Shown here: one piece after another, positions 1-39,774 of the stretch
Layout: each line of letters starts with the position of its first letter
Position numbering within the stretch: position 1 is the stretch's first letter
Source: a bacterium
GTDB lineage: Bacteria > UBA10199 > JACPAL01 > GCA-016699445
Length of the DNA: 39,774 nt
Reading direction: 5' to 3'
Assembly: GCA_035454885.1 (NCBI GenBank)
Contig: DATIGE010000067.1
Location: 1-39,774, forward strand
Position numbers and translations under genes: made by a program
Notes under the pieces: generated by a model
What the model was told of the DNA's origin: nothing
Databases searched by the model: none
The model's input: only the letters and a program-made list of their open reading frames with translations

Positions 1-1
1 G

Positions 2-83
2 TGCCGGGAGGGGGACTCGAACCCCCACGGCTTGCGCCATACGCCCCTCAAACGTACGTGTCTGCCAGTTCCACCATCCCGGC
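2..83 (-). tRNA. tRNA-Leu (anticodon GAG)
   Basis: Read on the minus strand, the 7-bp acceptor stem GCCGGGA/TCCCGGC closes a full cloverleaf. The anticodon stem TACGT/GCGTA encloses the loop TTGAGGG, giving anticodon GAG, which reads CUC leucine codons. A long variable arm (GGC-GCAA-GCC) is present, as expected of a class II leucine tRNA. The T-stem is GGGGG/CCCCC with a TTCGAGT loop. The discriminator base is A. Whether CCA is encoded cannot be judged, because the window begins one base after the discriminator. It lies downstream of secG on the same strand. Confidence 0.96.
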
Positions 84-175
84 GTTCCGCTCGGACCGGC
101 AAAGCCGGATCCTCGCTATAGTCATGGGGAGATCCTGCTCTCCCCCTGAAACCCCCATCGAAGGGAGTAAATAAG
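84..175 (-). other. secG to tRNA-Leu intergenic gap with two hairpins
   Basis: Two inverted repeats are visible. GGGGAGA (126-132) pairs with TCTCCCC (139-145), a 7-bp stem with a 6-nt loop. CCGGC (96-100) pairs with GCCGG (104-108). The first lies just after secG in the reading direction of the glycolytic operon and may slow or end its transcription, but no U-run follows, so it is not a clear intrinsic terminator. TATAGC (minus strand, 115-120) is a possible -10 for the tRNA; no matching -35 was found. Confidence 0.3.
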
Positions 176-499
176 CTACTGTTGCGTCTCCGGCGTTGTC
201 AACGGGGCCGCGGGGGCCGTTTCGACCGACGGCGGCAAGGGCACCTTGCCCAGGACGGAGCCTCGGCCCCCGTTCTTCGACAGGGACACGAGGCTCAAGG
301 ACGTCGTCAGAAAGATCAAAGCCACCACCGCCGTCAACTTGTTCAAAAAGGTCGCCGCGCCCCGTGGACCGAAGAGCGTCTGCGAGCCTCCCGCGCCGAA
401 CGCCGCGCCGATATCCGCGCCCTTGCCGGCCTGGAGGAGGATCACGATGATCAGAAAGAAGCAGACGATGTAGTGAATGACGGTCACGAGTAATTCCAT
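176..499 (-). CDS. secG: Preprotein translocase subunit SecG
   Basis: This 107-residue protein is the small SecYEG channel subunit that helps SecA-driven export at the inner membrane. Two transmembrane segments are visible (about residues 3-23 and 53-73). Between them lies the typical glycine-rich cytoplasmic loop with [13 protein letters not shown] and TLFG. The tail after the second segment is rich in Pro, Thr and Ala. The start at 499 (MELLVTV) gives the family length. The reading frame stays open far upstream, but that part only antisenses or overlaps tpiA. It sits 8 bp behind tpiA as the last gene of the gap-pgk-tpiA-secG operon. A tpiA-secG link is common in bacteria. Confident. Confidence 0.95.
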
Positions 500-507
500 A
501 AACTCTC

Positions 508-1266
508 CTATTTTCCCTTTGCCGCGATGATCTTTAAGAACTTGTCGATGGACAGGCTCGACCCGCCCACGAGGAATCCGTCCACGTTCCCCGCCTGAGC
601 CAGCTCGGGGGCCGTCTCCGGCGTTACGCTGCCTCCATAGAGAAGGCGGATCGCGTTCGACGCCGGGGCGTCGTAGGACTTGGCGATGAAGTTTCTGATG
701 AAATGAAGGGCCGACTCGACGTCGTCGGGCTTGGCCGTCTGTCCGGTCCCGATCGCCCAAACGGGCTCGTAGGCAACCACGACGTTCGGAAGCTCGCCCA
801 TGGGGATGCCTTGCAGCCCCTTCTTGATCTGGGTCTCGATCACGGCCTCCGTCTTGCCCGCCTTCCGCTGGTCCCAGGTCTCGCCGATGCAAACGACCGG
901 CGTGATCTCCAGTGTCAGGGCGGTCAACGCCTTGCGGTTGACTCCTTCGTCCGTTTCCGAAAAATGCTGCCGCCGTTCCGAATGGCCCAAGAGGACCATG
1001 GCGCAGCCCGCGTCCTTGAGAAAGGCGCCCGAGATTTCCCCCGTGAACGCCCCTTCGGTCTCCCAGTGCATGTTTTGGGCCGCCAGGAGAATGGGGGTCT
1101 CCTGCAGGGCCACGTGGGCGGTATAGAGGGACGTGAAGGGCGGGGCGACGGCGACGTCCGCCGCGGTCGCGGCGGGGAGCTTGTGGCGAAGCTCGGTGAT
1201 GAGCTTGAGGGTCTCCTCCAGCGTCCCATGCATCTTCCAATTTCCGACAATGAGAGGCTTGCGCAT
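508..1266 (-). CDS. tpiA: Triosephosphate isomerase
   Basis: The 252-residue cytosolic TIM-barrel enzyme interconverts dihydroxyacetone phosphate and glyceraldehyde 3-phosphate in glycolysis and gluconeogenesis. The N-terminus has the substrate-binding lysine in GNWKMHG. The electrophilic histidine lies in LLGHSERR, the catalytic glutamate in YEPVWAIGTG, and the phosphate-binding loop in LLYGGSVTPE. The C-terminus carries DGFLVGGSSL. Length is normal and all key residues are present. It begins 18 bp after pgk and ends 8 bp before secG, so it is part of one transcript with gap and pgk. Confident. Confidence 0.98.
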   Translation of the reverse strand: MRKPLIVGNWKMHGTLEETLKLITELRHKLPAATAADVAVAPPFTSLYTAHVALQETPILLAAQNMHWETEGAFTGEISGAFLKDAGCAMVLLGHSERRQHFSETDEGVNRKALTALTLEITPVVCIGETWDQRKAGKTEAVIETQIKKGLQGIPMGELPNVVVAYEPVWAIGTGQTAKPDDVESALHFIRNFIAKSYDAPASNAIRLLYGGSVTPETAPELAQAGNVDGFLVGGSSLSIDKFLKIIAAKGK

Positions 1267-1284
1267 GATGGGTTCAGATTTTTC

Positions 1285-2451
1285 TTAGATTTCAAGGGCC
1301 GTGAGGCCCGGAAGGCCCTTGCCTTCCAAGAACTCCAACGCGGCGCCGCCGCCCGTGGAGAGGTGCGTGATCCGGGCCTCGACACCGGCCATCTTGACGG
1401 CCGCGAGACTCTCGCCTCCGCCGACCACGGAAACAGCCTCCGACTCGGCAATGGCGCGGGCAACCGTCAGGCTGCCCTCGGCGAAGGGCGCGTACTCGAA
1501 CACCCCCATCGGCCCGTTCCAAAAAACGGTCTTCGCCCGCTTGAGGACCTCCGCATACTGCCGCGCCGTCTCGGGGCCGATGTCCAAACCCATCTTTCCC
1601 TCGGGAACCTGGGCGGCCACCGCGGCCACGGAATTCGCGGCGATCTTGTCCGCCACGCGGTGGTCGACCGGAAGGCGCACCGGCACGTCGTTGTCCTTCG
1701 CCTTTTGGAGGATGCGCTGGGCGACGTAGAGTTTGTCGTCCTCGCACTTGGACTTGCCGATGGGACGGCCCATCGCCTTCAGAAAGGTATAGGCGAGCCC
1801 GCCTCCCAAGAGGAGCTCGTCCACCTTTCCGACCAGGTGCTCGATCAGCCCGATCTTGTCGGAGACCTTGGCCCCTCCGAGAACCGCGACAAAAGGCCGC
1901 GCGGGACGGCCCAGGAGAGGGCTCAGGTACTCGAGCTCCTTGCGGACCAGGAGCCCCGCGCCTTTTTCCTTAAAGTGTTTCACCATGCCGACGGTGGAGG
2001 CGTGGGCGCGGTGCATGGTTCCGAAGGCGTCATTCACATAGACCTCCGCGAGCTGCGCGAGGGCCTGGGCAAAGCCCGGGTCATTCGCCTCTTCTTCCTT
2101 GTGAAACCGGAGATTCTCCAAGAGAAGGACTTCGCCCTCCCGGAGATCATGCGCAAGTTTCTTGGCGGCATCGCCGACGCAATCCTCCGGAAGGATCACG
2201 GGACGGCCCAGGAGCTCCGCCAGCTTCTCGGCAACGGGCACGAGCGTCTCGGAGGCCTCATGGCCCTTGGGGCGGCCCAGGTGCGATCCCAGGATGATCT
2301 TGGCCTTCTGGTCCATGAGGTATTGGATGGTCGGCAGGGCCTCGCGGATGCGGGTGTCGTCCTGGATGTGTCCGCCGTCATGCGGGACGTTGAAGTCCAC
2401 GCGCACAAAGACGCGACGGCCCGCCACGTTGAGTTGATCGACGTACTTCAT
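1285..2451 (-). CDS. pgk: Phosphoglycerate kinase
   Basis: The 388-residue enzyme transfers the acyl phosphate of 1,3-bisphosphoglycerate to ADP. The N-terminal substrate motif is VFVRVDFNVP, followed by LGSHLGRPKG. LLLENLRFHKEE and NDAFGTMHRAHAS line the active site. The C-terminal nucleotide-binding half contains VLGGAKVSDKIG, FWNGPMGVFE and VVGGGESLAAV. Length matches bacterial PGKs. The start codon overlaps the gap stop codon (ATGA), which implies translational coupling. It sits in second place in the operon, after gap and before tpiA, so consecutive glycolytic steps are made together. Confident. Confidence 0.98.
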   Translation of the reverse strand: MKYVDQLNVAGRRVFVRVDFNVPHDGGHIQDDTRIREALPTIQYLMDQKAKIILGSHLGRPKGHEASETLVPVAEKLAELLGRPVILPEDCVGDAAKKLAHDLREGEVLLLENLRFHKEEEANDPGFAQALAQLAEVYVNDAFGTMHRAHASTVGMVKHFKEKGAGLLVRKELEYLSPLLGRPARPFVAVLGGAKVSDKIGLIEHLVGKVDELLLGGGLAYTFLKAMGRPIGKSKCEDDKLYVAQRILQKAKDNDVPVRLPVDHRVADKIAANSVAAVAAQVPEGKMGLDIGPETARQYAEVLKRAKTVFWNGPMGVFEYAPFAEGSLTVARAIAESEAVSVVGGGESLAAVKMAGVEARITHLSTGGGAALEFLEGKGLPGLTALEI

Positions 2452-3464
2452 AGGCCCTTGGCCACCAAGCCCGCCACATCGAGCATGCGGTGGGAGAAGC
2501 CGGTCTCATTATCGTACCAGGCCATGACCTTGACCAGACGGTTCTCGATGGCCGCGGTCTGCTGGGTGTCGATGGTGGCGGACTCCCAGGTTCCGTTGAA
2601 GTCGATGGAGACGAGGGGTTCGTCGCAGATGCTCAAGATGCCGTTCAAGGGTCCGGCGGCCGCCTTCCGGTAGGCGTCGTTGACGGCCTGGACGGAGGCC
2701 GGCTTGTTGACCGAGCAGACCAGGTCGACGAGCGAGACGTTCGGCGTCGGAACGCGGATGGAGGTCCCGTCGAGCTTGCCGGCGAGCTCCGGCATGACGA
2801 CGCCGATCGACTTGGCCGCGCCGGTGGTCGTCGGAATCATCGAAAGGGCTCCGGCGCGGGCCCGGCGCAGGTCCTTGTGGTACTTGTCCAAAATCTTCTG
2901 GTCGTTCGTGTAGGAGTGGATCGTCGTCATGAACCCGCGCTCGATCCCGAAATTTTCGTGAAGAACCTTCGCGACGGGGGCCAGACAGTTGGTCGTGCAG
3001 GAGGCGTTCGAGATCAGGTGGTGCTTGGCGGGATCGTAGGTCTTCTCGTTCACGCCGAGCACGAGGGTGACGTCCGGGTTTTTTGCCGGGGCGCTGATGA
3101 TGACCTTCTTCACGCCCTTGCGCTTCAGGTGGAGCTGGGCCTTTTCGCGGTCCGTGAACTTGCCGGTGCATTCCAAGACGATGTCGACGCCGTACTCGTC
3201 CCAGGGGATCTCGTCCGGGTTCGGATGGGAGCAGAGGGCGATCCGCTTGGAGCCGCCGATGACGATGGAATTCCCTTCGCCCTTCAGGTCCGCGTGAAGG
3301 CGTCCGTGGACGGAGTCGTACTTGAGGAGGTGGGCGAAGGACGACGCCTCCGTCTTGTCGTTGATGACGACGATGTCAAAGCCGTCGAAGTTCCGCTCGA
3401 CCCAAGCGGACACGATGCCCTTGCCGATGCGCCCGAGACCGTTGATGCCGACCTTGACCGCCAT
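2448..3464 (-). CDS. gap: Glyceraldehyde-3-phosphate dehydrogenase
   Basis: The 338-residue NAD-type dehydrogenase oxidises glyceraldehyde 3-phosphate to 1,3-bisphosphoglycerate. The Rossmann motif GINGLGRIGK opens the protein. The acidic residue in VINDKTE fits NAD preference. The catalytic cysteine is in SNASCTTNC, with the partner histidine in TTIHSYTNDQ. The C-terminal WYDNETGFSHRM motif is intact. A Shine-Dalgarno GAGGAG precedes the ATG by 5 nt, and a TTGACG/TATACC promoter lies immediately upstream. It is the first gene of the gap-pgk-tpiA-secG operon. Confident. Confidence 0.98.
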   Translation of the reverse strand: MAVKVGINGLGRIGKGIVSAWVERNFDGFDIVVINDKTEASSFAHLLKYDSVHGRLHADLKGEGNSIVIGGSKRIALCSHPNPDEIPWDEYGVDIVLECTGKFTDREKAQLHLKRKGVKKVIISAPAKNPDVTLVLGVNEKTYDPAKHHLISNASCTTNCLAPVAKVLHENFGIERGFMTTIHSYTNDQKILDKYHKDLRRARAGALSMIPTTTGAAKSIGVVMPELAGKLDGTSIRVPTPNVSLVDLVCSVNKPASVQAVNDAYRKAAAGPLNGILSICDEPLVSIDFNGTWESATIDTQQTAAIENRLVKVMAWYDNETGFSHRMLDVAGLVAKGL

Positions 3465-3490
3465 GAGTCTCCTCGTCTTCCAAAAGAAAT

Positions 3491-3525
3491 CGCGCGGGTA
3501 TACTCCGCGCGCGTAACCCCGTCAA
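3491..3525 (-). promoter_or_regulatory. Promoter of gap operon with inverted repeat around the -10
   Basis: On the minus strand, TTGACG (3520-3525) is separated by 17 nt from TATACC (3497-3502), followed by a leader of about 25 nt with a GAGGAG ribosome site. The inverted repeat CGCGCGG (3491-3497) and CCGCGCG (3505-3511) brackets the -10 box, so a dimeric repressor could bind there. The operator role is inference. Confidence 0.6.
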
Positions 3526-3534
3526 CCCCTCGAA

Positions 3535-3807
3535 CTACCGCCCTTTTTTGGACATCTCCTCCTCGAAATACTTCCGGTAGAGGACCTCCCACTCCCGGCT
3601 TCCCTCCAGGACCCCCCGTTTGAGGGTCGCGATCTTGTCGCGGGCGGCCTGATCGGCGGCGTCTTCCACCTTGACATAGTCTATCAGGGTTTTCTTGATC
3701 TCGCGATGGGCCCGGTCGTCGTCGGCATAGACCGCCGATCCGTCCTTGATGAGACCCTTATGGATGATATGGGCGAGGTGCGAGATGCGATCTTCCGAAA
3801 ATTTCAT
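3535..3807 (-). CDS. DUF507 family protein (second copy)
   Basis: This 90-residue, highly charged, probably all-helical protein opens with MKFSEDRISHLA and resembles DUF507, a family of unknown function found mainly in deltaproteobacteria-like genomes and Aquificae. There is no signal peptide or membrane segment. Its ATG overlaps the stop codon of the upstream DUF507 gene by 4 bp, so the two are translationally coupled and may form a heteromeric pair. It ends about 10 bp before the -35 of the gap promoter, so transcription may run on into the glycolytic operon. The family call is by recognition only; function unknown. Confidence 0.75.
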   Translation of the reverse strand: MKFSEDRISHLAHIIHKGLIKDGSAVYADDDRAHREIKKTLIDYVKVEDAADQAARDKIATLKRGVLEGSREWEVLYRKYFEEEMSKKGR

Positions 3808-4085
3808 AGAATGAACTTCCGATCCTTCGCGACCTGCTTCTTGATCATCGTGTAGGCCTTTTGCGGGTCGATCGATCCCGAGGCGATCTGGGCGCGGTAT
3901 TGCTCCATCAGCTTTTTGACTTCCTCCTCGATGGAAACCTCTTCCTCCAGATTCTTGAAGATCAGGGACTCGACCTTTTCGACGAGCTTTTCATGGGGGA
4001 CCTTGGGCTCGATCAAGGCGTGCGCCGTCAGGTTCTTCATCACCAGTTCGGCGATCTTCCGGATCTCTTCGCGCTTGAGTTTCAC
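3804..4085 (-). CDS. DUF507 family protein (first copy)
   Basis: This 93-residue charged helical protein begins VKLKREEIRKIAELV, a typical DUF507 opening. Start choice: the frame is open to an ATG at 4121, but a GTG at 4085 has GGAGG about 8 nt upstream and matches the family N-terminus, so GTG is chosen. It has an acidic middle region (NLEEEVSIEEEV) and a lysine-rich end. The stop codon overlaps the start of the second DUF507 gene. Function is unknown. Tandem divergent copies suggest a complex of two paralogues, which is inference. Confidence 0.8.
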   Translation of the reverse strand: MKLKREEIRKIAELVMKNLTAHALIEPKVPHEKLVEKVESLIFKNLEEEVSIEEEVKKLMEQYRAQIASGSIDPQKAYTMIKKQVAKDRKFIL

Positions 4086-4197
4086 GATGAACACCTCCAG
4101 CAATCCACGCCTGAATCGCACCCGAAGGGTGTGAGGGAGGCTTCTAGTCTGAAAACCCCTCGAAATTCAAACGGTTTTAACGTAAATTCACTCTCAT

Positions 4198-5217
4198 ATG
4201 ATTATTGTCATGAAAGTTGGGGCCACCAAGAAAGACGTCGACCACGTCTCCGAGGAGATCAAGCGTCTGGGATTCCGGCCGCACGTGATCCATGGGGAGG
4301 AGCGGACGGTCATCGCCTGCATCGGCCACGAAAAGAAAAAAAAGGACCTCTTCGCCCTCCAAAGCGCGGAGGGGGTCGAGGCGGTGGTTCCGATCTCCAA
4401 GCCCTACAAGCTGGCGAGCCGGGAGACGCGCAAGGCGACGTCCGTCATCCCCTTGGGCGGGGGCGTCGAGATCGGAGGGCCGAGGGTCTGCGTGATGGCG
4501 GGCCCGTGCTCCGTGGAGAGCGAGAAGCAAATCCTGGAAACCGCCCGGGCGGTCAAAGAGGCGGGCGCCCAGGTGCTTCGCGGCGGTGCCTTCAAGCCCC
4601 GGACCTCGCCCTACGACTTTCAGGGCTTGGAGGAGGAGGGTCTGAAATTCCTGGCCAAGGCCCGGAAGGAGACGGGCCTGCCGGTGATCACCGAGATCAT
4701 GGACGCCGATGACGTGGAGATGGTGGAGAAGTACGCCGACGTCCTGCAAGTGGGGGCCCGGAACGTCCAGAATTTTTCCCTGCTCAAGGAGCTCGGCCAG
4801 TCCAAGAAGCCGGTCATGCTCAAGCGCGGGATGGCGACGACGATCAAGGAGTGGCTTCTTTCGGCCGAATATATCCTCACCGGCGGCAACCCGAACGTCA
4901 TCCTCTGCGAGCGGGGCATCCGCACCTTCGAGACGGCGACGCGGAACACGCTCGATTTGAACGCCGTGCCGGTCTTGCGGGAGCTCACGCACCTGCCCAT
5001 CGTCGTCGACCCGTCCCACGGGACGGGGAGCTGGCAGTATGTTCAGCCGATGGCCCTGGCCTCGGTCGCCGCCGGCGCGGACGGCCTCATGATTGAGGTC
5101 CACCCCAGGCCGGAAGAGGCCCTCTCCGACGGGGCCCAGTCGCTGACGTTCAAGAAGTTCGATGAGTTGATGGGGAAGCTCCGCCCGTTGGCGGCAGTCT
5201 TGGGACGAAGCGTCTAG
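4198..5217 (+). CDS. aroF: 3-deoxy-7-phosphoheptulonate (DAHP) synthase, type I beta
   Basis: The 339-residue enzyme condenses phosphoenolpyruvate with erythrose 4-phosphate, the first step of the shikimate pathway. Residues 1-70 form a ferredoxin-like regulatory domain ([14 protein letters not shown]) seen in the I-beta subclass, where it can mediate feedback inhibition by aromatic amino acids. The catalytic barrel shows [40 protein letters not shown] and VDPSHGTG. No Shine-Dalgarno precedes the ATG; an A/T-rich TAAATT at 4183-4188 is a weak -10 and would give a near-leaderless mRNA. It is monocistronic and converges on gyrB with only 8 bp between the stops. The subclass could also be named aroG or aroH. 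Confidence 0.93.
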
Positions 5218-5225
5218 AAAATACC

Positions 5226-7751
<2,526 letters not shown>

Positions 7752-7803
7752 CTAAAACTGTAACAATATCAAATACTTATGATGTGTTTTTGGCGGGAAA
7801 AAT

Positions 7804-8925
7804 CTAGATTCTCATGGGCATAACGAGGGCCAAAAAGCCACGGTCAAATTCGGAGCGAATGACGCAGGGAGAGATCTCGTCCTTGAGCTCCAAGATGAGT
7901 TTTTCGTCTTCCAAGACGCTCAGGACGTCGAGAAAATAGCGTGGATTGAACCCCACCTGAAAGGTGGCTCCCTTGTAGTCGATGGGAATTTCTTCGCTCG
8001 CCTCTCCCAAGTCCGGGTGTGAGGCGCTCACCTCCACGACCCCGGTGCCAAAATTGAAGCGGACCCCGCGGGCCTGGTCGGAGGTCATGATGGAGGCGCG
8101 TCGGAGGGCCCCCATGAGAAGGGCCCGGTCGACGGATACGATCTTTTCCGACTTTTTGGGAATCACCTGCTCGTAATTCGGAAATTCACCTTCGATCAAC
8201 CGGATCGTGAGGGAAACCTTACCCTTGTGGAAGACGATGGCCCGCTCGTCGATTGAAACAGAGAGGTTCCCTTCTCCCGTGCCGATCAGGTTCTTGATTT
8301 CGCTGACCCCTTTGCGGGGGATGATGATCCCCTTGGGCAGATTCAACTTGGCGCTGGTTTCCCGATCCGCATACGCCAGGCGATGCCCGTCGGTCGCCAC
8401 CACGCGGAGGTAGCCCTTATCCCCTTTGGCGACGCGGACGAGATAGAGACCGTTGAGGGTGTACCGGGTCTCGTCGGTCGAGGCCGCGTAAAAGGTCTTG
8501 CCGATCATTTCCTCCAGTTCGTCCGACTCGAAGGGAACCTCTTCTTTGGACGCGACCTGAGGGAGGGTTGGGAATTCCGCCGGATTCATCCCCACGACGC
8601 GGAACCGCGACTTGCCGGAAGCGATCTCGATCCCAAAGTCCCCTTTTTTGGAAAGATGGATGATCTCCTCGGGGGCCTCTTTCACAATTTCATAGAGATT
8701 GCGTGCGTTGACGACCACCCGCCCCGGCGCCTTGATCTCCGCGCCTCCCTCCGCGACCAGGGCGATCTCCAGATCGGTCGCTGAAACCTTGAGGGTATTT
8801 GAGGACTTGTCGCCCGTTTCCAGGAGGATGTTGGAAAGGATGGGCATGGTTCCCCGTTTTTCGACGATTCCCTGGGACCATTTGAGAAGGTTGAGAAAGT
8901 CGGTTTTTTTGATTTTCAGTTCCAT
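7804..8925 (-). CDS. dnaN: DNA polymerase III beta sliding clamp
   Basis: This 373-residue protein forms the dimeric ring that tethers replicative polymerases to DNA. Three repeated clamp domains are visible, starting MELKIKKTDFLNLLKW, then near residue 130 (EMIGKTFYAASTDETRYTLNGL, residues quoted in part) and near residue 250 (VDRALLMGALRRAS). The C-terminus LALVMPMRI matches the family end that forms part of the peptide-binding pocket. The Shine-Dalgarno TAGGAGG lies about 8 nt before the ATG. It lies between dnaA and gyrB on the strand expected for the leading side of the left replichore. Confident. Confidence 0.98.
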   Translation of the reverse strand: MELKIKKTDFLNLLKWSQGIVEKRGTMPILSNILLETGDKSSNTLKVSATDLEIALVAEGGAEIKAPGRVVVNARNLYEIVKEAPEEIIHLSKKGDFGIEIASGKSRFRVVGMNPAEFPTLPQVASKEEVPFESDELEEMIGKTFYAASTDETRYTLNGLYLVRVAKGDKGYLRVVATDGHRLAYADRETSAKLNLPKGIIIPRKGVSEIKNLIGTGEGNLSVSIDERAIVFHKGKVSLTIRLIEGEFPNYEQVIPKKSEKIVSVDRALLMGALRRASIMTSDQARGVRFNFGTGVVEVSASHPDLGEASEEIPIDYKGATFQVGFNPRYFLDVLSVLEDEKLILELKDEISPCVIRSEFDRGFLALVMPMRI

Positions 8926-8959
8926 GAGGGATGCCTCCTAAACGCCCACTCTGTCTCTC

Positions 8960-9209
8960 TTATTTATTTAATTTAATAATTAGTTGCCGCAGAAATAGTG
9001 CGCCGATCCTAGTGGGGATAACCCGGAATGTGAAGCCTTATTTTAGGGTTAAAGGACATTCTTAAGGGCTTAAAACACCGGCAAACCCATGTGGAGAATC
9101 CGGGGATGAACGGGGATAACTCGGGTTATCCCCAAAACCGAAAAAGCATCCACACTCTCACCTTCGACAGACACACCGATCTTCATGTCTCCAGGGGGAC
9201 TTATCCCCA
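8960..9209. other. Candidate oriC part in the dnaA-dnaN intergenic region
   Basis: This 294-bp non-coding gap (8926-9219) holds an A/T-only stretch at about 8961-8983, a possible unwinding element. It also holds four near-identical 9-mers resembling DnaA boxes: TTATCCCCA at 9126-9134 and 9201-9209, the same on the other strand at 9013-9021, and TTATCCCCG on the minus strand at 9111-9119. These differ by one base from the common box TTATCCACA. The two central copies face each other as a palindrome. DnaA binding is inferred from location and sequence. The dnaN promoter must also lie here. Confidence 0.6.
9111..9134. repeat. Inverted pair of TTATCCCC boxes
   Basis: GGGGATAAC (9112-9120) and GTTATCCCC (9125-9133) form a perfect 9-bp inverted repeat with a 4-bp spacer (TCGG). 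It consists of two head-to-head DnaA-like boxes in the middle of the dnaA-dnaN gap. Confidence 0.8.
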
Positions 9210-9219
9210 GATCCATGGA

Positions 9220-10590
9220 TCAACGCGAGATGGTTTGTTCCAGGATTTCGACGTGGCTGCGGAGGGTCGAGTCGGATTCAAGGACCCTTTTGATCTTCGA
9301 AAAGGCGTGAACGACCGTCGAGTGGTCCTTGCCGCCGAACTTTTGGCCGATTTCGGGGTAGGACGACTTCACATGCTTGCGGCAGAGGTACATGGCGATC
9401 TGCCTTGGGAGGGATTGGCTCTTGATGCGACGCTTGCCGGTCAGGTCGGCGAGCTTGAGCTTGTAAAAATCGGCGACGACCTTTTGGATGTGCTCCACCG
9501 TCAGTACCCGATCGACGCCGGAGAGGACGTTTTTGAGCACGTCCTTGGCCAGGGAGATTGAAAGGGGAACGTTGTTCAACGTGGCAAAGGCATTCAGCCG
9601 GATCAGGGAGCCTTCCAGCTCCCGGACGTTCGATTTGATGTGCGAAGCGAGGAAAAGCGAAACCTCGTCCTCTAAACCGATGCCGTCATCGTCCGACTTT
9701 CTCCTCAGGATTGCGATGCGGGTCTCCAGATCGGGGACCTGGATATCCGCCAAGAGGCCCCATTCGAATCGCGAACGGAGGCGTTCCTCCAAGTCAGGGA
9801 TTTCTCGCGGGGACTTATCGCATGTCAGGACGATTTGCTTCTGCAGGTCGTAGAGATGATTGAAAGTGTGAAAGAATTCGTCCTGAGTGCGCTCCTTGCC
9901 GGCGATGAATTGGATGTCGTCGATCAGGAGGACGTCGCAGCTATCCCGGTACTTCTTTCGAAGCTCCCCCATCTTGTCAAAACGCATGCAATATATGACC
10001 TCGTTCATGAACTTTTCGGAGGAGAGGCAGATGATGCGGGCCGAGGGATTGCTTTTGAGGATCTCCAACCCGATGGCGTTCAGAAGATGGGTCTTGCCCA
10101 AGCCCACGCCGCCGTAGAGGAAGAGGGGGTTGTAGTTTCGTCCCGGGTTCTTGGCCACGGCGCGGGCCGCCGCATGGGCGAACTGGTTTGACGAGCCGAC
10201 GACGAAATGATCGAAGGAATACTTGCCCTTGAGAGAGTCATGGGCCGGAGAGGGCTGCGCGTGAGCGACGGGTGTCTTGCCTCCGGAGCCCGCTGCGATC
10301 ACCGGGGCTGCGGCGCTTTCGGAAGAAGAGGCCGCGATGACGATCTGAATGGAAAGATCAGGGCCGCCGCGCCCCTCCATCTCCTTCAAGACCTGAGGCA
10401 GGAAATTTTCTCGAATCCAATCCCGGACGAACCGGTTGCGGACTTGAATGACGGCCCGATCGTCCTCTAAGGAGGGAAGGAGCTCAACCTGACCGCTCCA
10501 GGCAGGGGAAATCCCTAAATCCCTAATCTTTTCTGCGAGAAAAGAAAACCTGGAAGGCTTGGAAGAATCAGCCAAGACGAACCTCTCCAT
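9220..10590 (-). CDS. dnaA: Chromosomal replication initiator DnaA
   Basis: This 456-residue AAA+ protein binds DnaA boxes and melts the origin. The order is an N-terminal DnaB-loading/oligomerisation domain (about 1-90), an Ala/Ser/Pro linker (about 95-125), and an ATPase with Walker A GGVGLGKTHLL and Walker B VLLIDDIQF. The C-terminal helix-turn-helix carries the signature GGKDHSTVVHAFSKI. The ATG at 10590 is preferred; the GTG at 10602 would add four residues and lies inside a DnaA box. There is no clear Shine-Dalgarno. GATAAT just before the ATG could serve as a -10, overlapping the TTATCCACA box at 10595-10603, which would allow autorepression (inference). Confidence 0.97.
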   Translation of the reverse strand: MERFVLADSSKPSRFSFLAEKIRDLGISPAWSGQVELLPSLEDDRAVIQVRNRFVRDWIRENFLPQVLKEMEGRGGPDLSIQIVIAASSSESAAAPVIAAGSGGKTPVAHAQPSPAHDSLKGKYSFDHFVVGSSNQFAHAAARAVAKNPGRNYNPLFLYGGVGLGKTHLLNAIGLEILKSNPSARIICLSSEKFMNEVIYCMRFDKMGELRKKYRDSCDVLLIDDIQFIAGKERTQDEFFHTFNHLYDLQKQIVLTCDKSPREIPDLEERLRSRFEWGLLADIQVPDLETRIAILRRKSDDDGIGLEDEVSLFLASHIKSNVRELEGSLIRLNAFATLNNVPLSISLAKDVLKNVLSGVDRVLTVEHIQKVVADFYKLKLADLTGKRRIKSQSLPRQIAMYLCRKHVKSSYPEIGQKFGGKDHSTVVHAFSKIKRVLESDSTLRSHVEILEQTISR

Positions 10591-10594
10591 GCGA

Positions 10595-10626
10595 TTATCC
10601 ACAGACTTATCAACACTTGTGGATAG
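10595..10626. other. DnaA-box cluster upstream of dnaA (candidate oriC)
   Basis: A perfect consensus box TTATCCACA lies at 10595-10603 and a one-mismatch box TTATCAACA at 10607-10615. An inverted box CTATCCACA is read on the minus strand at 10618-10626. They sit in the 332-bp gap between the divergent dnaA and rpmH, next to a strongly A/T-rich stretch (about 10700-10860). With the boxes on the other side of dnaA this makes a bipartite origin plausible. Confidence 0.7.
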
Positions 10627-10778
10627 GTTGTCGGAAGCGGCCTGATCTTGTCGTCAGGACCGCCGACTCCTTACCGAGTTTTCTCCCCGCGAGGGATGAA
10701 CCGGGAGAAAAATTTTTACGGCTTCGACTAAGTTTCAAAAAGCTGTGCGTTCATGGCAAATAAAATTTTTAATGTCTA

Positions 10779-10809
10779 GAAAAAATCAAAAACATTTTTT
10801 GATTTTTTC
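10779..10809. repeat. Perfect A/T-rich inverted repeat in the dnaA-rpmH gap
   Basis: A 14-bp arm at 10779-10792 (G, six A, TC, five A) is complementary to 10796-10809, leaving a 3-nt loop (CAT). The stem is almost all A/T with a single TC/GA step. It lies in the most A/T-rich part of the window. It could be the DNA unwinding element or a weak two-way transcription barrier between dnaA and rpmH; the sequence alone does not decide. Confidence 0.7.
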
Positions 10810-10843
10810 GAAGTCGTTGAAAAAGAATAAAAAAAATTTCCCG

Positions 10844-10872
10844 TTGACGAAAAACCCAAACCTCTCTAGCGT
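10844..10872 (+). promoter_or_regulatory. Promoter of rpmH-rnpA-yidD-yidC
   Basis: TTGACG (10844-10849) is followed after 17 nt by TAGCGT (10867-10872). This gives a leader of about 45 nt before the rpmH GTG at 10923. The -10 is imperfect but the spacing is exact. Confidence 0.5.
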
Positions 10873-10922
10873 CGGCCCGGAAAAAGCAAAGTCGGCAAAC
10901 CCAACAACAGCGAGGCCTAGAC

Positions 10923-11072
10923 GTGAAGAGAACCTTCCAACCCCATAAGAAGCGGCGTTTGCGGACACACGGGTTTAGAAAAAGGATGAGCAGTCCGGGC
11001 GGGCGAAAGGTTTTGAGCCGCCGACGGCAAAAGGGCCGCAAGCGTCTGACGGTCGGGATTTCGAAAAAGTAG
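10923..11072 (+). CDS. rpmH: 50S ribosomal protein L34
   Basis: This 49-residue, very basic protein of the large ribosomal subunit starts at a [21 protein letters not shown]. It has the family pattern KRTFQP, RxxxHGF, RM and GRxVLxxRRxKGR, and ends LTVGISKK. It is slightly longer than the usual 44-46 residues because of its C-terminal LTVGISKK tail. A modest GAGG about 8 nt upstream serves as ribosome site. It is the first gene of the conserved rpmH-rnpA-yidD-yidC operon, on the opposite side of the origin from dnaA. Confidence 0.96.
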
Positions 11073-11079
11073 TTCCGAT

Positions 11080-11337
11080 GTGACCGGGAAATTTTCCCTT
11101 CCTCACTTCCAGGTCCAGATCAAAAAAAGGTCTGGAGCGGATTTTCTTCTCCGCATCCTCGTGACGCGAAAGATCCGGCGCGCGGTGGACCGCAACCGGG
11201 TCAAGCGCGTCGTGCGCGAGTGGTTCCGGTCAAAAAGGGCGTTGCTTCCGGGGAGGCTCGTGATATGTAGGGTCGACCCGTCGGCGGCAAAAATCAAAAA
11301 TGAAGAGCTTTTTCAAGAACTTAGTCGTGTTTTATAG
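11080..11337 (+). CDS. rnpA: Ribonuclease P protein component, N-terminally short
   Basis: RnpA assists the RNase P RNA in trimming tRNA 5' ends. The diagnostic RNR region is clear: [15 protein letters not shown], and the C-terminal strand [12 protein letters not shown] follows. At 85 residues it is shorter than usual (about 110-125). The N-terminal helix and first strand seem to be missing, so homology starts about 25 residues into a normal RnpA. The GTG at 11080 is the only usable start: the frame is open back to a stop at 11047-11049 but offers no ATG, GTG or TTG. The gene begins 7 bp after rpmH and overlaps yidD by 38 bp. Confidence 0.85.
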
Positions 11338-11506
11338 GATTTTTTTCTCTCCGTTTCTGGGGGGGCAGTGCCGCTTCGAACCGACCTGTTCCGCCTACGC
11401 CCTGGAGGCCCTGGAACGCTATCCTTTGGGGACCGCCTTGGCCAAGACCGCGAAGAGGCTTTGTTCCTGTCACCCCTTTCACCCCGGAGGCCTTGACCCC
11501 GCATGA
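11300..11506 (+). CDS. yidD: Membrane protein insertion efficiency factor YidD
   Basis: This 68-residue protein of the YidD (haemolysin-like) family is thought to help YidC-dependent membrane insertion at the inner face of the membrane. It shows an amphipathic N-terminus ([15 protein letters not shown]) followed by the conserved C-rich motif [15 protein letters not shown] and then [11 protein letters not shown]. All three conserved cysteines are present. It overlaps the end of rnpA by 38 bp and yidC by 4 bp (ATGA), as is usual in this operon. Confidence 0.95.
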
Positions 11507-13143
11507 AAGACCAACATCGCTCCTTGATAGCAGCCGCCCTCTCCTTCTTGGTCCTGATCGGCTGGTATTATTTTTATGGATCCAAATCATCGATGGTGAC
11601 TCCGCCGACTGCGGCGACCTCGACAGCGGCATCACCCGCCCCTCAAGTGTCCCAAACTGTTTCGCCGGCGCCTGCTGCGGGCGACGCCTCCGTCACGAGG
11701 CCCGAGACCTTGACGCTCAAAGAGACGCCACTCATGACGCTGGAGTGGGCGAGCCACGGCGGGAGGCTTTCGAACATCTTTTTGAAAAAATACCGGCAGG
11801 ACGTGAAGAAGGACAGCCTGCCGGTCAACCTGCTCCCGTTCCCCGAGGAGAAATCTCTCGACCTTTTGTGCCTGGACTGCAACGCGGCCCTTCCCCCGGA
11901 CGGATCCTACGAGACCGCTTCCGCGGACTTGGGGGCGAACAAGGACCGGACGATCGCCTTCGAAGCGGCGACCGAAGGCCTCAAAGTGACCAAGACCTAC
12001 GACTGGTCGGAGGACGGATACCTTCTGAACCTGAAGGTGGCGGTCGAAAACCGGTCCGCTCAGGATTTTCGCGGAAAACTGGGACTCGGGTGGAGGGCGC
12101 GCCAGTTTCCTCCCAAGCCGAAGGGCTTTCTCAGCTTTCTCCAGGGCCCGGGCGACCACCGCGGCTTTCTCTATCGGCTCGGCACGGACGTGAAACACGT
12201 CGCGGTCCTGAAAGAACCGTCGGACCTGCGCGGTCAGGTCCCTTGGGGTGGCATCGAAGACCGGTACTTTCTGATCTCCCTGATCTCCCGCCGCGATTCT
12301 CCGGATCAGCTCCTCCAGATCCGCAACGAAGGCGATTTCCTAAACCTCGCCTTGTACCCCGGGGAGGTGTCGATCCCGGCGCAAGGGCGGCATGAGGAGA
12401 ACTTCTCCTTCTACGCCGGCCCGAAAGAGCGGGAATACCTCCTTCGGGCGGGCGTCGGGCTCGAAAAGGCGGTCGACTACGGTTGGTTCTCGGTCCTGGC
12501 GATCCCCATTCTCAAGCTTCTTCAGGTCTTCCATGTGGCGGTCAAGAACTGGGGACTCGCGGTCATCGTCCTGACCCTCGTCATCAAGCTCGTGATGAAC
12601 CCCCTGACGGTCAAATCGATGAAGCAGATGAAGGAGATGCAGAAGCTGCAGCCCAAGCTGGCGGCCCTCAAGGACAAATATAAGGACGACCGCCAGAGGC
12701 TGAACGCCGAAACGATGGCCCTCTTCCGGTCGCACAACGTGAATCCCGTGGGCGGCTGCCTGCCCATGCTGATGCAGATGCCCATCTACATCGCGCTCTA
12801 CAAAGTGCTCTACAACGCGATCGAGCTCCGCCACGCCCCGTTCGTGGGCTTTTACCGGGATCTCTCCGGGCCGGATCCGTATTTCATTCTTCCGGTTCTT
12901 CTGGGTATCTCGATGGTGCTGCAACAAAAGCTGACGCCTTCCGCCTCGGCGGACCCGACCCAGAAGCAGATGATGATGATCATGCCCGTGATGTTCACGG
13001 CCTTCATGCTCTTCCTGCCGGTCGGGTTGGTCCTTTATATCTTCGTCAACACCGCCTTCAGCGTCCTCCAGCAGTGGATGTACCAGAAGGGGATCCGCTG
13101 GCGCGATCTCCTCAAGGGACAGCGGCCCCAGGCCGTTTTGTAA
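11503..13143 (+). CDS. yidC: Membrane protein insertase YidC
   Basis: The 546-residue inner-membrane insertase/foldase works alone or with SecYEG. The N-terminal transmembrane anchor (about residues 7-25, [19 protein letters not shown]) is followed by a Ser/Thr/Ala-rich linker and the large periplasmic beta domain (about 65-330) typical of Gram-negative YidC. The C-terminal insertase core shows [14 protein letters not shown], then the cytoplasmic hairpin [31 protein letters not shown] and a final [17 protein letters not shown] segment. It ends with a short basic tail. mnmE and jag, often next, are absent; ptsP follows. Confident. Confidence 0.97.
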
Positions 13144-13203
13144 CGTTTTGCGTCATCCGGCGGACCCCGCCCGATTAAATTTTCGTCATCGTCTTGCGGA
13201 GTA

Positions 13204-13233
13204 TTGCGGATTAAAAACCTTTCCGTGTAGAAA
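13204..13233 (+). promoter_or_regulatory. Putative ptsP promoter giving a leaderless transcript
   Basis: TTGCGG (13204-13209) is separated by 18 nt from TAGAAA (13228-13233). Only 6 nt then remain before the ATG at 13240, so transcription would start at or next to the start codon. There is no Shine-Dalgarno. A small inverted repeat TTCCGT/ACGGAA (13221-13240) surrounds the -10. Confidence 0.45.
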
Positions 13234-13239
13234 TACGGA

Positions 13240-15522
13240 ATGCCCCCGCGGACGGATTCACTCAAAACGCTCTCGACTATCGCCAAGATCATCCAAAAAT
13301 CCAAGCCGTCCGAGAACCCTCTCGCGCACATCGTCCTCGTCGTCCGCGAGCAGATGAACGTCGACGTCTGTTCGCTCTACATCCTCGAGCCCCAGGGCAA
13401 GCATCTCGTGCTCGTCGCCACGGACGGTCTCGATCCCGCCGCGGTGGGCAAGGTGAGGATGAGCGTGAGCGAGGGGCTGACCGGTCTCGCCGTCGAGAAG
13501 CTCCAGCCGGTCGTGGTCAAGAACGCGAGCCAGCATCCCCGGTACAAGTATTTTCCCGAAACGGGAGAGGAACAGTTCAACACCTTCGCGGCCGTCCCCC
13601 TCATGGAAGGGGGGCGCGTCATCGGCGTCTTGACCATCCAGACGGTCGCGGGGCGCGATCTCTCGCCGGACGACATCGACCTCCTCAATCTCTTCGCCTT
13701 TCAGCTCGCCGGCGTCGTCCGGAACCTGGTCAGCCTCGAGGAGGTTTTGAAGGGCGTCCGGCGCGCGGAGAAACCAGCCGCGCAGCTCAGGGGCATTCCG
13801 GTCGCGCCGGGCTTCGGAATCGGCACCGCGTTCTATCTGATTCCGGGCACGCAACCCCTCATCCTCCCGGTGCGTGCGGAGCAAACCCTGAACCTCAAGG
13901 ACGAGTGGAAGAAACTCGCCCAGGCCGTCCGCAAGGCCTCGGCGGGCCTTCTCCGTCTGGAGAAAAGGCTTCAGAAAAAATTCTCGAAGGCGGAATCGGA
14001 CATTTTTTACAGCCACCGGATGATCCTCTCCGACAAGAGCTTTTTGAAAAAGCTCAAGGGCGAGGTGGAAAACGGAGGGAGCGCGATCGACGCCGTTCAG
14101 GCGGTGATCGGCGGCTACATCCAGGAGCTGGAGAAGATGGAGGACCCCCATTTTCGCGAACGGGCGGCCGACCTCCAGGACATCCAGCAGCGCGTCTTGG
14201 AGCAATTGGTGGGACGCGCCCCCCGGAGCTCAAAAAAGGTGCTGGGCCGCGGCGTGCTTTTGGCCGAAACGCTGGTCCCCTCGGACACCGCACGGCTGGA
14301 TCCGGACTCCGTGCAGGCGATCTTGACCGAGCGCGGCGGCGTCACGTCTCACGCGGCGATCATCGCCCGCTCTCTGGGCATCCCCGCCGTCATGGGCATT
14401 CCCAACCTGGCCTCGCGCATCCGTTCCGGGGATCTCGTCATCGTCGACGGCAACGTGGGTTACGTCTACGTGAATCCGGAACCGGCCGTCCTCCGCGAGT
14501 ACGAGCGGGTGCAGGAGAAATACGCGGACCGTATCGTCACCCTCCGCCAGGCGAGCGGGGAGAAGGGTGCGACCCGCGACGGGCACCCGGTCCTGGTGGA
14601 GGCGAACATCGGCATCTTCAGCGGGCTCACCAAGTTGAAGCAGTTCGGGGCGGAGGGCGTGGGCCTCTACCGCACGGAGTTTCCGTTCATGGTGAGGAAA
14701 AAGCTGTTGGGAGAGGACGAGCAGTACGATCTCTACCGGAAGATCATCGAGGAGGTGGAGGGGATCCCGGTTACGTTCCGCCTGCTCGATGCCGGCGGGG
14801 ACAAGCCCCTTGAGGCGCTTGGACTCGGGGTTCAGACGGAGGCCAATCCCTTTCTGGGCTACCGTTCCATCCGTTTGAGTCTGTCGAGGCCGGAGATCTT
14901 GACCGTCCAGCTCAAGGCCCTCCTCCGGGCTTCCGCCCTGGGGCCCATCCGCATCCTCATCCCCATGATCTCGGGCGTCGAAGAGATCCGGGCCGTGCGG
15001 AGGATTTTCAATGAAATCCGCTCCGACTTCGACGCCGGCGGCCAGGCTTACGACCGCAAGATTCCCATCGGGCTGTTGGTGGAGGTCCCCTCCGCCGTCT
15101 GGATGGCGCATCTCCTCATCCGAGACTGCGATTTCTTCAGCATCGGGACGAACGACCTGATCCAGTACACCCTCGCCGTCGACCGGAACAACGAGCAGGT
15201 CGCACAGTTCTTCGAGCCGCTTCACCCCGCGGTCTTGAACGCCATCGGCACGGTGGCCCGGGTGGGCCTCGCGGCGCAAAAGCGCGTCTCGGTCTGCGGC
15301 GAGATCGCGGGCGATCCGTTCATGACGCCGCTCCTGGTGGGGCTGGGGGTCTCCGGGCTCTCGATGATCCCGTCCTCCATCCCGGCCGTGAAGGCGGCGC
15401 TTCGCGTGACCGACTACCCCCGCGTCAAGACCTTGGCCGACCAATGCCTCCAGGCCGCCACGACCGAAGAGGTCAAGACCCTCCTGGAGCCTTTCCGCAA
15501 GGAAATCGAACAGGTATTATAG
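13240..15522 (+). CDS. ptsP: Phosphoenolpyruvate-protein phosphotransferase PtsP (EI-Ntr)
   Basis: This 760-residue enzyme I of the nitrogen PTS takes phosphate from PEP and passes it to NPr. Domains in order: GAF sensor (about 10-165), EI N-terminal helical and phospho-carrier region (about 180-400) with the phosphorylated histidine H371 in GGVTSHAAIIARS, and the C-terminal PEP-binding TIM barrel (about 430-735) with GLYRTEFPFM, SIGTNDLIQYTLAVDRNN and the active cysteine in VCGEIAGDP. All catalytic motifs are intact. The GAF domain separates it from sugar-PTS PtsI. No NPr or EIIA gene is nearby, so its partners must be elsewhere. There is no ribosome site; see the promoter immediately upstream. 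Confidence 0.95.
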   Translation: MPPRTDSLKTLSTIAKIIQKSKPSENPLAHIVLVVREQMNVDVCSLYILEPQGKHLVLVATDGLDPAAVGKVRMSVSEGLTGLAVEKLQPVVVKNASQHPRYKYFPETGEEQFNTFAAVPLMEGGRVIGVLTIQTVAGRDLSPDDIDLLNLFAFQLAGVVRNLVSLEEVLKGVRRAEKPAAQLRGIPVAPGFGIGTAFYLIPGTQPLILPVRAEQTLNLKDEWKKLAQAVRKASAGLLRLEKRLQKKFSKAESDIFYSHRMILSDKSFLKKLKGEVENGGSAIDAVQAVIGGYIQELEKMEDPHFRERAADLQDIQQRVLEQLVGRAPRSSKKVLGRGVLLAETLVPSDTARLDPDSVQAILTERGGVTSHAAIIARSLGIPAVMGIPNLASRIRSGDLVIVDGNVGYVYVNPEPAVLREYERVQEKYADRIVTLRQASGEKGATRDGHPVLVEANIGIFSGLTKLKQFGAEGVGLYRTEFPFMVRKKLLGEDEQYDLYRKIIEEVEGIPVTFRLLDAGGDKPLEALGLGVQTEANPFLGYRSIRLSLSRPEILTVQLKALLRASALGPIRILIPMISGVEEIRAVRRIFNEIRSDFDAGGQAYDRKIPIGLLVEVPSAVWMAHLLIRDCDFFSIGTNDLIQYTLAVDRNNEQVAQFFEPLHPAVLNAIGTVARVGLAAQKRVSVCGEIAGDPFMTPLLVGLGVSGLSMIPSSIPAVKAALRVTDYPRVKTLADQCLQAATTEEVKTLLEPFRKEIEQVL

Positions 15523-15675
15523 ACTAGTCGATTGGGACGGAAGGGTCCGGATCGCGGACTCATCACCCCAGCCGGTGGCCGGGCGGCTTATTAACTACCT
15601 GATATTATTTAGGAAAATAAGGCCGCATTCGGCATGGAATGTGCATGACAGTCTGGGTGGAGGACTACGTGCCGT

Positions 15676-16482
15676 ATGCCCGTTACGTTTAACAACCTCG
15701 CCGATCCCCAAGCGGCCCAGGCGCAGGAGCCCAAGGCAAATAAACCCTTGGACCCGGCGAAGGGGTCCAACTTCGCCAGCCTCATGCAGACCCTGGCCAA
15801 GGACAAGCAGGGCTCGGCCCAGGCGTCCTCCACGCCGCGGCCCGCCGCGGGTTCCACCGAGGAAAGGATCTACAACGCCGTCCACGCCGGCGCTGAGAAA
15901 TACAACCTGCCGCCGGCTCTCATTTTGGGATTCATCAAGCAAGAGAGCGGATTCAAGCCGAACGCCAAGTCCTGGTGCGGGGCGATGGGGTGCATGCAGC
16001 TCATGCCCGGCACGGCGAAGCAATTGGGCGTGACCGATCCCTGGAACATCGAGCAGAACATCGACGGCGGCTGCAAGTACATCCGCCAGATGCTGGACAC
16101 CTTCGGCGGCGACCTGAAAAAGGCGATCGCCGCCTACAACTCCGGGCCCGGCAACGTGAAAAAATACGGCGGCATCCCGCCGTTCGACGAGACCCAAAAA
16201 TACGTCCCCGCGGTCCTCGCGCACGCGGAGAAATTCAACAACGGGGCGCCGATCACCGTGTCCGGCTCCCCGGCGGTGGCGTCCGTCCAGGCCCAACCAC
16301 CGGTCCAGAAGATCGACTACAACCTCGTGATCGACGCCATCCACAGCGCGGACGTCATGACCCAGGCGGCGATGTCCTTGGCCATCACCTCGAACGTCCA
16401 GCCGATCAATATGCCAGAGCCCTCGAAGGGCTCCGACGACGCGCCTCCTCCGCCCCCCCCGCCGCGCGGGATGCGGGTTTAG
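15676..16482 (+). CDS. Lytic transglycosylase, SLT domain
   Basis: The 268-residue protein has a goose-lysozyme-like SLT domain (about 62-170) that cleaves peptidoglycan glycan strands. The catalytic glutamate is E90 in FIKQESGFKPNA. GCMQLMPGTAKQLG and AAYNSGPGNVKKYGG are the other two SLT signatures. No signal peptide is visible; the first 60 residues are polar and Ala/Gln/Pro-rich, so export, if any, needs another route (for example flagellar or type III, inference). The C-terminus ends in a run of seven prolines. Extra cysteines (SWCGAMGC, GGCKY) are unusual for the fold. GGAGG lies 12 nt upstream of the ATG. Confidence 0.9.
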   Translation: MPVTFNNLADPQAAQAQEPKANKPLDPAKGSNFASLMQTLAKDKQGSAQASSTPRPAAGSTEERIYNAVHAGAEKYNLPPALILGFIKQESGFKPNAKSWCGAMGCMQLMPGTAKQLGVTDPWNIEQNIDGGCKYIRQMLDTFGGDLKKAIAAYNSGPGNVKKYGGIPPFDETQKYVPAVLAHAEKFNNGAPITVSGSPAVASVQAQPPVQKIDYNLVIDAIHSADVMTQAAMSLAITSNVQPINMPEPSKGSDDAPPPPPPPRGMRV

Positions 16483-16484
16483 CT

Positions 16485-16531
16485 CCTGAATTAATTCAGG
16501 GGCTTGCATTATTCCCTCAGCGTTGAATAAT
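16485..16531 (+). promoter_or_regulatory. Palindrome and putative leaderless promoter of aguB
   Basis: A perfect 16-bp palindrome CCTGAATTAATTCAGG lies at 16485-16500. TTGCAT (16504-16509) follows, then after 16 nt AATAAT (16526-16531), 7 nt before the aguB ATG. ATTATTC (16508-16514) and GAATAAT (16525-16531) also form an inverted repeat covering the promoter. This arrangement fits an operator-promoter with a leaderless mRNA; protein binding is inference. Confidence 0.45.
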
Positions 16532-16538
16532 TGCCGGC

Positions 16539-17402
16539 ATGCCGTCACGTGACGTCACGATCGCCGTCGTCCAAATGTCCTGCGCCGAGGAGCCGGCCGA
16601 GAACCTCGACAAGGCCGTCTCCAAGATCGCCGAGGCCGCGAAGGCCGGCGCGCAGATCGTCTGCCTGCAGGAGCTCTTCGGCTCGCGCTACTTCTGCCAG
16701 GTGAACGACAGGAAATTCTTCTCGCTGGCGGAGGCCGTGCCCGGTCCGTCGACCGAAATTCTCTCCAAGGCCGCCAAGGAGAACAAGGTCGTCGTCGTCG
16801 GCTCCCTCTTCGAAAAGGACGGCGCGAACTACTACAACACCGCCTGTGTCCTCGACGCCGACGGGCGTTACCTCGGCAAGTACCGCAAGGTCCACATCCC
16901 GGACGATCTCCCGAACCACTATTCCGAACTCTTCTACTTCAAACATGGGGACCTGGGGTATCCGGTCTTTCAAACCCAGTTCGCGAAGATCGGCGTCCAG
17001 GTCTGCTGGGACCAGTGGTTCCCGGAGGGGGCGCGCTCGCTCGCCCTCCAAGGCGCGGAGATCATCTTTTATCCCACCGCCATCGGCTGGCCCAACAAGC
17101 AGCGCGAGGAAGAGACCGGCCGGGCCGAGTTCGACGCCTGGGTGACCGTCCAGCGCGGGCACGCGATCGCCAACACGACGTTCGTCGCCGTGGCCAACCG
17201 CACGGGCCTTGAGGATCATCTCCAGTTCTGGGGCGGTTCGTTCATCGCCGACCCACTGGGACGCGTCCTGAAGAATGCCTCGCATGACCAGGAAGAGACA
17301 ATGATCGCAACGTTGCCCCTCGGCCGGATCGACGAGGTCCGCAAGGATTGGCCGTTTTTGACGTGCCGGAGACCTGATGCGTATCGACTCCGCCGCGAGT
17401 GA
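16539..17402 (+). CDS. aguB: N-carbamoylputrescine amidase
   Basis: This 287-residue nitrilase-superfamily enzyme hydrolyses N-carbamoylputrescine to putrescine, CO2 and ammonia. The Glu-Lys-Cys triad is visible as E45 (CLQELFGS), K117 (KYRKVHIPDD) and C156 (GVQVCWDQWFPE). The HIPDDLPNHYSE and FYPTAIGWPN segments are characteristic of the AguB subgroup. The partner enzyme agmatine deiminase (aguA) lies 3.3 kb downstream on the same strand. The last residues after RRPDAY (RLRRE) do not look like a typical AguB tail, and the next gene starts inside them, which may mark the edge of inserted DNA. There is no Shine-Dalgarno. Confidence 0.93.
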   Translation: MPSRDVTIAVVQMSCAEEPAENLDKAVSKIAEAAKAGAQIVCLQELFGSRYFCQVNDRKFFSLAEAVPGPSTEILSKAAKENKVVVVGSLFEKDGANYYNTACVLDADGRYLGKYRKVHIPDDLPNHYSELFYFKHGDLGYPVFQTQFAKIGVQVCWDQWFPEGARSLALQGAEIIFYPTAIGWPNKQREEETGRAEFDAWVTVQRGHAIANTTFVAVANRTGLEDHLQFWGGSFIADPLGRVLKNASHDQEETMIATLPLGRIDEVRKDWPFLTCRRPDAYRLRRE

Positions 17403-19656
17403 CGGCTTCGACCTGTTCCTCATCAGCGCCGTTATCCTTTTTCTCGAACTGGCCGCCATCCGCTGGTTTCCGGCCCATGTACTTTATCTCACCTTCTTCA
17501 CCAACGTCGTGCTGCTGGCGTGTTTCCTGGGGATGTCGGTGGGATGCCTGGCCGCCAATCGTCGGCGGAACTATCTGGCATGGACGCCGTTCCTCCTCGT
17601 CGTTGCGTTGGCCGCGGCGCATTTCGTGGAAATCTCGAGCGGATCGTTGGCGAAATTCATCGATGTGGGCCAGCAGGCGTCGCCCCAACTGATTTTCTTC
17701 GGCACCGAATATCACACCCAAGACCTTTCCCGCTACGCAATCCCCATTGAGGTGTTGTGCGGCTTCTTTTTCCTGGCGATCGCCCTGGCGCTGATCGGTC
17801 CCGGCCAGGAGCTGGGGCGGGCGATGAGCCGGTTGCCCAACCGACTGCGGGCTTACACCCTCAACATCGCCGGCAGTCTCGTCGGCATCCTCCTGTTCGC
17901 CGCCTGTTCATGGCTTCGGCTATTGCCGCTCTGGTGGTTCTCGCTGGTTGCTCTCGGATTGGGCTACTTCTCTTTCATTTCGCCTCGATGTCGTTTCGGA
18001 GCGGTTTCCGGGCCGGGCGCGCTGACCGTCCTGCTGCTGGTGGCCACGGCTTGGTTGGCGGCTTATACGCCGGCCCATCGGGACCGGGAGGGCCGGCGGG
18101 AGACGCAGCAGTTGTGGTCGCCCTATTACAGGATCGACTTTCAACGTTCGGACCTGAATCTTTCGGTGAACCTGATTCAACACCAGCGAATGGTTTCCCG
18201 GGATGAGGTCTTCCCGGCCTACGCACTGCCGCATTTATTGAACCGGGATGCGGGAGGATCGGCCTTCAAGGATGTCCTGATCATCGGCGCCGGCACGGGA
18301 AACGATGTCAGCCGGGCCTTGCAATGGGGCGCCAGCCATGTGGATGCGGTCGAGATCGATCCCGTCATTTATGATCTCGGCCGCCGGTATCATCCCGACC
18401 GTCCTTATCAAGACGAGCGCGTCGACATTCACATCGATGACGGCCGAAACTTTCTGCGTTCCACCGGCCGTAAATACGATCTCGTGATTTACGCGCTGGT
18501 CGATTCGCTCGTGTTGCACAGCGGCTACAGCAATATCCGCCTGGAGAGCTATCTTTTCACGCGCCAAACGTTCGAAGACGTGCGGCGTCATCTCAAGCCC
18601 AACGGCGCGTTCGTCATCTATAATTATTTTCGCCAGGGATGGCTGGTCTCCCGCCTGCAAAAGGGCTTGGAGGAGGTTTTTGGCGCCGGCGATTCGCTCG
18701 TGCTGACCCTGCCTTACCGTAAAGTAATCGAGCCGGAAAGCGCGACGTTCGGCGACTTCACTTTATTTTTCGCGGGAAACACCGGCGCCCTCCGTCATGC
18801 CTTCGACCGGCAGCCCGACTATTGGGTGCGTGGCGATCAGGCCCCCGGCCCGGCCTCACCGAACGGATTTTTGGAGCGGGGGGCGGAGGACGCCGGCTGG
18901 CAACACTTCGGGTTGGCGAGCGTGGCGCCTGTTGAAGGGAGTCTTCGTACGGCGACCGACGACTGGCCGTTCTTCTATCTGCGCAAGCCGATGCTTCCCA
19001 CACTGAGCCTGCGGGGGATGTTCATCATGGCCGGCCTCGCGCTGTTGCTCCTCTTCCTGTTTCTGCCGCGGCCGAAGCATGAGTTGAAGGGCCAGCGGCC
19101 GCTCTCAATTCAGATCTTTTTTCTGGGCGCCGGATTCATGCTCATCGAGACCAAGGCCGTTGTCTCCATGGCGCTGCTCTTCGGCAGCACGTGGGTCGTC
19201 AACTCGGTGGTGTTTTTCGCGATGCTCGTGATGATCTTGGCGGCCAATGGCTGGATCCTCAAGTTTGAGCCCAAGCGGCTATGGCCTTATTACGGGGGGT
19301 TGCTGACGGCGCTGGCGTTGAATGTATTGATCCCGCTCGACGTTTTTCTGGGCATAAGCCGAAGTCTGCAAGTGGTCGGCTCATGCGCCCTGGTGTTTTC
19401 ACCGGTTCTTTTTGCCGCGGTCCTTTTTGCCGCAGCCTTCCGGCATACGGGGGCCCCGGACCGGGCCTTTGGTTTCAACATCGCCGGAGCAATGTTGGGC
19501 GGGCTGGCCGAGTACGGCTCCATGCTTTTGGGCTTTCGGCATATGCTCTGGGTGGCGATCCTCTTCTATGCGCTGTCGGCTCTGGGCGCGGTGCGATTCA
19601 GGCAAGTGACCGCGGCGGAAATCGCGCCGGGATTGCGCACAATGGGGGCGTCCTAG
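17377..19656 (+). CDS. Polytopic membrane protein with spermidine-synthase-like methyltransferase domain
   Basis: This 759-residue protein has about six N-terminal hydrophobic segments (residues 10-230), a soluble SAM-type Rossmann domain (about 295-440; VLIIGAGTGNDVSRAL, VDAVEIDPVI, HIDDGRNFL), and about six more membrane segments (about 545-750). It resembles the large membrane proteins annotated as spermidine-synthase-like. The polyamine genes on both sides tempt a spermidine synthase call, but the catalytic aspartate motif after YDLVIYALVDS is not seen, so aminopropyl transfer is not supported. It overlaps aguB by 26 bp and has more A/T-ending codons than its neighbours. Substrate unknown. 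Confidence 0.8.
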   Translation: MRIDSAASDGFDLFLISAVILFLELAAIRWFPAHVLYLTFFTNVVLLACFLGMSVGCLAANRRRNYLAWTPFLLVVALAAAHFVEISSGSLAKFIDVGQQASPQLIFFGTEYHTQDLSRYAIPIEVLCGFFFLAIALALIGPGQELGRAMSRLPNRLRAYTLNIAGSLVGILLFAACSWLRLLPLWWFSLVALGLGYFSFISPRCRFGAVSGPGALTVLLLVATAWLAAYTPAHRDREGRRETQQLWSPYYRIDFQRSDLNLSVNLIQHQRMVSRDEVFPAYALPHLLNRDAGGSAFKDVLIIGAGTGNDVSRALQWGASHVDAVEIDPVIYDLGRRYHPDRPYQDERVDIHIDDGRNFLRSTGRKYDLVIYALVDSLVLHSGYSNIRLESYLFTRQTFEDVRRHLKPNGAFVIYNYFRQGWLVSRLQKGLEEVFGAGDSLVLTLPYRKVIEPESATFGDFTLFFAGNTGALRHAFDRQPDYWVRGDQAPGPASPNGFLERGAEDAGWQHFGLASVAPVEGSLRTATDDWPFFYLRKPMLPTLSLRGMFIMAGLALLLLFLFLPRPKHELKGQRPLSIQIFFLGAGFMLIETKAVVSMALLFGSTWVVNSVVFFAMLVMILAANGWILKFEPKRLWPYYGGLLTALALNVLIPLDVFLGISRSLQVVGSCALVFSPVLFAAVLFAAAFRHTGAPDRAFGFNIAGAMLGGLAEYGSMLLGFRHMLWVAILFYALSALGAVRFRQVTAAEIAPGLRTMGAS

Positions 19657-19669
19657 GACGCCGCCTCCC

Positions 19670-19698
19670 TTGCCCGAAGCCCAGGATCGGCCTATACT
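19670..19698 (+). promoter_or_regulatory. Promoter for the secreted Cys-rich protein gene
   Basis: TTGCCC (19670-19675), 17-nt spacer, TATACT (19693-19698). The start point would be near 19705, leaving a 25-nt leader before the GTG at 19730. Confidence 0.55.
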
Positions 19699-19729
19699 GG
19701 GTTTATCCCTCGAGAAATGAGCATGACCG

Positions 19730-20626
19730 GTGCGCCTGTCTGTCCTGGTGTCGGTCTTTCTGAGCCTTGTTCTTGAAGCGCAGGCAGGCCCTCCCGCCGT
19801 CCAGACCGGGGTCCCGGCCGCCGAAGGCCCGCAAGTCCTATTGCCGCCGGCCCCGCGCTGTTCGCTCGAAATGGCCTACAAAGGCCAAATGGTCTGCCGC
19901 TGGAACAACCTCGAGATCGAATCCGTGCAGAATCGCCTCCTTTTCAAATATCCGTACAAAGCTTACGACTACTCCCTCGCGATCAAGGCGAAGGATCGCG
20001 AACTGACATTGTATTATGGTTCCGTCAGTTATTCTGGCTCCTTAGATTGCGAGAAAGGGTGCTTGCAGCCGGTGACGACGATCTCTGACTGCGCCAATAT
20101 GGCCGTCGCGGCCCAGCAGGGGAACATCTTTTTCTCGGTCTATGTGGTCTTTTACCAGCCGATCGATCTCAAGAATGGCAAGGCCCAGAATATGTTCGAC
20201 CAGCTCATGAACAAGAATCAGGCCACCGTCTTTCTGGACAACATTGACGTCCACGAAGTGGGATGCCTCGTGAATCGATCCGCCCAAATACTTCCCGCCC
20301 CCCTCTATCAACCCCCTCAGAACGAGGTCGATTCGTTTCCACCCCCGCCTCTGGAGCCGACCGACGCGCCCAGCCGGTGGACTCCGGGGTGGTCCTCGGG
20401 CTATTCCCCATCGCCGGGCGTGACAAAGTATTGCCAGGGACTTAAACAGGGATGCCTGGCCAGCGCCGGTACAGAGAAAGAAATTCAGCAGGATTGCTAT
20501 TCCGATTATCAGGCGTGTATCAGCGAGTCCAATTGTGACGTAAAACGCATCGTCTGCCTTGAAGACGGACAACTCACGGATGATACCTGCGAGGCCAATT
20601 ACAAGGCCTGCCAGGCGAAATTTTAG
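19730..20626 (+). CDS. Secreted cysteine-rich protein of unknown function
   Basis: I do not recognise this 298-residue protein. A signal peptide (RLSVLVSVFLSLVLEAQA, cleavage after residue 19) predicts export. The mature part has a folded region with scattered cysteines (about 45-185), a Pro-rich linker (about 190-235, with PPPPL) and a C-terminal block of about 60 residues with eight cysteines in spaced pairs (YCQGLKQGC, DCYSDYQAC, CDVKRIVC, CEANYKAC), likely disulfide-bonded in the periplasm or outside. The GTG start is the only one in frame with the signal peptide. Lower GC and its own promoter suggest an independently acquired gene between aguB and aguA. Confidence 0.75.
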   Translation: MRLSVLVSVFLSLVLEAQAGPPAVQTGVPAAEGPQVLLPPAPRCSLEMAYKGQMVCRWNNLEIESVQNRLLFKYPYKAYDYSLAIKAKDRELTLYYGSVSYSGSLDCEKGCLQPVTTISDCANMAVAAQQGNIFFSVYVVFYQPIDLKNGKAQNMFDQLMNKNQATVFLDNIDVHEVGCLVNRSAQILPAPLYQPPQNEVDSFPPPPLEPTDAPSRWTPGWSSGYSPSPGVTKYCQGLKQGCLASAGTEKEIQQDCYSDYQACISESNCDVKRIVCLEDGQLTDDTCEANYKACQAKF

Positions 20627-20683
20627 GGATATCCATCTTGACGCCTCCCGTACGGGGATGATTAAGGTCCCCCCTCACGAAGC

Positions 20684-21739
20684 ATGAGATCGACTCTCAG
20701 AGAACAGGGCTACCGCATGCCCGCGGAATTCGAGCCGCACGAGGCGACCTGGCTCGCCTGGCCGCACAATCCCGAGACCTGGCCCGGTCGGCTCAAGTTC
20801 ATCCCCCCCATCTGGATCCAGATGATCAAGCCGCTGCACGTGCATGAGACGGTGCACGTGTGCGTCAACGACGCCGCGATGGAGGCGGAGGTGCAGGCCA
20901 TTTTGAAGCGCCACGACATCGGGCGGAACGTCGTTCTGCATCAGATCCCCACAAACGACGCCTGGGCGCGGGATCACAACGCGATTTTCGTGAAACGGAA
21001 TGGTGATGTAGGGGCGCATGGCCATGCGCCCCTACTGGCGACCGATTGGATCTTCAATTCATGGGGCAAGAAATATGGCCCCTGGGACCTCGATGACGTC
21101 GTCCCCCAACACGTCGCCAAATACCTAAATGTTCCGTGCATTCAACCCGGCATCGTCCTCGAAGGCGGTTCCATCGACGTCAACGGCAAGGGCACGCTCC
21201 TCACCACCGAGCAGTGTCTCTTGAACAAGAACCGCAATCCCCACCTGAAGAGGGATGAGATCGAGCAGTACCTGAAGGATTATCTCGGCGTTTCGAACAT
21301 CCTCTGGCTGGGCGACGGCATCGTCGGCGACGACACGGACGGCCACGTCGACGACATCACGCGCTTCGTCGCCCCGGACACGATCGTCACCGTGGTCGAG
21401 GAGGACCCGGCCGACGAGAACTACAAACCGCTTCAAGACAACCTGAAGCGGCTTCAATCCATGAAGGATCAGGACGGGCGGCCTCTCAAGATTGTCACGA
21501 TCCCAATGCCCGGCCCCGTGGAATACGACGGCCAGCGGCTTCCCGCCTCCTATGCGAATTTCTACATCGCCAACGGCGTGGTGCTCGTGCCCATCTACAA
21601 TCATGCCAATGACCCAAGGGCCCTCGAGACCCTTCAAAAGTTGTTTCCCGCGCGGCGTGTGGTAGGGATCAACTGCGTGGAGATGGTGTGGGGACTGGGG
21701 GCCATTCATTGCGTCACACAGCAACAACCCAGGGTCTGA
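20684..21739 (+). CDS. aguA: Agmatine deiminase
   Basis: This 351-residue enzyme of the guanidino-group-modifying superfamily converts agmatine to N-carbamoylputrescine and ammonia. MPAEFEPHEATWLAWPHN, TNDAWARDH, the EGGSIDVNGKGT segment, DDTDGHVDD and the C-terminal nucleophile C343 in AIHCVTQQ are all intact. Residues 109-117 (VGAHGHAPL) are extra compared with the usual FVKN-GE-AVDW region; they are encoded by a perfect 28-bp palindrome. The frame is kept, and active-site residues are unaffected, so the enzyme may still work. Its product feeds AguB, encoded upstream. The next gene starts within its 3' end. Confidence 0.95.
   Translation: MRSTLREQGYRMPAEFEPHEATWLAWPHNPETWPGRLKFIPPIWIQMIKPLHVHETVHVCVNDAAMEAEVQAILKRHDIGRNVVLHQIPTNDAWARDHNAIFVKRNGDVGAHGHAPLLATDWIFNSWGKKYGPWDLDDVVPQHVAKYLNVPCIQPGIVLEGGSIDVNGKGTLLTTEQCLLNKNRNPHLKRDEIEQYLKDYLGVSNILWLGDGIVGDDTDGHVDDITRFVAPDTIVTVVEEDPADENYKPLQDNLKRLQSMKDQDGRPLKIVTIPMPGPVEYDGQRLPASYANFYIANGVVLVPIYNHANDPRALETLQKLFPARRVVGINCVEMVWGLGAIHCVTQQQPRV
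21008..21035. repeat. 28-bp perfect palindromic repeat inserted in aguA
   Basis: The sequence from 21008 to 21035 equals its own reverse complement (14-bp half-site GTAGGGGCGCATGG). It begins exactly at a codon boundary and encodes VGAHGHAPL. GTAGGGGCG-type palindromes are known as dispersed repeats in several environmental bacterial genomes, so this is probably one copy of a genome-wide family. No second copy was found in this window. Confidence 0.85.
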
Positions 21740-23079
21740 CGGCATTTCTTGCGGCATTCGCACTTTTCTCTTGTTCCCGGTCCAAGCCGATCGAACCCGT
21801 CCTCGAGTTCAAGAAGGAATCCGTCCTCCTCGACACGCTCCCCCAGGGTCTCAAGCCGGACGACCTCCAATTCAGCCCCGACGGGACCGAGTCGGTCTAC
21901 CGCTGGACGACCTCCGAGGGCCGCCAGGGCTTCGCGTTCAACGGACGCATCGAGCAGTATTACGACGCGGTCGGGGATTTCGTTTCGTACACACGCGACG
22001 GGTCGCACTACGCCTACACCGCCAAGAAGGACGGGAAGGCCTTCATCGTCTTCGACGGGACCGAGGGCGAGCCGTTCGACAAGCTGGCCGATCCCGCCTT
22101 GAGCGTCACGGGCCGGTCCCTCGCCTACGCCGCCAAAGCGGGGGAGGACGCCTTCATCGTCTTCAACGGCCGCCGCCTCGAAAACAAGGAGTACGAGCTC
22201 ATCCGGCCGCCGGACTTGAGCCCCGACGGAGGGCGCGTTGCCTATCAGGCCAAGAAACAAGGCCGATGGCTCACGGTCATCGACGGAAAGGAAGGCCCGG
22301 CCTTCGACGAGGTCCAGGAGGGGTATTTCAGCCCGGATGGCCGCTCCTTCGCCTACGCCGGGCGCCGCGGGTCGAGGTGGGTCTTCGTCCGGAACGGCAA
22401 GGTGAGCCGGGAATATGATGACGTGAGCGTTTATCCCGAGGCGGCCGCCGCCGACCTGTTCACGGCGCGGGAGGCCGGCAAGGAGTTTTGCGTTTTTCGT
22501 GGGAAAGAAGGCCTGAAGTACGACAAGGCGGGATGGCCCGCCGTGAGCCCGAACGGAAAGAAGATCGCCTACGACGCCGCCCGGGGAGGGGAATCCCTTG
22601 TCGTCCTCGAGAAGAGGGAGGGAAAGCCCTATGACAGCGTCGGCCGTCCGGTGTTCAGCCCCGATGGAAAGGAGATCGCCTACGACGCCGTCGAGGGGCG
22701 CAGGTTCCTCATGATCCGGAACGATCGGGAGCTGGCGGATTACAACGCCATGCCGGGCCCCGCCTTCAGTCCCGTGGGCGGCAGGCTTGCCTACAGCGCG
22801 GTCAACCGCGACGCGAGCCGGCACTTCGTCGTCGAGGAAGGATTGAAAGGGAAGGAGTACGACGACGTCGGGCTCCTGGTCTGGAGCCGGGACGGCCGCC
22901 ACCTGGCCTACAGGGCGCGGGAAGGGGATAAAGAGTTCCTCGTCGTCGACGGCCGCGAGGGAAGCCCTTGCGACAAGGTCTTGAGCCTCGTGCCGCGGTT
23001 CAGCGACGACGGAAAATTGGTGGGCGCCAACGTCCTCAAGGGGCGCGAGGTCTGGTGGGTCGCGGAGCCGACGGAGTGA
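21709..23079 (+). CDS. Repeat-built beta-propeller lipoprotein
   Basis: The 456-residue protein has a lipoprotein signal ending in lipobox LFSC (lipidated C22) followed by polar SRSKP. The rest consists of about ten copies of a 40-45-residue unit: FSPDG(K) xIAY-A-x-GxxxFVVxDGKEGxxYDxV, for example VFSPDGKEIAYDAVEG and YFSPDGRSFAYAGRRG. This resembles TolB/WD40-like propeller blades. No catalytic residues are recognisable; a binding or scaffold role outside the inner membrane is inferred. The start is uncertain: TTG 21709 is preferred because it gives a compact signal peptide; GTG 21688 is an alternative. Either overlaps the end of aguA. Confidence 0.8.
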   Translation: MRHTATTQGLTAFLAAFALFSCSRSKPIEPVLEFKKESVLLDTLPQGLKPDDLQFSPDGTESVYRWTTSEGRQGFAFNGRIEQYYDAVGDFVSYTRDGSHYAYTAKKDGKAFIVFDGTEGEPFDKLADPALSVTGRSLAYAAKAGEDAFIVFNGRRLENKEYELIRPPDLSPDGGRVAYQAKKQGRWLTVIDGKEGPAFDEVQEGYFSPDGRSFAYAGRRGSRWVFVRNGKVSREYDDVSVYPEAAAADLFTAREAGKEFCVFRGKEGLKYDKAGWPAVSPNGKKIAYDAARGGESLVVLEKREGKPYDSVGRPVFSPDGKEIAYDAVEGRRFLMIRNDRELADYNAMPGPAFSPVGGRLAYSAVNRDASRHFVVEEGLKGKEYDDVGLLVWSRDGRHLAYRAREGDKEFLVVDGREGSPCDKVLSLVPRFSDDGKLVGANVLKGREVWWVAEPTE

Positions 23080-23087
23080 AAGTCAAT

Positions 23088-23861
23088 ATGGCCGCGGAGC
23101 GTCTCCAAAAAATACTGGCCGAGGCGGGCGTCGCCTCCCGCCGCGAGGCGGAGCGGATGATTGTGAACGGACGCATCCGCGTGAACGGCGAGATTGCGCG
23201 CGAGTTGGGGACGAAGGCCGATCCGCAAAAGGACACGATTACCGTCGACGGCAAGCCGATTCGATCCGCCGAGAAGAAGGTCTATCTCGCATTCCACAAG
23301 CCGGTGAACGTGATGGTGACGCGAAAGGACCCGGAAGGGCGGCCGACGGTCTTCGACTACCTCAAGGAAGTTCCGGAACGCGTGAACTACGTCGGCCGTT
23401 TGGATTTTGATTCCGAAGGGCTCTTGTTGCTCACGAACGACGGCGATCTGCTGGCCCGGCTCACGCACCCGCGCTACGAGGTGCCCAAGACCTACCACGT
23501 GAAGGTCGTGGGCCGCGTCACGCGGGAGACTCTCGCGAAGATCGCCAAGGGCGTCGACGTCGGCGCATTCGTCTCCCAGCCTTCTAAAGCCAGGATTTAC
23601 AAAGAGAACCCCAACAATACCTGGGTCGAGGTGGTCCTCAAGGAAGGGAAAAACCGGGAGGTCCGGAGAATCTTCGAGGCGTTGGGTCATAAGACGATGC
23701 GCCTGATCCGCATGGCGGTCGGGCCCGTGAGACTCAATGACCTGCCCGCGGGACGGTGGCGGGCGCTGGATCGCAAAGAGATCCAGGCGCTTTCGGAGTC
23801 AGCGGCTGCGCCGGAGTCAAAGCCGCGAAATCCTTCTTCACATGCTCCCACCGGCGCTTGA
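23088..23861 (+). CDS. rluB: Ribosomal large-subunit pseudouridine synthase, RluB type
   Basis: The 257-residue RsuA-family enzyme isomerises uridine in 23S rRNA (RluB acts at U2605 in E. coli). An S4 RNA-binding domain (about 1-60, ERLQKILAEAGVASRREAE) precedes the catalytic domain with FHKPVNVMVTRKDP, the catalytic aspartate in GRLDFDSEGLLLLTNDG, and KTYHVKV. The C-terminal motif EGKNREVRRIFEALGH is present. A GTG at 23076 overlapping the previous stop codon is an alternative start. The 3' end overlaps the convergent radical SAM gene by 128 bp, the tail SESAAAPESKPRNPSS being disordered. Confidence 0.93.
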   Translation: MAAERLQKILAEAGVASRREAERMIVNGRIRVNGEIARELGTKADPQKDTITVDGKPIRSAEKKVYLAFHKPVNVMVTRKDPEGRPTVFDYLKEVPERVNYVGRLDFDSEGLLLLTNDGDLLARLTHPRYEVPKTYHVKVVGRVTRETLAKIAKGVDVGAFVSQPSKARIYKENPNNTWVEVVLKEGKNREVRRIFEALGHKTMRLIRMAVGPVRLNDLPAGRWRALDRKEIQALSESAAAPESKPRNPSSHAPTGA

Positions 23862-24792
23862 TCTCGTTGATCGTGCCTTGAACAATGGTCGGCTTCTCGA
23901 CGCGGTAGTGAAGGTAGTAGGGGACCACGCAGCCGCAGCGGTCGCAGTCGGCCTTGGGGCCGAGCATGCATTTTTCCTTCACCTCGCCGTGGGTGGTGAG
24001 CGAGGCGCCCTTTTTCTCGAAGATGCAGTTGTCCGTCACCTTCCTGGAGTTGTACGACTTCATGAGTTCCAGGACCCGATCCGGCATCGCGATGAAATCC
24101 CCGTATTTCTTCTTGAGGTCCTTCAACTGGTCCAGGACCGCGTCGCGCCGTTCCCAGCCGATCCAGAGGTCCTCGCTCAAGCCCTCGATGGGCGTGTAGA
24201 AGTCGAACATGATGCCCTTCAGGTGCGTCGTCGTCGCCCAGTCGCGGACGACCTCCTCGATCGTGTCGACGTTGACGGAGGTGACGCACATGGCGCCCGT
24301 CACGTGCAGGTCCTTCCGGCTCACGTTCTTCTTCATCTGCTGGTAGAGGCCCTTTTGCCGGCGCATCTTTTCATGGGCTTCTTCGTTGCCGTCGATGGAG
24401 ACGTGGTAGTAGACGTCCGGCCAGTCGGGCAGGGGCATCGTGCCGTTGGTGACGATCAGGTTGTGGAGAAAATGCCTTTTGCAGCGCTCGATGACGCCTC
24501 GGCGGAGCATCGGCTCGCCCCCAACCCAGGTGCAGCTGTGCAGGAACTTCGACTTCCGCTTGAGCTCGATGATCTTGTTCTCCCATCCGTCGGCGTCCAA
24601 CGTCCCTTCCTGTTCCTGTTCAAAGAAATAGCAGTGCTCGCAGCGCAGGTTGCACTGGTCCGTGACGTCGACGGAAATGAAGGATCCCTTGGGAAAACCC
24701 ACGGTGAAGAAGAAAATCTGGGGGATGAGGTGATAGCGGAAAAAAGGGCGGAGTTCCGCGTCGGCCCCAAAACTCTTCTCGGCGGTTGACAT
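23734..24792 (-). CDS. Radical SAM protein of unknown substrate
   Basis: The 352-residue protein has the radical SAM cluster motif CNLRCEHC (C47, C51, C54) after a strand FISVDVTDQ. The GGEP motif (WVGGEPML) and SIDG (YYHVSIDGNEE) confirm the fold. The C-terminal part contains a second cysteine set (DNC, EKC, ADCDRCGC) that may bind an auxiliary Fe-S cluster, as in SPASM/twitch enzymes. The N-terminus has a hydrophobic FFRYHLIPQIFFFTVGF stretch before the barrel. It stands alone, divergent from a small orphan gene and convergent with rluB. Substrate cannot be inferred from neighbours; peptide or lipid modification are both possible. Confidence 0.85.
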   Translation of the reverse strand: MSTAEKSFGADAELRPFFRYHLIPQIFFFTVGFPKGSFISVDVTDQCNLRCEHCYFFEQEQEGTLDADGWENKIIELKRKSKFLHSCTWVGGEPMLRRGVIERCKRHFLHNLIVTNGTMPLPDWPDVYYHVSIDGNEEAHEKMRRQKGLYQQMKKNVSRKDLHVTGAMCVTSVNVDTIEEVVRDWATTTHLKGIMFDFYTPIEGLSEDLWIGWERRDAVLDQLKDLKKKYGDFIAMPDRVLELMKSYNSRKVTDNCIFEKKGASLTTHGEVKEKCMLGPKADCDRCGCVVPYYLHYRVEKPTIVQGTINEIKRRWEHVKKDFAALTPAQPLTPKAPGSLCDPAPATVPRAGH

Positions 24793-24824
24793 AAGGAGGG
24801 GAGAAATAGTTCATTCCCCGCGTG

Positions 24825-25139
24825 ATGACAATTACGAATTTCGGATCCGGAGAAGTCGAAATCTCGGACGATCAGGGGCGCCGGACCCGTCTGGACCGGG
24901 AGTCCGCCAACCGTTTGGTGATGGCCGGGCGGATGCATACGGTCGCGGAATTCGTGGAGAAACTGCCGGCCCTGATCGCGAGCGCCGAGATCGCAGCGGC
25001 CCTGCGCGAGACCTTCGAAAAGGCCTCGACCTCGACCGACAAGTGGAACGTGAAGGAAAAGTTCGCCCGCCTCCGGACGCTGGCCAAGGGCTATGAACCG
25101 GCGAATCCCGGCGACGTCGTGGAAACCGTTTCCTTTTAA
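24825..25139 (+). CDS. Small protein of unknown function
   Basis: I do not recognise this 104-residue protein. It is soluble, with a beta-like N-terminus ([20 protein letters not shown]) followed by charged helical sequence. There is no signal peptide and no cysteine. GTG at 24822 directly precedes the chosen ATG. No Shine-Dalgarno is present; TTGACA at 24786-24791 could be a -35 with a poor -10. It is divergent from the radical SAM gene and its stop overlaps that of aconitase by 4 bp. Confidence 0.6.
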
Positions 25140-27919
25140 TCCGACAGCAATTTCCTCAGAACATACGGCAGGATCCCGCCGTGGCGGTAGTAGTGGATCT
25201 CCTGCGGGGTGTCGATGCGCACGAGCGCGGGAAAGCGGATGGCGCTCCCGTCCTCGCGTTCGGCGCGGACGGTGATCTCTCGGCCGTCATGGAAGTTTCC
25301 CTCGATGGCGTCGGCCAGCCCGACGATGTCGTAGACCTCGCGGCCGCTCAATCGGAGCTTTTCGGCGTTGTCGCCGGGGAGGAACTCGAGCGGGACGATG
25401 CCCATGCCGACCAGGTTGCTCCGGTGGATGCGCTCGAAGCTCTCGGCGATGACGGCCTGGACGCCCAAGAGCATCGGACCCTTGGCCGCCCAGTCGCGCG
25501 ACGACCCCGATCCGTACTCCTTGCCGGCGATGACGATGAGTGGAGTCCCCTCCTTCCGGTACTTCACGGACGCTTCGAAGATGGACATCTGCCCGCTGTC
25601 CGGGAAATGGACGGTGACGCCGCCCTCGGCGCCGCCCGCGAGTTTGTTCTTCAGCCGGATGTTGGCGAACGTGCCCCGCATCATGACCTCATGATTCCCG
25701 CGCCGGGCGCCGTAGGAATTGAAGTCCTCGAACTTGACACCGTGCTCCAGCAAATACTTGCCCGCCGGACTGTCTTTCTTGATCGAGCCCGCGGGGGAGA
25801 TGTGGTCGGTCGTGATGCTGTCGCCCAGGAGCGCCAGGACGCGGGCCTTCTTGATGTCGCCGACCTCGCCGGGTTCCCGGGAGAGGTCGTCGAAGTAGGG
25901 CGGGTTGCGGACATAGGTGGACGCGCCGTCCCAGCCGTACGTGTCGCCCTCGGGAACGGCGATGGCCCTCCAGGCCTTGTCGCCTTGATAGACGTCGCCG
26001 TACTTCTTCCGGAACATCTCCGAGTTGATGGCCTTCTTCACGGCCGCGGCGATCTCCTCGTGCGTGGGCCAGATGTCCTTCAAGGTGACGGGCTTTCCGT
26101 TCTTATCCTGGCCCAGCGCGTCCTTCGTGAGGTCCACGTCGATCATGCCAGCCAGCGCATAGGCGACGACGAGCGGCGGCGAGGCGAGATAATTCGCGCG
26201 GACGTCGGGGTTGACCCGCCCCTCAAAGTTGCGGTTGCCCGAGAGAACGGCCGCGGCGACGAGATTGCCCGATTCGATCGCCTTGGAGACCGGGGCGGGC
26301 AGGGGGCCGCTGTTGCCGATGCACGTGGTACAGCCGTAGCCCACGGTGTGGAAGTTGAGTTTTTCAAGATAGGGCGTGAGCCCCGCCTCGTTCAAATATT
26401 CGGTCACGACCTGCGATCCCGGGGCGAGACTCGTCTTGACCCACGGCTTGACCGAAAGGCCTCTTTCCACCGCCTTCTTGGCGAGGAGGCCCGCCGCGAT
26501 CATGACGGACGGATTCGAGGTATTCGTGCAGCTCGTGATAGCGGCGATGACGACCGATCCGTGCTTCAAAGTGAAGGACTGGCCGTCGAGCGAGGTCATC
26601 ACGCCGTCGCCCTCGCGCCGGGGCTCGTCGACCTTGAGCGCGTGATTGTCCCCGCCTTCGCCCACCCAATTGCCGACGGCGGCCTTCGCGGGCTCAGGCG
26701 TCGGAAGCTTCTTCACCATCGTGCTCAAGGACTCGTGAAAATTCTTGGCGACGCCGGCCAGCGTCAGCCTGTCTTGCGGGCGCTTGGGCCCCGCGAGGCT
26801 CGGTTCCACGGCCGCCAGGTCGAGTTCGAGCGTGTCGGAATACTCCGGATCGGGGCTCGCCGGCGTGTAGAAGAGACCTTGTTCCTTCAAATACGCCTCG
26901 ACCAGGGCGATCCGTTCCTTGGGCCGCCCGGAGAGCTCAAGATAACGCAGGGTCTCTTGATCGACGGGAAAGAACCCGCAGGTCGCTCCGTACTCCGGGG
27001 CCATGTTGGCCACCGTCGCGCGGTCGGCGAGCGTGAGGGCGATGGCGCCGGGCCCGTAGAACTCGACAAATTTTCCGACGACGCCTTTCTTCCGGAGCAT
27101 CTGGGTGACGGTCAGGACGAGATCGGTCGCCGTGACGCCTTCGCGCAGCGTGCCGTACAGACGGAAGCCGACCACCTCCGGGATGAGCATCGACGTCGGC
27201 TGCCCGAGCATGGCCGCCTCGGCCTCGATGCCGCCGACGCCCCATCCGAGCACGCCCAGCCCGTTGATCATCGTCGTGTGCGAGTCCGTGCCGATGACCG
27301 TGTCGGGGTACGCCCACACGGCCCCATCCCCGCCCTTTTCCTTCATCACCACGCGCGCCAGATACTCGAGGTTGACTTGATGCACGATCCCCGTGTCCGG
27401 AGGGACGACCTTGAAGTTAGCGAAGGCCTTCTGGCCCCAGCGCAAGAAGGCGTACCGTTCCTTGTTCCGCGAAAATTCGATCTCCGCGTTTTGCCTGAGG
27501 GCGTCGGAGGTCCCATAGTGATCCACCTGCACCGAATGGTCGATCACGAGCTCGACCGGCTGGAGGGGGTTGATCTTTTTGGGGTCGCCCCCCATGCGCC
27601 TCATGGCGTCGCGCAGGGCCGCCAGGTCCACCACGGCCGGCACGCCCGTGAAGTCCTGCAGGAGGACGCGAGCGGGCATGAAGGCGATCTCGCGATTCGG
27701 TTTGGCCTTGGGGTCCCACTTGGCGAGGGCCTCGATCTCGGAGGCGGTGACGGTCTCCCCGTCCTCGAGACGGAGCAGGTTTTCCAGGAGGATGCGAAGG
27801 GTGAAGGGGAGGCGGGAGAGCGTGAACCCCTTCTTTTCTAACGCATTGAGTCGAGCGATTTTTAAGGGATTTCCCCCCACATTCAAGAGGGCGTGAGAGC
27901 CGTAGGTATTTTGAATCAT
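25136..27919 (-). CDS. acnA: Aconitate hydratase A
   Basis: This 927-residue TCA-cycle enzyme interconverts citrate and isocitrate through a 4Fe-4S cluster. The cluster cysteines lie in [12 protein letters not shown] and [31 protein letters not shown] and the C-terminal swivel domain with [15 protein letters not shown] and [14 protein letters not shown] identify the AcnA/IRP type. The ATG at 27919 ([16 protein letters not shown]) matches family starts; an in-frame ATG at 27955 would add 12 residues. No other TCA genes are adjacent. An inverted repeat lies about 70 bp upstream, in the divergent promoter region. Confidence 0.97.
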
Positions 27920-27987
27920 TGGGTTTCCCGTCTCCTTCTCCCGTTTGAGGCCCATGAGCGTATCCGCTGCCCCTTAGACCCGCAACA

Positions 27988-28010
27988 TTTATTGGCATCG
28001 TGCCGATAAA
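27988..28010. promoter_or_regulatory. Inverted repeat in the acnA-divergent intergenic region
   Basis: TTTATTGGCA (27988-27997) and TGCCGATAAA (28001-28010) pair over 10 bp with one G-T pair and a 3-nt loop. It sits between the divergent acnA and the gene at 28032, where an operator would be expected. As RNA it would be a hairpin in the leader of the plus-strand gene. Role unknown. Confidence 0.4.
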
Positions 28011-28031
28011 AACAACTGGAGATCCATCAAA

Positions 28032-29303
28032 ATGGCGCCGCCCGATCCAATTTCGACGGACCTCGTCCCCCTGGAGAACCGTTCCACGGAGTGGGTTGGA
28101 ACCCCGCCCGTGGCCGACGGCCTTGCCTCGCCGCTTTTGGGGGCTTCTCTCATGCCTCCCGGCGCCGAACAGCTGAGCCAGATGGGCGCGAACTCCTATA
28201 CCGCCGTCACCCCGTCGGACAGTTTCAGCGCGAATGGCGCCTCCTCACCGGGGATTTTCCGGTCCCTCGACGACTTCATGACCGGCGGCAACCGGACCCA
28301 CAACGCCCAAATCGACCAACTCGTCACCCAGGTGGCCATCCGCATCATCGAGGAACAACGCGGGGAATGCCTCTGCTCCGAGAGGGCCGCCGAGATCCGG
28401 CGCTTTGTCCATGACGAGCTTCGGCACTATAAGGTGAACACGGGCCGGCAGCGGAACGGAAACGTCGACCACGCCGATTTCGGAGAAATTCTGGAACATA
28501 CCGTGCATCACTTCGGCGGCCGGGTCGAGGGCTCGGAAGTGCCCGCGGTCTTGGAGACGAACGAGCACGTCCACGCGCGAATCGAGCAGATGATCGAAGA
28601 GGAGCTCAACCGTCCCGAGAACTCCCGGCTCTGGGAGGAAAGGGGCCTGGACGGCATGGAAACCTTGCGCGCGACCCTCCGCACGCGGCTCCATGCCGAG
28701 TTCGCGCAGATCCTCATGAACGAGGCCTATACGGAAAATCTCTCGGAGGTTTCGGATTTTTTCCGGGGCAGCATCGTCGACACGTTCGAGACGCGGGCGC
28801 CGGGGATCGTGGCCTCCACCCTGACGGAATCCATGGTCTGCCGCCAGCCGACCGAGGGAGGCCCCTCTGTGGTGGCGGACACCGCGGTTTCGGTCGGGTC
28901 TTCGGGGGGCGGTCCCCGCGTGGTTCAGGACACGACGGGCATCGCGCCGGCGAACGAAGCCGATCTCGAGGCCCGACGCCTGTTGGAGGCGGAGATCCGC
29001 CGCCAGGTGCCCGCGCTTGCCCACGGGCATTTCGACGGGGCGGTCCGCCTGCTCGCGCGGGAGGTCCTTCGAGCGCGGCAGGCGAGCGGCGGCGAGGTGG
29101 CCTTCGACGCCTCCGGCCGCGCCCTCTTCCCCGTTGAGACCGAGGTCACCCGTATCTTGGAGGCGGACCGCCGGGCCATGGAAGAGAACGACCGGCTGGC
29201 CTTGGAGCGCGCGGCGGCCGAGATCCGCGAGGCCCGCGAAGCCCGCGAGAGACGCGGTATGGAAATGGATCTCAGTGAACGGCCTTTAAGGCCGCTTCGA
29301 TGA
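28032..29303 (+). CDS. Large soluble protein of unknown function
   Basis: I do not recognise this 423-residue protein. There is no signal peptide. The first 90 residues are low-complexity and Ser/Pro/Ala-rich. A folded helical core (about 95-265) follows, with IDQLVTQVAIRIIEEQRGECLC, HHFGG and RTRLHAEFAQILMNEAY segments (quoted in part). Then come a Gly/Ser linker and a C-terminal charged coiled coil (ILEADRRAMEENDRLALERA...). GGAG lies about 10 nt upstream of the ATG. Its 3' end overlaps the convergent gene at 29272 by 32 bp. Codon use is like the neighbours, so it is probably a native lineage-specific gene. Confidence 0.7.
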   Translation: MAPPDPISTDLVPLENRSTEWVGTPPVADGLASPLLGASLMPPGAEQLSQMGANSYTAVTPSDSFSANGASSPGIFRSLDDFMTGGNRTHNAQIDQLVTQVAIRIIEEQRGECLCSERAAEIRRFVHDELRHYKVNTGRQRNGNVDHADFGEILEHTVHHFGGRVEGSEVPAVLETNEHVHARIEQMIEEELNRPENSRLWEERGLDGMETLRATLRTRLHAEFAQILMNEAYTENLSEVSDFFRGSIVDTFETRAPGIVASTLTESMVCRQPTEGGPSVVADTAVSVGSSGGGPRVVQDTTGIAPANEADLEARRLLEAEIRRQVPALAHGHFDGAVRLLAREVLRARQASGGEVAFDASGRALFPVETEVTRILEADRRAMEENDRLALERAAAEIREAREARERRGMEMDLSERPLRPLR

Positions 29304-30210
29304 AGGCGGGCAGGTTCACGTCCTTGCGGCTCGAGGCGGGGTAAAACAACGAACCGATCTCCGCCAATCCGTCCACCAAATCCCGGCGGGACCAACCGTG
29401 TTCCTGGAATTCCAGACAATGCTCCTGAATTCTCGCGAGCGCCTCGTCATCCCGAAAGGTGTTGAGCGCGAACTTGGCGAGCCAGACGGTCCGGTTGAGG
29501 GGATCGCCGTCCAGGGCGCTGGCGAGGATTTGCTCCGCATAGCCCAGGCTTCCGGGGCGCCATGCAGCCGCGGCTTGGAAATAACTTGAGGGCTTGAGGA
29601 GCCGCGCGCCGGCCAGGTCCTCGAGGTCGGCGCCTTCGAAAAAAGTCCACACTGCGCCGGCCAGGTTGGGCAGATCGGCCCACTGTTCGAGACCGGAGGC
29701 GATTCCGACGCGTACGAGCAGGGCGCCCAGGGGTTGCATGGCCTCGGGTTGGAACGAGCCGGGGTTCCACCAACCCTTCAGCGTGAGGACCGTGTCGGCG
29801 AGGAGACGGTCTTGCAGGAAGACCTCCTTGGGCTTGAGGCGGCGTCGATTGGCCGAATCCGCTCCCGTGAAGAGCAGGAAATCCGATGCGGCCAGAAAGA
29901 GGTCGTTGACCCGGGCGGTCGAGGCCGGGGTCTCGCCGCGGCGTGAGACGAGGTGTCCCGCCGCGTGAAGGGCGGAAGCGGCCGTCGTCCAGGACGCGGG
30001 CGTGATGCGGTCCATGTCGCTCCCCGCGAACGCGGACAAAGAATTCGTCATGGTCTGAAGGGAGCGGTCCACGCAGGAATCCGGCAACCTTTGCTCAAGC
30101 GCCTCGTGTGCCTCGAGCACCCCGGTGAGAGCGGCGGCAAAAGAGGGCGTGTTGGTCGTCAAGACCGCCTGTCTCATCGAGATCATGAGGTTGTGAAGGG
30201 GGGTTGGCAT
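29272..30210 (-). CDS. Helical protein of unknown function downstream of rtcB
   Basis: This 312-residue protein is probably all-helical. No family is recognised. The second half has TPR-like sequence (YFQAAAAWRPGSLGYAEQIL, then LDGDPLNRTVWLAKFAL). There is no signal peptide. The ATG at 30210 has AAGGA about 9 nt upstream; the Shine-Dalgarno lies within the last codons of rtcB and the ATG follows its stop by 4 bp, so the two genes are surely co-transcribed. A role with RtcB in RNA repair is suggested only by this tight coupling. Confidence 0.75.
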   Translation of the reverse strand: MPTPLHNLMISMRQAVLTTNTPSFAAALTGVLEAHEALEQRLPDSCVDRSLQTMTNSLSAFAGSDMDRITPASWTTAASALHAAGHLVSRRGETPASTARVNDLFLAASDFLLFTGADSANRRRLKPKEVFLQDRLLADTVLTLKGWWNPGSFQPEAMQPLGALLVRVGIASGLEQWADLPNLAGAVWTFFEGADLEDLAGARLLKPSSYFQAAAAWRPGSLGYAEQILASALDGDPLNRTVWLAKFALNTFRDDEALARIQEHCLEFQEHGWSRRDLVDGLAEIGSLFYPASSRKDVNLPAFIEAALKAVH

Positions 30211-30214
30211 CGTC

Positions 30215-31711
30215 CTATTCCTTGATGACACCCACCGGTCGCATGCGCGCCACGCCCGTGGCAAGCCCGGCGCCGAAAACGACACCCATGACGTCATCGA
30301 TGTCCTTGTAGACCTGGGGCGCCTCCCCCTTGATCCTCTGACCGTCGGCATAGACGAGATCGATGCCGCGCATGGCGCGCCGGAACTCCTTGTCGGAAAT
30401 CGTCTGCGTCAGGCGCTCGAAACTCTCTGTATCGCCGTCCAAACGCCGGCCCTTGTCCCTGCGCCGCCGGCTTTCGGGCGCCTTGAGGGCGTCCGTGCGC
30501 GAGAGGACGCGGCCGGCGCCGTGGTTGACGCTGTGGAGGGAGGCCTCGCTCCCTTCGTTGCCGACCAGGACGTAGCTCGCCGTGCCCATCGAACCGGGGA
30601 TCAGCACCGGCTGGCCGAGCCCGGCGAAGGGGGTGCCCTGCATGCGGGAGGCCGGGAAGGCCCGCGTCGCGCCCTTGCGGTGGACATACAGCTCGCGGCC
30701 TCCGTGGATTTCCTTTTTCACGATGTTGTGGGCGACGTCGTAGATCGGCTTCACGGAGGCGGCGCTGCCGTAGAGGTCGTAGAGGGTGTAGGTCGCGATT
30801 GCCGCGAGCATCAGCCGGTTGACGAAGGCGTAATTCGCGGCGGCGTTCATGGCGGCGAGGTAGTTTCGTCCCTCCGCCCCCTCGGCGTCCAGGGCGTAGA
30901 TGCCGGCCATGGGCGTCCGCGCGTTGCGCGCCACCGATTGGGCGATCTGTTTGTACTGCATGCCCACGCTGTGGCCGAGTCCCCGCGAACCGGAGTGGAG
31001 CATCAGGAAGAGGGTCCCGCGCTCGATCCCCAAGGCCTGGGCCAGGCCCGCGTCCAGGACCTCGTCGACGACCTGGAATTCCAAAAAGTGGTTGCCGTCT
31101 CCCAGGGTGCCCAGCTGCGAGCGCCCGATCTTGACGTGGCTCCTCGCGACGCTTTCCACGCCCCCGGGGAGCGATCCGTTGGCCTCGATGCGCGCGAGCT
31201 CCCTCGCCAGATAGCCGTCGTTTTGGATGAAGTCCCAAACCGCGTGGTCGCGGACGGTCTCGGACGAGAGTTCGGGGACTGCGGACACGCCGCCGGCCAA
31301 GAGGCGGGCGACGTCCTCCTCGGTGACGTTCAGGGGGCCCCGGCGTTCGCCCAGAAAGATCCGGTTGGCGATGGTCCGGAGCAGGACCGGCATGTCGACC
31401 TCGTCCCGGAGGAGACCGGTGTTGAGCAGCCGCATGCCGCAATTGATGTCGCCTCCGACGGCCCCGGGGATGACGGTCCCCTCGGTGGCCAGCAAGAATC
31501 CGTTGGGCACGTGCGAACCCGCGTGGATGTCGGGCATGCCGATGGCGTGCGTGACGCCGGGCAAGGCCGCCATGCCGCGAGCTTGGCGCAGGGCGGCGTC
31601 GCTCACGGGGATGCGGGCGTCGACGAAGAGATTGACGGGCACGGAGGCGGCCGTCCCCAAAATCTGGGGCTGAAAGAGGGCGGAGGCGAGCGGGGCGGTC
31701 GTCAACGTCAT
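30215..31711 (-). CDS. rtcB: RNA ligase RtcB (tRNA-splicing ligase family)
   Basis: The 498-residue enzyme joins RNA 2',3'-cyclic phosphate or 3'-phosphate ends to 5'-OH ends using GTP and manganese. Metal-binding and catalytic motifs are present: VGGDINCGMRLL (D88, C91), LGDGNHFLEFQ, HSGSRGLGH, YDVAHNIVKKE, and the guanylylated histidine in SVNHGAGRVLSR. The C-terminus GVARMRPVGVIKE is typical. No archease gene or rtcA is visible, and no RtcR regulator. An in-frame TTG at 31741 is an alternative start. A long imperfect stem-loop lies 45 bp upstream. RtcB in bacteria serves in RNA repair after nuclease damage. Confidence 0.96.
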   Translation of the reverse strand: MTLTTAPLASALFQPQILGTAASVPVNLFVDARIPVSDAALRQARGMAALPGVTHAIGMPDIHAGSHVPNGFLLATEGTVIPGAVGGDINCGMRLLNTGLLRDEVDMPVLLRTIANRIFLGERRGPLNVTEEDVARLLAGGVSAVPELSSETVRDHAVWDFIQNDGYLARELARIEANGSLPGGVESVARSHVKIGRSQLGTLGDGNHFLEFQVVDEVLDAGLAQALGIERGTLFLMLHSGSRGLGHSVGMQYKQIAQSVARNARTPMAGIYALDAEGAEGRNYLAAMNAAANYAFVNRLMLAAIATYTLYDLYGSAASVKPIYDVAHNIVKKEIHGGRELYVHRKGATRAFPASRMQGTPFAGLGQPVLIPGSMGTASYVLVGNEGSEASLHSVNHGAGRVLSRTDALKAPESRRRRDKGRRLDGDTESFERLTQTISDKEFRRAMRGIDLVYADGQRIKGEAPQVYKDIDDVMGVVFGAGLATGVARMRPVGVIKE

Positions 31712-31756
31712 AAGGTTCCCGTTTGTGATGCGAAGCGTCAATCGGCCTTCAATGGC

Positions 31757-31844
31757 TATCGTCGAAAAGGGGCAAAAGTTGCGGTTTCAAACCGATTTCT
31801 AGGGTTCGATCCCAGTGGGCAACTTTCGTCCTCTTTTGTCGATA
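31757..31844. other. Long imperfect stem-loop between rtcB and the divergent gene
   Basis: Arms 31757-31782 and 31819-31844 pair over 26 positions: 20 Watson-Crick plus 3 G-U pairs when read as plus-strand RNA, with three isolated mismatches. The 36-nt interior contains two smaller hairpins, GGTT-TCA-AACC and a CT(A)GGG-TTCGAT-CCCAG stem whose loop resembles a tRNA T-arm but is one base short. The overall shape, a long basal stem opening into small arms, could be a small structured RNA, a leader of rtcB, or a MITE-like inverted-repeat element. The 140-bp gap holds nothing else recognisable. Confidence 0.5.
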
Positions 31845-31851
31845 AGGGCGC

Positions 31852-33213
31852 ATGTTCAACGGTTCACTGCCTTCGCAGGCCCTGCTCGCCCGCTATGCGG
31901 CCCTTCAATCCCAGGGCATCCTGAACCTCATGCGGAGCGGGGGCCTGGCGGAGATGCGGGCCTTGGAACCCCGCGTCACGCGGCTCTTTGAGGAGGGTCG
32001 CGTCGACCTCTTCATTCGCACCCGGGATCCCCAGAATCTCAGACCGATCCTAGCCCCCTTGCCTCGCGGCCTTTCCCTCCCGTCCTCGCTCACCCTGCGG
32101 GGCCGCTGGTCGGAAGAGCCTCGGATCGACGTGGGCGGTTCGCCCGGTCTCGCCTATGTGCATACGGACCGGATCGTCTGCACCGAGACGGACGTCTTGG
32201 AAGATGCACTCGAGGCCGCTTATCACCAACTCACCCGGGGGGCGGCGGCGATGATCTCCGCGGCCCCCGTCGAACGGATCGGGAGTCCCGTCCTGCTGGC
32301 CGCCCAAGGTGGCGCCTATGTGATCGCGGCGCGGGACCGCGGGGACACCCATTTGCTCGTGCAGATCCGCCCGCCGGTGACCACGTCCGGGGCCCTGCCG
32401 CCCGCCGTCGACCTGCCGATTGTGGACTCCAAGGGCGAGACGGCGCGGACCCGGATCCATCGGCGATTGGTCGAGAAATGGGGGCATTTGGCGCCGTCCG
32501 AAGTCCTGACCCTCATGGAGGCGGGTTCCGCCCATCCGGCCCTGCTTCGAAGCCTTTACCGTCTCGCCGAAATTGATCGGCATCCGCAGGCCGCCCGCGC
32601 CCTCATGTTTTTGGAGATGATCTGCCGGTCCGGTTTTGCGCGGGCGGGAGTGCGGTTTCCGCCGGAACGATGCCCGGTGGCCGTCGCCGGGTTCGGAGAG
32701 GAGTTCGGGACGATCCGGATCCTCTTGGACCACGGCTATCCGGTCATCGCCGTCGAGGATTTCGAGACCCCCGTGTCGTCCTCCGGACGGCCGGACATCA
32801 CCTTTGAAGCCGTGAGGGAGGCCTTCCGCGATCATCCCCATCGGGACCGGCTTCGGGTCTTCGATTTCCGCGACCCGGGGCTCCCGCGTGCCCAGGCCCA
32901 GGTCGTCCTCTTTGCCGCCGCCGTCGACGAGGCCTTGCCGACCTTGGTTCACCTGGTCAGGCCGGGCGGCGTCGTCGCCGTCACGGACGTGGGCCAACTG
33001 GGTTGGCGCCGCCAGAATTTTTTCGTGGATTCGGCCGACTCCTTCGTGCGCGCCGCCGGGCGCGAGCACGGCGCGCGTTTCGAGGAAGCGTATGGGGACA
33101 CCCTTCACGGACCGGGGGCTCTCCCCAGCCATTTCATCCACCCCCTGGGCCACACGGCCTATGTCGTCCGGCTCGCGCCCGAACCTTTTGACACTCAAAA
33201 AACCGGGTGCTAG
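31852..33213 (+). CDS. Protein of unknown function with Rossmann-like C-terminus
   Basis: I do not recognise this 453-residue protein. No signal peptide. Residues about 260-440 look like a SAM-methyltransferase-type Rossmann fold (VAVAGFGEEFGTIRILLDHG, then IAVEDFETP and LVRPGGVVAVTDVGQLG), but no family signature is certain. The N-terminal half is of unknown fold. It is divergent from rtcB, with the long stem-loop ending 7 bp before its ATG, and there is no Shine-Dalgarno. Its last codons contain the TTGACA -35 box of the tRNA-Asn promoter. Confidence 0.7.
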   Translation: MFNGSLPSQALLARYAALQSQGILNLMRSGGLAEMRALEPRVTRLFEEGRVDLFIRTRDPQNLRPILAPLPRGLSLPSSLTLRGRWSEEPRIDVGGSPGLAYVHTDRIVCTETDVLEDALEAAYHQLTRGAAAMISAAPVERIGSPVLLAAQGGAYVIAARDRGDTHLLVQIRPPVTTSGALPPAVDLPIVDSKGETARTRIHRRLVEKWGHLAPSEVLTLMEAGSAHPALLRSLYRLAEIDRHPQAARALMFLEMICRSGFARAGVRFPPERCPVAVAGFGEEFGTIRILLDHGYPVIAVEDFETPVSSSGRPDITFEAVREAFRDHPHRDRLRVFDFRDPGLPRAQAQVVLFAAAVDEALPTLVHLVRPGGVVAVTDVGQLGWRRQNFFVDSADSFVRAAGREHGARFEEAYGDTLHGPGALPSHFIHPLGHTAYVVRLAPEPFDTQKTGC

Positions 33214-33216
33214 GGT
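33188..33216 (+). promoter_or_regulatory. Ancestral tRNA-Asn promoter, now upstream of the GIY-YIG element
   Basis: TTGACA (33188-33193), a 17-nt spacer, and TAGGGT (33211-33216) preceded by an extended TGC make the best promoter in the window. It lies 28 bp before a copy of the tRNA-Asn 5' end (33244-33257), the distance expected for a tRNA gene, but the intact tRNA is about 300 bp further on. The promoter presumably served the tRNA before the insertion. Confidence 0.7.
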
Positions 33217-33243
33217 CCCGCCGCTTCGCTACAATGAAGCGCC

Positions 33244-33555
33244 ATTCCGGGGTAGCTTCCGCCAGAGGCGGACCAGCCTCCGGCTGGCAGTGGACGCGTA
33301 AAGTAAGATGTATAGTGTGTACGTTTTGAAGAGTTTGCGTCACGGCAAACGATATGTTGGTTATACGAGCAAAGCCCCTTCAGAAAGACTTGCTGAGCAC
33401 AACTCAGGTACTAACCAGTACACGCGGCAAAATGGGCCCTTCGAACTTGTTTATTTTGAGGAGTTCGGCGATAAAAAAGAGGCTTTAGTCAGAGAAAGAT
33501 TTTTGAAGTCCGGTCAAGGTAGGAAGTATCTTGATTCGATAATTCCGGGGTAGCT
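33244..33555 (+). mobile_element. Mini-element with GIY-YIG nuclease inserted at the 5' end of tRNA-Asn
   Basis: The 14-bp direct repeat ATTCCGGGGTAGCT occurs at 33244-33257 and 33542-33555; the right copy is the first 12 nt of tRNA-Asn plus two bases before it. Between the copies are 284 bp. The left end has two perfect adjacent hairpins, TCCGCC-AGA-GGCGGA (33258-33272) and CCAGCC-TCC-GGCTGG (33273-33287), followed by one small GIY-YIG nuclease gene. The element is more A/T-rich than its surroundings. Duplication of the tRNA 5' end has kept the tRNA intact while separating it from its promoter. Self-mobility is inference. Confidence 0.75.
33308..33553 (+). CDS. Small GIY-YIG family nuclease
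   Basis: This 81-residue protein is almost entirely one GIY-YIG nuclease domain (YhbQ/UPF0213-like). The signature is seen as VYVLKSL then RYVGYTS. An arginine and histidine follow (ERLAEHNSG), and the metal-binding glutamate is in VRERFLKSGQGRKYL. Such domains cut DNA and occur in homing endonucleases. The last codons (IIPG, stop TAG) lie inside the tRNA-Asn gene, so the reading frame ends 10 nt into the tRNA. Codon use is A/T-rich and unlike the neighbours, a sign of transfer. No Shine-Dalgarno is evident. Confidence 0.88.
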   Translation: MYSVYVLKSLRHGKRYVGYTSKAPSERLAEHNSGTNQYTRQNGPFELVYFEEFGDKKEALVRERFLKSGQGRKYLDSIIPG

Positions 33556-33615
33556 CAGTGGCAGAGTAGGTGACTGTTAATCACTTGGTCGTGGGTTCGA
33601 ATCCCACCCCCGGAG
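33544..33615 (+). tRNA. tRNA-Asn (anticodon GTT)
   Basis: Acceptor TCCGGGG/CCCCGGA, D-stem GCTC/GAGT, anticodon stem GGTGA/TCACT with loop CTGTTAA (anticodon GTT), T-arm GTGGG-TTCGAAT-CCCAC, discriminator G. CCA is not encoded (GCAT follows). All arms are intact. Its first 12 nt form the right copy of the direct repeat bounding the GIY-YIG element. Confidence 0.97.
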
Positions 33616-33698
33616 CATGAAGTTGACTTTCCGAGGGCAATATCGGATAAATTATCAACGATTACGATCATGTCCGCGTTAGGGTTATGCAGCATGGT

Positions 33699-33737
33699 GC
33701 TCATCTCCTCTTTAGCGGAGCCCAAACCTAAGGAGGT
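33699..33737 (+). promoter_or_regulatory. Possible structural switch in the leader of the RRM gene
   Basis: CTCC (33705-33708) can pair with GGAG at 33717-33720, supported by GCTC/GAGC, or with the Shine-Dalgarno GGAG at 33732-33735, supported by TTAG/CTAA. The two hairpins exclude each other, and only the second hides the ribosome site. This is a paper prediction. Confidence 0.3.
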
Positions 33738-33740
33738 TGC

Positions 33741-34079
33741 ATGGGCAAGAAACTTTACGTAGGGAATCTTCCGTTCACCATCACGGACGATCAGCTCCGC
33801 GATCACTTCGCCCAGGCAGGCACGGTCGAATCCGCACAGGTCATCATGGATCGCTTCTCGGGACGGAGCAAAGGCTTTGGTTTCGTCGAAATGTCCACGG
33901 ACGACGAGGCCGCCCAGGCCATCAGCCGTTTGAACGGCCAGGATTTCAACGGACGCGCCCTGACGGTCTCCGAGGCCCGTCCCAAGGAACCCCGTGAAGG
34001 CGGTTTCGGCGGCGGTGGCGGCGGCGGCGGTTACGGCGGCGGGGGTGGTGGGCGCGGCGGACGCCGCGACCGCTTCTAA
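33741..34079 (+). CDS. Glycine-rich RRM RNA-binding protein
   Basis: This 112-residue protein has one RNA-recognition motif (residues 3-80) with RNP2 KLYVGNLPF and RNP1 SKGFGFVEM, then a tail of glycine runs with Arg and Tyr (GGFGGGG..., ending RGGRRDRF). Such small RRM proteins in bacteria act as RNA chaperones and are often cold-induced. A very strong AAGGAGG lies 5 nt before the ATG. It is 125 bp downstream of tRNA-Asn and 10 bp upstream of infA, so the three may share a transcript. Confidence 0.95.
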   Translation: MGKKLYVGNLPFTITDDQLRDHFAQAGTVESAQVIMDRFSGRSKGFGFVEMSTDDEAAQAISRLNGQDFNGRALTVSEARPKEPREGGFGGGGGGGGYGGGGGGRGGRRDRF

Positions 34080-34089
34080 CTGAGGTTTC

Positions 34090-34308
34090 GTGTCCAAAGA
34101 CGATCTAGCCAAATTCGAAGGTAAGATCACCGACTCCACGGGCGGGGGCCAGTACATCGTGACCCTCGAGAACGGGGTCAAGGTCTCGACCAAGCTCTCC
34201 GGCAAGATGAAGCGTTTCAACATCCGCGTCATCGTCGGGGACCGCGTGACCGTCGGCGTCTCCCCCTACGATCCCACGCACGGTTTTATCGTTCACCGTC
34301 ATAGGTAA
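34090..34308 (+). CDS. infA: Translation initiation factor IF-1
   Basis: This 72-residue OB-fold protein binds the 30S A site during initiation. The sequence has FEGKITDSTGGGQYIVTLENG, then the basic SGKMKRFNIRVIVGDRV stretch and a final DPTHGFIVHRHR (quoted in part). It starts at a GTG with GAGG 4 nt upstream. The usual start is MAKDD/MSKED, matching VSKDD here. It follows the RRM gene by 10 bp, which makes a small translation/cold-adaptation cluster. It converges on an alpha/beta hydrolase gene with 18 bp between. Confidence 0.95.
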   Translation: MSKDDLAKFEGKITDSTGGGQYIVTLENGVKVSTKLSGKMKRFNIRVIVGDRVTVGVSPYDPTHGFIVHRHR

Positions 34309-34326
34309 GGGGAGCGTGCTCGCTCA

Positions 34327-35319
34327 CTATGACCGGTCGTGTTTGCCGATCCACGCGGCGATGGCGGGGTAGACCTCGCGCGGCGCGTTTTTTCCCAGGA
34401 TCAGATCCCAGTGGCTGTAGTCGGCGGTGTGGCCGTATTTTTTTCCGAACACCAGCATCGATTTTTTGCGCGAGGCGATCCGGCCCAAGGCGCGCCGCAG
34501 GTCGACGACGGACGTAAACGGGTCGTGCGAGCCCGCGATGAACAGCACCGGCAGCCGCACGTTCTTGAAATCCACGTGGTAGCGGATGCCGCCGGCGGCG
34601 GAGCGGAAGCGCCTCGACCGCATCCAGTCCTGGAACTGAAGGACGGCCCGGCTGGACAGGTCGTTGACCGCGACGTCGGCCCCGCGGCGGATGGTTTTTA
34701 TATCCGTGTTTCCTCGCACGAAGAGGCGGGGCATGAAGCCCTGGAAAATCCACTCCGGCTTGAGACCCGCCAGCCTGGCCGCCGTCCGGTAAGGGGCCAT
34801 CGGCAGAATCCTTAAAATGGGCTCGGCCAGATAGGTCCATTTGACCATCGATTTGGGGATGCCCGTCACCGGCGAGGCCGCGAGAACCGCGCTCTTCAAG
34901 AAATCGGCCGAGTGCGTGTTGATGAAGGGCGTGACGAGGAGTCCGCCCAGGCTGTGTCCCACCCAGTGGAGCTTTCGATGGTGCGTGCGATTCAGGATGA
35001 AACGGACGGCCGAGGGCAGGTCGTGGAGGACGTAGTGGTCCATGGTCCAGCCGGACTTCATCCAGCCCCAGCCTCCGGGGCGGCTGGAGCGGCCCGCCCC
35101 CCGGAGCTCGACGATCCAGACATCCCATCCCTGGGCCCAGAGATACTTGGCAAAGGAGATGTCCTCGTCCGGAAAATCGAAGTTGTGGCGGTTCGAGGCG
35201 AGTCCGTGCACGAGCAAGACGGGACACCGCCGGCCCGGGCGGGGGTAGCGGTCCAGGGCGATCCTCCAGCCGTCGTCCGTGACGGCATGATAGGTCTCCG
35301 CTTTGGGTACCCTCTTCAC
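34327..35319 (-). CDS. Alpha/beta hydrolase (lipase/esterase-like)
   Basis: The 330-residue protein has the alpha/beta-hydrolase core. The oxyanion motif is LLVHGLASNRHNFD, the nucleophilic serine is in VGHSLGGLL, the acid is likely the Asp in GSHDPFTS, and the histidine is in GHTADYSHWDL. No signal peptide is apparent. The GTG at 35319 is chosen because it follows the acyltransferase stop by 10 bp; the frame extends to 35385, overlapping that gene. With the PilZ and acyltransferase genes upstream it forms a three-gene operon, which suggests a lipid substrate (inference). Confidence 0.85.
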   Translation of the reverse strand: MKRVPKAETYHAVTDDGWRIALDRYPRPGRRCPVLLVHGLASNRHNFDFPDEDISFAKYLWAQGWDVWIVELRGAGRSSRPGGWGWMKSGWTMDHYVLHDLPSAVRFILNRTHHRKLHWVGHSLGGLLVTPFINTHSADFLKSAVLAASPVTGIPKSMVKWTYLAEPILRILPMAPYRTAARLAGLKPEWIFQGFMPRLFVRGNTDIKTIRRGADVAVNDLSSRAVLQFQDWMRSRRFRSAAGGIRYHVDFKNVRLPVLFIAGSHDPFTSVVDLRRALGRIASRKKSMLVFGKKYGHTADYSHWDLILGKNAPREVYPAIAAWIGKHDRS

Positions 35320-35329
35320 GCCTTCTATT

Positions 35330-36034
35330 TTAAGCGATTTCCTGGCTTTTGGCCAACGCCGCGACCGCGGCGAGGACGCGCGCATGGATGCGGCTCACCT
35401 GCGCCGCGCGGGACTCCCCGGGCCGGCGCGCCACGGAAATGGGGCGGCCCACCACGTGGATGAGCTTGCGGGGGAGCGGCAAGAGTCCCAGGCCAAGAAA
35501 TAACGGCAGGCTGAAGCGGGTTTTTTCCAACAGCTTGATGCGCGGTTTCAGGAGAAAATAGGAATTCATGTAGACGGCGTTGATGCCCCGGCAATACGTC
35601 GGGACGATCGGCGTTCCCGTCTCCACGGCCAGGCGCACGAAGCCCTTGCGCCGCTCCCAGGGGATCCGTCTCAGGCCTTTCTTGGCGATGAGCGCTTCAT
35701 AGATGCCGCCGGGCGCGAGCATGACGACATGGCCTTCGTTCAGGAGACGCCTTGCGTTCTTCGGGCTCGCGTTGACCGCACCGCCTTTGAGAAAAAACTC
35801 GCGCACGCCGGGAATGGCGAACAAAAACTCGGCGCCCAACCCGCGCGGATAGATGCCGCGGTCGTCCATCAACCTTTTTGCCAGGAGAAACCCATGGTAG
35901 GGGATGATGCCGTGGTTCATCACGACAAGGGCCTTGCGGGACGGAATACGCTCGAGACCTTTGACCTTGTACCGGAAATATTTTTCGAGAAAACCGAAGA
36001 AGGGTCGGACCTTGTCGACAAACTCGGTGTTCAA
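35330..36034 (-). CDS. Acyltransferase of the LPLAT family, MGAT/TMEM68-like
   Basis: This 234-residue protein resembles membrane-associated glycerolipid acyltransferases. The catalytic histidine is in VVMNHGIIPYHG; the usual H-x4-D aspartate is replaced, which is seen in the diacylglycerol-acyltransferase-like branch. The second motif VMLAPGGIYEAL replaces FPEGTRS, also as in that branch. GFVRLAVETGTPIVPTYCRGIN supports the call. A hydrophobic stretch near 165-180 may attach it to the membrane. The start is a TTG overlapping the PilZ gene stop by 4 bp (TTGA), so translation is coupled. The acyl acceptor is unknown. Confidence 0.82.
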   Translation of the reverse strand: MNTEFVDKVRPFFGFLEKYFRYKVKGLERIPSRKALVVMNHGIIPYHGFLLAKRLMDDRGIYPRGLGAEFLFAIPGVREFFLKGGAVNASPKNARRLLNEGHVVMLAPGGIYEALIAKKGLRRIPWERRKGFVRLAVETGTPIVPTYCRGINAVYMNSYFLLKPRIKLLEKTRFSLPLFLGLGLLPLPRKLIHVVGRPISVARRPGESRAAQVSRIHARVLAAVAALAKSQEIA

Positions 36035-36507
36035 TGGAGCAGGGTCGGAGTCGTGCCGCCAACCGAACCCGCCGATCCGCCGGACGGGGCGAGGGTGCCC
36101 ACCAGACGGGACATCTGATCGAAGACGAAGCTCATGAGGCGCTTCTTTTCGTTCTCTTCCATGTACTTGATGACCGTCCCCGTCTCGTAGCTGTAGTCGG
36201 AGATCTTGTTCTGCCAGACGACCTCGCCCTGGGCCTTGATGGGTTCCGCGGCGCCCGGCCATTCCTCGGGGAGCGTGATTTCGAGGTTCAGGATGGATCC
36301 GTTGTCGAGCGGGGCGACCGTCATGAGGCGCAGCCCGCTCGCGCTGATGTCCGAGGAAAGGGTCTCGGCCATTTCGCTTGCCCCGTAGACCCCATCCGGG
36401 CCCGCCTGCTGGATGGCATAGTTGACGGCGAGAGCGATATCGAGGCGCGCGTGGCGGCGCTGGTCTTTTTGGGATTGAGACGGCTGGATCTCGGGATTCA
36501 TTGCCAT
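36031..36507 (-). CDS. PilZ domain protein (c-di-GMP receptor type)
   Basis: This 158-residue protein carries a PilZ domain: RRHAR (RxxxR) near residue 17 and DISASGLRL (DxSxxG) near residue 55, both needed for cyclic-di-GMP binding. The C-terminal 20 residues are a Gly/Ser/Thr-rich tail (APSGGSAGSVGGTTPT). The ATG at 36507 is chosen; an ATG at 36501 two codons later is equally possible. The much longer open frame upstream is non-coding. It is the first gene of a three-gene operon with the acyltransferase and hydrolase, so envelope lipid change under c-di-GMP control is conceivable. Confidence 0.85.
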   Translation of the reverse strand: MAMNPEIQPSQSQKDQRRHARLDIALAVNYAIQQAGPDGVYGASEMAETLSSDISASGLRLMTVAPLDNGSILNLEITLPEEWPGAAEPIKAQGEVVWQNKISDYSYETGTVIKYMEENEKKRLMSFVFDQMSRLVGTLAPSGGSAGSVGGTTPTLLH

Positions 36508-36561
36508 AATGAGCCTGATAAGGGAGCTGACTAACGCTTCTTCGAGGGTCGCGTCAAGAAG

Positions 36562-36590
36562 TTGCTTTTGAAATGGCGGTCGGGTAGAGA
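36562..36590 (+). promoter_or_regulatory. Putative promoter giving a leaderless Cys-rich mRNA
   Basis: TTGCTT (36562-36567), 17-nt spacer, TAGAGA (36585-36590), then 8 nt to the ATG at 36599. No Shine-Dalgarno precedes the ATG. Confidence 0.45.
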
Positions 36591-36598
36591 AACCGGAC

Positions 36599-37027
36599 AT
36601 GACACGAAAGGCCCCGATCGTGTGTCTGGCGGTCCTGACCGTTTTTTTGGCGGTCTTCGGCGCCGCGCCGGAGAGAGCCGCGGCCGATTGCCTGTGTGAG
36701 GAGGAGGCGTCGCGGCTCTGCGCCGACGTCGAGCCCGGGCAAGGCCGCATCTGGACGTGTCTCCTGGACCACGAGAGCATGCTGGGTTGGGAGTGCAAGC
36801 GCCATATCAACCGTCGGAGCGGCGCGTTACGTCCGGGAAGGAAGGGACATGACGCGGCCGCTCCCGCCGTTCCCCCCGCTGTTTCCGAAGACGTCCAAAG
36901 GCTCTGCAAGGGCGACCGGAAAAAATACTGTAAATACGTGGATTGGAAGGACGGCCGGGTCGGCCGTTGCCTCAGGATCCACGAAACCCAAATTTCCTCA
37001 AAATGCCGCGCGGCGCTCGAGCCGTAG
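36599..37027 (+). CDS. Secreted protein with two cysteine-rich (GLG1-like) repeats
   Basis: This 142-residue protein has a signal peptide (hydrophobic core IVCLAVLTVFLAVFGAA, cleavage near residue 29). Two copies of a C-x-D-V-x-x-G-x-G-R-x-x-x-C-L-x-x-H repeat follow: residues about 30-66 (LCADVEPGQGRIWTCLLDHE) and about 100-138 (YCKYVDWKDGRVGRCLRIHE). This matches the 'cysteine rich repeat' family named after the animal Golgi protein GLG1; bacterial function is unknown. A Pro/Ala linker joins the repeats. Its end overlaps the lipoprotein gene by 25 bp. Confidence 0.82.
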   Translation: MTRKAPIVCLAVLTVFLAVFGAAPERAAADCLCEEEASRLCADVEPGQGRIWTCLLDHESMLGWECKRHINRRSGALRPGRKGHDAAAPAVPPAVSEDVQRLCKGDRKKYCKYVDWKDGRVGRCLRIHETQISSKCRAALEP

Positions 37028-38433
37028 TCCTCGCCTTGCTGTTTCTCCTGGGCGCCGGGGGTTGCGCCCATGGTCCCAGACGCGTGTCGCGGGTGCACGA
37101 AAGAACCCTCCTGATCGCCCTGGACGGCGTCCCGTTTGGTCTCGTCTCCGAACTTAAGAAGGAAGGCCGGTTCTCCGAATTTCAGGAGCCGGCGCGAGTC
37201 GTTTCGACGTTCCCCTCCACGAGCCATAGCGGTTTTGGCGGTTTGTTCCGGCCCTTGGGCGCGTCCCCGCCGCCGGGATACGACCGGGAATACTATTCGT
37301 ATGCGGATGAAAAGATCATTGGATTCCTGTCCAGCATCCACCCCAAGAACCCCCACGACTTCAAAAATTTCTTTGACTATTCGCGGAAGACCCCTCTTCA
37401 AAAATTTTGGATCTACGCGGCCCCGGGTCTTTCGGGCCGGAGGGATTTGGAGAAGATCCGGCGTCTGGTTTGGTCCCGCGGGGACGATAGGCCCCTGTTC
37501 ACCTATATCGGCGGAACGGACGGGGCGGGGCATGTGCTGGGGCGGAAGCGCCTCAAACGCTGGCTGATCTTCATGGACGGATACCTGCAGAGAATGAAGG
37601 CGGATTACCTGCGGGACTTCGGACAGACGCTTCAAATCTCCCTGTATTCGGATCATGGGTTTCACTTCATACGCCGGCCGAACGCGGTCTCGCAAAACCG
37701 CATCGAGAACGGGCTTCGGCGGGAAAGGCTTCATCTGGCGCCGAATCTCAAGACACCGGACCGTGTCGTTGCCGTCCAATGGGGCAACATCAGCGGCGCG
37801 AGTCTTTTCGTCGACGAAACGCGCGTGCCGGACGTGGCGCGGGTTCTCGCTGGGACTGCGGGAATCGACATAACCGCTTACCGGTCCGGAGAAGACATCA
37901 TCGTCCTCTCCCAGGACGGAGGACGCCTTCATACGGCGCGGGTCTCTTGCACCGAAGGAAGGCGCCGCTGCCGTTACGCGCCGGTGGACGGGGACCCACT
38001 CGATTACGGAGACATCGTCGATTCGTTGCGCCGAAAAGGCCGGATGGATTCCCACGGTTTCGCCGCGTCGGAAGACTGGTTCGAGGCGACGAAGGACCGC
38101 CGGTATCCCGACGCCCTCTACCGCCTCCATGACGGCTTTTTCAGTCTCGTGGAAAATCCCGCCCCGATCCTCTTCAGCACGGAGGACGACTACGAATACG
38201 GAGACGTCCTCACGCGGATCGGCGCCTGGTTCCACGGGGGCTTGAAAGGGACTCACGGGGGGCTCTTTCAGGAGGCGTCGGCGGCCTTCGCGATGACGAC
38301 GGATTCCAAAGTGAGGTTGCCGTCGGTCTTGCGTTACGACCAGGTCATGCCCTATATAGTCCCGCACACTAATTTGCCATTCAGGACTTTAGACGTTCGG
38401 GAGGGTCTGAAACGTGCCCATCGTGACTTTTGA
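37003..38433 (+). CDS. Phosphodiesterase/alkaline-phosphatase superfamily lipoprotein
   Basis: The 476-residue protein starts with a signal peptide and a lipobox-like GAGGC (C21). The mature part resembles type I phosphodiesterase/nucleotide pyrophosphatase: first metal ligand in LLIALDGVPF, candidate nucleophile Ser/Thr in FPSTSHSGF, GGTDGAGHVLG, SDHGFHF, and a late ligand in GTHGG. All five metal-site motifs are recognisable, so it is probably active outside the inner membrane. Substrate unknown. The ATG at 37003 is chosen over the longer frame because it opens the signal peptide. It overlaps the Cys-rich gene and, by 20 bp, the ferredoxin gene. Confidence 0.82.
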   Translation: MPRGARAVVLALLFLLGAGGCAHGPRRVSRVHERTLLIALDGVPFGLVSELKKEGRFSEFQEPARVVSTFPSTSHSGFGGLFRPLGASPPPGYDREYYSYADEKIIGFLSSIHPKNPHDFKNFFDYSRKTPLQKFWIYAAPGLSGRRDLEKIRRLVWSRGDDRPLFTYIGGTDGAGHVLGRKRLKRWLIFMDGYLQRMKADYLRDFGQTLQISLYSDHGFHFIRRPNAVSQNRIENGLRRERLHLAPNLKTPDRVVAVQWGNISGASLFVDETRVPDVARVLAGTAGIDITAYRSGEDIIVLSQDGGRLHTARVSCTEGRRRCRYAPVDGDPLDYGDIVDSLRRKGRMDSHGFAASEDWFEATKDRRYPDALYRLHDGFFSLVENPAPILFSTEDDYEYGDVLTRIGAWFHGGLKGTHGGLFQEASAAFAMTTDSKVRLPSVLRYDQVMPYIVPHTNLPFRTLDVREGLKRAHRDF

Positions 38434-38713
38434 GCGCGAGAACAAAACAGTGACCTGCAGCGCCGGAATGAATCTGCGCAAGCTCGCCGCCGCCCACGGC
38501 GTCCAGCTCTACGTCAGTCCATGGACCTGGCTCAATTGCCGCGGCAACGGGCTGTGCGCCAAGTGCGAGGTGGAGATCCCCGCGGCCGAGAATCTGGGCG
38601 CGCGCAGCAACATGGAATCGATCCAGTTGAAAGGCAAACCCCCCATCCGCCGCCTCGCCTGCCAGGTGACCGTCCATGGGAATATGACCGTCCGCAGTCA
38701 TCCGCGCCCTTGA
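38414..38713 (+). CDS. 2Fe-2S ferredoxin
   Basis: This 99-residue protein has the plant-type ferredoxin fold. The cluster ligands are NCRGNGLCAKC (C-x5-C-x2-C) and a fourth cysteine in RRLACQV, close to the C-terminus. The N-terminus IVTFERENKTVTCSAG is the usual beta hairpin. The GTG start has a strong GGGAGGG about 9 nt upstream, inside the lipoprotein gene. It may carry electrons to an enzyme encoded elsewhere; the two secreted proteins upstream give no hint of a partner. Confidence 0.9.
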   Translation: MPIVTFERENKTVTCSAGMNLRKLAAAHGVQLYVSPWTWLNCRGNGLCAKCEVEIPAAENLGARSNMESIQLKGKPPIRRLACQVTVHGNMTVRSHPRP

Positions 38714-38738
38714 AGGCCTTTTTCCCCAAACGCCCCGC

Positions 38739-38767
38739 TTGACAGTCCCAAGACCCGCCTGTTACTG
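38739..38767 (+). promoter_or_regulatory. Candidate promoter of the riboswitch transcript
   Basis: TTGACA (38739-38744) is followed after 17 nt by TTACTG (38762-38767), a poor -10. A start near 38774 would place the riboswitch P1 stem right at the 5' end. Confidence 0.4.
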
Positions 38768-38776
38768 CCGCCAACA

Positions 38777-38946
38777 GCTGCGAGTGCCAGGGAAGAGGAG
38801 TGGAAAGCTCCCACGGTCCCGCCACTGTAATGGGCCCCGAAAGATTCTTTCGCCACTGCCTTCCGTAGCCCCGATTGGGGCGGAGGAGGGTGGGAAGGCG
38901 GAAGAATGACGAGCGCCGGCCCTAAGTCAGGAAACCTGCTCGCCGC
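38777..38946 (+). ncRNA. Cobalamin (B12) riboswitch
   Basis: The conserved core is clear: GCCAGGGAA, then CACGGTCCCGCCACTGTAA, a variable arm with two hairpins (GAAAG/CTTTC and CCCC-GATT-GGGG), GACGAGCGCCGG, and the B12 box AAGTCAGGAAACCTGCT (38924-38940). GCGAG (38780-38784) pairs with CTCGC (38939-38943) as P1. Downstream, CTCCC (38961-38965) can pair with GGGAG (38972-38976), partly covering the Shine-Dalgarno AGGAGG (38968-38973), so control at translation initiation is likely. It precedes the lipoprotein gene at 38983. Confidence 0.95.
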
Positions 38947-38982
38947 GAAAACAACCAGGACTCCCCGAGGAGGGAGAGACCG

Positions 38983-39774
38983 ATGCGACCCTTTTCCGTT
39001 CTTTTTTGCCTTCTCGTTTGCGCCGCCTGCGGGGATGTGACCTCGCAGACGACACCCACCCCGTCTACAGGAACGCCTCCGCCGTCGTCCGCGCCCGCCG
39101 ATCCCAATGTTCGGTCGGGCAATACGGCCGTCATCTTGGGGGCGAACTTTACCGACCCGACGGGGACGCTCAGTCTTCTCGCGATCAACGCCCCGCGCGC
39201 GCCCGTCAAGAATATACAAACCACGCATTCCGACGCCGTCGTCCGCTCTTATGGGGGCTTGATCTACGTCGTGAACCGGTTGGGGGGCGACAACATTCAG
39301 GTGGTCGATCCGGCGGACGGCTTCGCGGTCGCCGGGCAGTTCTCCACGGGGCAAGGGACGAATCCCCAGGACCTCATCGCCGTCTCCGCGACCAAGGCGT
39401 ACGTGAGCCTCTACCAGCCGGAGGACAATCGGAGCGGCGGCCTCACCGTCGACGACCTGATCGTCATGAATCCGCAAACGGGGGAAATCCTGAAGACGAT
39501 CGACCTGACGCCCTTCACGGCCAACGATGGCGGACGGTTCGCCCGGGCCTCCGACATGGTCAAGGTGGGCGGAAGGATCCTCGTCGCCGTCCAGGACCTG
39601 GGCGACCTCGCGACGGCCGCCGACCAACCGGGTAAGATCGTGGCGATTGATCTGGCCACCGACGCCGTCGCCGACTCCGTCGTTCTGTCCTGCCGCGATC
39701 CCGTCGCGATGGCGTATTCGAACGAGACAGCCCTCCTCTACGTGGCCTGCGCCGATTATTTCAATTTGGGCACG
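38983..39774 (+). CDS. B12-riboswitch-controlled propeller-like lipoprotein (3' truncated by window end)
   Basis: 264 codons are present and the frame is open at the window edge. The N-terminal signal ends LLVCAACGD, with C16 the likely lipidated cysteine, followed by a Thr/Pro/Ser linker. The rest reads as repeated beta-propeller (YVTN/YncE-like) strands: GGLIYVVNRLGGDNIQVVDP, ATKAYVSLYQPE, DLIVMNPQTGEILKTIDL, KIVAIDLATDAVADSVVL, ALLYVACADY. Control by a cobalamin riboswitch points to B12 uptake. Bacteroidetes BtuG is a riboswitch-controlled surface propeller lipoprotein that captures B12; this may be an analogue (inference). The ATG has AGGAGG 9 nt upstream. A btuB gene would be expected just beyond the window. 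Confidence 0.85.
   Translation, partial: MRPFSVLFCLLVCAACGDVTSQTTPTPSTGTPPPSSAPADPNVRSGNTAVILGANFTDPTGTLSLLAINAPRAPVKNIQTTHSDAVVRSYGGLIYVVNRLGGDNIQVVDPADGFAVAGQFSTGQGTNPQDLIAVSATKAYVSLYQPEDNRSGGLTVDDLIVMNPQTGEILKTIDLTPFTANDGGRFARASDMVKVGGRILVAVQDLGDLATAADQPGKIVAIDLATDAVADSVVLSCRDPVAMAYSNETALLYVACADYFNLGT

Follow-up and report, generated by a model that had tools for sequence, protein, structure and literature searches.

The small GIY-YIG gene beside tRNA-Asn in the DNA analysed here (the window, a stretch of 39,774 nucleotides) belongs to a family of free-standing GIY-YIG genes that is widespread and colonises tRNA genes, occasionally also tmRNA genes. The nuclease gene sits in a tRNA gene, between a complete copy and a truncated copy that holds the missing side, all on the same strand. 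The truncated copy usually carries palindromes that have been inserted without loss of tRNA bases, and some members of the family are present in one genome and absent from its close relatives. Mobility and tRNA targeting are well supported. The explanation we consider probable is a free-standing, SegB-like homing nuclease whose targets are tRNA genes, with one copy restored by partial duplication and cognate palindromes residing in the spare copy. A preliminary sequence-only reading had proposed that the unit is mobile and preserves one intact tRNA. With tRNA-linked homologues, partial copies on the far side, and empty sites in close relatives, this core idea holds in a broader form, that of a widespread, real, recurrent, and mobile-looking unit. 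No description of a tRNA-splitting unit of GIY-YIG gene and palindromes was found in the open-access literature.

The tRNA-Asn locus of the window

The intact tRNA-Asn(GTT) gene is located at 33544..33616 on the forward strand (ARAGORN; Rfam RF00005, 70.3 bits). The nuclease gene (33308..33553, forward strand) encodes an 81-aa GIY-YIG protein (PF01541, E = 1.5e-14) and, as was read from the sequence, has its stop codon within the tRNA. On the other side of the nuclease gene is a tRNA-Asn remnant in two pieces, both on the forward strand. The first, ATTCCGGGGTAGCT (33244..33257), consists of two leader bases and tRNA nucleotides 1-12, and the second, CAGTGG (33288..33293), corresponds to nucleotides 13-18, where the remnant ends. 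Between nucleotides 12 and 13 is a 30-bp double-hairpin insert (33258..33287, forward strand) made of two perfect 15-bp palindromes, TCCGCC-AGA-GGCGGA (33258-33272) and CCAGCC-TCC-GGCTGG (33273-33287).

These two tandem hairpins had been recognised correctly, and so had the 14-bp repeat that flanks the segment, an exact second copy of ATTCCGGGGTAGCT being found at 33542-33555. The repeat is, however, not the element boundary for which it was taken, but tRNA sequence that is cut by the palindrome after nucleotide 12 (AGCT^CAGTGG) and continues as CAGTGG. The true duplication is 20 bp long (ATTCCGGGGTAGCT plus CAGTGG, i.e., tRNA-Asn nucleotides 1-18 with two leader bases). With the 30-bp insert removed, the left copy reads ATTCCGGGGTAGCTCAGTGG and is identical to the 20 bases at 33542-33561. 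At this locus, an endonuclease ORF exists between a duplicated gene end and a functional gene. A second exact TCCGCCAGAGGCGGA in the genome (C4) was set aside as unrelated; its site looks by eye like a TPP riboswitch.

A candidate tRNA promoter, TTGACA-17-TAGGGT, can be read directly at 33188..33216 on the forward strand (-35 TTGACA at 33188-33193, a spacer of 17 bp, and -10 TAGGGT at 33211-33216). It is now followed by the remnant and the nuclease gene. The promoter had been described as strong. The sequence is present, with a -35 hexamer free of mismatches, but its -10 agrees with TATAAT in no more than 3/6 positions and, owing to this weak -10, a promoter scanner does not call it. Its role as the tRNA promoter is plausible from sequence comparison, because locus L041 has TTGACA-17-TAGGAC in the same position with the same spacing. 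L041 also shares the insertion point and the last remnant base of the window, and the two proteins are 67-68% identical. The end of a 453-aa upstream ORF (31852-33213), for which no Pfam match was found, overlaps the candidate promoter. At positions 1-83 of the window, the extreme end of the contig, there is a tRNA-Leu(gag) gene.

An Rfam scan of 32800-34200 found neither an intron nor another RNA beside tRNA-Asn, and a group I intron homing unit was rejected on this ground. Group I introns interrupt tRNA-Asn in two genomes of the window's order (G001, locus L286, and G002, locus L285). About 50 bp downstream of the intron-bearing tRNA-Asn of G001, there is a distant GIY-YIG gene (55 bits).

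The nuclease family and its tRNA genes

The Pfam domain spans residues 1-72 of the window protein. The features of the GIY-YIG superfamily (the GIY and YIG motifs and the conserved Arg and Glu) are present, and in an alignment of 22 members Y5, Y16, G18, and R27 are invariant and E63 is nearly so. The nuclease profile matches the structures of UPF0213, SLX1, and I-TevI. The nearest solved relatives include the structure-specific GIY-YIG enzyme SLX1; this likeness is a lead for hairpin recognition, not evidence. Homing GIY-YIG enzymes usually carry an extra DNA-binding part. The 81-aa protein has no separate DNA-binding region beyond the catalytic domain, which counts against the homing reading. 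No NCBIfam family was found for the protein, and the nuclease has no match in 50,697 phage records or in plasmid records.

One genome scan yielded 19 relatives in Omnitrophota, Patescibacteria-type phyla, and Bacteroidota, and almost every one adjoins a tRNA gene and has an interrupted tRNA piece on the opposite side. In a Patescibacteria-type phylum (that of locus L004), 259 of 380 sampled genomes have profile matches at E <= 1e-10, up to 14 per genome, although matches at this threshold may take in distant GIY-YIG relatives. Several genomes from the phylum of the window also have high-scoring members, and members linked to tRNA genes exist in at least three phyla.

A tRNA gene is found within 100 bp of 60/82 members scoring at least 95 bits, compared with 0/24 distant GIY-YIG proteins (40-65 bits), and the linkage drops as the protein score falls. 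GIY-YIG genes free of any tRNA association, which would speak against the sequence-only reading, are confined to these distant subfamilies. Two apparent exceptions to the linkage (L130 and L158) are tRNAs holding group I introns, where the nuclease gene lies outside the intron of the adjoining tRNA, and three further ones are tmRNA genes. In L156, L179, and L193, the family member comes after a tmRNA gene of the same strand, and tmRNA may thus be another target. The nuclease gene and the RNA gene are on the same strand in all 89 tRNA- or tmRNA-linked members collected (89/89), with the RNA gene downstream in 67 and upstream in 22. These members are spread over about 20 isotypes or tmRNA. Inheritance accounts for part of the isotype distribution (57 changes on the nuclease tree vs. 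a shuffled minimum of 63-64), and in one genome (G274) six of the seven copies are located at six different tRNA genes.

A partial tRNA copy is detectable at 59 of the 84 loci tested, clearly above shuffles, and none was detectable at the other 25. With the tRNA downstream, the remnant starts at the tRNA 5' end in 45/49 cases. With the tRNA upstream, it ends at the tRNA 3' end in 10/10. The units had been thought to target tRNA genes at their 5' ends, with a copy of the 5' end to the left of the hairpins. Targeting and restoration of tRNA genes are borne out, but they are not confined to 5' ends. Remnants of at least 25 nt (n = 46) are 94.1% identical to the intact copy, and 21 of them are perfect. 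This 5'/3' symmetry and near-identity are what insertion into a tRNA gene with one side restored predicts. Since the arrangement of the window recurs at scores of independent loci, it is beyond chance.

The same geometry bears on two other explanations. The interrupted tRNA piece could be a regulatory leader of the nuclease gene in an arrangement that is not mobile, as the gene and the tRNA invariably share a strand and the remnant is at the place of a would-be 5' leader in most loci. This is very improbable, however, given the downstream 3' remnants of the mirror loci, the empty sites among close relatives, and the wide variation in remnant length, isotype, and insertion point between loci. 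Although tRNA genes are classic integration sites, the probability that the tRNA is the att site of an integrase-type island is negligible: there is no integrase, the gene encodes the 81-aa GIY-YIG protein, and the point of insertion within the tRNA varies, and most remnants are 5' ones. An integrase-type tRNA island, with an integrase gene and an att site at the tRNA end, was accordingly rejected for this unit.

Empty sites are found in Algoriphagus. Of the 29 loci examined at the same tRNA-Arg(CCT) gene, most lack the nuclease and have one tRNA without interruption, and the occupied loci are L016, L252 (decayed), L256, L267, L274, and L279. In L269, the left flank is 90.75% identical to that of L267 and the promoter region is joined directly to the tRNA. 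L275 matches L267 on both sides of a single intact tRNA, although remains of an older, decayed piece may persist there. L272 has kept a hairpin-bearing remnant and lost the nuclease. Note that these empty sites, of the kind the sequence-only reading looked for in a close relative, come from another phylum than the window. For the window locus itself, no empty site was found in a synteny comparison with same-order genomes, only an uninterrupted tRNA-Asn in an order-level relative (G004). The window's upstream gene is common to G003 at 30% identity but is not beside a tRNA there, and the window's neighbour genes were not found beside L041.

A further explanation is a mobile endonuclease ORF of the Allomyces/Glomus type, in which a foreign gene end is imported in place of the native one, and the native end, once displaced, becomes the remnant. 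The geometry is the same as that of fungal mitochondrial mORFs (PMC3630166), and in L016 the two tRNA-Arg copies differ, the remnant resembling the native tRNA of many relatives. We regard it as unlikely for the family, because local duplication or conversion fits the near-identical remnants better and because the intact copy of L019 matches the tRNA of the empty relative L251. L016 was dropped as proof of a foreign tRNA end: both tRNA types are found in empty relatives, and L019 contradicts it.

Multiple pieces are seen at some loci. In L117 (G064, 998-1100), an intact tRNA-Thr and a GIY gene come after two nearly identical 5' pieces of tRNA-Thr in tandem, both of which carry a double hairpin; this looks like repeated amplification. 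L111 and L113 (Bacteroidota, G070) have tandem copies of a hairpin-bearing tRNA-Ser piece and GIY gene. In L267 (G497, 2065-2620), the nuclease gene and intact tRNA sit between a hairpin-bearing tRNA-Arg 5' remnant on the left and a hairpin-bearing 3' remnant on the right.

Palindromes in the remnants and elsewhere in the genomes

The remnants are broken by 46 insertions in 38 loci with zero tRNA bases lost. A perfect stem of at least 5 is found in 41 of these insertions, and their commonest length is 30 bp, followed by 20. On the remnant side, a strict hairpin lies no more than 120 bp away at 55/89 loci, compared with 4.8 expected by shuffling and with 6/88 (at 500 bp) and 4/83 control stretches. 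Several remnants hold two or more palindromes, and some (e.g., L132) have no hairpin.

The tandem hairpins noticed at first are one type among several clade-specific palindromes, which are dispersed in genomes too. Three types were scored: the 30-bp double GCC/GGC hairpin, CCTGCC..GGCAGG, and CCCGCCC..GGGCGGG. On the nuclease tree, whose deep support is modest, hairpin type changes twice, which is the minimum, vs. a shuffled minimum of 5; 32 rows were typed in this test, the strict regular expression leaving 56/89 untyped. L001 and L045, both from the window's phylum, differ in nuclease clade and hairpin type, and so do L267 and L016, from one genus and one tRNA gene. Judged from these sequence comparisons, in which host lineage is only partly separated, hairpin type appears to follow the nuclease clade and not only the host.

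Palindromes also exist in other intergenic regions and inside ORFs, distant from tRNA and GIY genes. The double hairpins, two adjacent short hairpins inserted without target duplication, are dispersed mostly in this way in genomes such as G061, which has 44 copies. Their flanks have T at -2 in 76% and a pyrimidine at -1 in 85% (read from either side). This TY^R preference resembles the TTC^GAA, GTT^GG, and GCT^ sites in tRNA remnants. Across the 380 genomes, with host kinship ignored, the mean number of double hairpins is 2.73 in genomes with strong family hits, 0.82 in those with weak hits, and 0.20 in those with none; for CCTGCCTGCCGGCAGGCAGG, the corresponding means are 1.85, 0.62, and 0.05. 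In L099 and L102 (G061), 30-bp (10 codons) double hairpins lie within ORFs and may be in frame, recalling Rickettsia palindromic elements.

The palindromes could also be independent host repeats piling up in spare tRNA pieces because no other tRNA-like sequence escapes selection, the tRNA copies themselves arising by plain SegB-like homing or break-induced tandem duplication. The palindromes away from tRNA and GIY genes, the remnants with more than one of them, the tandem arrays, and mitochondrial double-hairpin repeats without a known nuclease (PMC2800124) all agree with this. We nevertheless find it doubtful, since hairpin type tracks the nuclease clade, hairpins are concentrated beside the gene, and genomes without the nuclease are nearly devoid of both palindrome families.

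Proposed process and comparison with known systems

In the SegB-like homing explanation, the proposed process is homing with partial gene duplication. The nuclease would cleave tRNA-gene DNA in lineages without the element, and recombinational repair would bring in both the nuclease gene and a second copy of part of the tRNA, leaving one tRNA functional. Expression of the nuclease is probably driven from the tRNA promoter. Clade-cognate palindromes would enter at sites that are broken or preferred (T-Y ahead of the junction, a purine behind it). Their entry into the spare copy and elsewhere in the genome would break up the spare copy, while the functional tRNA copy would be kept by selection. 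The palindromes may enter as a cognate cassette, which is preferred, or as a passive repeat. This explanation is supported by the linkage decay, the same-strand rule, the remnant symmetry, the zero-loss inserts, and the empty sites, and also by the hairpin enrichment, the match between clade and hairpin, the genome palindrome counts, the TY^R preference, and the tandem arrays. Hairpin-free remnants and the loci without a remnant count against it. The restored intact tRNA would itself seem cleavable, which also counts against homing.

A stronger form is that the nuclease and palindromes are one mobile system, in which each GIY-YIG clade inserts or spreads its own short double-hairpin cassette, in the spare tRNA first and then in the genome, in the manner of REPIN-RAYT but with a hydrolytic GIY-YIG enzyme. 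We put this forward tentatively, as possible rather than probable. In REPIN-RAYT systems, short paired palindromes are dispersed in the genome and a cognate small nuclease gene is flanked by them. Both systems have dispersed short paired palindromes and a cognate small nuclease gene; here the protein is GIY-YIG, not a Y1 HUH (TnpA-REP) transposase, and the gene is linked to tRNA genes. The unit would explain the small GIY-YIG ORFs beside tRNA genes and some of the scattered short palindromes in these genomes. The nuclease is also a concrete candidate enzyme for a long-open question, how ultra-short hairpin elements move without flanking duplications.

Mitochondrial double-hairpin or repetitive hairpin-forming elements, as presented in PMC2800124 and the Allomyces work it cites, are likewise ultra-short, dispersed in intergenic regions and genes, and lack a flanking duplication. 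The hairpins described here differ in their tie to a nuclease clade and in their concentration within tRNA remnants; the likeness is anatomical and homology is not claimed. GIY-YIG-encoding insertions are reported in CPR rRNA genes (PMC11270868). According to the available text of that report, the same bacteria thus have GIY-YIG genes within genes for structural RNA and outside introns there too, but the insertions concern rRNA only, and hairpins or gene-end duplication are not mentioned in that text. In the fungal mitochondrial mORFs (Allomyces atp6 and Glomus atp6, atp9, cox2, and nad3; PMC3630166), an endonuclease ORF in a gene is accompanied by a duplicated end that keeps one copy functional and by a displaced remnant. 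The units here target tRNA genes, duplicate either end, have mostly near-identical copies, and carry palindromes in the remnant.

By analogy, SegB may be regarded as the nearest tested precedent. This enzyme, one of the free-standing GIY-YIG homing endonucleases of T-even phages, is encoded beside tRNA genes of many isotypes and cuts within them, and it drives tandem amplification of tRNA and nuclease (PMC13096335, citing Brok-Volchanskaya 2008 on SegB). Its motif, RAWTSGAAC, is the complement of the T-loop sequence GTTCSAWTY, where several of the palindromes described here sit. The window gene also stands alone, without intron or intein, the family is located at tRNA genes, and tandem arrays are found here too. 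The empty sites are consistent with cleavage of tRNA-gene DNA and movement by repair, which we infer for this family. Unlike SegB, the family is bacterial chromosomal and was not found in phage or plasmid records, its protein is domain-only (81 aa), and it is accompanied by truncated copies of tRNA genes that clade-specific palindromes interrupt.
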